55,997 bases of DNA from Pseudomonadota bacterium. Lineage in GTDB: Bacteria; Pseudomonadota; Alphaproteobacteria; Rhizobiales; Hyphomicrobiaceae. Under the pieces are notes generated by a model. The model saw only the letters and a list, made by a program, of their open reading frames with translations. It was not told the origin of the DNA and ran no database searches. Location of the stretch: assembly GCA_018242255.1 (NCBI GenBank), contig JAFECH010000351.1:1-55997 (forward strand), given 5' to 3'. The position numbers and the translations under genes are program-made. Below are positions 1 to 55,997 of this stretch, piece by piece (within the stretch, counting starts at the first letter, position 1; each line of letters starts with the position of its first letter).

Positions 1-1020
1 ATTCGACGGGCGCTCACCGAGATCGTGCCGTATCCGCGGCGCTTCCGCTGGGCATTGCGCGCAGCGCCTCTCGGACGCCGTCTTGCGCCGACGCTACGGA
101 AGCTGAATTTTCCGGAACTGGCCGCGATGGTCGAACTCGCCCCTCAGCACAGTCCGAATGCCGGACGCTTCAAAGGTCCCGGTACGGCGTCGCCGACAGG
201 CGTACGAACCGGCCGCGTCATCATGCTGGCCGGCTGTGCTCAGCAGGTGCTGCGTCCTGAGATCAACGATGCCACGATCCGGCTGTTCGCACGCGGCGGC
301 GTAGACGTTATCGTCTCGGCCGGTGCAGCCTGTTGTGGTGCCTTGAGCCAGCACATCGGCCAGGAGGAAAAAGCGATCGCGGCGGCGAAGGTCAACGTCG
401 ATGCGTGGAGCAAGGAAATCGCAAAGGGCGGCGTTGATGCCATCATCATTAACACCTCCGGCTGTGGCACGACGGTGAAAGACTACGGCCACCTGTTGAA
501 GCACGAACCCGACTACGCCGAACGCGCGAAGACCATTTCGTCGATGACGAAGGACGTGACGGAGTTTCTCGATCAGTACGACATCGGCGCTCCGAAGCGC
601 TGGTCGAGCCTCAAGGTTGCCTACCACGCCGCATGTTCGTTGCAGCACGGCCAGCGCGTGACAACCCAACCGAAAGCGCTATTGAAAAAGGCCGGATTTA
701 CCTTGCTTGACGTGCCGGAAGGGCATCTGTGTTGCGGCTCGGCAGGCATCTACAATATTGTCCAGCCCGAGATCGCAGGCGCGCTGCGGGATCGCAAGGC
801 CGGTCACATCAAGTCGCTGAAGCCGGACGTGGTCGCGGCCGGAAACATCGGCTGCATCACCCAGCTCGGAACGGCTCTTGAGGTGCCGGTCGTGCATACG
901 ATCGAATTGCTCGATTGGGCGCACGGCGGTCCAGTTCCACCTGGGCTCGAAGCGCTCGAAAAGTATTCGACAGACGTGCCGCAGCCGAAGAACAGTGTTG
1001 AGGATTATATCGGCGCATGA
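1..1020 (+). CDS. glcF: Glycolate oxidase iron-sulfur subunit, 5'-truncated by the window edge
   Basis: The frame is open from base 1, so only the C-terminal 339 residues are present; the N-terminal 2x[4Fe-4S] ferredoxin part lies upstream. Visible are the two CCG (DUF3400-type) domains of this family: GCAQQVLRP followed by ACCGALSQH, and later YHAACSLQHGQ followed by HLCCGSAGIYN. In GlcDEF this subunit passes electrons from FAD-bound glycolate oxidation towards the respiratory chain. The gene overlaps cobT by the ATGA motif at 1017-1020, so the two are probably co-transcribed. A related CCG-domain protein such as an LldE-like subunit is less likely, because the spacing of the two domains and the sequence around HTIELLDW fit GlcF. 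Confidence 0.88.
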   Translation: MRRALTEIVPYPRRFRWALRAAPLGRRLAPTLRKLNFPELAAMVELAPQHSPNAGRFKGPGTASPTGVRTGRVIMLAGCAQQVLRPEINDATIRLFARGGVDVIVSAGAACCGALSQHIGQEEKAIAAAKVNVDAWSKEIAKGGVDAIIINTSGCGTTVKDYGHLLKHEPDYAERAKTISSMTKDVTEFLDQYDIGAPKRWSSLKVAYHAACSLQHGQRVTTQPKALLKKAGFTLLDVPEGHLCCGSAGIYNIVQPEIAGALRDRKAGHIKSLKPDVVAAGNIGCITQLGTALEVPVVHTIELLDWAHGGPVPPGLEALEKYSTDVPQPKNSVEDYIGA

Positions 1021-2063
1021 CCACCACATCCGAAATCACCAAGTCTCGCGCGCTTTTGAGCGACAAGCTGAAAGCCCACATCCGGGGCAAGGCAAAACCC
1101 GTCGGCTCGCTTGGGCGCCTCGAAGAACTCGCGCTGCAGATCGGCCTGATCGCAGGCTCGACAGCACCCAATCTCGGGAACGCAAAGATTGTCGTTTTCG
1201 CCGCCGATCACGGCATTACGGCCGAAGGGGTCACGGCCTATCCCTCCGTTGTCTCGCGAGAAATCGCAAAGTTCGTTCTGGCTGGCACTGCAGGCGTAAA
1301 CGTTCTTGCGCGTGCCTCTGGCATCGGCGTCGAAATGGTTGATGCCGGACTGCTCGAACCGCTGCTGCCGCACGAAGCGTTGACCGAGCGACGGATCGGT
1401 CCCGGCACGAAAAACGCTCGCCGTGAACCCGCCATGTCTGTTGAAGAATGCACCGCCGCGCTCGATGCCGGCCGCGATCTCGATGCGTGTCTTGGAACTC
1501 AGAACGTCGGCATCGTCGGCTATGGCGAGATCGGCATCGGCAATACGAGTTCGGCGTCGCTGATCGCGCATGCCCTGACCGGTCTCGATCTGAGAACACT
1601 TGTCGGCCCCGGCGCCGGTGCTCCGGCGCTTGGCCTCGATCATAAATATCAGGTGCTGAAGGAAACGATTGCCCGCGCCGCCATCGCACCATCGACTGAA
1701 GCGGGTCGAACCTTCGAAGTCCTTCGCCAGTTCGGCGGCTTCGAGATCGTCATGATGGCAGGCGCCATGACGGCGGCGGCTCAAGCTGGCCGCGTCATCG
1801 TCGTTGACGGCTTCATTTCGACGGCAGGCGCCATCGCGGCAGAAGCGCTGTATCCGGGCACACTGGACAACTGCGTCTTCGCTCATTGCTCAGCCGAACC
1901 CGGCCATGCCGCATTGCTCCGTCATCTGCACGTCAGGCCGCTGCTTGAACTTGAGATGCGACTGGGTGAAGGCACCGGCGCGGCTCTGGCCGTGCCAATC
2001 ATTCGCGGTGCTGAATTGATGCTGCGCGAGATGGCCGATCTGCCGGGCGAACATCCTGCATGA
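1017..2063 (+). CDS. cobT: Nicotinate-nucleotide-dimethylbenzimidazole phosphoribosyltransferase
   Basis: This 348-residue protein has the usual length of the CobT/CobU family. The enzyme moves phosphoribose from nicotinate mononucleotide to 5,6-dimethylbenzimidazole, giving alpha-ribazole phosphate, the lower ligand of cobalamin. Seen: KPVGSLGRLEELA near the N-terminus, VFAADHGITAEGVTAYPS, GYGEIGIGNTSSAS, and LGEGTGAALA near the C-terminus carrying the Glu used as general base in this family. It starts inside the glcF stop codon and ends overlapping cobS (ATGA), so glcF-cobT-cobS look translationally coupled. I found no cobalamin riboswitch, as there is no leader. It is relevant here because a B12-dependent dehydratase lies about 27 kb downstream. 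Confidence 0.95.
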   Translation: MTTTSEITKSRALLSDKLKAHIRGKAKPVGSLGRLEELALQIGLIAGSTAPNLGNAKIVVFAADHGITAEGVTAYPSVVSREIAKFVLAGTAGVNVLARASGIGVEMVDAGLLEPLLPHEALTERRIGPGTKNARREPAMSVEECTAALDAGRDLDACLGTQNVGIVGYGEIGIGNTSSASLIAHALTGLDLRTLVGPGAGAPALGLDHKYQVLKETIARAAIAPSTEAGRTFEVLRQFGGFEIVMMAGAMTAAAQAGRVIVVDGFISTAGAIAAEALYPGTLDNCVFAHCSAEPGHAALLRHLHVRPLLELEMRLGEGTGAALAVPIIRGAELMLREMADLPGEHPA

Positions 2064-2827
2064 TCGCGCATGAGGTGCAGTTCTTCCTCATCGCCCTGCA
2101 ATTTCTGACGCGCATTCGGGTGAAGCAGATCATTCCTTTTCCCGAGGATTGGCTGCCGCGCTCGGCGAAATACATGCCGCTCGTCGGCGCACTCATCGGC
2201 GCCGTTGTCGGCGTCGTCATGCTCGCCGCGACGGCGGTATTCCCGGCTCCCGTCGCGGTCGTCATAGGCCTTGTGGCGTCGGTGCTGTTGACCGGCGCGC
2301 TGCATGAAGACGGCCTCGCCGATACTGTCGATGCCTTCGGAGGTGGCACGAGCCCGGAGCGCTGCCTTGAAATCATGAAGGACAGTCGCATCGGGACCTA
2401 CGGCGTGCTGGCACTTATTGCCGTTTTCGCCCTCAAAGGAACGTCGCTTGCCGCCATCGGCCCGGTCGCCGTTGTCGGTGCATTGATCGCGGCGTACGCA
2501 GGCGGGCGGCTCGCTGCCGTTCTAGCGCTCGCCTTCCTGCCTTACGCCGGCGGCGATAACGTCAAAGTCAGTCGCTCACCGGTCCGCATGACGCGCGGTG
2601 AACTCGCGGTCGCGATCGTGACGGGCCTGCTGGTCGGACCGTTCGTTATGGGCTTCGCTGCCTTCGTTGCGGCCACTGTCGTCGCTTTCGCTGCCGCTGC
2701 TCTCATTGCGATCCTCGCGCAACGCAAGATTGGCGGGTACACCGGCGATGTGCTTGGTGCCGTCGAGCAGGTCTATGAGACGGTGTTCCTCGCGGTCGCT
2801 GCTGCCGTGATCGCGGGCGCCGGCTGA
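2060..2827 (+). CDS. cobS: Adenosylcobinamide-GDP ribazoletransferase (cobalamin synthase)
   Basis: This 255-residue integral membrane protein catalyses the last joining step of cobalamin synthesis, adenosylcobinamide-GDP plus alpha-ribazole (phosphate). Seen: FFLIALQFLTRI at the N-terminus, the family signature LHEDGLADTVDAFGGG and then MKDSRIGTYG, followed by long alanine/valine-rich membrane segments and a final GYTGDVLGAVEQVYE motif. It is called cobV in the Pseudomonas nomenclature. The start overlaps the cobT stop by four bases. After its stop, about 140 bp without an obvious terminator lead to the next gene. Confidence 0.94.
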   Translation: MIAHEVQFFLIALQFLTRIRVKQIIPFPEDWLPRSAKYMPLVGALIGAVVGVVMLAATAVFPAPVAVVIGLVASVLLTGALHEDGLADTVDAFGGGTSPERCLEIMKDSRIGTYGVLALIAVFALKGTSLAAIGPVAVVGALIAAYAGGRLAAVLALAFLPYAGGDNVKVSRSPVRMTRGELAVAIVTGLLVGPFVMGFAAFVAATVVAFAAAALIAILAQRKIGGYTGDVLGAVEQVYETVFLAVAAAVIAGAG

Positions 2828-2971
2828 TAGTCCTCCCCGCGGTGCGCAGAACTGCTGATCAGATTCAGAGGGTTTCAAAGCGGGCTGCGTCGTTTAAGTG
2901 AATTCCGTTCATTTTGGCTCATTCTCGCCGCGATAGGGGGCGAGTATCGGCGCGCAAACGCCAAGAGTGTA

Positions 2972-4174
2972 ATGCGTATGGCGACGGCAGAAACGGGGAA
3001 CGGCGCTTCCTATCTCGGCGCTGAGGATGATCAGGCGCGGGCGGCGACGCCAGGCGACGCGCGTTTTGTTGCCGAAATTTTTGACGGCGCCGACGACGCG
3101 TTGGCCGCGCTCGAAGTCATCGAACGCGGTCTCATCGCCACAGGCTTTCAAACGCTCAGCTGGCTCACCGTTTTCTATGACGAAGTAGCACATGCGCGCC
3201 GCGCCCTGCCGCGACTCGCCGTCGTGACTGATTGCGAAAGCGATCAGGTCGTTTTGGCTTTGCCGCTCATCGTTGTGAAGGAAGGCCTGCTGCGCGTCGC
3301 GAGCCTCGCCGCTCTTGATGGCGTTGGCCACGGCGGACCTCTTCTCGGCCCAGAACCATTGTCGGATGTCGATCGCATTCGCGATATTTGGCGGACGCTG
3401 CGTGCAGCCATGCGCGACGTCGATCTCATCCGTCTGGAAGGAATGCCCGCCGAGATCGGCGGTCGCCCGAACCCGCTGATCCGTCTGTTCGGAAGTTCGA
3501 CGTCGCGCGCTTCGGTGCACCGGCTCGATATCGCGGGCAGCTTCGACGAATATCTCCAGAGCCTCGGCAAGAAGTACCGCAAGGACGTGGAGCGCTGCCA
3601 TCGGCTCTGGCAGAGCGAGGACAACCCGCGCCTCTTCTGCGCTGAGAGCGACGACGAAATCGCTCACGTCTTCGCGACGATGGAAGAGCAGCAGGCCGTG
3701 TGGCACGCGGCCCGCGGCACGAAGGACATCTTCGCGGAGCGATCAACCCGCGAATTTTTCGAGCGCCTTGCCTTTGACGGCGCGGACGCCGGTGTGACGT
3801 CGCTCTTTGCACTGGAAGCAGGTGGCCGCATCGTGGCCACCCTGTTCGGCCTGACTCATGACGGCACTTTTTCGCTGCTCTCGATTTCGACGGGTGGCGA
3901 ACAATGGAGCCACCTTTCCCCCGGCCGCCTCATCGTTCTGGAAACGGTTAAGCTCCTGTCGGCCCAAGGCGTCCGATACTTCGATCTGGGCATTAACGCC
4001 AACCCGCTGAAGCACGGGTTCGGGACCGAGGAAATCCCTCTTTACGATCTCGTCGTCGCCCAGGATCTCGCAGCCGTGCCCAAAGCGCTCGCCCACGAGC
4101 TGGCGGTCCACCTTCGCGGCACCTCGCGCCTGACCTCCGCACTCAAACGGGCGCTGCCGCGCTTCCGCAGCTGA
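2972..4174 (+). CDS. CelD/BcsL-type GNAT acetyltransferase
   Basis: A 400-residue soluble protein of the Acetyltransf_6 (CelD/BcsL, FemAB-like GNAT) type. The diagnostic stretch is the middle and end: a Lys/Arg-rich helix ([13 protein letters not shown], about residues 190-202), an acceptor-site region around EEQQAVWH, and the C-terminal GNAT half with [35 protein letters not shown] and [16 protein letters not shown]. Family members acylate polysaccharide or lipid intermediates; the substrate cannot be read from the sequence. It stands alone between cobS and hisS with about 130-bp gaps on both sides, and no cellulose or polysaccharide genes are nearby. The ATG at 2972 was chosen; an in-frame ATG two codons later is equally possible. 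Confidence 0.72.
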
Positions 4175-4301
4175 TTTCTCGGCGTTTCTGCCTGACTTTC
4201 CTCATGCCGGTCGATCCGATATAAGGCGGGCTCACACGCCGGACGCCCGCCAGGGTGTCTCGGCAACTTTTTTATTTGACCCTGGTTCTCCGATCCTCGT
4301 C

Positions 4302-5798
4302 ATGTCCAAAGCAAATACCAACACGCGCCCCAAAGCGCGCCTCGCGAAGGGTTTTCGCGATATTGAAGCGCCCGAGCTGAAGGCGCTCAATGACATGATC
4401 GCGAAGATCCGTGACGTCTATGAGCGCTATGGCTTCGAGGCGCTCGAAACGCCTGCGATCGAATATACCGACGCGCTCGGCAAGTTTCTTCCCGACCAGG
4501 ATCGTCCGAATGCAGGCGTCTTCTCGTTTCAGGACGAGGACGAGCAATGGATGAGCTTGCGCTACGATCTCACCGCGCCACTCGCTCGTTATGTGGCTCA
4601 GAACTTCCAGACCCTGCCGAAGCCGTTCCGCCGCTATGCGTTCGGCAACGTCTATCGCAACGAGAAACCCGGCCCCGGCCGCTTTCGCCAGTTCATGCAG
4701 TTCGATGCCGATACGGTGGGGGCGAAAAGCGTCGCAGCCGATGCCGAACTCTGCATGCTCGCTGCCGATACGCTTGAAGCACTTGGGCTGAAGGGCAAAT
4801 ATGTCATCAAGGTCAACAGCCGCAAGGTGCTCGACGGAATGTTGGAGACGGTCGGCGTTGATCTTGCCGACGACACGCGCCGCTTAGCAGTCCTCCGTTC
4901 ACTTGATAAGCTCGATAAATTTTCTAAGGACGACGTCGCGCTTCTTTTGGGCCCTGGACGCAAGGACGAATCCGGCGATTTCACCAAAGGTGCTGGACTG
5001 AAGAAAGAACAAATTGATGCGCTCTTGGATTTCGTGAGTCAGCCGGCTCTCGAACAGGCCAGCCCTGCTATTGCAGCAAAGCGCACCGGAGGCTTCGAGC
5101 CGTCACAGCTCTACGTCGACGGATTGGCCGATCTCAGCGAACTCAAACGCTTCGTGGAGAAAGCCGGATATGAGGGCAAAATTCGAGTTCCCGATTACTC
5201 TGTCGTCCGCGGGCTCGAATATTACACCGGCCCGGTCTTCGAAGCCGAGCTGACATTCGAGATCAAAGGCGACGACGGCAAACCTGTGCGGTTCGGTTCT
5301 GTTGGCGGCGGCGGTCGCTACGACGATCTCATCGCGCGCTTCACCGGACAGCAAGTTGCTGCCACGGGCTTCTCCATTGGCGTGTCGCGCTTGCAGGCTG
5401 CGCTGTCACTCATCAATGAGAGCAAGATCCAAGCGCTCGGCCCAGTGGTCGTTCTCGTCATGGATAAGGACGCCGACTCGGTCGCTGGTTATCAAGAAAT
5501 GACGCAAGCGCTCCGCAACGCCGGTATCCGCGCTGAGATGTACCTCGGAAACGCAAAATCATTCGGCGACCAAATTAAATACGCCGACAAACGCAACAGC
5601 CCATGCGTGATCATCCAGGGTTCGGATGAGCGCGCGAAAGGCGAGGTGACGATCAAGGATCTGATCGAAGGCGCGAAAGCCGCCGCCGCGATCAAGGACA
5701 ACAAGGAATGGAAGGAGGCTCGCCCGGCGCAGTTCTCGGTTTCCAAATCCCATCTCGTGCAAGAAGTTCACAACCTCATCAAGCGGCATCAGTCGTGA
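4302..5798 (+). CDS. hisS: Histidyl-tRNA synthetase, alphaproteobacterial type
   Basis: A class II aminoacyl-tRNA synthetase of 498 residues that charges tRNA-His. Seen: motif 2 as [20 protein letters not shown] followed by [12 protein letters not shown], the HisA-type loop [30 protein letters not shown], the motif 3 region GFSIGVSRL, and a C-terminal anticodon-binding domain from about residue 395. The motif 2 sequence [10 protein letters not shown] differs from the common bacterial form (typically RYRQFHQ) and matches the divergent group known from many alphaproteobacteria, whose tRNA-His lacks the usual extra G at position -1. The gene is followed by a palindromic repeat and then hisZ, its catalytically dead paralogue. 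The start ATG lies about 30 bases after a T-rich tract near 4266-4276. Confidence 0.95.
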
Positions 5799-5813
5799 GA
5801 TGACGTACTTGTC

Positions 5814-5920
5814 CCCTCTCTCCGCGTGCGGGAGAGGGTTAGGGTGAGGGGCAGCCACACATATGATGCGGCCCCTCACCCCGACCCTCTCCCCATCGCG
5901 ATAGGACGATGGGGAGAGGG
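5814..5920. repeat. Palindromic mosaic repeat between hisS and hisZ
   Basis: Two inverted copies of a G/C-block element. The arms 5832-5852 and 5871-5891 pair at 19 of 21 positions, and each copy has its own hairpin. The right one is perfect: 5885-5898 pairs with 5907-5920 (14 bp, 8-nt loop). The wording of the units (GGGAGAGGGTTAGGGTGAGG and its complement) is of the kind scattered through many Hyphomicrobiales genomes as small intergenic palindromes. The right end stops 11 bases before the hisZ ATG and its GGGGAGAGGG arm may act as the hisZ Shine-Dalgarno sequence. Confidence 0.75.
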
Positions 5921-5931
5921 AGAAACAAGAA

Positions 5932-7110
5932 ATGACCGCTGAGACGGTCCAAAATCTCGAAGCGTTGGCAAGCCAAGCGCAGACGATGATGTCGGTCTTC
6001 ATCAAGGCCGGCTACGACGCCGTTGCGCCGCCGATCATCCAGCCTGCCGACGTCTTCCTCGACGTCATCGGCGAGAGCTTGCGCGCGCGAACGTATGTTT
6101 TCACCGATCAGGACGGCGCTGAGCTTTGTCTGCGCCCCGACATCACGGTGCCGACCTGCCGCTTGCACCTCGAACGTCACGCCGATCCAATGACGCCCGC
6201 CCGCTATTGCTACAACGGCCCGGCATTTCGCTTTCAGCCGCAAGGCGTGACCGCCGCCCACCCGCGCGAGTTTCGTCAGGCTGGCATCGAGCGTTTCGGC
6301 GATAAATCGCGCGAAGTGGCCGAAGCGGAAACGGTCGCAATCATCATCAAGGCCATCGAGAAGACAGGTTTCAAGGACTGGACGATGCGCCTCGGCGACC
6401 TCGGCCTGTTTTCGAGCCTGCTGGATGCCGCTGGCCTGTCGCCAAATTGGAAGAAGCGCCTCGATGATGCGTTTTTGCGCCCGCTGTCGTTCCGCGAAGC
6501 TTTGAAGGGATATGCGGCGGGCGTGCGCCCGGCATCTTCGAGCATCCCGGAAGAGGTTCTCTCATCGCTCAGTCGCGACGACATGGAGGCGAGCGAAGCC
6601 GCCGTCGCCGTCTATCTGGAAGAAGAAGCCATTGAGCTGATCGGCACGCGATCGCTCACCGACATCACGACGCATCTCGTCGACATCGCTGAGGATCGGC
6701 AGGAGAAGCCGCTCGACGCCGGCGCCATCGAACTGATCGAGCGCTATATCAACGTTTCCGGGCCGGCGATCACTGCGGGCGAAAAGATTTCCGCGCTGAT
6801 CAAGGAAGGGCCGAACGGTTCGGGATACGCTCTCGAAACCTATGACCGCCGTTTGGCGCTGTTGGCCAACGCCGGCATCGACCTCGACCGCGTGACGTTC
6901 TCCGCCGAGTTCGGCCGCACGCTCGCATACTACACGGGTCTCGTCTTCGAGGTGAACGCCGCGGAACTCGGAACCAAGAGCCCGATTGCAGGCGGCGGAC
7001 GCTACGACCGTCTGATGCGCGCCGCAGGTTCGAGCGAAGATATTCCGGCCGTCGGTGCCGCCATCCATTCCGAGCGCTTACTCGCCGTTTGCGGAGGCAA
7101 GACGCCATGA
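5932..7110 (+). CDS. hisZ: ATP phosphoribosyltransferase regulatory subunit HisZ
   Basis: A 392-residue HisRS-like protein without aminoacylation activity that forms the hetero-octamer with short HisG and makes the first step of histidine synthesis feedback-sensitive. Seen: the class II core with [20 protein letters not shown], then [14 protein letters not shown] and [14 protein letters not shown] (motif 2-like, but without the tRNA-charging signature), and [19 protein letters not shown] with [13 protein letters not shown] near the end. It lacks the C-terminal anticodon-binding domain, as expected. Its stop overlaps the hisG start (ATGA at 7107-7110). The ribosome-binding purines come from the palindromic repeat just upstream. 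Confidence 0.93.
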
Positions 7111-7829
7111 GCAAGCTGACGCTCGCTATTCCCTCGAAAGGCCGTCTGATGGAACAGACGACCGACATGTTCGCGCGCGCCGGTCTCGTCGTGCGCAAGG
7201 TCGGCCACGTGCGCGGCTATCGCGGCGAGATCGAAGGCCTTCCCGGCGTCGACGTCGCGTATGTGTCGTCGGGCGAAATCGCCGAGGCTTTGAAGTCCGG
7301 CAGCGTTCACCTCGGCATAACTGGTGAGGACCTGATCCGCGAGAACATCTCCGATGCCGCAACGCGCATCCGCTTCTTGCACAAACTCGGCTTCGGCTTC
7401 GCCGACGTTGTCGTCGCGGTGCCGACGTGCTGGATCGACGTTTCAACGGTCGCCGAACTCGAAGAGATCGCCATTCCGTTCCGTCGCAAACACGGTCGCT
7501 GGCCGCGCGTCGCAACGAAATACATCAACCTCACGCGCCGCTTCTTCGGCTCGAAGGGTTACGGCGACTATCGCATCATCGAAAGCGCCGGCGCGACCGA
7601 AGGCGCGCCGTCTGCGGGCATGGCGGAATTGATCGTCGACATCACGACGACGGGCGAGACGCTGCGCGCCAACGGCCTCAAGATTTTGGACGACGGCGTG
7701 ATCCTGAAATCGCAGGCGAACCTGTTCGCGACGAACGCGGCCGCATGGACGCCGGACCTCGAAGCCCTTTGCGCCGAACTGACCGGCAAGCTATCGGCTT
7801 CGATTCCGGAAAAAGCGATCTCACGCTGA
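7107..7829 (+). CDS. hisG: ATP phosphoribosyltransferase catalytic subunit, short form
   Basis: A 240-residue HisG of the short type, which lacks the C-terminal allosteric domain and needs HisZ. It condenses ATP with PRPP to phosphoribosyl-ATP. Seen: [22 protein letters not shown] at the N-terminus, [18 protein letters not shown] and [12 protein letters not shown], and the PRPP-binding stretch [19 protein letters not shown]. The ATG at 7107 was chosen because it makes the ATGA overlap with hisZ and begins right at the conserved core; an ATG six codons upstream lies inside hisZ. The gene ends 27 bp from the convergent recQ gene with no clear terminator between them. Confidence 0.95.
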
Positions 7830-7856
7830 CGCGTCGCCGCCGCGCCGCAGCGAAGC

Positions 7857-10040
7857 TTAAACGCTATCGGCAAGTAGACATTTCAGGATGCCGTAGTCGT
7901 ACTGCCCATCAAGCGCAGCGAAGGCGGGGCCGAGCTTGCCGGTGTCGCGCGTTTCGCAGCGCTCGAACGCCGCTTCGATTTCGTCGCGTTCGGCCGGATC
8001 GAGCTTCAATGCATCATCCGCCGTGATGAGGCCTGCATCGATAGCCTCAGCCAGATGACCATAAACCGTCGAAACCTCGATGCCGCGCTCTGATGCGATC
8101 GCCTCGGCATCGAGACCGCGCAAGTGCGCAGCGAGCGTGACGTTTACCGTCGCCGACAACCGGTTGTTCAGCGCCGGATGCTTCTTGAATTGCGAGATCA
8201 CTTCAATAAACGCCGCGCCATAGCGCGCGATCTTGCTGGCGCCGAGGCCCATGATGTCGTGCAGCGCGCTTTCCGTCGTCGGTCGCTTTTCGGAAAGCTC
8301 TATGAGGGTCTTGTCCTGCGCCACGACGTACGGCGGCAACTTGGCGGACGCAGCGAGTTTCTGACGCATCGCGCGGAGCGCGTCGAACAGGGGCTGGTTC
8401 TCGCGCGCAACTTTCGGACTGGCCGAATTTGAACGCTTCGACGCCTTTGCGGTCTGGCGTGTGACGCGCAAAAGAAAACGCTCCTCGCCGCGCAGCAACG
8501 GCCGCGCACGTTCGGTCAGCACGAGCGATCCGACGCCCTCTTCGTCAATTGAGAGATAGCCGAGCGCGGTGAGCTGGCGGTAAAGCCCCTTCCACGTCGT
8601 CTGCGGCACGTCCTTGCCGATGCCGTAGACGGAAAGGCGATCATGGCCGTTGCGAATGATCCGCTCATCCACGCCGCCGGTCAGCACGTCGACGAGATAC
8701 GTAACGCCGAAACGCTGCTCCGTGCGATAGACGGCCGAGAGCGCTTTCTGCGCCAGCACCGTGCCGTCTTCAGTGTGCGGCGGGTTCAAACAGTTATCGC
8801 AGTTTCCGCACGGCTCCGAACGCGTCTCGCCGAAGTAAGCGAGCAGCGCCTGGCGACGGCAACCCGGCATCTCCGCGAGCCCGATCAGTGCGTCCAGCTT
8901 CTGCCGCTGAACCTTCTTAAAGGCCTCGGACCCTTCGGACTGATTGATCCATTGCCGAAGTTGCACGATGTCCTGAAAACCGTAGGCCATCCAGGCGTTT
9001 GCCGCTTCGCCGTCGCGCCCCGCGCGGCCCGTCTCCTGGTAGTAGGACTCAATCGACTTCGGCAGATTGAGATGCGCGACGAACCGCACGTCGGGCTTGT
9101 CGATGCCCATCCCGAACGCAATCGTCGCAACGATGATGAGCCCGTCTTCCGTCAGAAACTTCGATTGCGCCGCCGCGCGCAAGTGCGCGTCGAGACCAGC
9201 GTGATAGGCTAGCGCCTTGCGCCCTTTCGAGGATAGCCAAGCAGCCGTCTCTTCCACCGATTTGCGCGAGAGGCAGTAGACGATGCCGGCATCTGTCGGA
9301 TGCTCGCTCTCGATGAACTGCCACAAGCGCTCGCGCGAGCTGACGCTGCCGAGCTCCGCAATGGTATAGCGGATGTTCGGCCGGTCAAAGCTTGCGATAA
9401 ACGCCGCCGCGTTTTCGAGCGACAACTCCGAGATGATGTCCTGCCGCGTGCGCTCGTCAGCGGTCGCCGTCAGCGCCACGCGCGGCACGTTCGGGAAGCG
9501 CTGCGCTAAAATCTTCAGCTGGCGGTACTCAGGCCGGAAGTCGTGGCCCCATTGCGAAACGCAATGCGCTTCGTCGATGGCGAAGATCGCGATGTCGCTG
9601 CGCTCCAGCAGATTGAGCGTGCGTTCCTGCACCAGCCGTTCCGGAGCGACGTAGAGCAGGTCAAGCCCACCGGCCGCGAATTGCCGCTCGATCCTATCCT
9701 GGGTGGCGCGATCCTGCGTCGAGTTGAGGAACTCAGCCTTCACGCCGAGATCGCGCAGCGCATCGACCTGGTCTTGCATCAAGGCGATGAGGGGCGAAAC
9801 GACGATGCCGGTGCCGTGCCGGACGAGGGCAGGAATCTGGTAGCACAGCGACTTGCCGCCGCCGGTCGGCATCAGCGCCAGGCAATCGCCGCCGCCCAGC
9901 AGCGTCCGGATGATGTCGCTCTGATGAGACCGGAAGCCCTTGTAGCCGAAGACATTTTCAAGGGTTGCGCGGGCGGCCTCCATCTGGCTGTCCGCAGTCG
10001 GCGCAAGCGGGAGGGAAAGCGGCGCGGCGCGGGCCGGCAT
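7857..10040 (-). CDS. recQ: ATP-dependent DNA helicase RecQ with extended C-terminus
   Basis: A superfamily 2 helicase of 727 residues that unwinds 3' to 5' in RecF-pathway repair. Seen in order: Walker [31 protein letters not shown], the DEAH box [50 protein letters not shown] and [10 protein letters not shown]; then the RQC zinc cysteines ([19 protein letters not shown]), a winged helix, an HRDC domain at about 550-620, and about 100 more residues including a helix-turn-helix ([25 protein letters not shown]). E. coli RecQ is about 610 residues, so this tail is extra; it resembles the HTH_40 domain of some other RecQ proteins. The ATG at 10040 has AAAGG upstream; an internal ATG at 9983 would remove only 19 residues. 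Confidence 0.95.
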
Positions 10041-10355
10041 TCGAAGACCTTTGAAACTGAACGATCGAAGCCGGAACGCTAATCTGATTCGACCGCCGGG
10101 GTCTCAGCCAATGGCTCGTGCAACTCAAAAAGTCGTTGATTCTATTGACAGCTTCCGTGCGCCGGAAGGTTGCGACTATTTAACCCTGCGTTCAGAATGA
10201 GTTCATGTTTTCCCGGCTATGGTGGTTCTCAAGCTGGTGTTGACACCTCCCCCCGTGCGCACCAGATGCTGTTGAGCCCGACCGAGCCCAAAGACATCCC
10301 CCCGTCTTCCCCGCTTGGTCGGGCCACAGCCTAATTTTTCCGGACAATCATACCC
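10041..10355. other. Gene-free gap between recQ and pcp
   Basis: 315 bp without a convincing reading frame. The left part should carry the recQ promoter on the - strand. The right part (10228-10338) folds into two consecutive hairpins on the + strand, described separately as a candidate small RNA. A TTGACA at 10145-10150 on + has no -10 hexamer at a proper distance. Confidence 0.6.
10228..10338 (+). ncRNA. Candidate small RNA with two C-rich hairpin loops
   Basis: Hairpin 1: 10228-10232 pairs with 10272-10276 and 10234-10239 pairs with 10260-10265, leaving a loop with the run CCTCCCCCC. Hairpin 2: 10277-10287 pairs with 10313-10323 (11 bp including one G-U), with an inner 5-bp stem (10291-10295 with 10304-10308) closing the loop ATCCCCCC. 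A T5 run follows at 10334-10338. Paired hairpins exposing C-rich, anti-Shine-Dalgarno-like loops are known in alphaproteobacterial small RNAs such as the alpha-r14/cuckoo and CcsR groups. Against it: the T-run is 10 nt past the second stem and no strong promoter is visible, only TTGCGA-N17-CAGAAT at 10170-10198. Confidence 0.35.
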
Positions 10356-11018
10356 TTAGATCTGCGCGGTAGCTGGCGTTCCCGCCATTGCGTCCGTCCC
10401 GCCGAGGGCTGTGCCGATGACGGCGAGTATTGCCGTCAAGGCGTCGTCCATGGTGATAGCGCCGGCCAACCCGAGGTCCGCCGGGATATGCACGAACCCA
10501 ACCGCTCCGCAGCCGCGCGCTTCGGCTCTGGCGAGCGATTGATAAAGCACAGCATTGCAAAGGTAGCCTCCGGCATTATCGGAGATCGCGCATTGCGTGC
10601 CATGGGCTCGCAACACGTTCGCGATCGCACCAACGTCGATGTTCGCGCGCCGCTTTGGTGGGCCGTCGGCACAAAGAGACGCCGCGACCGGCAGCAACCC
10701 AGCCGCATCGAGTGCGTCGCGGCAGACATTCTCTGCGCATGTCTCAAGCCGGATGTTTTGCGCCCCCGTTGCCACGCCGATATGCAGCGCTAGGCGCGGC
10801 TGGAAGCGATCCTGTAGCGCCGCGACGAGTTCTGGCGCGCGTCGCCATTCGGTCGGCAGCACGGCAGCAATGAATGGAAATGCCGGAAATACCCGGCGAG
10901 CAACCGGAGCGATCACCCGGACAAGTTCTGCGGAAGCGTTGACGGGAATGCCCGGAAACGGGCCGAAACCAGTCAGCAGCACCGTGCGAGACGAGATGAT
11001 TTTGTCGGAGCCGTACAT
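10356..11018 (-). CDS. pcp: Pyrrolidone-carboxylate peptidase homologue (peptidase C15)
   Basis: A 220-residue cytosolic cysteine peptidase that would remove N-terminal pyroglutamate from peptides. Seen: the N-terminal VLLTGFGPFPG, the region of the catalytic Glu (IRLETCAENV), the catalytic Cys in SDNAGGYLCNAVLYQSL and the catalytic His in GFVHIPAD, all in the order and spacing of the C15 family. The sequence between them is rather divergent (for example GVATGAQNI in place of the usual small-residue stretch), so substrate range is uncertain. An ATG at 11063 would add 15 residues; 11018 was preferred because C15 proteins begin only a few residues before the TGF motif and total about 215 residues. 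Neither start has a strong ribosome-binding site. It lies downstream of the DUF983 gene on the same strand. Confidence 0.78.
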   Translation of the reverse strand: MYGSDKIISSRTVLLTGFGPFPGIPVNASAELVRVIAPVARRVFPAFPFIAAVLPTEWRRAPELVAALQDRFQPRLALHIGVATGAQNIRLETCAENVCRDALDAAGLLPVAASLCADGPPKRRANIDVGAIANVLRAHGTQCAISDNAGGYLCNAVLYQSLARAEARGCGAVGFVHIPADLGLAGAITMDDALTAILAVIGTALGGTDAMAGTPATAQI

Positions 11019-11087
11019 CAGCCGACTATAGTGGCTGCCGGTGATGCCTGAAACGGACAGCATCGCATGCTTCGCGCCTCCGCCATC

Positions 11088-11489
11088 TCACGACGACTTC
11101 GGAGGCTCCTCGCGGAACACGAGCCGTCCTTCTTCGGCTTTGTTGAAGTATTGGCTGGCAATGAGCCACCCCTTGAGCGGCCGCAGCGGCGGAATACAGG
11201 TCAGCAGGATCAACGGCAGGCTCGTCACCAGGTGAACCCAGTACGGAGGGGAATGCGCAACCTCCAGCCAAACCGCAAAAAAAGCACTGGGAATACAGGC
11301 AAAGCACATCACGAAAAACGCCGGTCCATCAGCCGGGTCGGCAAACGAGAGGTCCAGACCACACACCGGGCAGCTTTTCTTTAGCGTCAGGAAGCCGCTG
11401 AAGATCTTACCCTTGCCGCACCGCGGGCAGAGGCCCCATAGCCCCGTTTTTGTCGGAGGAAATTCCGGCCATTGATGTTCCGCACACAT
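11088..11489 (-). CDS. DUF983 family small membrane protein
   Basis: A 133-residue protein with two zinc-ribbon-like CxxC pairs at the N-terminus (CPRCGKGKIF and CPVCGLDLSF, about residues 21-45) followed by two membrane helices (about 54-72 and 79-98). This is the DUF983 layout; no biochemical function is established for the family. In alphaproteobacteria it is often found alone or near cytochrome oxidase genes, but none are here. The upstream region is shared with the divergent MocR-type gene and carries the ATGTATGG motif at 11535-11542, 46 bp from the start, so the same regulator might act on both genes. Confidence 0.8.
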   Translation of the reverse strand: MCAEHQWPEFPPTKTGLWGLCPRCGKGKIFSGFLTLKKSCPVCGLDLSFADPADGPAFFVMCFACIPSAFFAVWLEVAHSPPYWVHLVTSLPLILLTCIPPLRPLKGWLIASQYFNKAEEGRLVFREEPPKSS

Positions 11490-11526
11490 GACGACGACCC
11501 TTTTTTAGTCTGCTCCAGACCACGCG

Positions 11527-11710
11527 TACGCTTAATGTATGGCTTACAAATAGCGCAAATTGGCCATTGTATGTGTTGCGCGTGACGTGAGCTAAAAAGC
11601 TCAAAAACGACAGTTTATAGCTACTTTCGACAGTCTCGAAAGTCAATAGAAGCGACATTGTATAATTTGTGTTTTCAGGCTTATGCCATACATGATACGC
11701 TAATGTATGG
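11527..11710. promoter_or_regulatory. MocR-gene control region: repeated ATGTATGG boxes and inverted repeats
   Basis: An AT-rich divergent promoter region. TACGCTTAATGTATGG (11527-11542) recurs almost exactly at 11696-11710. The half-site ATGTATGG at 11703-11710 also forms a perfect inverted repeat with CCATACAT at 11686-11693 (9-nt spacer). A second perfect inverted repeat, ACTTTCGA-5-TCGAAAGT, spans 11623-11643. TATAAT at 11661-11666 is a good -10 for the MocR gene, which would put the second box just after the transcription start. Autoregulation by the MocR protein and control of the DUF983 gene are inferred. Confidence 0.55.
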
Positions 11711-11734
11711 TTTTTGTATTCAAGGATATTTAAA

Positions 11735-13120
11735 ATGTCTTGGAAGCCTTGGCTGGTAGAGGGTAGCCAGCTCAAATACCGCGGGATTGTCGAAGCCATC
11801 GAGGCGGACTTGAAGGATGGGCATATTCAGCCCGGCGACAGGCTGCCCCCGCAGAGAACCATCGCCGAGGTGCTGGGCGTCGACCTCACGACCGTTACGC
11901 GCGCATTCAACGAGGCGCGGCGGCGCGGACTAGTTGAAGCGAACGCCGGGCGCGGGACCTTTATCCGCCGCCGCATCGACGACGGCCGCATGTTGGGGCT
12001 TGGGGCGCCTCCGGCCGTCGACCTCAGCATGAACATTCCCCCGCAGCCCGCGAGCGCGAACCTCAAGCGCTTGATACCGGAGACAATTGCCAATCTCCTC
12101 TCGGAAGAACATGGCATGCTCCACCTGCATTATCAGGAGAGCACCGGCAGCGACACCGATCGCGCCGCGGCAGCGACATGGCTTGGGCGGCGGATCGATC
12201 AGGTGCGGCCATCGTCGATCGTGCTGGCCAGCGGCGCCCAAAGTGCGCTTTTCGCAATCTGCGAATGCCTGCTCTCTTCAGGCGATAAGATCGCCGCCGG
12301 CTACGTCACCTATCCGGGACTGAAGGCCGTCGCACAACAGCGCGGATTCGTCCTGTCTCCGCTGGCTATGGACGACAAAGGCATTGTTCCGAAGTCATTC
12401 GAAGCCTGCTGCCTGAAAGGACCGCCGAAGGCGCTCTACGTCATCCCATCCATCGACAATCCGACGACCGCAACGCTTCCCGAGGAACGCCGCCGTGAAA
12501 TCGTCGCCATTGCACGGCGCTACGGCGTCACGATCATCGAGGATGATCCTTATTCGGTCCTACAGTTCGATCCACTGACACCGCTCGCGGCGTTGGCGCC
12601 CGAGTTGACGTGGTACATTGCGACCCTCTCGAAGTGCGCGACGCCGGCTCTGCGCATCGCGTATGTCGTAGCCCCCGGAGCAGCGCAGGCCATGCGGTTG
12701 GCAGGCGTCATCCGGGCCGTCAATTTGATGGTGCCCCCGGTAAACGCTGCCGTCGCTTCACGCTGGATTTCGACCGGCATCGTCGACGATCTGACTGTTG
12801 CCATTCGCGATGAAAACATCGCCCGCCAGCGGTTGGCTAAAACTGTTCTTGGTAACGCCAACATCGCAGCTGACCGCTGCGGCCATCACATTTGGCTGAA
12901 AATGCCTGCACATTGGCGTGCTGCCGATTTCGCCGATCATGCCGGCCGGTCGGGAATTTCCGTCGTGCCGAGTTCAGCCTTTGCGATAGGCGTCGACGAA
13001 GCCGAAGCGTTACGGCTCTCGCTCGGAGTTGCGCCGGATCGCGAGACGTTGGCCGAGGCTTTGAAGCAGGTTGCGAGCATTATCTCGCAACCGGCGGTCG
13101 CGGTAAAAGCGATCGTGTAG
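11735..13120 (+). CDS. MocR/PdxR-type regulator: GntR winged helix fused to aminotransferase-like domain
   Basis: A 461-residue two-domain protein. Residues about 10-80 are a GntR winged helix (YRGIVEAIEADLKDGHIQPG followed by DRLPPQRTIAEVLGVDLTTV, then GLVEANAGRGTFI). From about 110 onward it has the fold type I aminotransferase core: ASGAQSALFAICE, YPGLKAVAQQRG, VIPSIDNPTTATLP, IIEDDPY, the PLP lysine in TLSKCATPALRIAYV, and a C-terminal small domain. Such proteins sense PLP-linked amine metabolites and activate or repress a neighbouring operon. The ATG at 11735 was chosen over a TTG 21 bases earlier. Its target is not obvious; E. coli YdcR, of the same family, sits beside ydcSTUV-patD, and a ydcSTUV-patD-like operon begins 4.3 kb downstream here. 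Confidence 0.88.
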   Translation: MSWKPWLVEGSQLKYRGIVEAIEADLKDGHIQPGDRLPPQRTIAEVLGVDLTTVTRAFNEARRRGLVEANAGRGTFIRRRIDDGRMLGLGAPPAVDLSMNIPPQPASANLKRLIPETIANLLSEEHGMLHLHYQESTGSDTDRAAAATWLGRRIDQVRPSSIVLASGAQSALFAICECLLSSGDKIAAGYVTYPGLKAVAQQRGFVLSPLAMDDKGIVPKSFEACCLKGPPKALYVIPSIDNPTTATLPEERRREIVAIARRYGVTIIEDDPYSVLQFDPLTPLAALAPELTWYIATLSKCATPALRIAYVVAPGAAQAMRLAGVIRAVNLMVPPVNAAVASRWISTGIVDDLTVAIRDENIARQRLAKTVLGNANIAADRCGHHIWLKMPAHWRAADFADHAGRSGISVVPSSAFAIGVDEAEALRLSLGVAPDRETLAEALKQVASIISQPAVAVKAIV

Positions 13121-13207
13121 CGGCGGGAGCAGTGGCTATGCCTGAGCTGATTTGAAAGCAAGGTTCGGGGTGTATTGGAATAATTGCTGCGCTACGATGC
13201 GCGCGCC

Positions 13208-14335
13208 ATGACACTCCGAACTGCAATGGCCCGCAAAGACAAGGTTTCAGATAAATCGGCTCCGAGCGCCGACGCGGATGCGGCGCGCTGGGCTGCGGTC
13301 CTGGGGCGCGATAAATCCGCCGACGGCGCGTTCTTCTTTTCCGTCAAGTCAACCGGTGTCTATTGTCGGCCGTCGTGCCCATCGCGCCGTGCCAATAGAG
13401 AGAACGTTGCGTTTCATGCAACTGCGGCGCAAGCCGAAGCCGCAGGCTTTCGCCCGTGCAAGCGTTGCCGTCCCGATGAGATGTCGCTTGCGTCTCGTCG
13501 CGCTGAGATCGTCGCCGCTGCGTGTCGGGCACTGGAGGACAATATCGATGTCCCGAACCTCGACGAACTGGCGAAGGCAAGTGGTCTCAGCCGGTTCCAC
13601 TTCCACCGGATCTTCAAGGAGATCGTTGGTGTGACACCGAAGGATTATGCGCTCGCGCATCGCCGCAAAGCCGTTCGCAGTAAATTGCAAAGGAGCACAT
13701 CCGTGACGGATGCTATTTACGACGCCGGGTTCAATTCGAGCGCGCGCTTCTATGCGAATGCCGCCGAATCGCTGGGCATGTCGCCGAAAGCATTCCGTGG
13801 CGGCGGCAAAAACGAGGTGCTGACGTTTGCCTTCGGACACAGCTCGTTGGGAGACATACTTGTCGCCGCAAGCGCGAAGGGCGTAGCGGCCATTTTGATC
13901 GGCGACGACCGCGATAAACTCCAAGCCGACCTGAAGGGGATTTTCCCGCACGCTGAGCTTGTCCCTGCAGATCGTGAATTTGCAGAAACCGTCGCCGACA
14001 TCGTTGCGCTGGTCGAGCGCCCGGAACAGACGATCGATCTGCCGCTCGATATTCGCGGCACCGCATTTCAACAACGCGTTTGGAGAGCGCTGCGGGCCAT
14101 CCCGCTCGGTGTGACAGCCACGTACACGGATATCGCGCATCGGATTGGCGATCCCAAAGCCGTCCGTGCCGTAGCAAGAGCGTGCGCAACCAATCCGTTG
14201 GCGCTCGTCGTTCCCTGCCATCGCGTCGTGCGCGCCGACGGCTCTCTAGCCGGTTATCGCTGGGGCGTGGAACGCAAGCGCACGTTGATCGAGCGCGAAA
14301 CACGGAGCGCCAAAAAGCCAAAACCTCGCCGTTAA
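13208..14335 (+). CDS. ada: Ada: methyl-phosphotriester sensor, AraC-type regulator and O6-methylguanine methyltransferase
   Basis: A 375-residue three-part protein. N-terminal zinc/methyl-acceptor domain with the cysteine set YCRPSCPSR and PCKRCRPDE; AraC-type HTH (NLDELAKASGLSRFHFHRIF, then VTDAIYDAGFNSSARFYA); C-terminal alkyltransferase with the active-site motif LALVVPCHRVVRADGSLAGY and the recognition helix GTAFQQRVWRALRAIPLG. It repairs O6-methylguanine by suicidal methyl transfer and, when methylated on a phosphotriester cysteine, activates the adaptive response. The ATG at 13208 is eight codons inside a slightly longer open frame; the extra residues show no conservation. It stands alone, with no alkB or alkA beside it. 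Confidence 0.95.
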   Translation: MTLRTAMARKDKVSDKSAPSADADAARWAAVLGRDKSADGAFFFSVKSTGVYCRPSCPSRRANRENVAFHATAAQAEAAGFRPCKRCRPDEMSLASRRAEIVAAACRALEDNIDVPNLDELAKASGLSRFHFHRIFKEIVGVTPKDYALAHRRKAVRSKLQRSTSVTDAIYDAGFNSSARFYANAAESLGMSPKAFRGGGKNEVLTFAFGHSSLGDILVAASAKGVAAILIGDDRDKLQADLKGIFPHAELVPADREFAETVADIVALVERPEQTIDLPLDIRGTAFQQRVWRALRAIPLGVTATYTDIAHRIGDPKAVRAVARACATNPLALVVPCHRVVRADGSLAGYRWGVERKRTLIERETRSAKKPKPRR

Positions 14336-14467
14336 TCGAAAACGGGAAAATGGGATCGGCAATCGGCGGCAATCCCAGGCCGGAGAGCAGCCGGTTCGTC
14401 GTTAAAGTGTCAATTCTCGCACTGGGTTTGTGCTTCTAAACGACCTGTTGCAAACGCCCGCGACCCA

Positions 14468-14487
14468 GATATCCTTGCGACTATATC
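14468..14487. promoter_or_regulatory. Possible ModE-type operator in front of modA
   Basis: GATAT at 14468-14472 and ATATC at 14483-14487 form an inverted repeat with a 10-nt spacer, 25 bp before the modA start. TATAT-bearing dyads in front of mod operons are the usual ModE targets, and a ModE-like gene is at the end of this operon. The arms are short, so this is only suggestive. Confidence 0.3.
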
Positions 14488-14512
14488 GAAACCATAATCA
14501 AGGTGCTCTGGA

Positions 14513-15319
14513 ATGCTCGCGGCGTCGATCCTGTCACGTCTATCTCTGCGCATGGCTTTAGCCGGCCTCTTGCTCGTCTCGATGCTTTGGGTCGATGCCC
14601 AGGCGCAAAAGACCGACACATCAACCATAACGATCTTCGCGGCGGCCAGCCTCAGGAACGCGCTCGACGATGCCGCCAAGGCCTATGAGAAGAGCTCCGG
14701 CAACAAGATCGTCATATCTTATGCGGCCTCATCGGCGCTCGCTAAGCAGATCGAACAGGGTGCGCCCGCCGATATCTTCATTTCGGCCGATCTCGATTGG
14801 ATGGATTACGTCGAGCAAAAATCTCTCGTCAAGAACGACACGCGTTTCAATTTACTCGGCAATCGTCTCGTCCTGATTGCGCCGAAGGACAGTTCGGTGT
14901 CGCTGAAAATCGCAAACGATTTCCCGCTGGCAGCCGCTCTCGGCGACAACCACATCGCGATGGCGAACATCAAAGCGGTTCCGGCTGGCAAGTATGGTCA
15001 TGCCGCGCTTGAAAAGCTCGGGGTTTGGAAAGAGGTCGAACCGAAAGTCGCTCAGGCAGCGAACGTTCGTGCGGCATTGGCGCTCGTTGCGCAGGGCGAG
15101 GCGCCGCTGGGTATCGTCTACGAAACGGATGCCGCCGCCGAGCCCAAGGTCAAGATCGTCGATGCCTTCCCCGAGGACACACATCCGCCGATCATTTACC
15201 CAATCGCCATTTTGGCAGCGACGAAAAACGCCGATGCAGACAAGGCTTTCATCGACTACCTGAAGACGCCCGAAGCGCAGGCATTCTTTACGAAGCAGGG
15301 CTTCACCGTTCTCAAATAG
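14513..15319 (+). CDS. modA: Molybdate ABC transporter periplasmic binding protein
   Basis: A 268-residue exported protein. An N-terminal signal peptide (hydrophobic about residues 10-27, cleavage likely near AQAQK) precedes the ModA fold. Family motifs: ITIFAAASLRNALDDAAKAYE, ISYAASSALAKQIEQGAPAD and IFISADLDWMDYV at the ligand lobe, LVLIAPKDSS, and LALVAQGEAPLGIVYETDA. It captures molybdate or tungstate and delivers it to ModBC. It is followed by modB after 42 bp and modC after an overlap, in the standard order. Confidence 0.94.
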   Translation: MLAASILSRLSLRMALAGLLLVSMLWVDAQAQKTDTSTITIFAAASLRNALDDAAKAYEKSSGNKIVISYAASSALAKQIEQGAPADIFISADLDWMDYVEQKSLVKNDTRFNLLGNRLVLIAPKDSSVSLKIANDFPLAAALGDNHIAMANIKAVPAGKYGHAALEKLGVWKEVEPKVAQAANVRAALALVAQGEAPLGIVYETDAAAEPKVKIVDAFPEDTHPPIIYPIAILAATKNADADKAFIDYLKTPEAQAFFTKQGFTVLK

Positions 15320-15361
15320 CGAAGGTGGCGAGCAGCCTCCACAACCTGAAAGGCAAGTACG

Positions 15362-16060
15362 GTGTTTGGTTTTTCTCCCGACGAGTGGACAGCCATTCTG
15401 CTGAGCCTTCGCGTGGCGACGGTCGGCACGCTTGTCGGACTACCGATCGCGCTTTTCCTCGCCTACGTGCTGGCGAGGTGGCGGTTTCCAGGCAAGGTCA
15501 TTCTTGACGGAATTCTGCACCTGCCACTCGTCCTGCCGCCCGTCGTCACAGGCTATTTCCTGCTGCTGACGTTCGGTCGTCAGGGACCGATCGGCAAAGA
15601 AATCTACGATCTTTTCGGCATCACGTTTTCATTCCGGTGGACGGGCGCGGCGCTCGCTTGTGGCGTCATGGGCTTTCCGTTGATGCTGCGTGCGATAAGG
15701 CTGTCTTTTGAAACGATCGACCGCCGACTCGAAACGGCGGCGTCTACGCTTGGCGCCAACGCCTGGTGGACGTTTACGCTCGTGACGCTGCCATTGGCGC
15801 TGCCAGGAATACTCGTCGGCGCAATCCTCTGCTTTGCGAAGGCGCTCGGAGAATTCGGCGCAACGATCACTTTCGTTTCCAACATTCCAGGCGAGACGCA
15901 AACGATACCCTCGGCGATTTACACCTATACCCAGGTGCCCGGCGGCGACTATCAGGCTCTCCGGTTGGCAGGGGTCTCGATTTTTATCGCGATGGTCGCG
16001 TTGATCGTGTCCGAGGTGCTCAACCGCCGCATCCAGCAGCGGATCGCCATATTCGAATGA
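15362..16060 (+). CDS. modB: Molybdate ABC transporter permease
   Basis: A 232-residue inner-membrane protein with five or so hydrophobic segments. The ABC-transporter EAA loop is seen as ETAASTLGANAWWTFTLVTL followed by PLALPGILVGAILCFAKALGEFGAT, typical of ModB; SNIPGETQTIPSAIYTYTQ is also a ModB hallmark. Translation starts at GTG 15362, directly before FGFSPDEWTAILLSLRVA. Its stop codon overlaps the modC start by ATGA (16057-16060). Confidence 0.94.
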   Translation: MFGFSPDEWTAILLSLRVATVGTLVGLPIALFLAYVLARWRFPGKVILDGILHLPLVLPPVVTGYFLLLTFGRQGPIGKEIYDLFGITFSFRWTGAALACGVMGFPLMLRAIRLSFETIDRRLETAASTLGANAWWTFTLVTLPLALPGILVGAILCFAKALGEFGATITFVSNIPGETQTIPSAIYTYTQVPGGDYQALRLAGVSIFIAMVALIVSEVLNRRIQQRIAIFE

Positions 16061-16743
16061 CGAGCATGGTGCCGGCAGTCAGCGTCTCGGCGTTTCAAAA
16101 ACGAAACGGCTTTACCCTCGATATCATCTTCGAGAGCGATTGTCCGCTGACGGCGCTCTTCGGGCCGTCCGGATCAGGCAAGACATCGACGCTGAACATG
16201 ATCGCTGGCGTTCATCGCCCTGACAAGGGCCGCGTCGTGATTGCCGGCCACGTTCTGACAGATACGCAAGCGGGCATCTTTGTGCCGCGCCATCGCCGCC
16301 GCGTCGGGCTGGTTTTTCAGGACGCCCAGCTTTTTCCGCACTTCACAGTTGGACAAAACATCAAGTTCGGTCAGTGGTTCCGACGCGGAGAAGGCAGCAC
16401 TTTGCCCGAGGACGCGATCATCGCCGTGCTTGGTATCGGCCACCTCTTGAAACGCAGACCCGCAACGCTTTCCGGCGGCGAGAAACATCGTGTAGCGATA
16501 GCACGGGCGCTTTTGTCCTCGCCACGCATTCTGCTGATGGACGAGCCCTTGACGGGTCTCGACGACGCGCGGCGCATGGAAATCATGACCCTGATAGAGC
16601 GCGTACGCGATGAGTTCAAGGTTCCGATCGTTTTCGTGACGCACAACACTGACGAGGTGCGCCGGTTGGCATCGCGCGTTATTAAGATCGCAGATGGTCG
16701 GGTCGTCGCCGCCGGCACGCCCGCGGAAGTGCTGAGCCCTTAG
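16057..16743 (+). CDS. modC: Molybdate ABC transporter ATPase, short form without TOBE domain
   Basis: A 228-residue ATP-binding subunit. Seen: Walker A LFGPSGSGKTSTLNMIAG, Q-loop VFQDAQLFPHFTV, signature LSGGEKHRVAIARALL, Walker B RILLMDEPLTGLD, and the switch His in IVFVTHNTDEV. Most ModC proteins are about 350 residues and end in a molybdate-binding TOBE/Mop domain; this one stops right after the nucleotide-binding domain (AAGTPAEVLSP), with an in-frame TAG at 16741-16743. No leftover TOBE-like reading frame follows; the next gene converges 7 bp away, so the short form looks native rather than a fresh truncation. Confidence 0.92.
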   Translation: MTSMVPAVSVSAFQKRNGFTLDIIFESDCPLTALFGPSGSGKTSTLNMIAGVHRPDKGRVVIAGHVLTDTQAGIFVPRHRRRVGLVFQDAQLFPHFTVGQNIKFGQWFRRGEGSTLPEDAIIAVLGIGHLLKRRPATLSGGEKHRVAIARALLSSPRILLMDEPLTGLDDARRMEIMTLIERVRDEFKVPIVFVTHNTDEVRRLASRVIKIADGRVVAAGTPAEVLSP

Positions 16744-16750
16744 CGCGCTG

Positions 16751-17143
16751 TCACGACCGCGCGGGCGTCGATCCTTTTTTAGCGGGCTTCGCTGCCGACT
16801 TTTCGGCCTCTGCCAGATGTTTCTCGATCGCCGAGAGCGGCTTCGCAAATACCGTGAGCGCTCTGGCTTCCATTTCCCGGTATTGACGGACAAGCTCAGC
16901 GCCGAACGGGGTGAGCTTCGCTGCGCCGCCGCCCTTGCCGCCGTGCTGGCGCTCGATCAGCGGGTCGGCGAACATCGAATTGAACGCATCCATCAAATAC
17001 CAGGCGCGCTTGTATGACATGTCCATGGCCTTCGCCGCCTTGGCAATGGAGCCGTGTTGGCCGATGAGCTCCAAAAGTTGAATCCGCCCATGGCCGATGT
17101 AACGGTCGCCGTCAAAGTCGATCCGGATTTTAATGACTGTCAT
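16751..17143 (-). CDS. Single-domain ModE-like winged-helix regulator
   Basis: A 130-residue LysR-like winged-helix protein of the ModE N-terminal type. Seen: GHGRIQLLELIGQHGSIAKA followed by AKAMDMSYKRAWYLMDAFNS, the typical ModE helix-turn-helix, then PLIERQHGGKGGGAAKLTPFG in the wing and an Ala/Lys-rich tail. The C-terminal di-Mop (molbindin) sensor of E. coli ModE is absent. It converges on modC with stops only 7 bp apart, so it presumably regulates modABC, perhaps through the dyad at 14468-14487. Without a Mop domain, it cannot bind molybdate in the classical way. Confidence 0.82.
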   Translation of the reverse strand: MTVIKIRIDFDGDRYIGHGRIQLLELIGQHGSIAKAAKAMDMSYKRAWYLMDAFNSMFADPLIERQHGGKGGGAAKLTPFGAELVRQYREMEARALTVFAKPLSAIEKHLAEAEKSAAKPAKKGSTPARS

Positions 17144-17420
17144 TTCGCACCGTATCGCATTTCCAAATCCGTCTCAGCCTCGCTAAGCATTCACTATGCG
17201 TCTGCTCCGGCAGGAACGATGTTCGCAAGGCAAATTCTACGCGACAACCAATTGCAACCACAAAACATTTTCGCGACTGCTCAGCACACGACTCGCTTCA
17301 AGCGTCTCTGGCGCGTCGGAAAATCCTGAACTAACATCCCCGCGGTATAACCCGGCGAAGTTCGGGCGGCGTTGGCGGTCGCCGCTTCGTCGCGGCGCGC
17401 AATCGGAGGAGTAAGCACAC

Positions 17421-18575
17421 ATGACGCCCACCCGGAAGACACTAGTAGCATCGACAGCGATTCTTTTGCTGGGCAGCTTCTCCGCTTGGGGCGAGCCGCT
17501 ACAGTCGGTTGGCAAAGGGGAAGGCGAAGTCGACATCGTCGCATGGCCCGGCTACATTGAACGCGGCGAGTCCGACAAGAACTACGACTGGGTCACAGGC
17601 TTCGAAAAAGAGACGGGCTGCAAGGTCAATGTGAAGACCGCTGCCACGTCCGACGAAATGGTCACCCTGATGAACCAGGGCGGCTTCGATCTCGTCACGG
17701 CATCGGGCGATGCGTCGCTGCGCCTCGTCGCCGGTAAGAAGGTCCAGCCGATCAACGTCGATCTGATCCCGAGCTGGAAGACGATCGACCCGCGCCTTCA
17801 AAACGCGCCGTGGCACACGGTCGACGGCGTCCATTATGGCGTTCCCTACCAGTGGGGCCCGAACGTTCTCGCCTACAATACGACAGTCTTCAAAGACCCG
17901 CCGAAGAGCTGGTCGGTGGTGTTCGAAGAGCAGACGCTTCCTGACGGCAAGAGCAACAAGGGACGCGTTCAGGCCTACGACGGCCCTATCTACATCGCCG
18001 ATGCCGCACTCTTCCTCAGCAAAAAGAACCCCGAGCTTGGCATCAAAAACCCCTACGAGTTGAACAAGGAGCAGTACGCCGCCGTCATCGCGCTGCTGCA
18101 GAAGCAGCGCGCCTTGATCGGCCGCTATTGGCACGATGCCACCGTCCAGGTCGATGACTTCAAGAATGAAGGCGTCGTCGCTTCATCCTCGTGGCCGTAT
18201 CAGGTCAACCTCCTCCAGGCTGACAAGAAACCCATCGCCTCGACCATCCCGGAAGAGGGTGCAACGGGATGGGCCGACACCACGATGATGCACGTGAACG
18301 CGGCTCATCCGAACTGCGCGTACAAGTGGATGGAGCACTCGCTGAATCCGAAGCTGCAGGGCGATCTCGCATCTTGGTTCGGTTCGGTCCCAACGGTTCC
18401 TGCTGCCTGTAAGGGCAATGCACTTTTGGGAGACAAGGGTTGCGAAACGAACGGGTCTGAGAACTTTGATAAAATCTGGTTCTGGCGTACTCCGACTGCG
18501 AAGTGCGAGAAGGAAAGCTCTTGCGTCCCCTATTCTCAGTGGGCGAAAGATTTCATCGCGATCCTCGGCAAGTAA
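17421..18575 (+). CDS. ydcS: ABC transporter substrate-binding protein, YdcS/PotD-like
   Basis: A 384-residue periplasmic binding protein of the spermidine/putrescine class. The signal peptide covers about residues 1-24 (LLLGSFSAWG-EPL). The mature part has VDIVAWPGYIERG, FEKETGCKVNVKTAATSDEM, FDLVTASGDASLRLV, HYGVPYQWGPNVLAYNTTVF and the C-terminal cysteine-containing WFWRTPTAKCE. It heads five genes in the same order and with nearly the same lengths as E. coli ydcS-ydcT-ydcU-ydcV-patD. Ligand is unknown, but a polyamine-like or short amine substrate fits the family and the aldehyde dehydrogenase at the end of the operon. Confidence 0.85.
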   Translation: MTPTRKTLVASTAILLLGSFSAWGEPLQSVGKGEGEVDIVAWPGYIERGESDKNYDWVTGFEKETGCKVNVKTAATSDEMVTLMNQGGFDLVTASGDASLRLVAGKKVQPINVDLIPSWKTIDPRLQNAPWHTVDGVHYGVPYQWGPNVLAYNTTVFKDPPKSWSVVFEEQTLPDGKSNKGRVQAYDGPIYIADAALFLSKKNPELGIKNPYELNKEQYAAVIALLQKQRALIGRYWHDATVQVDDFKNEGVVASSSWPYQVNLLQADKKPIASTIPEEGATGWADTTMMHVNAAHPNCAYKWMEHSLNPKLQGDLASWFGSVPTVPAACKGNALLGDKGCETNGSENFDKIWFWRTPTAKCEKESSCVPYSQWAKDFIAILGK

Positions 18576-18589
18576 AGGTTACATGTCCT

Positions 18590-18617
18590 GCGGTCGGCCG
18601 GCTGTCCGGCCGGCCGC
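18590..18617 (+). terminator. Intercistronic hairpin after the binding-protein gene
   Basis: 18590-18601 pairs with 18606-18617 (12 bp, one G-U, 4-nt loop), very GC-rich, with no T-run after it. Such hairpins between a binding-protein gene and its ATPase gene commonly stabilise the upstream message or attenuate the downstream genes, giving more binding protein than transporter. A true terminator is unlikely because the operon continues 18 bp later. Confidence 0.6.
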
Positions 18618-18635
18618 AAGGCCAAAAAGAGTTTC

Positions 18636-19646
18636 ATGTCTCGAGCAGTTCGCTTCCAGAACGTATCGCGTCGCTTTGGCTCCGTGCGCGCCGTTGACGG
18701 CGTTTCGCTCGATATCGAGCCCGGCGAATTCTTCGCGCTCCTCGGCCCATCGGGCTCCGGAAAAACGACGTGTCTCCGGCTGATCGCCGGATTTGAGCAG
18801 CCCGACGAAGGCCACATCGAAATTTTCGGCGAAACCGCAGAGGGCGTCCCGCCCTATCGCCGTAACGTCAACACCGTCTTCCAAGACTACGCACTTTTTC
18901 CGCACTTGACTGTCGGCGAGAACGTCGCCTACGGCCTGATGATCAAAGGCGTTGCGAAAGCCGAGCGCGAGGCGAAAGCCAAGGATGCGCTCGCGCTCGT
19001 CAAGCTCGCTGGCTACGAGACCCGCCGCACAGCGCAGCTGTCCGGCGGGCAGCGTCAGCGCGTCGCTTTGGCTCGCGCCCTCGTGAACGGTCCAAAAGTC
19101 CTGCTGCTCGACGAGCCGCTTGGCGCTCTCGATCTGAAGCTGCGCGAGCAGATGCAGGAAGAACTCAAATCCCTGCAGACGAGCCTCGGCATCACATTTG
19201 TATTTGTGACGCACGACCAGGGCGAAGCGCTTTCGATGGCGAACCGCGTCGCGATTTTTAACGACGGCAAGATCGTTCAGGTCGGCACGCCGTCCGACGT
19301 CTACGAGCGTCCGACAACGCGCTTCGTCGCTGATTTCGTCGGTTCTTCGAATGTGCTATCCCCTGAATTCGCCGCTGCTCATGGTGGCACGTCCTCTTGG
19401 ACGAGCCTTAGACCTGAACGGATCGACGTCGTACCGGAAGGCGCCACCGTCGCTGCCGACTGTGCCTCTGCTAAGGGAACTGTCAGTGTCGTCAGCTATC
19501 AAGGCGCCGTGACGCGGGTAACGGTCGTCACCGACAAACTACCGCTGATCGCCACGATCCCCGCCGGTGCATCGCTTCACAGAGGCGAACGGGTCACGCT
19601 CGTTTGGCCGAAATCAGCAATGGTCGCGATGGGAGGCGGCGCGTGA
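18636..19646 (+). CDS. ydcT: ABC transporter ATPase, YdcT/PotA-like
   Basis: A 336-residue ATP-binding subunit. Seen: Walker A LLGPSGSGKTTCLRLIAGFE, Q-loop VFQDYALFPHLTVGENVAYG, signature LSGGQRQRVALARALV, Walker B VLLLDEPLGALDLKLREQMQ, switch FVTHDQGEALSMANRVAIF, and a C-terminal TOBE_2 domain from about residue 250. This is the polyamine/iron-class ATPase subfamily. It starts 60 bp after ydcS, behind the hairpin, and its stop overlaps the GTG start of the next gene. Confidence 0.92.
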   Translation: MSRAVRFQNVSRRFGSVRAVDGVSLDIEPGEFFALLGPSGSGKTTCLRLIAGFEQPDEGHIEIFGETAEGVPPYRRNVNTVFQDYALFPHLTVGENVAYGLMIKGVAKAEREAKAKDALALVKLAGYETRRTAQLSGGQRQRVALARALVNGPKVLLLDEPLGALDLKLREQMQEELKSLQTSLGITFVFVTHDQGEALSMANRVAIFNDGKIVQVGTPSDVYERPTTRFVADFVGSSNVLSPEFAAAHGGTSSWTSLRPERIDVVPEGATVAADCASAKGTVSVVSYQGAVTRVTVVTDKLPLIATIPAGASLHRGERVTLVWPKSAMVAMGGGA

Positions 19647-20578
19647 CGGTTGCCGCAGAAAAGCCGCGCGGGATGGCAGGAGCCATATCGGACGTCTTTT
19701 TCGCCCGCCCGCAACTGCTGACGCTTCTGCTGCTGGCGCCGCCGTTACTCTGGATCGGTATTGTCTACGTTGGCTCGCTGTTTGCGCTGCTGTTGCAGAG
19801 CTTCTATTCGCTCGACGATTTCTCCGGCCTCGTTGTCCACGAATTCACCCTCTCGACCTACGAGCAGCTTTTCGACGGCTCGAACGTTCAGATCATCATA
19901 CGCACCGTGACGATGGCGGCGCTGGTGACGATCGCGAGCGCGTTCATCGCGTTTCCGATTGCCTATTACGCGGCCCGCTATGCGCGAGGCTGGATGAAGG
20001 CGCTCTTCTATCTCGCGGTTATGATGCCGCTGTGGTCGAGCTACCTCGTCAAGGTCTACGCCTGGAAGCTCATTCTGGCCAAGGAAGGTGTCATCACTTG
20101 GTTCGCGCAGATTTTGCATCTCAATTGGCTGCTCGACGGCATTTTGGCGTTGCCTGTCATTGGCGGCCCGTCCCTGTCGTTTAGTTATGTCGGCACGTTT
20201 CTGGTATTCGTCTACATCTGGCTGCCGTACATGATCCTGCCGACCCAAGCCGCGCTTGAACGCGTTCCGGCGAATTTTATCGAAGCCTCGGCAGATCTCG
20301 GCGCCGAACCCGGACAGACATTTCGCACAGTGATCTTTCCGCTGGCGCTGCCGGGCATCGTCGCTGGCTCGATCTTCACGTTTTCGCTGACGCTTGGCGA
20401 CTACATCATCCCGCAGATCGTCGGCAATTCGCGCCTTATGATTGGTCAAGCGGTGTACACGCTTCAAGGCACAGCCGGAAACATCCCGTTGGCGGCGGCC
20501 TTCACCGTCGTGCCGATGGTGATCATGGCGTTCTATCTCTGGATGGCAAAGCGCATGGGGGCCTTCGATGTCCTCTGA
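19643..20578 (+). CDS. ydcU: ABC transporter permease, YdcU/PotB-like
   Basis: A 311-residue integral membrane protein with about six hydrophobic segments. The permease EAA loop is [20 protein letters not shown] followed by [28 protein letters not shown], characteristic of PotB-like subunits. The GTG at 19643 was chosen: it makes a GTGA overlap with ydcT and has GGGAGGC just upstream; an ATG 13 codons earlier lies within ydcT. It overlaps the next permease gene by 11 bp. Confidence 0.9.
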
Positions 20579-21386
20579 CGGCAAGACGAAATCACCGGTC
20601 GGCTTGCGCATATCCGCGACAGCCGGATTGCTGTTCCTGCACCTGCCGCTGTTTTTCATTTTTCTCTACGCCTTCACGACCGAGGAAAAGAGCTTCGCGT
20701 TTCCTCCGCCGGGGCTGACGACGAAATGGTTTGGCGTTGCCTGGAATTCGCGGCCCGATATTTGGCCGCCGCTATATCTGTCTCTGCAAGTCGCTGCGAT
20801 CGCGACCATTCTTGCGCTGATCTTCGGCACGCTCGCTGCTGCGGCACTCTCCCGCTCGAAATTTTTTGGTCGCGAAACGATCTCGCTGCTTTTCGTGCTC
20901 CCGATCGCGCTGCCCGGCATCATCACGGGCATCGCGTTGCGCTCCGCCTTCGACATCATGAGCATACCGTTCTCGGTCTGGACGATCATGCTCGGCCACG
21001 CCACGTTCTGCATCGTTGTTGTTTACAATAACGCGGTTGCGCGCTTTCGGCGTCTGTCCGGCAATCTCGTCGAGGCGTCGATGGATCTGGGCGCCGACGG
21101 CTTCCAGACGTTCCGCTATGTCATCCTTCCGCAAATCGGCACCGCGCTGCTCGCGGGCGGTATGCTCGCATTCGCGCTGTCGTTCGATGAGGTCATAGTC
21201 ACCACGTTCACAGCCGGGCAGCAGACGACGTTGCCGATCTGGATGCTGTCGGAATTGATCCGCCCGCGGCAGCGGCCGGTGACGAACGTCGTCGCCGTCT
21301 TCGTCTTTCTCGTAACGCTATTGCCCATTCTCGCGGCCTACTACCTGACGCGGGAAGGCGAACACACTGGCGGCTCCTCGAAGTAA
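20568..21386 (+). CDS. ydcV: ABC transporter permease, YdcV/PotC-like
   Basis: A 272-residue second permease subunit. Seen: [18 protein letters not shown] at the first membrane segment, [20 protein letters not shown], and the EAA loop [20 protein letters not shown] followed by [22 protein letters not shown], a PotC hallmark. It follows ydcU with an 11-bp overlap and precedes patD after 32 bp that hold a clear TTGGAGGA ribosome-binding site. Confidence 0.9.
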
Positions 21387-21418
21387 CGAGGCGCCCGAGC
21401 GACCATTGGAGGAAAACC

Positions 21419-22846
21419 ATGCTCGAGACGAATATGCTGATCGGTTCCGACTTCGTTGCCGGCGCCGACGCACCCGAACCGATCGTCAACCCGAAGACGG
21501 AAGAGGTCATCACCAATCTTCCCGACGCGTCCGTCGCGCAGGTTGATGCGGCCGTCAACGCTGCCGAAAAAGCCTTCAAGACCTGGTCGCAGACGACGCC
21601 TGCCGAACGCTCGACGCTGCTGCTGAAGCTCGCCGACGCCGTTGAAAAAGAGTCGGAAGCGTTCGCGGCCCTCGAAGCGCTGAATACCGGCAAGCCGCGC
21701 ATCCGCGTCCTGCAGGACGAAATGCCCGCTATTGTCGACTGCTTCCGGTTCTTCGCCGCCGCCGTCCGCACCATGCACGGCCCCGTCGCAGGCGAATACC
21801 TCGCCGGTCACACCTCGATGATCCGCCGCGATCCGGTCGGCGTCGTCGGTTCGATCGCACCGTGGAACTACCCGCTGATGATGGCGGCCTGGAAGCTCGG
21901 CCCGGCGCTCGCAGGCGGCAACACCATCGTGTTGAAGCCGTCCGAACAGACCCCGCTGACGCTGCTGAAACTCGGCAAGCTCATCGCCGACATCTTCCCC
22001 GAAGGCGTCGTCAACATTGTTGTCGGTAAGGGGGCGACCACGGGCTCGGCGCTGATCAACCATCCGAAGGTCGCGATGGTTTCGCTGACAGGCAGCATCG
22101 GCACTGGCCAGAAAGTGCTTCAGGCCGCCGTCTCGAACATCAAGCGCACGCATCTTGAGCTTGGCGGCAAGGCGCCGGTCATCGTGTTCGACGATGCCGA
22201 CATTGCTTCCGTGGTCGAAGGTGTGAAGATCTTCGGCTATTACAACGCAGGTCAGGATTGCACCGCCGCTTGCCGCATCTACGCCGGCAAGAAAGTCTAC
22301 GACAATCTCGTTGCCGATCTCGCCAGTGCCGTCAGCAGCCTGAAGTACAACCAGCCGAACGACGACGACAACGATCTCGGTCCGCTGATCTCGTCGGCGC
22401 AGAAGGGACGCGTGCAGGGCTTCGTCGAGCGTGCCTCGCAGTTGAATCATGTCAGTGTTGCCGCCGGCGGCAAGGCTCCTGCGGGTAAAGGATTCTTCTT
22501 CGAGCCGACGCTCATCGCAGGTGCGCAGCAGGAAGATGAAATCGTGCGCAAGGAGGTCTTTGGCCCGGTCGTCTCGGTCACGCCGTTCGACGATGCCGAC
22601 GAAGCCATTGCCTGGGCAAACGATAGCGACTACGGCCTCGCGTCATCGGTCTGGACGTCGGACATCGCCAAAGGCATGAAGGTCGCTTCCCGCCTGCAGT
22701 ACGGTTGCACTTGGGTCAACACCCACTTCATGCTTTGCAGTGAGATGCCCCACGGCGGCCTGAAGATGTCGGGCTACGGCAAGGACCTCTCGATGTATGC
22801 ACTTGAGGATTACACCGTGCCGCGCCACGTGATGGTGAAGCTGTAA
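21419..22846 (+). CDS. patD: Gamma-aminobutyraldehyde dehydrogenase (PatD/YdcW type)
   Basis: A 475-residue NAD-dependent aldehyde dehydrogenase that in E. coli oxidises 4-aminobutanal to 4-aminobutanoate. Long identical runs with my memory of E. coli PatD are visible, for example [60 protein letters not shown] (catalytic Cys281) and [14 protein letters not shown]. Length (474 in E. coli) and position after ydcSTUV also agree. It would finish the conversion of an imported amine once an aminotransferase or other enzyme has made the aldehyde. No such aminotransferase is in this operon. The next gene starts 159 bp later behind a putative operator. Confidence 0.92.
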
Positions 22847-22884
22847 TCTCATGAATATTGCGCGGCAGCACGATGCGCTGCGCT

Positions 22885-22911
22885 GTCAACTGCGGCGGCG
22901 AAGAGGTCAAG
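22885..22911 (+). promoter_or_regulatory. Direct-repeat operator GTCAAC-N15-GTCAAG before the kinase gene
   Basis: GTCAAC at 22885-22890 and GTCAAG at 22906-22911, 21 bp apart, followed by TCCT. The same arrangement and orientation relative to the gene occurs before the APC permease and the dehydratase. A 21-bp direct repeat fits an AraC-family activator, and an araC gene lies just after the kinase gene. The second half-site ends 94 bp before the kinase start. Confidence 0.6.
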
Positions 22912-23005
22912 TCCTCTTTGCCGCCGCTTCGTAGTGTGCTCTCAATTGGAATTGGTGTGGCCGAGCAGTCGGATCGCACGGGAACACACGGGATTTCGAA
23001 CGACA

Positions 23006-24073
23006 ATGACGGGTTCCGACGAACTAACCCACGAAGAGCTGCTGCAACGCCTCCAACACGTGGCAGAACGTTCGGTAAAGCGGTTTGGCATGCCCGCCGG
23101 CGTCCCCATCAAGCTCATCAACGTATCCGAAAACGCGACCTATAAAGTCGAAGACGACACGGGCCGAAAATGGGCGCTCCGCGTTCATCGCGAAGGCTAT
23201 CATTCGCGCACGGCGATCGCGTCAGAATTGGCGTGGCTTGCGTCGCTGCGCGAATCCGGCGGCGTTGCCACGCCCGTGCCTGTCCGCGGCCTCGATGGCG
23301 AATACATTCAGACCATGGCAGGCGACGGACTGCCGAATCCGCGCAATGTCGTGCTCTTCAACTGGGAAAATGGCGCCGAGCCCGAGCGCTCGGATGTCGC
23401 CGGTTTTGAGCTTCTCGGCGAGACGGCTGCGCGGATGCATGCCCATGTTCGCAAATGGCGCCGTCCGGTCTGGTTCGAACGTCATTCCTGGGATTTCGAT
23501 ACCAGTCTCGGGAGCCGCCCGCATTGGGGCTATTGGAAGAACGGCATGGGCATGACGTCGGAGGCGATGGAAGCCTTCACAGAAACCGTCGGCCTTATCA
23601 AACAGCGCTTGGAAGCCTTCGGCAAATCACCGGATCGCTTTAACCTCGTCCACGGCGACATGCGCCTCGCGAATCTCCTGATGGACGGCAGCACGGTGAA
23701 GGTGATCGACTTCGACGATTGCGGCTTCTCATGGCTGCTTTACGATTGCGCCACCACCGTCTCGTTCTTCGAACACACGCCCGAGGTGCCCGAGCTTTTG
23801 CAGGCCTGGGTGCGCGGATATCGCCGCATAGGCACTCTGAGCGCCGAAGAGGAGAACGAAATAGCGACCTTCGTGATGTTGCGCCGCTTGCTCCTCGTCG
23901 CCTGGATCGGATCTCATTCGGAAACCGAGCTGGCGCAGTCGATGGGCGTCGACTACACGCGCGAGTCGATACCCCTGTGCGAAAAATATCTCTCGGATTA
24001 TGGCAGGCCCCTCGAAGCCAAGGTCGTTGTTCCGACCGATAAAAAAGGCGTTCTCGGCCGGCTGTTCGGTTGA
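23006..24073 (+). CDS. APH-fold small-molecule kinase, probable amino-alcohol kinase
   Basis: A 355-residue protein of the aminoglycoside phosphotransferase/choline kinase fold, close in look to homoserine kinase type II. Catalytic loop LVHGDMRLANLLM (Asp218), metal-binding motif VIDFDDCGF (Asp235), and an N-terminal nucleotide lobe with NATYKVEDDTGRKWALRVHR. Kinases of this family phosphorylate choline, ethanolamine, homoserine or 1-amino-2-propanol. The nearby phospho-lyase-type PLP enzyme (31622) makes an amino-alcohol kinase role likely: phosphorylate, then eliminate phosphate and ammonia to an aldehyde. The ATG at 23006 follows the putative operator; an upstream in-frame extension shows no conserved sequence. 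No resistance function is implied. Confidence 0.75.
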   Translation: MTGSDELTHEELLQRLQHVAERSVKRFGMPAGVPIKLINVSENATYKVEDDTGRKWALRVHREGYHSRTAIASELAWLASLRESGGVATPVPVRGLDGEYIQTMAGDGLPNPRNVVLFNWENGAEPERSDVAGFELLGETAARMHAHVRKWRRPVWFERHSWDFDTSLGSRPHWGYWKNGMGMTSEAMEAFTETVGLIKQRLEAFGKSPDRFNLVHGDMRLANLLMDGSTVKVIDFDDCGFSWLLYDCATTVSFFEHTPEVPELLQAWVRGYRRIGTLSAEEENEIATFVMLRRLLLVAWIGSHSETELAQSMGVDYTRESIPLCEKYLSDYGRPLEAKVVVPTDKKGVLGRLFG

Positions 24074-24148
24074 ATGCTGCAGCGCAATTGTGCATTTGCA
24101 ATTAATGAATGCCGAATAATTCAGCGTGCACGCCGGTTGACCCAGCGG

Positions 24149-24173
24149 TGACATCTGATAGCCTTTTTCTGAC
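24149..24173 (+). promoter_or_regulatory. Weak 21-bp TGAC repeat before the araC-type gene
   Basis: TGAC at 24149-24152 and 24170-24173 repeat with the same 21-bp period as the other three sites, with a further TTGAC at 24137-24141. The orientation is opposite to the others and the match is only four bases, so autoregulation is a weak suggestion. Confidence 0.2.
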
Positions 24174-24202
24174 AGAGATAGGCATTTTCTCATCAGGAAC
24201 CG

Positions 24203-25282
24203 ATGGGAACCGGCATCATAGACACAATGGCGATGGACGCCGGCAGCGCGATTGGCAGAGGGGCCGATCCCTCCGTTCTTGCGTCGGCGGCAACCGGCAT
24301 CGTTAAGTTTATCGAGCGCCAGCGGGGGGACGTCGATCGTATTTTCGGCAATGCCGGTATCTCGCCCGAAATGGCAGGCTCGCCGACGCTCCAGTTCAGC
24401 CTCAGTTCCTATTGCCGCCTGTTCGAAGAAAGCGCGCGGATTACGCGCAACGACAACTTCGGATTATGGTTCGGCCACGCTTTCGATCCGCGCGATCTCG
24501 GGCTCTGGGGCTACGCTTCGCTCTCGGCGCCGACATTGGGCGCCGCCCTTGAAACCCTCGTCGGTCTCTTTCCGCTGCACCAGCAGTCGTCTTCGATGGC
24601 ACTCAAGATGTCACCCGAAGGCCTTATGCGGCTGGAATACCGGGTCGATGCTCCGCAAATCGTTGAGCGCCGCCAGGACGCCGAACTGTCGCTCGGTATG
24701 TTCCTGAATTTCATTCGCGAGGCTATGGGTCATAGCTGGGCGCCGGAAGAAGTTCATTTCGAGCATCCCAAGCCCGAGCAATGGCGCGAGCACGAACGTG
24801 CCTTCGCGGCGCCGGCTTTCTTCGCGCAGCCGACAAACGCCATCGTCTTCCGCCCGCAGATCCTGAGGCACATCATGCCGAGTGCCGATCCGCGGCTGAT
24901 GTCGGCGATGAAGCTTTGCCTTGAACGGCTTTCAGAACGCCAAGACGTCCGGTTCAGTGTGACCGATCGTGTTCGCAGCGCCGTCCGCGCCAAGCTGCCT
25001 GAAGGCTTTCCGCCGATCGAAGGCGTCGCCGCCGAGCTGCGGCTGCCCCTCTCGACCATCCAACGCGAACTTCACTATGATGGTTTGAGCTACAGCACGC
25101 TGGTCGAGAACACGCGCCGCGACCTGGCGCTGTCCTATGTGCGCCAGCGCCAATTGTCGTTTTCAGAAATCGCTTTCTTGGTGGGATATTCGGAGCTTTC
25201 CGCTTTCAGTCGTGCGGTCCGCCGCTGGACGGGGCTGTCGCCGCGAGCGCTACGTGCCGAAGTTCTCCGTAACCACGGTTGA
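24203..25282 (+). CDS. AraC-family regulator with arabinose-binding-type N-terminal domain
   Basis: A 359-residue regulator of the OruR/ArgR-like AraC group. The N-terminal 200 residues look like the Arabinose_bd (PF12625) sensor (FGLWFGHAFDPRDLGLWGYA followed by SLSAPTLGAALETLV). The C-terminal AraC DNA-binding domain is clear: IEGVAAELRLPLSTIQRELH and FSEIAFLVGYSELSAFSRAV followed by RRWTGLSPRALR. It is the only AraC-type gene within the amine/diol locus and is the best candidate for binding the 21-bp direct repeats found before the kinase, the permease and the dehydratase. The ATG at 24203 has AGGA seven bases upstream. It converges with the SDR gene, 48 bp away. Confidence 0.88.
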   Translation: MGTGIIDTMAMDAGSAIGRGADPSVLASAATGIVKFIERQRGDVDRIFGNAGISPEMAGSPTLQFSLSSYCRLFEESARITRNDNFGLWFGHAFDPRDLGLWGYASLSAPTLGAALETLVGLFPLHQQSSSMALKMSPEGLMRLEYRVDAPQIVERRQDAELSLGMFLNFIREAMGHSWAPEEVHFEHPKPEQWREHERAFAAPAFFAQPTNAIVFRPQILRHIMPSADPRLMSAMKLCLERLSERQDVRFSVTDRVRSAVRAKLPEGFPPIEGVAAELRLPLSTIQRELHYDGLSYSTLVENTRRDLALSYVRQRQLSFSEIAFLVGYSELSAFSRAVRRWTGLSPRALRAEVLRNHG

Positions 25283-25330
25283 TCTTCGGTCCCGGCGCGC
25301 TCGCGGCGCATAATCTAAATCTGCACCCTC

Positions 25331-26110
25331 TTAAGCTTGTGCGAGTGCGTCCATGCTCTCAGGTAGGATTTGACCGCCATCGACGATGATCGTCTGTCCA
25401 GTGATGTAAGCGGCCTCCTTCGAGGCCAGGAACAACGCCGCATAGCCGATGTCTTCCACTGTGCCCAGCTTGTTGAGCGGGATCGATGCCGCCATCGACT
25501 TCTCATAATCGGGTCCGAGTGCAGCCAGGCCTTCCGTCTTGATGTTGCCCGGCAGAACCGCATTGACGGTAATGCCGTATTTCGCGAACTCGATGCAGGC
25601 CGTGCGCATGAAGCCGAGCTGACCGGCTTTCGTCGCGCCATAGTGCGCCCAGCCCGGAAAGCCGGTGACCGGGCCCGTGATCGACGACGTGATCACAATC
25701 CGCCCCTGGTCCGATTTCTTCAGGTACGGCAGGCACGCCTTGATGGGCAGGAATGTGCCCTTGAGATTGGTCGACGAAACGAAATCCCAGTCTTCAGGTG
25801 ACAGGTCTTCGATCTTGGTCTGCGGGAAGATGCCGGCGTTCGCGCAAAGAATGTCGATGCCGCCGTGAGCACTCGCAGCCGCTTCAGCGAGCATCTGCAT
25901 GTCGCCCATGCTGGTAATGTCGGCTGCGAAGCCTTTTGCCGTCCCGCCGGCTTTGCGGAATTCTTCCGCCGTCGCCTCCGCCTCGTCGAGATGGCGGGAC
26001 ACGACCAAGACTTTGCCGCCGTTCTTCGCAAACACGCTGGCTATGCCTTTGCCGATTCCTTTGCTGGCACCGGTCACGATGACGGATTTGCCTGCGATAG
26101 ATGTGAGCAT
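25331..26110 (-). CDS. Short-chain dehydrogenase/reductase
   Basis: A 259-residue classical SDR. Seen: nucleotide motif VTGASKGIGKGIA, NAG (LCANAGIF), catalytic Ser in ITSSITGPVTG, and YxxxK in HYGATKAGQLGF. The Arg after the cofactor site (VSRHLDEAEATAEE) would allow NADP(H) binding. SDRs of this FabG-like type often sit in amino-alcohol loci as alcohol or amino-alcohol dehydrogenases, but the substrate cannot be read from sequence. It is downstream of the permease gene and separated from it by a strong hairpin (26147-26180), so it is probably expressed from readthrough or its own promoter. GGTCGACG-type sites are not seen before it. Confidence 0.82.
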   Translation of the reverse strand: MLTSIAGKSVIVTGASKGIGKGIASVFAKNGGKVLVVSRHLDEAEATAEEFRKAGGTAKGFAADITSMGDMQMLAEAAASAHGGIDILCANAGIFPQTKIEDLSPEDWDFVSSTNLKGTFLPIKACLPYLKKSDQGRIVITSSITGPVTGFPGWAHYGATKAGQLGFMRTACIEFAKYGITVNAVLPGNIKTEGLAALGPDYEKSMAASIPLNKLGTVEDIGYAALFLASKEAAYITGQTIIVDGGQILPESMDALAQA

Positions 26111-26146
26111 TGGGCTTGCTCCCCTTTTTCGTGCGGTTACTTGATG

Positions 26147-26180
26147 AAAAGGCGGGCGCCGGTTTCAGCGTCCGCCTTTT
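26147..26180 (-). terminator. Hairpin terminator between permease and SDR genes
   Basis: A 13-bp stem (26147-26159 with 26168-26180, one G-U) with an 8-nt loop, flanked by T-runs on both strands (six T on +, four on -). Both neighbours are on the - strand, so it would end, perhaps partly, the permease transcript before the SDR gene. Confidence 0.7.
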
Positions 26181-26209
26181 TTGGGTTTCGTTTTATATGA
26201 ACGTATCGA

Positions 26210-27757
26210 CTAATCGTTGAGGACCATACGGCCGATGCGGGCGTGAGCGGCAGGCGAGATCACCCGGAGCGCCAGACCCCAGACCAGACCCACGCCGAGA
26301 ATGATGAAGGCGATCAGCGGAATGCGGCTGCCGAAGCCACCGGTGCCGCCGAAAGTCTCAAGGTTCACGACCAGAAGGTACACAAGGTAGACCTGCGAAA
26401 GGAACGCGATCGCGGGTGCAATCAGGCCGGCGAAGATGTTCACTTCACCAGGATGGTTGGCCCGGAAATACACGATAATCGCAATCGAGACGACAGCCTG
26501 CAGGATGAGCAGGAGCATCGTGCCGAGAACGGCGAGCATCGTGTAGACGCCGAGATAGGCCTGGGCGTTCGGATCGTTCGTTCCGGTGAAGTAAGCGAAC
26601 AAGATGATCCATAGCGCGGCAAGCATCGTCTGGACCACGGATGCCACGTGGGGGCTCTTGTGCGTCGGATGCGTCTTGCCAAGAACGCCCGGCAGCACGC
26701 CCTCACGGCCGAGTGAGTACATGTAGCGCGCGGCCGTATTGTGGAACGCCATGCTGCAAGCGAACGAGCTGGTCAGGATCAGAAGAGCCATCGCTTCGTT
26801 GGCCCACTGTCCGACAAACTCAGTCAGCGGCGACAGGAAGAAGTTGCCCGAGTCACCTACCGCTTTCGCCAGCATCTCGCCCTCAGTCGGATAGGCCGCG
26901 ATCGCGCACCAGCTTGTGATGATGTAGAAAATGCCGAGGCCGATAACGGAATAGTACAGTGACCGCGGGATAATGTGCTTCGGGTTGACCGATTCTTCCG
27001 CATAGTTCGGCGCCATCTCGAAGCCGACCCATGACCAGAACGCCATGAACACGCCGACCGCCGCCGCGCCGGCCGCGATATCGACCGTGCCGACTTTCTG
27101 GGCTGCCACCGGGGTCATGACGTGCAAAACATTGAGTGATTCAAGGTTAAACGCGCCCGGACCTTTTGCGACCAACACGCCGACGTCGAAGATCGTCAGC
27201 ATGATGACTTCAAAAACCAGTGCCGCTCCCAAGACTTTCACCGACAGCTGCACGTCCTGATAGGAGAGGATCGAAGTCAGCACGACGACAAAGAGAGCGA
27301 GATAGATCCAAGGTACATTGATGCCGAAATGCGTTTGGAGCCACGAGTTGCCGAAGAAGGCGAACAAGCCGGTAAGGGAGGCTTCGAACACGCTGTAGGA
27401 CGCCAAAGAGGCAATACCAGCCGCCATGCCGACGTCGCGCCCCAAGCCCATGCTGATGAACGAATAAAAGCCGCCAACGGACGATACCTTGCTGGCCATC
27501 GCCGCGTATCCGACGGAGAAGATGGTAAGCACGATCGTGGCGAGCAGGAACGCTGCCGGAACGTAGATGCCGTTGCCGAAGCCCGCTGCGAACGGCACGT
27601 TGCCGAGCATGGCGGATTCGGGTGCCGCGCCGGTCACCGTCAAAAACAACACGCCAATTAAGCCGATGGCCTTGGCGTGCAACTTGTCTACTGACCCATC
27701 CTTACTTACATCGAAGCTCTCTTGGGCTTCGAGAGCACTAGTATTTGGTGATGTCAC
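26210..27757 (-). CDS. APC-family amine/amino acid permease
   Basis: A 515-residue membrane transporter with about 12 hydrophobic segments, of the amino acid-polyamine-organocation superfamily. The first helix has the APC signature (GLIGVLFLTVTGAAPESAML) and the consensus amphipathic loop region GFEMAPNYAEESVNPKHIIP is present. The start chosen is GTG 27757, preceded by AGGGGGAG; an ATG 24 codons upstream would add a Cys/Arg-rich, non-conserved stretch. Related permeases occur in ethanolamine and amino-alcohol loci, so it likely imports the amino substrate. An operator-like direct repeat lies 171 bp before the start, its inner half at the -35 position of a possible promoter. Confidence 0.85.
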   Translation of the reverse strand: MTSPNTSALEAQESFDVSKDGSVDKLHAKAIGLIGVLFLTVTGAAPESAMLGNVPFAAGFGNGIYVPAAFLLATIVLTIFSVGYAAMASKVSSVGGFYSFISMGLGRDVGMAAGIASLASYSVFEASLTGLFAFFGNSWLQTHFGINVPWIYLALFVVVLTSILSYQDVQLSVKVLGAALVFEVIMLTIFDVGVLVAKGPGAFNLESLNVLHVMTPVAAQKVGTVDIAAGAAAVGVFMAFWSWVGFEMAPNYAEESVNPKHIIPRSLYYSVIGLGIFYIITSWCAIAAYPTEGEMLAKAVGDSGNFFLSPLTEFVGQWANEAMALLILTSSFACSMAFHNTAARYMYSLGREGVLPGVLGKTHPTHKSPHVASVVQTMLAALWIILFAYFTGTNDPNAQAYLGVYTMLAVLGTMLLLILQAVVSIAIIVYFRANHPGEVNIFAGLIAPAIAFLSQVYLVYLLVVNLETFGGTGGFGSRIPLIAFIILGVGLVWGLALRVISPAAHARIGRMVLND

Positions 27758-27905
27758 GTTGGCTACTCCCCCTGGGTTGCAGTCAGCCGAACATCCAGGA
27801 TCTGTTCGGCGCGATCTTAAGTCGTACACGTACTATCTGCCGCCGATCCACAGCTGATTGCCGCGGACCTGCATTGGTCATCCGGTCGTACATGGTCGAA
27901 GAGCG

Positions 27906-27955
27906 TATATGTGCGGCGCAGTGCAAGGTTTGACATTGTGGTGTCAAAACTTGAC
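27906..27955 (-). promoter_or_regulatory. Direct-repeat operator and promoter before the APC permease gene
   Basis: Read on the - strand: GTCAAG (27955-27950), N15, GTCAAA (27934-27929), N17, CATATA (27911-27906). The second half-site sits where a -35 box would be, as for class II AraC-type activators. The + strand also shows a dyad, TTTGACA-6-TGTCAAA (27929-27948). Same repeat and orientation as the sites before the kinase and the dehydratase. Confidence 0.6.
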
Positions 27956-27960
27956 CTACC

Positions 27961-28656
27961 TCAGCTCAGCTCCATGATCTCCTTCAGTTCTTTGCTCGAC
28001 ATGACGTGGCAGTAGATCATGTTCATGATCTCGAGCTCCTTGTGGTGAAGCTCGTCCGAGCCAGCCGCGCAACAGTCCTCGACCACGACGACAGCGAAAC
28101 TTTCGTCCGCCAAGCTCCTCACCGTCGATGAGACACATTGGTCGGTGAAAATCCCGCAGCAGACGACGGTCTTGATCCCCAGGTTCGTAAGGATAAGGCG
28201 CAGGTTCGTTCCCGTCAGTGCACTGTCCGTTGTCTTGGTGACTACAATTTCATCGCCGACCGGCGCGAGATCGGGCACGATCTGCGATGGCGGCTCGTCC
28301 TTCGGCAGCAGCAGGTTGTTCCAGCCCGGCATCTTCTGCGACAGCGACCTGTCCCGCCCGTCCTTGGTGTGGCAGGCGATGCGGGCGAACAGGCATTCGA
28401 TGCCGTTTTTGCGAAAGGTCGCGAGCAAATCCTTGGTCCGCGGTAGCACGGTCTGGTGCATGCGGTCGTGGAAGGGCGTCCAGGCATCATACCGCCGCTG
28501 GTCCTCGCCCGTAAGCAACGCCCGGTCGGGCCGTTCGAGGTAGGTATTCTGGACGTCGATGATGAGAAGGGCGGTGTGGGCTTTGGAAAGGTCGGGGTCG
28601 GCTGGCTCCGGCGCGCCGTCATAGTAAATGGATCGGTAGGCTGTCTTCCAGCTCAT
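27961..28656 (-). CDS. Isochorismatase-family cysteine hydrolase
   Basis: A 231-residue protein with the alpha/beta hydrolase-like isochorismatase fold and the nicotinamidase/N-carbamoylsarcosine-amidase style triad: Asp34 (LLIIDVQNTY), Lys141 (IVVTKTTDSAL) and Cys174 (FTDQCVSSTVRSL). Family members cleave amides, ureides or enol ethers. It follows the dehydratase small-subunit gene by 10 bp on the same strand and is presumably co-transcribed, so it may act on an amide or carbamoyl form of the pathway substrate or product. The ATG at 28656 has AAAGG upstream; a longer in-frame start would run back into the small-subunit gene. Confidence 0.85.
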   Translation of the reverse strand: MSWKTAYRSIYYDGAPEPADPDLSKAHTALLIIDVQNTYLERPDRALLTGEDQRRYDAWTPFHDRMHQTVLPRTKDLLATFRKNGIECLFARIACHTKDGRDRSLSQKMPGWNNLLLPKDEPPSQIVPDLAPVGDEIVVTKTTDSALTGTNLRLILTNLGIKTVVCCGIFTDQCVSSTVRSLADESFAVVVVEDCCAAGSDELHHKELEIMNMIYCHVMSSKELKEIMELS

Positions 28657-28666
28657 GCGTGACCTT

Positions 28667-29095
28667 TCAATATCGCTTCTTGTAGAGGGATCGGCGCTCG
28701 TAGACGTCGGCGGCTTCCTCGATGAAGGCGGCGACGCCGGTCGCACCATAGACGTCCCTGAGTTCCTTGGCCGCCGCCAGCAGCTCGTCTTTCGAACCCG
28801 CGCGGCCGGGTCGCAAAAGCTCGTAGGTTCGCATGATCACGTCCTGCGGTACGTCGACAAGCTCAGCCCCCCGCTCGAAGTTCGCCGCAAGCGTCGGCCG
28901 CCCGGCGGCTTTCGCGATGTCCGCCTGCTGTCGCAGCGCACGGCTCGTGATCCGCAGATCTTCCAGGCCCACCTTATCTGTCAGAACCGCGTCGAGGCTG
29001 ATGTCGTCAAGCGTCTTGCCGGTTTTCGTTTCGACGATGTCCGGGCGGCGCTCGGCCAGTGGATAATCGGCAACGGAAAGTGGTTTGTCGCTCAT
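28667..29095 (-). CDS. B12-dependent diol dehydratase-like small subunit
   Basis: A 142-residue protein of the PduE/DhaB3 (dehydratase small subunit) family. Seen: YPLAERRPDIVETKTGKTLD followed by DISLDAVLTDKVGLEDLRIT, the family core, then SRALRQQADIAKAAGRPTLA, FERGAELVDVPQDVIMRTYE and LLRPGRA. It is shorter than the Klebsiella subunit (about 173) because the N-terminal extension is absent. The start overlaps the stop of the large-subunit gene (ATGA on the - strand, 29092-29095), implying coupled synthesis of the complex. Confidence 0.9.
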   Translation of the reverse strand: MSDKPLSVADYPLAERRPDIVETKTGKTLDDISLDAVLTDKVGLEDLRITSRALRQQADIAKAAGRPTLAANFERGAELVDVPQDVIMRTYELLRPGRAGSKDELLAAAKELRDVYGATGVAAFIEEAADVYERRSLYKKRY

Positions 29096-31374
29096 GCGGC
29101 CGCTCCGAGGAACTTGATGTCGATCTCTTCGGGCTCGGCGCCTTCGGAGGTCATCTCGGTTTCGATGGCGTAAATCATTGAGACGCGGGCGTGGTAGCGC
29201 GAGCCCATGGCTTCTCCGCGTGTCGGCACAATCACGGGCTCCGGCATCTCTCCGCGCGCATAGGCCGCCGCGTTGAGGCCCATGCGCTTGTAATGGTCGA
29301 GCTTCGTAATCGGCGAGTTCGAGAACAATTCGAGGTTGTTATGCGGCAGCCGGTCCTTCTGGTGGATCACGGCTGTGCCTTTCGCCTGGATGCCGATCCC
29401 GACCCCGGAACCCGCCAGCCGAGCCGCGCTGAGGCCGAGGAACGACGTGTCGGCGGTATGCAGCATCCGCACGACGCGAGCCGTGCAGCCGCCTTCTGTG
29501 ATCCCCTCGATCAGCACGCGAAGAATGGCCGACAGCGGATGCCCCGCGAGCGTCTGGAAGAGCTTCACTCCGAATGCCGGGCTGATGCCGATGACGACCT
29601 CGCGCGGATTGCCCGTCGCCGCCGCCGGGCCGACCGGTCGATAAGCGATGCGCGTAACCTCGGCCGGGCGGAATTGCGCTTCACCGCGCAACACCTCCTG
29701 GCGGGTCAGCACATCGCGGATGGCGACCAGTTCCTCACGTCGCGCCTCGCTTACCCTGTAGCCTGTGCCAGGGCCGCGATAATCGTTCGGATCGTTGACG
29801 GCGCTGACGATCTTACCGTCGCGAACGACGGCCGAGGTCTGCAGGTAATCGCCGGATACACGTAGCCGGACCAGCTTCAAAAGGTTTTCGGCTTCTTCCC
29901 GGAAACCGCGCGCCGCCAGCGCCTTGATGACGTCGATGACCGTAATTGACCGGGCAAAAATGGTTTCGCTGATCCGTCCGACCTCGCGGCCCGAAAATGT
30001 CCGCGTCTCGTCGGAACCCGATGCCGCAATGACGCTCTGCTTCATGTCGGCCGTCGGCTTGGCGAGGCCCAGCTCTTCCAGCACGGCGCTGATCGCGTCC
30101 ACAGCCCGGGCGCGAAGATCCATGATCTGCGCTTCGCCAACGGGCGTCAGGCCGCCGTCGGCCTCGAAGTCACGCTGCAGGACAAGATAATCCTCCAGCT
30201 CTTCGCCGTTGAGCAGCGATGGATTGAACGAGTTGTCGTACTTCAGGATCGAGCCGAAGCCCGAGCAGATGAGATCCGATCCGGCGATCAGGTACGGCAG
30301 GATCTTCGCCCCGACGCGAATTTCGGACTCGGTCGCCCGCGCATCGTTGCCCGATGCGCATTCGAGGTCGAGCCAGACCGCGATCAGGTTCTCCGCCATC
30401 AGTTCGCGCATGCCGCCCGGCACTGTGCAGGTGACCGGTGCGCCGTCGACGCCGCCGTTTTGTGTGCCTTGTACGCCCATGGCGCGCTGCAAGCAGAGAC
30501 ACCGGGCTTCAAGATAGAGCAGCGACTTGCGCTCGTGAAATCCCATCAGCAACTCGGACCCGGCACCGGACGTGCAGCGCATTTTGATCCCGCGCGAGGC
30601 GTAAGCTGCGGCCAGGAATGCCTTCGACCAAGGAGTATCGTCGCCGTCGATGAAGCTTTTCTCAGTGCCGTAGACCGATAGCGTTTCCGCATACGAGGTG
30701 AAGCCCGCCATGCCGATCTTCAGCTCTTCGGCTTCCTCGCTCGAACATTGAAACAGCGTGCCCCAACGCCCGACCGACGCCCCCACCGCACAGGCGACAG
30801 CGTTGGACCACGAGTTCCGCGCCACCCGCATCGTCGTTTCGATCTCGTCGAAACCGAAGGCGACGGCCGTCGCCGCATCGGCGGCCATCTGTAGCGGATC
30901 GTCCTTGGCGTTGGTGACGTGCCCCTGGTTCCCCGGCGTCTGCCGCGCCCGCATCTTGCCGTAGGCGAACGCGATCTCAAGCGATGACAGATGCGCGACG
31001 ACTTCCGCCAGTTTTGCCGGCGTCATGCCATGCGCCAGCCTGACGAGCGTGCTGCGCGGCACATTCATATCGACGAGCATGCGCGCCACTTCCATTGACG
31101 GCATGGCCATCGCTTCCGGCGCGATCTCGGGATCCAGATGGTACTTCGATATGAAGATATCGATCATATCGAAATCGCGGACGGCGACGCCGTCCATCGA
31201 CTCCACGACGCCCTTTCCCATCGCGAAGCCAGGCTTGGGATCGTCGGGGCTGTTGAATGCTGCGAAGCCGCTTGAAGCATCCTCGACGGCAAACTTGTCG
31301 AGCCTCAACGGACGTTCGTCCCAGTCGGAAAACCGCTTCCAGCGATTGGCGCGAACGTGCGACTCTTCGGTCAT
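29092..31374 (-). CDS. B12-dependent diol/glycerol dehydratase-like large and medium subunits fused
   Basis: A 760-residue adenosylcobalamin enzyme. Residues about 1-555 match the PduC large subunit (RARQTPGNQGHVTN, GFDEIETT, SYAETLSVYGTE, GDDTPWSKAFLA, LDLECASGND, GDYLQTSAVV), and about 565-735 the PduD medium subunit (VVIGISPAFGVKLFQTLAGH, HNNLELFSN). In enterobacteria these are separate genes. Residues equivalent to Klebsiella Gln141, His143, Glu170, Glu221, Gln296, Asp335 and Ser362 are all kept (here Gln150, His152, Glu179, Glu230, Gln305, Asp344, Ser371). Two pocket residues differ: Asp310 for Ser301 and Ala345 for Gln336. The enzyme would turn a vicinal diol or similar substrate into an aldehyde. 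ATG 31374 was chosen over one nine codons upstream. No reactivase gene is present. Confidence 0.9.
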   Translation of the reverse strand: MTEESHVRANRWKRFSDWDERPLRLDKFAVEDASSGFAAFNSPDDPKPGFAMGKGVVESMDGVAVRDFDMIDIFISKYHLDPEIAPEAMAMPSMEVARMLVDMNVPRSTLVRLAHGMTPAKLAEVVAHLSSLEIAFAYGKMRARQTPGNQGHVTNAKDDPLQMAADAATAVAFGFDEIETTMRVARNSWSNAVACAVGASVGRWGTLFQCSSEEAEELKIGMAGFTSYAETLSVYGTEKSFIDGDDTPWSKAFLAAAYASRGIKMRCTSGAGSELLMGFHERKSLLYLEARCLCLQRAMGVQGTQNGGVDGAPVTCTVPGGMRELMAENLIAVWLDLECASGNDARATESEIRVGAKILPYLIAGSDLICSGFGSILKYDNSFNPSLLNGEELEDYLVLQRDFEADGGLTPVGEAQIMDLRARAVDAISAVLEELGLAKPTADMKQSVIAASGSDETRTFSGREVGRISETIFARSITVIDVIKALAARGFREEAENLLKLVRLRVSGDYLQTSAVVRDGKIVSAVNDPNDYRGPGTGYRVSEARREELVAIRDVLTRQEVLRGEAQFRPAEVTRIAYRPVGPAAATGNPREVVIGISPAFGVKLFQTLAGHPLSAILRVLIEGITEGGCTARVVRMLHTADTSFLGLSAARLAGSGVGIGIQAKGTAVIHQKDRLPHNNLELFSNSPITKLDHYKRMGLNAAAYARGEMPEPVIVPTRGEAMGSRYHARVSMIYAIETEMTSEGAEPEEIDIKFLGAAA

Positions 31375-31420
31375 GGGATCTGTTCTCGGTGGTGGCGGCA
31401 TCGAATTGAATCGCAGTCAC

Positions 31421-31434
31421 GATACCCCGGTATC
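31421..31434. promoter_or_regulatory. GATACC-CC-GGTATC dyad before the dehydratase gene
   Basis: Six-base perfect arms around a 2-nt centre, 46 bp before the dehydratase start and 10 bp from the inner half of the direct repeat at 31445-31471. It overlaps the place where the -10 box would be, so it could be a repressor site or just a promoter-proximal palindrome. Confidence 0.35.
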
Positions 31435-31444
31435 CGCGCCGGGA

Positions 31445-31471
31445 TTTGACCTCAGCCGCCCTGAAGTTGAC
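31445..31471 (-). promoter_or_regulatory. Direct-repeat operator in the dehydratase / PLP-enzyme divergent region
   Basis: On the - strand GTCAAC (31471-31466), N15, GTCAAA (31450-31445), followed by TCCC. It is the third copy of the 21-bp repeat and has the same orientation towards the dehydratase gene (start 31374, 70 bp away) as the other copies have towards the kinase and permease genes. It may also serve the divergent gene starting at 31622. Confidence 0.6.
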
Positions 31472-31621
31472 GTAACACGCTCATGGCTCGTGGCGACCAA
31501 GGCAGCGAACTGAACAGACAATGCAATGGGCGGTCAAGCTGCAAGGCCACCGGCCGCTTATATAGTCCTTGGGAATGTGCCCAACGGCACCGAAGTACGA
31601 AGGAGCCTCTCCGAGGTCCGC

Positions 31622-32959
31622 ATGGAAGTCACAAAGAAGATCCTTGAACTCAACGCTTTCGACATGAATGCGGCCGCAGGGCTGTCGCCGGAGGTAAAAG
31701 CGCTGATCGGCCGACGGCGGGCGACCTTCGGACCGACCTCCATGCTGTTCTACGAAAAGCCGCTTAACCTTGTGCGCGGCGAGGGCGTGTGGCTTCACGA
31801 CGCTGACGGCACCCGTTATCTCGATGCTTATAACAATGTGCCGTCCGTGGGCCATTGCCATCCGCGCGTCGTTGAAGCCGTCGCCCGCCAGATGGGCACG
31901 CTCAACACCCACACGCGCTATCTCTATTCCAACGTCTACACATATGCGGAACGGCTGCTCGGCACCATGCCCGGCGACGTCTCGAATATCGTCTTCACCT
32001 GTACCGGCAGCGAAAGCGCCGACTTTGCGCTTCGTGTCGCCCGCGCAATAACGGGCGGTAGCGGCTTCATCGTGACCGACAACGCCTATCACGGCAACAC
32101 CTCGGCAGTGACCGAGATCTCTCCATCCTCTGCCAGCGCCGAGCCGCGACCTCCCTACATTTTCCTCGTCCCCGCGCCAGACACCTATCGTGAGAGCCCT
32201 GAGACGGTTGGACAACGCTTGGCGAAAGACATTCGTGCAGCCATCGTCAAGATGGACGCCATCGGCATTCGCTTTGCGGGCTTCATTGCCGACAGCATCT
32301 TTTCGAGCGATGGCGTATTTCCCGGCGAGCCCGGTTTCTTGCGAGAAACGCTTGAAGCCGTCCATGCTGCGGGCGGCGTCTACATCGCCGACGAGGTGCA
32401 GCCGGGCTTCGGCCGCACGGGCGAAAAGATGTGGGGCTTCGACCGCCACGGCCTCGTGCCGGACATGGTCATCATGGGCAAGCCCATGGGGAACGGCTTT
32501 CCGATGGGCGGAGTCGCCATCAAGCCCGACTTGCTGAAGACTTTTGGCGCAACGTCCGGTTACTTCAACACCTTCGGCGGCAACCCGGTCGCGGCCGCCG
32601 CCGGCCTCGCGGTTTTGGACGTATTGCAGGACGAAGGCCTGCAGCAGAACAGCTTCGAGACCGGCGCCTATCTGCGTTCGGAAATTCGTATCGCCGGTGC
32701 CGAGGGCGGGTGCATCGGCGATGTTCGTGGCGCTGGGCTCTATATCGGCGTTGACATCGTCAAGGACACTCGGACGCGCGAGCCGGATCGTGACACGGCC
32801 GAGAAAATCGTCAACGGCATGCGCGACCGCAACATCCTGATCGGCATAGCCGGTGGTCACGGGAACGTCTTGAAGATCCGTCCGCCACTCTGCTTTAATC
32901 GCGAGCACGCCGATATCTTCATCGACGGACTGAGGGGCGCGTTAGCCGACGCGTCCTGA
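31622..32959 (+). CDS. Class III PLP enzyme, probable amino-alcohol-phosphate phospho-lyase or aminotransferase
   Basis: A 445-residue fold type I PLP protein. Seen: [31 protein letters not shown] (phosphate-binding loop, 128-138), [19 protein letters not shown] (Asp257), and the PLP lysine Lys287 in [13 protein letters not shown]. The wording [11 protein letters not shown] and GKPMGNGFP is that of the ethanolamine-phosphate phospho-lyase (ETNPPL/AGXT2L) branch rather than of ordinary omega-aminotransferases. With the APH-type kinase it would make a phosphorylate-then-eliminate route. ATG 31622, after GAGGT, was chosen because the homologous core starts there; an ATG 96 bases upstream would add residues without conserved features. 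It is 35 bp before an aldehyde dehydrogenase gene. Confidence 0.85.
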
Positions 32960-32994
32960 CGACCCGCCGTGTTTCGTTTCAAGCAGGAGCCGTA

Positions 32995-34467
32995 ATGCAA
33001 TCGAAGCTTTTCATCGACGGAAAGTGGGCCGACGCCCGCGAGGGCGGCACGCTCGACGTTATCAATCCCGCCGATGAGCGCGTGTTTCACAGGTGTGCGG
33101 CCGGAACGGCTGCGGATATCGACGCTGCGGTCGCCGCAGCCAAAGCCGCAATGACCGGACCTTGGTCGCGCACCTCGGGGAGCGATCGCGCGGGATATCT
33201 CCGCGCCATCGCCACGAAAATCGAAGAGCAGAAGCAGGCACTGGCGGAAATCGAAGTTCGCGACAACGGCAAGCCGCTTCCCGAAGCGCTTTGGGACATC
33301 GGAGACGCCGCTTATTGCTTCAATCTCTACGCAACCTATGCCGAAGAGCTTGACGGCCGCCAGGGCGAGGTCATCGGCGTGCCGGACGATCGTTTTCAGT
33401 CGCGCGTGAAATACATGCCGGCGGGCGTCGCGGGCCTCATCGTTCCGTGGAACTATCCGCTGTTGATGGCCGCCTGGAAAGTCGCGCCCGCGATTGCCGC
33501 TGGCTGCGCGGTTGTTTTGAAACCTTCGGAATACACACCCCTGACAGCGCTGGAACTCGGTCGCATCGCTGCCGAAGTCGGCCTGCCCAACGGCGTGTTG
33601 AATGTTGTGACGGGCTACGGTGCCACGGCAGGCGCACGCCTCTCTACGCACCCCGACGTGCGAAAGTTGGCATTTACCGGTTCGGTTCCGACGGGTATCG
33701 CGGTGGCGTCCGCTGCGGCGCGCGATGTGAAAAGCGTGAGCCTCGAACTCGGCGGCAAATCTCCCATCGTCATCTTCGACGACGCCGACATCGAACAAAC
33801 CGTCGAATGGGTGATGTTCGGCATCTTCTGGAACCAGGGGCAGGTCTGCAGCGCCACGTCGCGCATGATCGTCGAGAAGGGCATCGCTCCGAAGCTCATC
33901 GACCGACTTTCGGAAGAAGCCAAAAAAATCACCATCGGTGACGGCATGGCGCCGGGCACGCTTCTCGGGCCGCTCGTCAGCAAGACGCAATACGCCAAAG
34001 TCTTGAACTATATCGACATCGGCAAAAGCGAAGCGACGCTCGTGACGGGCGGCGCACGGCCGTCGCATCTCAATGAGGGTTACTTCCTTGAGCCGACGAT
34101 TTTCGCCGACGTGCCATCCAGTGCACGCATCTGGAACGAGGAAATCTTTGGACCGGTTCTCGTCGTTTCGACATTCGAAACCGAAGATGAAGCTATGAAA
34201 CTTGCGAACGACAGCGAATTTGGCTTAGCGGCCGCAGTCATGTCGCAGGATCTCAAGCGAGCTGAGCGCGTCGCTGATGCCTTCGAGGCCGGCGTCGTCT
34301 GGATCAACTGCTCACAGCCGAACTTCCTTGAACCGCCGTGGGGCGGCGTCAAGAAAAGCGGGATCGGTCGTGAACTAGGAACGTGGGGCCTCAACAACTT
34401 CCTGGAGCCCAAGCAGATCACGAAATATCTGAGCAGCGATCCGTGGGGCTGGTACTTGAAGGGATGA
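32995..34467 (+). CDS. ALDH9/ALDH10-type aminoaldehyde (betaine aldehyde) dehydrogenase
   Basis: A 490-residue NAD-dependent aldehyde dehydrogenase. Seen: VPWNYPLLMAAWKVAPAIAA, ELGGKSPIVIFDDADIEQTV, NQGQVCSATSRMI (catalytic Cys285), EEIFGPVL, and the C-terminal GVKKSGIGRELGTWGLNNFL ending in PWGWY. The PWGWY ending is typical of the plant ALDH10 aminoaldehyde/betaine aldehyde group. Such enzymes take 3-aminopropanal, 4-aminobutanal or betaine aldehyde. It shares an operon with the PLP phospho-lyase-like gene and would oxidise the aldehyde made by that enzyme or by the dehydratase. AGGAG precedes the ATG. Confidence 0.88.
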   Translation: MQSKLFIDGKWADAREGGTLDVINPADERVFHRCAAGTAADIDAAVAAAKAAMTGPWSRTSGSDRAGYLRAIATKIEEQKQALAEIEVRDNGKPLPEALWDIGDAAYCFNLYATYAEELDGRQGEVIGVPDDRFQSRVKYMPAGVAGLIVPWNYPLLMAAWKVAPAIAAGCAVVLKPSEYTPLTALELGRIAAEVGLPNGVLNVVTGYGATAGARLSTHPDVRKLAFTGSVPTGIAVASAAARDVKSVSLELGGKSPIVIFDDADIEQTVEWVMFGIFWNQGQVCSATSRMIVEKGIAPKLIDRLSEEAKKITIGDGMAPGTLLGPLVSKTQYAKVLNYIDIGKSEATLVTGGARPSHLNEGYFLEPTIFADVPSSARIWNEEIFGPVLVVSTFETEDEAMKLANDSEFGLAAAVMSQDLKRAERVADAFEAGVVWINCSQPNFLEPPWGGVKKSGIGRELGTWGLNNFLEPKQITKYLSSDPWGWYLKG

Positions 34468-34470
34468 GCC

Positions 34471-35232
34471 TCAGGCCTTGAGCCGGTACCCGGTCCTGAA
34501 GATCCACCACACGATGCTCATGCAAACGAGAAGAAACACGAACGTCATGAGCAAGCTGACGCCGACGTTCACGTCGGAGATTTCAAAGAAGCTCCAGCGA
34601 AACCCGCTGATCAGATAGACGACCGGATTGAACAGCGTCACGGCCTGCCAGAGAGGCGGCAGCATCTTGATCGAATAGAACGTGCCGCCTAGAAACGTCA
34701 GCGGCTGGATGACGAGAAGCGGAATGATCTGCAGCTTCTCGAAGCCGTCCGCCCATATGCCGATGATGAAGCCGAGCATGCTGAACGTGACCGACGTCAG
34801 CACCAGAAACACGACCATCCAGAGCGGATGCGCGATGTGAAGCTTGACGAAGAAGCTTGCCGTCACCAGCACCAGTAGGCCGAGGATTACCGATTTCGTC
34901 GCCGCCGCACCGACGTAGCCGAGCACGATTTCGAAGGGCGAGACCGGCGCCGATAGGTGCTCGTAGATCGTGCCGGTGAATCGCGGGAAATAGATGCCGA
35001 ACGACGCATTCAGCGTGCTCTGCGTCAAGAGCAGCATCATCACGAGTCCCGGCACGATGAAGGCGCCATAGTCGATGCCATCCACCTGCGAAATGCGGGA
35101 GCCGATCGCCGAGCCGAAGACGATGAAATAGAGACACGTCGACAGCACCGGCGAAATGACGCTCTGCATCAGCGTCCGCCCCCACCTCGACATCTCGAAG
35201 TTATAGATGGCCTTTACGGCTTCGATATTCAT
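34471..35232 (-). CDS. ABC-2 type transporter permease
   Basis: A 253-residue membrane protein with six hydrophobic segments of the ABC2_membrane family (YadH/NodJ-like). Seen: [20 protein letters not shown] followed by [20 protein letters not shown] (typical for this exporter class) and [20 protein letters not shown]. It overlaps the ATPase gene by four bases and its stop is only 4 bp from the convergent aldehyde dehydrogenase stop. Substrate unknown; related pairs export lipids, polysaccharides or drugs. Confidence 0.9.
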
Positions 35233-36155
35233 CGCTTTTCCCTGACGAGATCGACAAAAATGTCCTCGAGCGAGCTTTGCGTCGTCGAGAGATCCTTGAA
35301 CGAGATGTTGGTCGCGCGCATGTCGTTGAGCAGCGCGGTGATGCCGGTGCGTTCGGCGCGCGTATCGTAAGTGTAGATCAACTCGCTCTTGTCGCCGCCG
35401 AACTGCAAGCCATAGGCGCCGAGCGCTTCCGGAATGGCGTTGACGGGAGCTGAAAGCTGCAACAGAAGTTGCTTCTTGCCGAGCTTGCGCATCAACTCAT
35501 TCTTTTCTTCGACAAGAATGATCTCGCCCTTGGCGATGACGCCGACACGGTCGGCCATCTCCTCGGCTTCCTCGATGTAATGCGTCGTCAGGATGATGGT
35601 GACGCCCGTTGCGCGCAGATCGCGGACGATGTTCCACATCTCCCGGCGAAGTTCGACGTCGACGCCCGCAGTTGGTTCATCGAGGAAAAGAATGCGCGGC
35701 TCATGCGCCAGCGCTTTCGCGATGAGCAGACGCCGCTTCATGCCGCCCGATAGCGTCATGATGCGCGCGTCTTTCTTGTCCCACAGGGAAAGGTCGCGCA
35801 AAACCTTTTCGACCAGCGACGGATTGCGCGGCTTGCCGAACAGGCCTCGACTGAAATTGACGGTCGCCCACGGCGTCTCGAACATGTCGGTCGAGAGTTC
35901 CTGCGGCACGAGACCGATCAACGCACGAACGGCGCGGTAGTCGGTGACGATATCTTTCCCATCGACCGTGATCGTCCCGGCAGACGGATTGACGATGCCG
36001 CAGATCGTGCTGATCAGCGTCGTCTTGCCGGCGCCATTCGGACCGAGTAGCGCGAAGATCTCACCTTGCTTGATCTCAAGGTTGATATCCTTGAGCGCCG
36101 TAAAGCCGGAGGCGTAGGTTTTTGACAGATCGGCGACACGAATGATCGTGGTCAT
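35229..36155 (-). CDS. ABC-2 type transporter ATPase
   Basis: A 308-residue ATP-binding subunit for the adjacent permease (YadG-like). Seen: Walker [22 protein letters not shown]-loop [12 protein letters not shown], signature [20 protein letters not shown], Walker [21 protein letters not shown], and [19 protein letters not shown]. The C-terminal DUF4162-like part has an acidic end ([14 protein letters not shown]) usual for this group. The ATG at 36155 starts [12 protein letters not shown]; 14 codons of open frame before it have no similarity to the family. Confidence 0.92.
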
Positions 36156-36246
36156 CTTCGGACTCTTGCAAATAGCGGAAGAACGTCGGCTCGGCATCGC
36201 AGTGTCGCAGGCCGGTTGTCAACGCTCTCCGTTCCATTGTGGGAAA

Positions 36247-39462
<3,216 letters not shown>

Positions 39463-39508
39463 GACAAGCGTGCCTGACGAGGTTGGTGCGAAGCCTTGCG
39501 TGTGAGGC

Positions 39509-40711
39509 TTACTGTTGAGGAATGTCCGCGGACGCGTGCTCTTCCGTCAGCGGCTGGCCGTTCATCGCGACCGGTTCCGGAGCCACTTCGTCTCCTGGCT
39601 TCACGTGCTGAAGACCCGCGACGATGATCCGATCGCCCGTGCTGAGGCCCTTCGTGACGATACGTAGATCGTCCGTCATCGCGCCGAGCTTCACCTCGCG
39701 ATAGGCCGTCTTGTTGTCCGGGTTGACGATCATGACGTACTTCTTGTCCTGGTCCGTTCCGATCGCCCGTTCGCTAATAGCGACCACAGGTGCAGGTTGG
39801 AACCGAGCCAACCGGACGCGAACGAACTGTCCGGCAATCAAGCGGCCGTCGCCATTGTCGAAGCGTGCGCGCAGCCGCACGGTGCCGCTTCCGACATCGA
39901 CTTTATTGTCGACGAACTGCAGCGTACCCGACCGCCAAACGCCTTCGTTAGTCGCGGTCGACATCTGAACTGGAATTTTCTCGACGTGTGCCGTCGCATT
40001 GGCTTCCGGCGACAGTGTCGCGAGCGCGCGCTCGACGACGTTTTCATCGGCGTTGAAGCTCGCGTAAATCGGATCGACGGAAACGATTGTGGTCAGCAGC
40101 GGCGCATTCGGCCCGGCTTCGACAAGATTGCCGACCGTGATTTCGCGACGTCCAGCGCGGCCCGAAACTGGCGCGCGCACTTCCGTCCATTCGAGATTGA
40201 GTTTCGCGGTGCGCAGTGCTGCTTGCGCGCTTTTCAGATTGGCAACGGCCGCATCGTAGGCGTTCGCGCGGGTGTCGAGTTCACGTTCGGAAAGCGCATC
40301 GCCGATGATCTGCCGCGCGCGCGCAACGTCGGCCTTGGTGAATACCACCTGCGCTTGCGCCGCGGCAACGACGCCATTTAGCCGGTCGACCTCAGCAGCA
40401 TAGGGCGCCGGATCTATCGTCACCAGCGCGTCGCCAGCCTTCACCATCGCGCCTTCGCGGAAGTGTATGGTGACGATCTGCCCAGCGACACGCGGGCGCA
40501 GATCGACACGCTCGACCGCTTCGAGGCGACCAGAGAATTCATCCCACACGTTCGCCTCACGCGCTTTGACGGTTGCGACAGAAACGGCGACCGGGGCGTG
40601 AGCCGGGGCCTCCTGCGCGAAAGTCGCGTCGAAAGGCATGCCGACGAGTGCCGCCGCGGCTGCCGATGCTGCCAGGCCGTTCAAAAATATGGATCGTGTT
40701 TTGCTGCTCAT
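39509..40711 (-). CDS. RND pump periplasmic membrane fusion protein (MexE/OqxA-like)
   Basis: A 400-residue HlyD-type adaptor. It has a Sec-type signal (about residues 1-32, AAAAALVGMPFDATFAQEA), the lipoyl-like halves (RVDLRPRVAGQIVTIHFREG and WTEVRAPVSGRAGRREITVG), a short coiled-coil hairpin between about residues 105 and 170, and beta-barrel motifs LTTIVSVDPIYASFNADENV and LIAGQFVRVRLAR. No lipoprotein cysteine is seen near the signal cleavage site. It is transcribed with the pump gene; a promoter and two TetR-type palindromes lie upstream at 41075-41140, leaving a leader of about 370 nt. Confidence 0.94.
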   Translation of the reverse strand: MSSKTRSIFLNGLAASAAAAALVGMPFDATFAQEAPAHAPVAVSVATVKAREANVWDEFSGRLEAVERVDLRPRVAGQIVTIHFREGAMVKAGDALVTIDPAPYAAEVDRLNGVVAAAQAQVVFTKADVARARQIIGDALSERELDTRANAYDAAVANLKSAQAALRTAKLNLEWTEVRAPVSGRAGRREITVGNLVEAGPNAPLLTTIVSVDPIYASFNADENVVERALATLSPEANATAHVEKIPVQMSTATNEGVWRSGTLQFVDNKVDVGSGTVRLRARFDNGDGRLIAGQFVRVRLARFQPAPVVAISERAIGTDQDKKYVMIVNPDNKTAYREVKLGAMTDDLRIVTKGLSTGDRIIVAGLQHVKPGDEVAPEPVAMNGQPLTEEHASADIPQQ

Positions 40712-40842
40712 GATCGTCGATCTCTTCGAGGTTTGCTGACCGCGCTCTTTCAGAACCGGCCCTTGTTGGACCGGCCCTGCGCGCGAAAATTTTGAGGGGC
40801 GGGAACGCTAGCCGCTTCGCCGGCCGCCGTTCCCAGACGGTT

Positions 40843-41052
40843 TTAGGAAAAATTGTCGAGGCTGAGCCCCGGATGCCAACGGTCGTCGCGCTCGCCGAAT
40901 TCGGTCGGCGTAGGGGCCTGACGATATCCACAGGCGGATACAACAAAGGGGACGTGGTCATCGTCCTCCATTGCCTCGCCGGTGCGACCGGCGAACCATC
41001 CCGTCAAACCCCGGAGGGCCGCTGCGGTCGTAAAAGTGAGAGAGCTTTTCAT
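40843..41052 (-). CDS. Possible small protein in the leader of the efflux operon
   Basis: A 69-residue frame starting MKSSLTFTTAAALRGLTGWF and ending HPGLSLDNFS. It begins about 35 nt after the predicted transcription start of the pump operon and lies between it and the MexE-like gene. It has a mildly hydrophobic N-terminus and an acidic middle, with no recognised domain. An ATG at 41070 would add six residues. There is no strong ribosome-binding site, so it may not be translated; a leader peptide is one possibility. Confidence 0.3.
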   Translation of the reverse strand: MKSSLTFTTAAALRGLTGWFAGRTGEAMEDDDHVPFVVSACGYRQAPTPTEFGERDDRWHPGLSLDNFS

Positions 41053-41074
41053 GACGAGCGCGTTCCCCATATAT

Positions 41075-41140
41075 GTACTGAGCAGTACGGATATAGGTCG
41101 CGGTAAGGTGCTGTCAACTACTATTTGTACTGATGAGTAC
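41075..41140. promoter_or_regulatory. TetR-type twin operators around the efflux promoter
   Basis: Two near-identical palindromes: GTACT-GAGC-AGTAC (41075-41088) and GTACT-GATG-AGTAC (41127-41140), centres 52 bp apart (about five helical turns). Between them on the - strand is TTGACA (41117-41112), N16, TATATC (41095-41090), a good promoter for the MexEF-like operon. The first palindrome lies just downstream of its -10 box and the second lies before the TetR gene. Repression of both directions by the TetR protein is likely. Confidence 0.75.
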
Positions 41141-41189
41141 GTAAATGTATAGTGGTTCGGCAAGGAAAACGAAGTTCGGGAGAGAAGCG

Positions 41190-41795
41190 GTGCAAAAAGA
41201 AGCGGTGCATAAAGGCCGCCCGCGCGAGTTCGACGTCGAGAGGGCGCTCGACAAGGCGCTCTACGTCTTCTGGCAGCATGGCTATGAGGGCGCCTCTCTG
41301 TCGGACCTAACGGAGGCTATGGGCATCAGTCGGCCAAGCCTATACGCGGCATTCGGCAACAAAGAAGAGCTGTTTCGCCGCGCTTTTGACCGCTACGCCG
41401 AAAAAGGCCCGGGCGCGATCCAGTCAGAAGCCCTGGCCGAACCAACCTCCAGGAAGGTCGTCGAACATCTTTTGCGTTCGGTCGTAATGTCGCTGACCGA
41501 CCCCTGTAATCCCGCCGGATGCCTTGCAGTTCAGGGCGCGCTGACGTGCAGCTCGGCTGCCGAATCGATCAAGCAGGAGCTGTGCAAACGCCGCTCCGAG
41601 GCTGAGGAAAATCTCCGCCGCCGCTTTGAAAAAGCGAAGGCCGAAGGAGATTTGGGCGTTGATTCCGATCCCGCTGCCCTCGCACGCTACGTCTCGACCG
41701 TAACGCAGGGCATGTCCGTTCAAGCCTCTGGCGGTGCCTCTCGGGCCGAATTGCTTGCCGTTGCCGAAATGGCCCTGAAGGCGTGGCCCGCTTGA
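41190..41795 (+). CDS. TetR-family regulator, divergent from the efflux pump
   Basis: A 201-residue TetR/AcrR protein. DNA-binding domain: RPREFDVERALDKALYVFWQ, then HGYEGASLSDLTEAMGISRP and SLYAAFGNKEELFRRAFDRY. The C-terminal half (CNPAGCLAVQGALTCSSAAE) is like the TetR_C_16-type effector domain of regulators for MexEF/nem-type pumps. The GTG at 41190 was chosen because GGGAGAG lies five bases upstream; an in-frame ATG at 41145 has no ribosome-binding site and falls only four bases after an operator. The two palindromes at 41075-41140 are its probable targets. Confidence 0.9.
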   Translation: MQKEAVHKGRPREFDVERALDKALYVFWQHGYEGASLSDLTEAMGISRPSLYAAFGNKEELFRRAFDRYAEKGPGAIQSEALAEPTSRKVVEHLLRSVVMSLTDPCNPAGCLAVQGALTCSSAAESIKQELCKRRSEAEENLRRRFEKAKAEGDLGVDSDPAALARYVSTVTQGMSVQASGGASRAELLAVAEMALKAWPA

Positions 41796-41905
41796 ACGCG
41801 AATGTGCCGCGAACCGCGCTTGCCTGCGGCGGCTGGGTCTTGTAGGTCGCGCCAAGCACGGCCACCTGTCCTCACAACCGAAAATAATCTGCGGAGCATG
41901 CGCTT

Positions 41906-43204
41906 ATGGCGAACGGGTTGATTACGCGTCTTGTCGGAAACCGATCTCGCCTAAAGAGTTTCAACGCAGCAGCGCTATTTCTCGCAATGTTGGCGATATT
42001 GCCGCTGGCGGTCGTGGTTCCCGCAGCCGCCGACGAAACCTGTCCTGACGACAACGCGGGCCTCAAGCTGCCCAAAGGGTTTTGCGCCACGATCTTCGCT
42101 GACAAGGTTGGCGCACCGCGCCACTTGGCTGTCTCTGCCGATGGTGTCGTTTACGTCAATAACCAGAAATCGCTTTTAGCTCTCAAAGACACGAAAGGCG
42201 CGGGGCACGCCGACGTCATCGAAAAATTCGGACCGCCTGGCGAAGGTGGAACGGGCATCGGCCTCTATAGAAACTGGCTCTATGTCGAGATCGGCGACGA
42301 AATCGTTCGCTACGCGCTGAAGTCCGGGGACATTGTTCCCGCCGGCAAACCCGAGACGATCGTATCGCGGTTGCCGATCGACGGCGATCACCGGCCGCAC
42401 CCGTTCGCGATCACGCCGAAAGGCGAGTTGTTCGTCGATCTCGGCTCAGCGACGAATTCATGTCAGGAAGACAATCGCTCAAAAGGGTCTCCCGGCATTG
42501 ACCCGTGCACCGAGCTTGAAACGCGGGCCGGCATCTGGCGTTTCGACGCTGACACGCCGGGCCAGATTTTTTCCTCAGCACAGCGCTACGCGACGGGTCT
42601 TCGAAACGCCGAGGGCATCGACTACGGCGCGGACGGCCGCCTCTACGCCACCCAGCACGGCCGCGATCAGCTTTATCAAAACTGGCCGAAACTCTTCTCT
42701 TCCGAGCAAGGCTCCGATCTTCCGGCCGAAGAGCTTGTCGAAGTCCGCGATGGCGGCGATTACGGCTGGCCTTACTGTTATTACGATGGATTTCAGAAAA
42801 AGCTTGTTCTCGCGCCGGAATACGGCGGCGATGGCAAGGCCGTCGGACGCTGCGCCGACAAGCTCCCGCCCGTGGCAGCCTTCCCGGCGCACTGGGCACC
42901 CAACGATCTGAAAATCTATAAGGCGAAGGAATTTCCTGAGACGTATCAAGGCGGCGCGTTCATCGCCTTCCACGGTTCTTGGAATCGTTCGTCAGGTGGC
43001 CAGCAAGGCTATAAGGTCGTATTCCAGCCCTTGAAGGATGGCAAAGCCTCTGGCCCGTATATCGTTTTTGCCGATGGCTTCCGCAATGGCGATGGAACGG
43101 GCGTCGAGCATCGCCCGACGGGGCTTGCAGTCGGCCCCGATGGTGCGCTTTACGTTGCCGACGACGCCGCCGGTCGCATCTGGCGGATTGTCTACAAAGG
43201 CTGA
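41906..43204 (+). CDS. PQQ-dependent sugar (sorbosone/glucose) dehydrogenase-like protein
   Basis: A 432-residue exported beta-propeller protein of the soluble quinoprotein glucose dehydrogenase / L-sorbosone dehydrogenase family. Signal peptide about residues 1-43 (ALFLAMLAILPLAVVVPAAA). Then GAPRHLAVSADGVVYVNNQ, the catalytic-type His in PIDGDHRPHPFAITPKGELF, YATGLRNAEGIDYGADGRLY, DGGDYGWPYCYYDG, PNDLKIYKAKEFPETYQGGA and the final RPTGLAVGPDGALYVADDAA. It has several cysteines (CQEDN, DPCTEL, GRCADK) that could pair in the periplasm. It ends only 36 bp before hpnA on the same strand, so it may be in the same transcript as the hopanoid genes. Substrate is unknown. Confidence 0.82.
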   Translation: MANGLITRLVGNRSRLKSFNAAALFLAMLAILPLAVVVPAAADETCPDDNAGLKLPKGFCATIFADKVGAPRHLAVSADGVVYVNNQKSLLALKDTKGAGHADVIEKFGPPGEGGTGIGLYRNWLYVEIGDEIVRYALKSGDIVPAGKPETIVSRLPIDGDHRPHPFAITPKGELFVDLGSATNSCQEDNRSKGSPGIDPCTELETRAGIWRFDADTPGQIFSSAQRYATGLRNAEGIDYGADGRLYATQHGRDQLYQNWPKLFSSEQGSDLPAEELVEVRDGGDYGWPYCYYDGFQKKLVLAPEYGGDGKAVGRCADKLPPVAAFPAHWAPNDLKIYKAKEFPETYQGGAFIAFHGSWNRSSGGQQGYKVVFQPLKDGKASGPYIVFADGFRNGDGTGVEHRPTGLAVGPDGALYVADDAAGRIWRIVYKG

Positions 43205-43240
43205 CGATATAAATCGTATTCGCGAGCGGGGCGCGGAGAC

Positions 43241-44242
43241 TTGGCAGCAAAAGACATCGCGTTCCTGACAGGTGCTTCGGGTTTCGTCGGCTCGGCCGTC
43301 GCGCGCAAACTACTCGATGATGGGTTTGCGGTCCGCGCGCTGGTTCGCAAGAGCAGCAATCGCGCCAATCTCCATGACATTCCGCTCGACGTCGTCGAAG
43401 GCGACATTCGCGACGTGGCCGTCGTCGAAAAGGCCATGCGCGGCGCGCGTTACGTCTTCCACGTTGCTGCCGACTATCGCCTGTGGGCGCCTGATCCCGA
43501 AGAGATCATCCGAACCAACACGGACGGCACGCGCGCTATCATGAGTGCTGCGCGGAAGGCTGGCGTCGAAAGGATCGTCTACACATCGAGCGTCGCCACG
43601 CTGCGCTTGGGCGGAGATGGCACGCCATCCGACGAAACGATGCCGCTCAGCGCGGAAGACGCCATCGGCGCCTATAAGAAAAGCAAGGTGCTGGCCGAAC
43701 GCCTCGTCGAACGCATGATTGCCGACGAAAATCTGCCCGCGATTATCGTTAATCCCTCAACACCCATTGGCCCGCGCGACGTGCGTCCGACGCCGACCGG
43801 TCGCATCGTCGTCGAGGCGGCGGTCGGGCGTATGCCGGCCTACGTCGAGACAGGCCTAAACTTGGTCCATGTCGACGATGTCGCGGATGGTCACGTTGCC
43901 GCCTTGAAGACAGGGCGAATTGGCGAGCGATATATCTTGGGGGGCCAAGACATGACGCTCGGGCAAATGCTCGCCGAAATCGCGCAACTCGCCGGACGCC
44001 GCGCGCCGACGATCAAGCTGCCGCGCGCACTGATCTATCCGATCGCCCATGGCGCTGAACTCGCCGCACGCCTGACAGGGCGTGAGCCATTCGCAACCGT
44101 CGATGGCCTGCGGATGGCGAAGTACAAAATGTTCTTTTCATCCGCCAAGGCTGAGCGCGAGCTTGGCTATCGCGCGCGATCGGCGCGCGAGGCATTAGCG
44201 GAAGCCTTCGATTGGTTTCAACGAGCGGGGTATATCAAGTGA
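43241..44242 (+). CDS. hpnA: Hopanoid-associated sugar epimerase HpnA
   Basis: A 333-residue extended SDR protein. Seen: FLTGASGFVGSAVARKLLDD at the very N-terminus, AADYRLWAPDPEEIIRTNTD followed by GTRAIMSAARKAGVERIVYT (both HpnA hallmarks), catalytic-site YKKSKVLAERLV, and VNPSTPIGPRDVRPTPTGRI. Its position at the head of the hopanoid block supports the call; the exact sugar or lipid substrate in hopanoid side-chain formation is not known. The TTG at 43241 was chosen since the Rossmann motif starts at residue 8 and CGGAGA precedes it. Its stop overlaps the hpnB start (GTGA). Confidence 0.9.
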   Translation: MAAKDIAFLTGASGFVGSAVARKLLDDGFAVRALVRKSSNRANLHDIPLDVVEGDIRDVAVVEKAMRGARYVFHVAADYRLWAPDPEEIIRTNTDGTRAIMSAARKAGVERIVYTSSVATLRLGGDGTPSDETMPLSAEDAIGAYKKSKVLAERLVERMIADENLPAIIVNPSTPIGPRDVRPTPTGRIVVEAAVGRMPAYVETGLNLVHVDDVADGHVAALKTGRIGERYILGGQDMTLGQMLAEIAQLAGRRAPTIKLPRALIYPIAHGAELAARLTGREPFATVDGLRMAKYKMFFSSAKAERELGYRARSAREALAEAFDWFQRAGYIK

Positions 44243-45402
44243 CCGCGCTGATCGTCATTGCAACCTTCGGTCTTGCCGCTTGGCTCTACCTTGTTTTTTT
44301 CAACGGCGGCTTCTGGCTGAGCAGCGAGCGGGAAGAAGCCGAACAGAACAAATATCCTGAACCGGAAGTTTGGCCGCGTGTCATAGCCGTGATCCCGGCG
44401 CGTAACGAAGCTGATATGCTCCCTGGCTCGCTAACGTCGCTCGTCAAGCAGGATTATCCCGGCGCGTTTTCGATCGTTCTTGTCGATGACCAAAGCACCG
44501 ATGGGACCGCCGACGTCGCTCGCGCCATTGCCGCGGCGTCGAACCGCGATATCACCATCGTCAGCGGCGCACCGCTGCCTCCACGCTGGACCGGTAAAGT
44601 CTGGGCGATGCATCAAGGCATCGAGACGGCATCGGCAGGTGAAACGCCGCCGGAATATCTGCTGCTGACCGATGCCGACATCGGCTATCGGCCCGACGTT
44701 CTGAAATCGTTGGTCGTCGGTTCCGCCGCGAATGGCCGCGCGATGACGTCTGTCATGGCCAAGCTCAAATGTGACAGCTTTGCTGAGAAATGGCTGGTCC
44801 CGGCCTTCATCTTTTTCTTCGAGATGCTTTATCCGTTCCGCCGCGTTAACCGGCGAGGCGATCGTACAGCCGCAGCGGCCGGCGGCTGCATGCTCGTCGA
44901 ACGCACTGCACTCGAGCGAGCGGGAGGCATTGCTGCCATTCGCGGCGCCCTCATCGACGACTGTGCTCTCGGAAAACTGTTGAAAACGCAGGGTCCGATT
45001 TGGCTTGGACTTTCAGACCGCGTGCTGAGCCTCAGGCCTTACGAGACCTTCGAAGACATTCGCCGAATGGTTGCGCGGTCGGCATACGCCCAATTGCGTT
45101 ATTCGCCGATTTTGCTGGTTGGAACGGTCCTCGCGATGCTCGCGATTTATGTTGCGCCGCCCGCTCTGGCTGTACTCGCCGCCTATCCGGTGAATATGCT
45201 CGCCGCCGCAACGTACCTATTGATGTTTATCACATATCAGCCGACGTTGCGCTTTTACAACCGTTCGCCACTTTGGGGCTTCGCGCTACCACTTATCGCG
45301 ATGGCCTATGTGGGTTTCACGTTAGATTCGGCGTATCAGCATGTGAGGGGTCGAGGCGGTCTTTGGAAAGGCCGCGTTCAGGCCGAAGTAGGACGTCAAT
45401 GA
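44239..45402 (+). CDS. hpnB: Hopanoid biosynthesis glycosyltransferase HpnB
   Basis: A 387-residue membrane-anchored family 2 glycosyltransferase. An N-terminal hydrophobic segment (LIVIATFGLAAWLYLVFFNG) is followed by VIAVIPARNEADMLPGSLTS, VDDQSTDGTADVARAI, PPRWTGKVWAMHQGIE and LLLTDADIGYRPDVL (DxD-like). Further motifs are FEMLYPFRRVNRRGDRTAAA, GGCMLVERTALERAGGIAAI and C-terminal membrane segments. The GTG at 44239 overlaps the hpnA stop; an ATG 27 bases earlier lies inside hpnA. Its stop overlaps the hpnC ATG. It is named for cluster membership; its donor and acceptor are not established. Confidence 0.9.
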   Translation: MTALIVIATFGLAAWLYLVFFNGGFWLSSEREEAEQNKYPEPEVWPRVIAVIPARNEADMLPGSLTSLVKQDYPGAFSIVLVDDQSTDGTADVARAIAAASNRDITIVSGAPLPPRWTGKVWAMHQGIETASAGETPPEYLLLTDADIGYRPDVLKSLVVGSAANGRAMTSVMAKLKCDSFAEKWLVPAFIFFFEMLYPFRRVNRRGDRTAAAAGGCMLVERTALERAGGIAAIRGALIDDCALGKLLKTQGPIWLGLSDRVLSLRPYETFEDIRRMVARSAYAQLRYSPILLVGTVLAMLAIYVAPPALAVLAAYPVNMLAAATYLLMFITYQPTLRFYNRSPLWGFALPLIAMAYVGFTLDSAYQHVRGRGGLWKGRVQAEVGRQ

Positions 45403-46289
45403 CGGTCGATACGAAGTACAAATCCGGCAAGTCGGAGGGTGACGAGAATTTTCCCGTCGCCTCGCGTATCGTTGCTGCGCGCCATCGCGCGCCGATTTTG
45501 GCGTTCTATCGTTTTGCCCGCGCCGCTGACGACGCTGCCGATCATCCCACGCTCGATCCGCAATCGAAGCTTTCGATCCTTGCAGCGCTCGAAGAGACGT
45601 TGCTCGGCCGTTCCGACGCTGCAACCGACGCGATCGCGTTGCGCGAGCAGCTGCAGCTTCGCAACCTCAGCCCGCAGCATGCGCTCGATCTTCTGAAAGC
45701 CTTCCGTCAGGACGTGACAAAGCTCCGATACGAGACGTGGGAAGAACTTCTCGACTATTGTCGCTACTCGGCGATGCCGGTCGGCCGTTTCGTGCTCGAC
45801 GTCCACGGAGAGTCGAAGTCGACGTGGCCGGCATCCGACGCGTTGTGCGCGGCGCTGCAGATCATTAATCACCTGCAGGATTGCGCGAAGGACTATCGGA
45901 ACATCGACCGTGTCTACATTCCGCGGACGGATCTCGCGGCGCATGGCATTGGCGTCGAAGCCCTGGACGACCCGAAGGCGTCTCCTGCGCTTTTAGCCTG
46001 TATCCATGCTCTGGCTGCGCGGACAGAGACGCTGTTGCCTGATGCTGCGTTGCTCCCGCCCGGCGTTGCCGATCTTCGTCTGGCCGCCGAGACATCTGTC
46101 ATCGTTGAGCTCGCGCGCAAGCTGATCGCCCTTTTGAAAACCCGCGATCCGCTGTCGGAGCGCGTGCACCTATCAAAATTGCAGGCCGCGATGGTCGCTT
46201 CACGCGCCACAGCCGCCACGTTCGCGAACCGGGCTTTTGCACGTTTCGCGTTTTCGAAGTCGACGGGGATGATGCCGCATGAGCGCTGA
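45399..46289 (+). CDS. hpnC: Hydroxysqualene synthase HpnC
   Basis: A 296-residue member of the squalene/phytoene synthase family. With HpnD and HpnE it makes squalene from farnesyl diphosphate in three steps; HpnC turns presqualene diphosphate into hydroxysqualene. Seen: ENFPVASRIVAARHRAPILA, the first Asp-rich region FYRFARAADDAADHP, CRYSAMPVGRFVLDVHGE, and the second Asp-rich region LQIINHLQDCAKDYRNIDRV followed by YIP. ATG 45399 forms ATGA with the hpnB stop; the gene overlaps hpnD by 11 bp. Confidence 0.93.
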   Translation: MTVDTKYKSGKSEGDENFPVASRIVAARHRAPILAFYRFARAADDAADHPTLDPQSKLSILAALEETLLGRSDAATDAIALREQLQLRNLSPQHALDLLKAFRQDVTKLRYETWEELLDYCRYSAMPVGRFVLDVHGESKSTWPASDALCAALQIINHLQDCAKDYRNIDRVYIPRTDLAAHGIGVEALDDPKASPALLACIHALAARTETLLPDAALLPPGVADLRLAAETSVIVELARKLIALLKTRDPLSERVHLSKLQAAMVASRATAATFANRAFARFAFSKSTGMMPHER

Positions 46290-47121
46290 AGTCGATACCT
46301 TGATTGCCGAAGACGTTCCGGCGGCGGCAAGCAGCTCGTTCTACGCCGCGATGCGGGTGCTGCCGCGTTCGCAGCGAGATGCGATGTATCACGTCTACGC
46401 CTTTTGCCGGGCTGTCGATGACGTCGCCGACAACGGTGGCTCGCGTGAGGTGCGTCACGCCGACCTCGAACGCTATCGCGGCGACATCGAGCAATTGTAC
46501 GCGACGGGCCGCACGACGCCGCGAACGCGCGATCTGCTTCTGCCGATCAGACAGTACGGCCTTCTGAAGGAAGATTTCATTGCTGTGATCGACGGCATGG
46601 AGATGGATATCGTCCGCGATCTTCGTGCGCCGGAATGGAAAGTCCTCGACCTTTATTGCGACCGCGCAGCCTCTGCCGTCGGACGCCTGTCAGTGCGTAT
46701 TTTTGGCATGGACGAGACGTCCGGAATTGAGCTGTCGCACAACCTCGGCCGTGCCCTGCAGTTGACGAATATTCTGCGCGACATCGACGAGGACGCAGCG
46801 ATGGGCCGCCTCTATCTGCCCAAAGAAGCGCTGCGCGAAGCCGGCATCACGGATACGTCGATTGACGCCATTCTGGCTAACCCGGCCTTGGATCGCGTCT
46901 GCCGCGGTATCGCCGAGATCACGCGGAAATACTACGACCGCTCCGAGGCGATCATGGCCGTCGCGCCGCGCCGCGCTGTGCGTTCGCCGCGGATGATGGC
47001 CACGGTCTACCGCGGCATTCTCGAAAAGCTGATCGCTCGCGGCTGGAAAGCGCCGCGCGTCGACGTGCGTCGTTCAAAACGCACGGTGATCTGGGCGGTC
47101 CTGCGTGACGGCATCTTCTGA
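46279..47121 (+). CDS. hpnD: Presqualene diphosphate synthase HpnD
   Basis: A 280-residue squalene/phytoene synthase-type protein that condenses two farnesyl diphosphates to presqualene diphosphate. Seen: SSFYAAMRVLPRSQRDAMYH followed by VYAFCRAVDDVADNGGSREV (first DxxxD), YCDRAASAVGRLSVRIFGMD, and LGRALQLTNILRDIDEDAAM followed by GRLYLPKEAL (second motif). These lines are more canonical than in HpnC, as usual. It begins within the hpnC end and runs directly into hpnE without a gap. Confidence 0.95.
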   Translation: MSAEVDTLIAEDVPAAASSSFYAAMRVLPRSQRDAMYHVYAFCRAVDDVADNGGSREVRHADLERYRGDIEQLYATGRTTPRTRDLLLPIRQYGLLKEDFIAVIDGMEMDIVRDLRAPEWKVLDLYCDRAASAVGRLSVRIFGMDETSGIELSHNLGRALQLTNILRDIDEDAAMGRLYLPKEALREAGITDTSIDAILANPALDRVCRGIAEITRKYYDRSEAIMAVAPRRAVRSPRMMATVYRGILEKLIARGWKAPRVDVRRSKRTVIWAVLRDGIF

Positions 47122-48375
47122 ATGACGAGCGGCACCGTTCACATCGTCGGGGCCGGTCTCGCCGGCCTTTCGGCGGCGGTTGCGCTGGTCGGTCAAAGAC
47201 AAAAAGTCGTCGTCCACGAACTCGCCCGCCATGCCGGCGGCCGTTGCCGATCTTATTTCGAGCCCGCGCTCGGAATGACAATTGATAACGGCAACCATCT
47301 GCTGCTGTCCGGAAACGCCAGAGCGCTCGCATTTCTCGACAAAGTGGGGGGCAGGCATCTCCTCGATGAGCCGCCTCACGCCGAATTCAATTTCTTCGAC
47401 CTCGCAGCTCAAAAGCGCTGGGTGCTTCGGCCAAACGACGGCCCCGTCCCGTGGTGGATCTTCAGCAAGGATCGGCGCGTACCGCAAACGCAAGCGCGCG
47501 ACTATCTTCGCCTCGGCCGCTTGTTGAAGGCCGCGCCATGCGAGACTGTCACGGAAAAGATCGACGAGAACACGGTGCTCTATAAACGTCTGATGGAGCC
47601 GGTGCTACTCGCTGCATTGAATTGCGATCCAAAGGAAGGTTCGGCGCAACTCGCTGCCGCCGTCATCCGTGAAACATTGGGACGTGGCGGCAAGGCTTGT
47701 CGTCCGCTGTTCGCCGCCAACGGCCTCGGCCCGGCACTTGTCGATCCGGCGATTTCATTCATCGAGAAAAACGGTGGCGAAGTACGCTTCGATCATTCTC
47801 TCCGCTCCATCGAATGGCAGGACGCGCGCGCCCGCGCCTTGCAATTCGACGATGGCCGGATCGAGCTTGGTCGCGACGACAGCATCATCCTCGCCGTGCC
47901 GGCCTGGGTCGCGAAAACGCTTGTCCCCGAATTGCGCGTGCCGACGAAATACCGTTCGATCTTCAACGCCCACTTCGCGTTTCCATCGCCAACAAATTTG
48001 CCGAAAATAACGGGCGTCATCAATGCAACGACGGAATGGCTGTTTGCCTTCGACGACAGGCTATCGGTAACGGTCAGCTCGGCCGATCGCTTCAACGAGG
48101 CAGAACGAGAGCCGCTTGCACGTCGCATATGGTCCGAGATCGCAACAATTGCCGGGATCGACGCTGCACTTCCGCGCTGGCAAATCGTCAAGGAACGCCG
48201 TGCGACGTTTGCAGCAACACCCGACGAGAATGCCCTGCGGCCACGCGCCCAAACGCACTGGAAAAACCTTTTTCTTGCCGGAGATTGGACCGCCACAGGC
48301 CTTCCTGCGACAATCGAGGGAGCGATAAGGTCAGGCGAAACCGCTGCTAAACTGGCGATGGCAGCACAACTCTGA
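47122..48375 (+). CDS. hpnE: Hydroxysqualene dehydroxylase HpnE
   Basis: A 417-residue FAD-dependent amine-oxidase-type oxidoreductase that reduces hydroxysqualene to squalene. Seen: the dinucleotide motif VHIVGAGLAGLSAAVALVGQ, the second FAD motif HELARHAGGRCRSYF, DNGNHLLLSGN, PVLLAALNCDPKEGSAQLAA, and the C-terminal FAD-binding NLFLAGDWTATGLPATIEGA followed by IRSGETAAKLA. It starts at the base after the hpnD stop and ends 30 bp before shc. Confidence 0.94.
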   Translation: MTSGTVHIVGAGLAGLSAAVALVGQRQKVVVHELARHAGGRCRSYFEPALGMTIDNGNHLLLSGNARALAFLDKVGGRHLLDEPPHAEFNFFDLAAQKRWVLRPNDGPVPWWIFSKDRRVPQTQARDYLRLGRLLKAAPCETVTEKIDENTVLYKRLMEPVLLAALNCDPKEGSAQLAAAVIRETLGRGGKACRPLFAANGLGPALVDPAISFIEKNGGEVRFDHSLRSIEWQDARARALQFDDGRIELGRDDSIILAVPAWVAKTLVPELRVPTKYRSIFNAHFAFPSPTNLPKITGVINATTEWLFAFDDRLSVTVSSADRFNEAEREPLARRIWSEIATIAGIDAALPRWQIVKERRATFAATPDENALRPRAQTHWKNLFLAGDWTATGLPATIEGAIRSGETAAKLAMAAQL

Positions 48376-48405
48376 TACGACGCTCGGACTTCTGGAGAGC
48401 CCGAC

Positions 48406-50406
48406 ATGACTTTCGAATCCACATCGCAATCCACGCGCTTGGCGTCGGAGATCACAGCCCGTGAGTTGACGCCGTCAGAGATCGAAAGCGCGATCACAGC
48501 GGCGAAGAATGCTCTCCTGTCGCTCCAGCGTGACGACGGCCATTTCGTCTTCGAGCTTGAAGCCGATGCGACGATCCCGGCCGAGTACGTGCTGATGCGG
48601 CACTATCTTGCCGAGCCGGTCGACGCCGTACTCGAAGGCAAGATCGCCAACTATCTTCGCCGCATCCAATCCGAGGATGGAGGCTGGCCCCTGGTCCACG
48701 AGGGGGCCTCCAATATCAGCGCCAGCGTCAAGGCTTACTTCGCCCTGAAGATGATCGGCGTCGGCATCGACGAGCCGTATATGAAGAAGGCGCGCGGCTG
48801 GATCCTGTCGCAAGGGGGCGCCTCGCATAGCAACGTCTTTACGCGCAACCTGCTCGCTCTTTTTGGCGTCATCCCGTGGACGGGCGTTCCGGTGATGCCG
48901 GTCGAGATCATGGTACTGCCGCGATGGTTCCCATTCCACCTCGACAAGATTTCCTATTGGGCACGCACCGTCGTCGTGCCGCTGACGGTCTTGAACGCCC
49001 TGAAGCCGAAAGCGCGCAATCCGCTCGGTATCGGCATCAACGAGCTTTTCACCATTCCGCCTGATGAGGTGAAGGTCTGGCCGAAAGGTCCGCATCAAAA
49101 GTCGCCATGGTCGGAAATCTTTGGCGCCATCGATCGCATTTTGCGCTTCACCGAGCCGCATTTTCCGAAGTCCATTCGCAAGAAGTCGATCGACAAAGCC
49201 GTCGCGTTCGTCGACGAGCGTTTGAACGGCGAGGATGGGCTCGGTGCGATCTTCCCGGCGATGGTCAACGCGCTCCTCGTCTACGATGCGCTCGGCTATT
49301 CCAAGGATCATCCGAACTATCAGACGGCACGCGGCTCGATCGAAAAGCTCGTGACCGTCAATGGCGATGAGGCCTACTGCCAGCCGTGTCTCTCGCCGGT
49401 TTGGGATACGGCGCTGTCGGCCCACGCACTGATGGAAGTCGGCGACGGCGAGACGCAAGCCGCATCCGATCGTGCGTTGCAATGGCTGAAGCCGCTGCAG
49501 GTCCTCGACGTTGTCGGTGACTGGGCGGCGACGCGTCCGAACATCCGACCCGGTGGCTGGGCATTCCAATATGCGAACCCGCACTATCCCGACACCGACG
49601 ACACCGCCGTCGTCGCCATGGCGATGGACCGCACGCTCGGGCGTACCCAGCAGCCCGACGCGACGTATCGCGAAGCGATTTCACGCGCGCGCGAGTGGAT
49701 CGTTGGCATGCAAAGTAAGAACGGTGGCTGGGGCGCGTTCGATGCTGACAACACGTACGAATATCTCAACCAGATCCCATTTTCTGATCACGGCGCATTA
49801 CTCGATCCTCCGACAGCCGACGTCACGGCGCGCTGCGTCTCGATGCTCGCACAACTCGGCGATCGACCCGGCAACAGCTACGAACTCGACAACGGCATCG
49901 AGTATCTCAAGCGCACCCAGGAAAAGGACGGCAGCTGGTACGGCCGTTGGGGCATGAATTACATCTACGGAACTTGGTCGGTGCTGTGCGCGCTCAATGC
50001 GGCGGGTATTGAGCCCTCATCGACCGTGGTGCGTAAGGCCGTCGATTGGCTGCTGAATATTCAGAACAAGGACGGCGGTTGGGGCGAGGACAGCGAAAGT
50101 TATAGGCTCGATTACCGCGGCTATGAATCGGCGCCGAGCACGGCTTCCCAAACGGCCTGGGCGCTGATGGGCCTGATGGCCGCCGGCGAGATCGACAATC
50201 CGGCCGTAAAGAAAGGCATCGCCTATCTCACTTCGACGCAGGCTTCGGACGGCTTCTGGAACGAGAAGCGTTTCACGGCGACGGGCTTTCCGCGTGTCTT
50301 CTATCTCCGCTATCACGGCTATTCGAAGTTCTTCCCGATGTGGGCACTCGCGCGCTATCGCAACCTGAAGGCCTCGAATACCAAGGCCGTGCTCGTCGGG
50401 ATGTAA
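48406..50406 (+). CDS. shc: Squalene-hopene cyclase
   Basis: A 666-residue monotopic membrane enzyme (also hpnF) that cyclises squalene to hopene and hopanol. The protonating DxDD motif is DTDD at residues 396-399 (YPDTDDTAVVAMAM). Several QW repeats are visible, such as LLSLQRDDGHFVFELEADAT, YLRRIQSEDGGWPLVHEGAS, MQSKNGGWGAFDADNTYEYL and LLNIQNKDGGWGEDSESYRL. A non-cleaved membrane-channel helix region lies near LPRWFPFHLDKISYWARTVV. Length agrees with the family (about 630-680). A single base separates its TAA from the hpnG start. Confidence 0.97.
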   Translation: MTFESTSQSTRLASEITARELTPSEIESAITAAKNALLSLQRDDGHFVFELEADATIPAEYVLMRHYLAEPVDAVLEGKIANYLRRIQSEDGGWPLVHEGASNISASVKAYFALKMIGVGIDEPYMKKARGWILSQGGASHSNVFTRNLLALFGVIPWTGVPVMPVEIMVLPRWFPFHLDKISYWARTVVVPLTVLNALKPKARNPLGIGINELFTIPPDEVKVWPKGPHQKSPWSEIFGAIDRILRFTEPHFPKSIRKKSIDKAVAFVDERLNGEDGLGAIFPAMVNALLVYDALGYSKDHPNYQTARGSIEKLVTVNGDEAYCQPCLSPVWDTALSAHALMEVGDGETQAASDRALQWLKPLQVLDVVGDWAATRPNIRPGGWAFQYANPHYPDTDDTAVVAMAMDRTLGRTQQPDATYREAISRAREWIVGMQSKNGGWGAFDADNTYEYLNQIPFSDHGALLDPPTADVTARCVSMLAQLGDRPGNSYELDNGIEYLKRTQEKDGSWYGRWGMNYIYGTWSVLCALNAAGIEPSSTVVRKAVDWLLNIQNKDGGWGEDSESYRLDYRGYESAPSTASQTAWALMGLMAAGEIDNPAVKKGIAYLTSTQASDGFWNEKRFTATGFPRVFYLRYHGYSKFFPMWALARYRNLKASNTKAVLVGM

Positions 50407-50407
50407 G

Positions 50408-51091
50408 GTGGCTTTAGGCTTTGTCATTGCCGCTACAGGGCTAAAGGCCGAGGCGCGCATCGCCGAGCGGTCGGAGCACGTGAAAGCCGTTATCGGCGGC
50501 GGTCGTGAAGACCGCCTCGCAACGTTGCTCAAGGAAGGCCTGACGGAAGGCACGCGCGGCCTTATCAGCTTCGGGATTGCGGGTGGGCTCAGGCCCGGAC
50601 TGAAGCCCGGCACGATCGTCATCGGCACGTCGGTGCTGCACAGTAGCGGCCGAAATTATCCTGCAGACATGCGCTGGAGCGATCGCCTGTTCGAGGCCCT
50701 GCCGAACGCCGAAAGCGGGCCGGTCGCAGGATCGAGCACGATCATCGCCAATCGTGACGAGAAGAATGCGATTTACTTGAAATCTGGCGCTTTCGCTGCC
50801 GACATGGAAAGCCACGTCGTGGCACAGATCGCAGCCGAACGCGGTCTGCCGTTTGCCGTATTGCGTGTGATAGCCGATCCGTCGACGCTGAGCCTGCCGC
50901 CCGCAGCCGTCAACGGCCTCAATCCGGACGGATCTCCGAACATTCCGGCAGTTCTTAAATCACTCGCGACGCAACCGGGCCAGCTATGGGACATCATCCA
51001 CATAGCCGGCGCGACGCGTCGCGCAATGAGGAACTTACTCCGCTGCCACCGGCTTCTGGGCGCGGGCCTCGGCTGCGCTGATCTCAGCTAG
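50408..51091 (+). CDS. hpnG: HpnG, adenosylhopane nucleosidase/phosphorylase
   Basis: A 227-residue protein of the purine nucleoside phosphorylase / MTA-SAH nucleosidase fold. It removes adenine from adenosylhopane on the way to bacteriohopane side chains. Seen: the short N-terminus FVIAATGLKAEARIA, GGGREDRL, ISFGIAGGLRPGLKPGTIVI, and FAADMESHVVAQIAAERGLP followed by FAVLRVIADP (active-site MES-type motif). The start is GTG 50408, one base after the shc stop. Its last 57 bp overlap the 3' end of the convergent hpnH gene, so the final 18 residues are constrained by two reading frames. Confidence 0.92.
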   Translation: MALGFVIAATGLKAEARIAERSEHVKAVIGGGREDRLATLLKEGLTEGTRGLISFGIAGGLRPGLKPGTIVIGTSVLHSSGRNYPADMRWSDRLFEALPNAESGPVAGSSTIIANRDEKNAIYLKSGAFAADMESHVVAQIAAERGLPFAVLRVIADPSTLSLPPAAVNGLNPDGSPNIPAVLKSLATQPGQLWDIIHIAGATRRAMRNLLRCHRLLGAGLGCADLS

Positions 51092-52183
51092 CTTGTTCTC
51101 GACATGCCGTGAGAACACGAACTCGGCCGGACGCTGCTTGTCGAGCGCGATTTCGGGCGCCATCGGACCGTCCGTCTTGACGCCACGAAGCGCGACGGCC
51201 GCGATCTTCCACGGCTTCTTCACGGCATCCATAACGGCAGTCGCCTCGAAGCCGGAATGCACCATGCAGTCGGCGCACTTCTCGTAGTTGCCGGTGCCGT
51301 ACTTGTCCCAGTCCGTGCTTTCCATCAGCTCCTTGAAGGTCTTGGTATAGCCTTCGCCGAGGAGATAACAGGGCTTCTGCCAGCCGAACACGGTGCGCGT
51401 CGGGTTGCCCCACGGCGTGCAATTGTAGGTCTGGTTACCCGCCAGGAAGTCGAGGAACAGAGCCGACTGGAAGAACGGCCAGGCCCGTCCGCCCTTGCCG
51501 AGCTTGAAGATGTCGCGGAACAGCTGCTTCGTCTTTGTGCGGTTGAGGAAGTGCTGTTGATCGGGCGCGCGCTCGTAGGCATAGCCAGGCGAGATCGTAA
51601 CGCCACCAATGTCGAGCTTTTTCATCTCATCGAGGAACTTCGCGACCTGCTCGGCCTTAGCGTCGCTGAACAGCGTCGTGTTGATGTTGACGCGGAAGCC
51701 CTTCGCCTTGGCAACCTTGATCGCTTCGACGGCGCGGTCGTAAACGCCCTTCTGGCAGACGGAGCGGTCGTGCATCTCCTTGTCGCCGTCGAGATGGATC
51801 GACCAGTTGAAATTTTTGTGCGGCTTGTAGAGATGGATTTTCTTCTCAAGCAGCAGCGCGTTCGTGCATACCGTGACGAACTTGCCCTTCTTGAGCGCGC
51901 CCTCGACGATCTCCGGCAGCTCTTTATGCAGCAGCGGTTCGCCGCCCGCCAGCACAACAACCGGCGCGCCGCACTCGTCCATCGAATGCAAGGCGTCAGC
52001 GACGGAAATGCGCTGGTTCAAAATCTTGTCGGGATAATCGATCTTGCCGCAGCCCGCGCACGCAAGGTTGCAGCGAAAGAGCGGCTCGAGCATCAGCACG
52101 AGCGGATAGCGCTTGTTCCCCCTGAGGTGCTGTCCGATGACGTAGGCACCCACAGATAAAGCTTGGTTTAACGGAATTCCCAC
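51035..52183 (-). CDS. hpnH: HpnH, radical SAM adenosylhopane synthase
   Basis: A 382-residue radical SAM enzyme that joins the 5'-deoxyadenosyl group to diploptene, giving adenosylhopane. Cluster motif RCNLACAGCGKIDYP (Cys38, Cys42, Cys45), glycine-rich VVVLAGGEPLLHKELPE, SIHLDGDKEMHDRSVCQKGV, and the C-terminal cysteine-bearing region GNYEKCADCMVHSGFEATAV, as in other HpnH proteins. It is transcribed against the hpnA-G operon, and its 3' end overlaps hpnG. ispH lies 46 bp upstream on the same strand, so ispH-hpnH probably form a transcript. Confidence 0.96.
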   Translation of the reverse strand: MGIPLNQALSVGAYVIGQHLRGNKRYPLVLMLEPLFRCNLACAGCGKIDYPDKILNQRISVADALHSMDECGAPVVVLAGGEPLLHKELPEIVEGALKKGKFVTVCTNALLLEKKIHLYKPHKNFNWSIHLDGDKEMHDRSVCQKGVYDRAVEAIKVAKAKGFRVNINTTLFSDAKAEQVAKFLDEMKKLDIGGVTISPGYAYERAPDQQHFLNRTKTKQLFRDIFKLGKGGRAWPFFQSALFLDFLAGNQTYNCTPWGNPTRTVFGWQKPCYLLGEGYTKTFKELMESTDWDKYGTGNYEKCADCMVHSGFEATAVMDAVKKPWKIAAVALRGVKTDGPMAPEIALDKQRPAEFVFSRHVENKLAEISAAEARAQKPVAAE

Positions 52184-52229
52184 CCCAACGGGCTCCTTCT
52201 AGTGATGCTCACGGCAGCATGCGTCCCCG

Positions 52230-53159
52230 TCATGATGCCTCGAGCAATTCAGGCGGCAGGCGGAAGGTTATCTTCTCTTCGACGCCGTCAAGCGTCTCGA
52301 TCTCGATTGGCCCCGCCTTACCTATCGCAGCTAATACGTCCTGGACAAGGACGTCGGGCGCCGAAGCACCCGCAGTGACACCGATCGTCGCGACCCCGGC
52401 GAACCAAGCCAAATCGACTTCACTGCCATCCGCGACGAGATAACTTGGAACCCCACATTCCGACCCGATTTCCCTTAGCCGGTTCGAGTTCGAGCTGTTG
52501 CTCGCCCCCACCACCAGCAAAAGCTCGACATGCCGGCAAAGGTCCCGAACTGCCGTCTGCCGATTCTGCGTGGCGTAGCAGATGTCACGCGTTTCCGGCC
52601 CAATTACGTCCGTGAACCGCTTTTTGACGGCCTCAATCGTCGACCGGGTATCATCGACGCTCAAGGTTGTCTGTGTGATGTAGGCGACGGGCGTATCATC
52701 CGGAATATCGAGGTTCGCGACATCCTCGCCGTTTTCCACAAGGTAAACGGGACCGGGGATGCGCCCCAATGTCCCTTCGATCTCGACGTGCCCGGCATGC
52801 CCGATCAAAATGATTGTTCGGCCCAGTGACGAATAGCGTTGGCCCTGCTTATGGACTTTCGAGACGAGCGGGCAGGTAGCGTCGACGACGTTTAGACGGC
52901 GGCTGCGCGCCTCTTCTTCGACGGAATGAGAAACGCCGTGCGCACTGAAGATCGTGACGGCACCGTTCGGCACGTCCGCCAGATCCTCGACGAAACGTGC
53001 ACCCTTGGCTTTCAGGTCGTCGACGACGTGCCGGTTGTGGACGATTTCGTGGCGCACATAAACTGGGCCGTCGCCGTGAGCAAGTGCGCGTTCGACGGTG
53101 TCGATCGCACGAACGACGCCTGCGCAAAATCCCCGGGGCTGTGCCAGAATAACTTTCAT
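52230..53159 (-). CDS. ispH: 4-hydroxy-3-methylbut-2-enyl diphosphate reductase
   Basis: A 309-residue iron-sulfur enzyme (LytB) of the last MEP-pathway step, giving IPP and DMAPP for hopanoid synthesis. Seen: [20 protein letters not shown] at the start (Cys12), [85 protein letters not shown] and [11 protein letters not shown]. The ATG at 53159 with GGGGGGT upstream was chosen; a longer in-frame open stretch upstream is not similar to the family. It precedes hpnH on the same strand. Confidence 0.97.
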
Positions 53160-53443
53160 GCAGAAACCCCCCGTTTTCTGCCAACCGGCTTGAACAGTTC
53201 TGACCTTACGCGCGAACGCTATGAGAGGCAGCAAAGCCAACGTCGCGCCATCGCTGCTGACGGTATGACGTGTCTCAAAAGCAACACAGATTACGTGCTC
53301 CTCCCTGTTGCCGCTCGACACGATGGCCGTCCGGAGTGCAGTGGATGGAAGAATGCCTTTGCTAGCGAACAAAGAAGAGCCCGCCGCACAATGGCTGAAC
53401 ACGACAATCCGCAATCCCACCCGATAATGACGGTACTCGAAGC

Positions 53444-55997
53444 ATGATCGAGCGCGTCGTTGCTGGCATCGTTGCAGCCTCGGTGCGGCTGTCCTGGTTG
53501 ACGATTTTGCTTGCGCTCGCCGTCTCGGGAGGCGCGATTTGTTACGTCGTCAACAACTTCGCGATCACGACCGACACGAGCCAGCTCATTTCGCCACAGC
53601 TCGATTGGCGTAAGCGCGAACGCCAGTTCGACGCCGCTTTCGCTCAGCACACCGATACCATCGATATAGTCATAGACGGTAAAACTCCGGAACTAACGGA
53701 AAGCGCGGCCGCCGAACTCGCCGCAGAGCTCACCAAATCGAAACCGGACCCGTTCCAGATCGTTCGCCGGCGTGATGGCGGCGCATTCTTCGACAAAAAC
53801 GGCTTGCTCTATCTTTCACTGCCAGAAGTACAGGATATCGCTGCTGGCCTGATCAAAGCCCAGCCGGTGCTCGGCACGCTATCGGCTGACCCGACCCTCA
53901 ATGGTCTCGCGAAAGCACTCGCTCTCGTTCCGCTCGGCATCAAAGAAGATCGGGCGAAGTGGATCGATTTCGAGAAGCCGTTGGGAGTCATGGCCAATGC
54001 CATCGACGACATGCTGGCCGGCAAGCCGACGTACTTTTCGTGGGGCCAACTGCTGACCGGCGGCGCGCCCAGCCCGTCGGAGCTGCGCCGCTTCCTCGAA
54101 GTAAAGCCGGTTTTGAATTATTCCGATCTCGAACCAGGCGCCGAAGCGACCGACCTCATTCGCGCGACCGCCAAGCGCTTGGGGCTCACGCCTGAGAATG
54201 GAGTTCGCGTTCGTCTCACCGGCTCGGTGCCGATGGCGGACGAGGAGTTCGGCACAGTCGCGGAAGGCGCGGCGCTCAATAGCGCGGTTACCGTTGCCGC
54301 CGTTCTCGTCATTCTTTGGCTGGCGCTACGATCCGGAAAGATCATCTTTGCAGTGCTCGTTGGCCTGTTTTCCGGTCTAGCGATTACAGCCGCGCTGGGA
54401 CTCTATCTTGTCGGCGCGCTGAACCTCATCTCCGTTGCCTTTGCGGTATTATTCGTCGGAATCGGCGTCGATTTCGGCATTCAGTATGCCGTCCGCTATC
54501 GGCAGGAACGCTTTAGTCGCCAGGACCTGCGGGAGTCGCTTATTGCGGCCGGACACAATGCCGGCAAGCCTTTGGCGCTCGCCGCCGCGGCTACGACCGC
54601 CGGGTTTTATGCCTTCTTGCCGACCGATTATGTCGGCGTATCTGAACTCGGCCTCATAGCTGGCAGCGGCATGATCGTCGCATTTTTGACCAGCATAACG
54701 CTGCTCCCCGCGCTTCTTGAGGTGCTCAATCCGCCCGGCGAATTGCACGACGTCGGCTACCGCTCTCTAGAGCCGGTCGATCGCTTCATGGCACGTCATC
54801 GCAAGATCATTCTTGCCTTAACGGCGCTTGGCGTCATCTCCGGACTACCGCAGCTCGCGAAGCTCGAATTTGACTTCAACCCGATTAACCTGCGCAGCAA
54901 AAAGGTCGAATCCGTTTCAACGTTCAACGATCTGATGCGCGATCCGAGCACAGCGCCGAACACCATCGAAATTCTGACGCCGAACCTCGGCGACGCCGAA
55001 AAGCTCGCAACGAAGCTTGATAAATTGCCGGAGGTCGATCGCACCGTTACGCTCGCGAGCTTCGTTCCGGATAAGCAAGACGAAAAGCTGGCGCTCATCC
55101 GCGACTGTTACGACTTGATCGGTCCGACAATCGAACCGGACGAGGTAGCGCCAACGCCGACAGACGCCGAAACGCGCCAGACGCTGCTCGATACCGCTAA
55201 AGAGTTCGAAGACGTCAGCAAATTGCCTGGCGCGTCTCCGCTCGCCGCGCACATGGCGAGCACGCTGCGCAAGGTAGCTGCTGCGACGCCGGAAGTTCGT
55301 GCGAAGATCGGTTCCGCACTGCTCGATGGCATGAAACTACGGCTCACGCAGATCCGTGCCGCTCTGAAAGCGGAGCCGATCAAGCTGCAAAACCTTCCCC
55401 CCGAAATCGTTGCTGATTGGGTAACCGCCGACGGGCGCGCCCGCGTCGAAGTGGGGCCCAAGGGTGATGGCAACGACAACGCCAATTTGCGGCGCTTCGC
55501 ATCTGCTGTTCTGGCCGTCGATCCGAATGCAACCGGGGTGCCGATCCTGATCCAGGAATCGGCCAAGACCGTCGTGCGTGCGTTCATTCAGGCGGGGCTG
55601 CTGGCCTTCGTTTCGATCACGATCATTCTGTTCGTCGCGCTACGCCGGGTGACCGACGTGCTGCTGACGCTCGTGCCGCTGCTGCTCGCAGGCGTCGTGA
55701 CGCTGGAGCTTTGCGTCCTGCTGAAACTGCCGCTCAATTTCGCCAACATCATCGCGCTGCCGGTCCTGCTCGGCGTCGGCGTGGCGTTCAAGATCTACTA
55801 CGTGCTGGCTTGGCGTGCAGGCGTAACGAGCCTGCTTGCATCGCCGTTGACGCGTGCCGTCATGTTCAGCGCAATGACAACGGCCGTGGCCTTCGGAAGT
55901 CTGTTCTTCTCAAGCCATCCCGGCACGTCGAGTATGGGTGAGCTGCTCGCGCTCTCGCTGGTGACGACGCTTGCGGCCGCCGTTCTGTTCCAGCCCA
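53444..55997 (+). CDS. hpnN: HpnN, RND-type hopanoid transporter, 3'-truncated by the window edge
   Basis: The frame from ATG 53444 stays open to the right edge, giving at least 851 residues; HpnN proteins are about 860-890, so only a short tail is missing. It starts [20 protein letters not shown] with an N-terminal membrane helix, then a large periplasmic domain beginning [20 protein letters not shown]. Later come RND membrane blocks with [20 protein letters not shown] and, in the second half, [20 protein letters not shown]. HpnN moves hopanoids to the outer membrane. It is divergent from ispH across 284 bp, which should contain promoters for both. Confidence 0.95.

Follow-up and report, generated by a model that had tools for sequence, protein, structure and literature searches.

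A 21-bp direct repeat as the predicted site of an AraC/XylS-family regulator at a probable amino-alcohol locus in Hyphomicrobium and relatives

Regulons in which an AraC/XylS-type activator reads direct repeats are of a known kind. At the Pm promoter of the TOL plasmid, the AraC-type activator XylS uses two direct repeats, and the sites of activator and polymerase overlap (excerpt of PMC5481539). In Enterobacteria, the AraC-type activator EutR responds to ethanolamine and AdoCbl, with its site just upstream of the -35 element (excerpt of PMC5821096). Clusters for 1-amino-2-propanol (Aut) in Rhodococcus and Mycobacterium combine an APH-type phosphotransferase, an aminotransferase, a permease and an aldehyde dehydrogenase with an amino-alcohol dehydrogenase (excerpt of PMC6620236). 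No description of the regulon reported here, a member of the first kind, was found in the open-licence literature searched.

The window, by which we mean the whole analysed stretch of 55,997 bases, carries an AraC/XylS-family regulator (24203..25282, + strand) that is the proposed activator; domain profiles recognised PF12625 and HTH_18 in it, and its double helix-turn-helix match to PF12833 reached 48.1 bits against a cut-off of 33.6. A preliminary description of this DNA had read a 21-bp direct repeat, GTCAAS-N15-GTCAAR, before three genes as the mark of one regulon. The three copies were found exactly where and on the strands it had given, and no other match exists in the window. GTCAAC-N15-GTCAAG (22885..22911, +), with a -10-like TAGTGT at 22932-22937, lies in the promoter of an APH-family small-molecule kinase (23006..24073, +). 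GTCAAG-N15-GTCAAA (27929..27955, -), with a -10-like element within 27902-27910, precedes an APC-family permease (26210..27757, -), whose place is taken by an ABC transporter in several relatives. GTCAAC-N15-GTCAAA (31445..31471, -), with a -10-like TATCGT at 31419-31424, lies before an operon encoding the fused large and medium subunit of a B12-dependent diol-dehydratase-type enzyme (29092..31374, -), its small subunit (28667..29095, -) and an isochorismatase-family hydrolase with an inferred start (27961..28656, -); the subunit families PF02286, PF02288 and PF02287 were all found in the dehydratase. An SDR oxidoreductase (25331..26110, -) lies downstream of the permease, and a class III aminotransferase-fold enzyme (31622..32959, +), resembling the C-terminal part of PRK06148, is divergent from the dehydratase. 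No cobalamin riboswitch or other known RNA was detected in the window at gathering thresholds.

The likeness to XylS/Pm lies in the pair of direct repeats, the AraC-type regulator and the overlap of regulator and polymerase sites, which is predicted in our case and excerpted in theirs. The XylS repeats, however, are 15 bp long with boxes TGCA and GGTA, whereas here each 21-bp repeat holds one TGTCAAR, and the regulator subfamily and the targets are different. With EutR, as far as the excerpt of its report goes, the locus shares an AraC-type protein, a site next to the -35 position and targets of the ethanolamine type. Orthology to EutR was rejected, as the window regulator showed no significant similarity to E. 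coli K-12 EutR (best BLASTP E 13); EutR, unlike the window regulator, has no PF12625 match, and no microcompartment shell family was found among the window proteins scanned. The Aut clusters, in the excerpted part of their report, likewise keep an APH-type kinase, an aminotransferase, a permease and an aldehyde dehydrogenase together, with a GntR regulator and a microcompartment shell, whereas the window locus has an AraC regulator and a diol-dehydratase-type enzyme. The closest family name is QhpR, as the window regulator exceeded the cut-off of the NCBIfam model NF049968 (304.5 against 250 bits). Its predicted targets, on the other hand, are a kinase, a transporter and a dehydratase, and no quinohemoprotein amine dehydrogenase gene was found among the window proteins scanned. 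The name fits as that of a family and not clearly as that of a function, and the targets suggest an amino-alcohol regulator, which is a caution against taking the QhpR label as function here.

Shuffled versions of the window held 0.01 matches to the repeat on average, and none of 100 shuffles reached three. The whole genome (4.28 Mb in 404 contigs) had ten matches, against three for the reversed control. Of the seven outside the window, six fell within an ORF of 150 aa or longer (either strand) and one (L007) did not; among the window sites, only that of the dehydratase is covered by such an ORF (162 aa, opposite strand). A TANNNT element 19-21 nt downstream was present in 3/3 window sites vs 0/7 of the other matches. 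The composite of repeat and -10 occurs in this genome at the three window sites only, and a similar density elsewhere, which would have spoken against a regulon, was not observed.

Of 100 relatives, own genome included, 23 had a match to the dehydratase and 21, at E 1e-60, had one to the regulator. We searched the composite pattern GTCAA-N16-GTCAAR-N19..21-TANNNT in 18 of the 22 listed Hyphomicrobium genomes, 11 with the regulator and 7 without it; two regulator-less genomes (G004 and G009) and two more diverged ones with the regulator (G005 and G012) were left out. Exactly three composite sites were found in each of the 11 genomes with the regulator, at the promoters of the kinase, the transporter and the dehydratase (the kinase copy of G016 sits at the end of another contig and was assigned by sequence and place). 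Thus, the repeats stay ahead of the same three genes in the relatives, as proposed. Six of the seven regulator-less genomes had none, while G021 had two copies of one identical stretch, and the reversed control gave no match in 17/18 genomes and one in G019. The permease is replaced in six Hyphomicrobium genomes by an ABC transporter whose binding protein is of the polyamine type, and the site precedes this ABC transporter. Both G005 and G012 have the kinase and permease sites; no exact dehydratase site was found in the former, and the dehydratase promoter of the latter lies off the contig. In a neighbouring genus of the family, two genomes deposited as Hyphomicrobium sp. (G043 and G059) have the regulator and no dehydratase match, and keep the kinase site (L085 and L086). 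In the 11 Hyphomicrobium genomes with the regulator, own included, none of the 10 core columns of the half-sites varied at any of the three promoters; in the spacer 5-7 of 15 columns were invariant, and in the upstream flank 1-2 of 20.

Alignment of the regulator led to 80 named loci, 46 with regulators of at least 55% identity and 33 with more distant ones (37-50%), a locus with a partial regulator (L152) having been dropped. In the 46 loci, GTCAA followed by GTCAA occurred 87 times at a period of 21, in 41 of the loci, and 0-3 times at each of the remaining periods between 14 and 33; no copy of the reversed word was found at period 21, and five of the loci had no exact site. When all 5-mers were counted at all periods, GTCAA/TTGAC at 21 ranked first with 41 loci, followed by a GC-rich word at period 27 with 36. 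The genes behind the 87 sites were tallied as 27 kinases, 17 ABC solute-binding proteins, 11 second class III aminotransferases, 10 aldehyde dehydrogenases of the acetylating type, 10 dehydratases, 6 permeases, 2 SDRs and 1 DeoR regulator, and three sites were judged to be outside promoters, two inside genes (L095 19337 and L100 6455) and one within a transporter operon (L116 5170). The regulon holds in Hyphomicrobium, Bauldia, Dongia, Aestuariivirga and others. In three loci, of Dongia mobilis and two others (L112, L116 and L184), two AraC paralogues of the clade were seen, adjoining the kinase site and the dehydratase site, respectively.

The 84 sites left after removal of the three were collapsed by similarity to 68, with a profile of about (C)TGTCAARTY-N11-KGTCAAGY. 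This profile refines the preliminary description in two respects. The ten fixed core bases stood, as noted above for Hyphomicrobium, while the sixth base of the first half varies (A24 C14 G26 T4 in the 68 sites); YCYY after the second half holds in the three window sites, while in the 68-site profile it is informative at the first position alone (C34 T22 A12). A position weight matrix trained on 56 sites, from which the window and its seven nearest loci (L073-L079) were excluded and in which other loci deposited as Hyphomicrobium were retained, ranked the window sites first to third with scores of 32.4, 26.5 and 23.5, followed by 11.7 for the next position of the window. The best match in each of 12 regulator-less stretches scored 0.6-15.9.

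The distance to the -10 element is also fixed. TANNNT started 20 nt after the 27-mer in 39 of the 68 sites and 21 nt after it in 15 (together 54/68), 19 nt after it in one, and at any other offset in at most three. At the permease, the preliminary description had paired the repeat with CATATA at 17 bp and had taken the inner half as a -35 position; the repeat was confirmed, but the promoter aligns with the others at 19-21 nt, with TACGCT at 21, and the inner half is an incomplete -35, which at a spacing of 17 bp from the common -10 would share about 3 bp with the -35 position. The sites are direct repeats about two helical turns apart in a fixed orientation to the gene, with the proximal half at or overlapping -35 and at a fixed distance from -10. 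In class II activation, as by RhaS or AraC, the activator reaches a few bases into the -35 element. This is the geometry seen here, because the -35 hexamer at 17-bp spacing would share its first three bases with the second half-site; with the proximal half overlapping -35 and no canonical -35, the regulator is most likely a class II activator.

We therefore consider it very probable, on comparative grounds, that the repeats are the sites at which the AraC-type protein of 24203-25282 would act as class II activator of the regulon; physical binding, and activation rather than repression, are what we infer from the arrangement. A dimer or two monomers of the protein would bind the two TGTCAAR-like half-sites, two helical turns apart, with the promoter-proximal half ending 20-21 nt ahead of -10 and overlapping by about 3 bp a -35 position that lacks a canonical hexamer. 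The protein would hold RNA polymerase at promoters that are weak without it. An inducer, presumably an amino alcohol of the ethanolamine type, would bind the N-terminal domain, and the induced regulator would switch on the kinase, the permease (perhaps with the SDR) and the dehydratase operon, as well as the aminotransferase through an asymmetric fourth site. As described earlier, none of the three window matches stands before ydcS or the SDR gene; a boundary of the regulon had been drawn from this. The SDR as a boundary found no support, because the gene lies behind the permease on the same strand and, in 2 of the 46 loci (L115 and L129), is preceded by a GTCAA-N16-GTCAA site of its own. In the permease-SDR gap (26111-26209), a hairpin flanked by A and T runs was read by eye, which could end or attenuate transcription between the two genes.

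Co-occurrence of regulator and site was examined in 40 loci selected by the dehydratase, not by the regulator (G086, with a classical dehydratase, was excluded). The fetched stretch carried a site in 23/27 loci of genomes with the regulator vs 1/13 of genomes without it (23/4/1/12, Fisher p 3.7e-6 with relatedness ignored); absence of the regulator was defined at E 1e-60, or at E 1e-90 with five candidates scored per genome, and two of the 13 regulator-less stretches were short (G170, 12.5 kb, and G176, 11 kb). The sole regulator-less locus with a site (G381) has a 43% identical AraC homologue beside it. As for the four regulator genomes with no site at the dehydratase, three (G048, G096 and G150) have the regulator on another contig, with a dehydratase contig that is short or ends in the dehydratase, and the fourth (G299) has an unlinked dehydratase; the regulator's own stretch does carry sites in all four (L082, L115, L090 and L103). 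Five regulator-less genomes (G033, G280, G357, G369 and G427) keep the kinase, SDR, transporter, hydrolase and dehydratase; with the same gene set and neither regulator nor site, they must be controlled otherwise. The regulator and the target genes are inherited together. Independent pairs on the dehydratase tree were 3-4 concordant and none discordant when G048, G096 and G150 were left out (median p 0.125), and on average 2.7 concordant vs 0.5 discordant when they were included (median p 0.625). This test supports the link between regulator and site and is not significant alone.

Only seven of the 33 loci with distant regulators (37-50%) had the exact repeat, six from Acetobacter and one from Komagataeibacter, where the match sits elsewhere in the locus. 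In the six Acetobacter loci (L131, L133, L136, L137, L138 and L140), a 44-45% identical regulator is divergent to eutB-eutC, and the same 21-bp repeat with TATCAT 21 nt behind it precedes eutB; an ethanolamine permease is present where the contig reaches. The other 26 of the 33 loci had no exact repeat, which is the usual case at about 44-50% identity. Among them, in Magnetospirillum, Bradyrhizobium and others, eutBC adjoins the regulator and no exact repeat was found before eutB; several such loci keep the proximal TGTCAA with GYCTAA or similar as the distal half. A quick tree of 84 regulators separated one supported group of 50 rows, made up of 46 of the 47 kinase/SDR-type loci and four unlabelled ones, from the eutBC types; a single Roseomonas row fell outside this group, and the deepest forks were weak. 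From the Acetobacter repeats beside eutBC, the regulator clade looks amino-alcohol responsive, and ethanolamine or a similar amino alcohol is the probable inducer, a point that the eutBC link makes directly testable in Hyphomicrobium facile DSM 1565 (L079). In the window's own genome, eutB lies elsewhere (contig C285) with a weaker second match (C349), and neither contig has a strict site; eutBC as the first step of the pathway was rejected on this ground. Ethanolamine may thus be handled apart and may not be the substrate.

Could the repeats belong to a different regulator, with the AraC gene a mere neighbour? In G071 and G118, araC and the second aminotransferase are separated by a DeoR-type gene, and in L107 the DeoR gene is itself behind a site. 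However, 12 of the 13 regulator-less dehydratase stretches are site-free, though several keep the other target genes, and the 13th has the AraC homologue; the site follows the AraC clade into the eutBC context of Acetobacter and to an acetylating aldehyde dehydrogenase in Bauldia; and no match to the DeoR gene of L107 was found in the stretches from the window's genus. We regard this explanation as improbable. Even more improbable is that the AraC-type protein binds and represses, or acts both ways. A repressor could equally block the -35 region that the site overlaps, but in the site profile the hexamer at 17-bp spacing (AAR and the three bases after it) bears little resemblance to TTGACA, which is what activator-dependent promoters would show, and XylS and EutR, in the excerpted parts of their reports, act as activators at or just upstream of -35 (PMC5481539, PMC5821096).

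As TGTCAA is the reverse complement of TTGACA, the repeats might also be tandem -35 boxes of divergent promoters on the opposite strand. This was rejected as very unlikely, since no -10 was found at the right distance (-24 to -19, at most 0.15 bit), while columns of 0.8-1.3 bit lie downstream on the site's own strand. Chance, to which the seven of ten genomic matches lying elsewhere might point, has practically no weight and is already refuted by three matches against 0.01 expected, the excess at period 21, the composite counts and the invariant core columns. Activation by the adjacent AraC-type protein is the reading that we retain, and comparison supports the claim that the repeats tie the locus into one regulon.

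A candidate fourth site (31512..31538, +) was found before the aminotransferase. It is asymmetric, with GAACAG as distal half and a perfect proximal GTCAAG (31533-31538) 20 nt ahead of a -10-like TATATA (31559-31564). In all 11 Hyphomicrobium loci shown, AACTGAACAG is followed by GTCAAG, and this is missing in the regulator-less L047. GTCAA with TANNNT at 19-21 nt was present in 23 of 29 aminotransferase rows, some loci being counted twice; the window, L037, L038 and L040 (and their doubles) fail the TANNNT rule because their -10 does not end in T. Variants of GGACA were seen as the distal half in L048, L049 and L053. The stretch is likely a fourth site serving the aminotransferase, to judge from this sequence pattern. 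It is less sure than the other three because of its low matrix score (4.2, rank 8 in the window), its distal half being poor. No site of its own was found for the araC gene in 30 rows inspected, for ydcS in 7 rows inspected, or ahead of the aminobutyraldehyde dehydrogenase and the second aldehyde dehydrogenase in the rows inspected; two aldehyde dehydrogenase rows with very distant coordinates (L041 and L046) are artefacts, the gene being truncated where the locus ends. Enzymes of the PRK06148 type can act as phospho-lyases, and it is possible that the aminotransferase-fold enzyme is one. The fourth site would place it in the regulon with the kinase, as a pair of kinase and phospho-lyase would need.

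As the predicted landing site of the adjacent regulator, the signature suggests joint control of these genes as a single pathway, in which an amino alcohol is probably broken down. That pathway would unite a kinase, a transporter, a B12 enzyme and an aminotransferase of unassigned substrate, and the regulator clade gains a defined predicted site and a complete small regulon from sequence alone. For the substrate, we compared residues in 48 distinct dehydratase sequences. The catalytic residues were kept, and Q141, H143, E170, E221, Q296, D335 and S362 were conserved wherever covered (46-48 of the 48). On the other hand, the substrate pocket differed from that of the classical enzymes, which have Ser301 and Gln336: position 301 was Asp in all 46 distinct sequences, and position 336 was Ala in 43, Thr in 2 and Cys in 1 of the 46. 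The two rows of G086, a classical enzyme of 43-46% identity, had Ser at 301 and Gln at 336. In the excerpt of PMC7674605, one binding mode of glycerol has its C3-OH facing Ser301, and the kinetics are altered by S301A and Q336A. An acid in the substrate pocket suggests a cationic substrate, so the substrate of this subfamily is probably cationic. A fuller scenario, which we put forward as doubtful, is a new, aerobic pathway free of microcompartments, where a B12 dehydratase with Asp301 and a small residue at 336 would act on a cationic amino alcohol such as diethanolamine (an N-hydroxyethyl amine), releasing an aldehyde and a smaller amino alcohol, with the kinase and the phospho-lyase to finish; the AraC clade would then be amino-alcohol sensors reading TGTCAAR repeats, from the eutBC of Acetobacter to this locus. 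The isochorismatase-family hydrolase (27961-28656) is weakly biuret-hydrolase-like and is kept between the dehydratase and the transporter in many loci.
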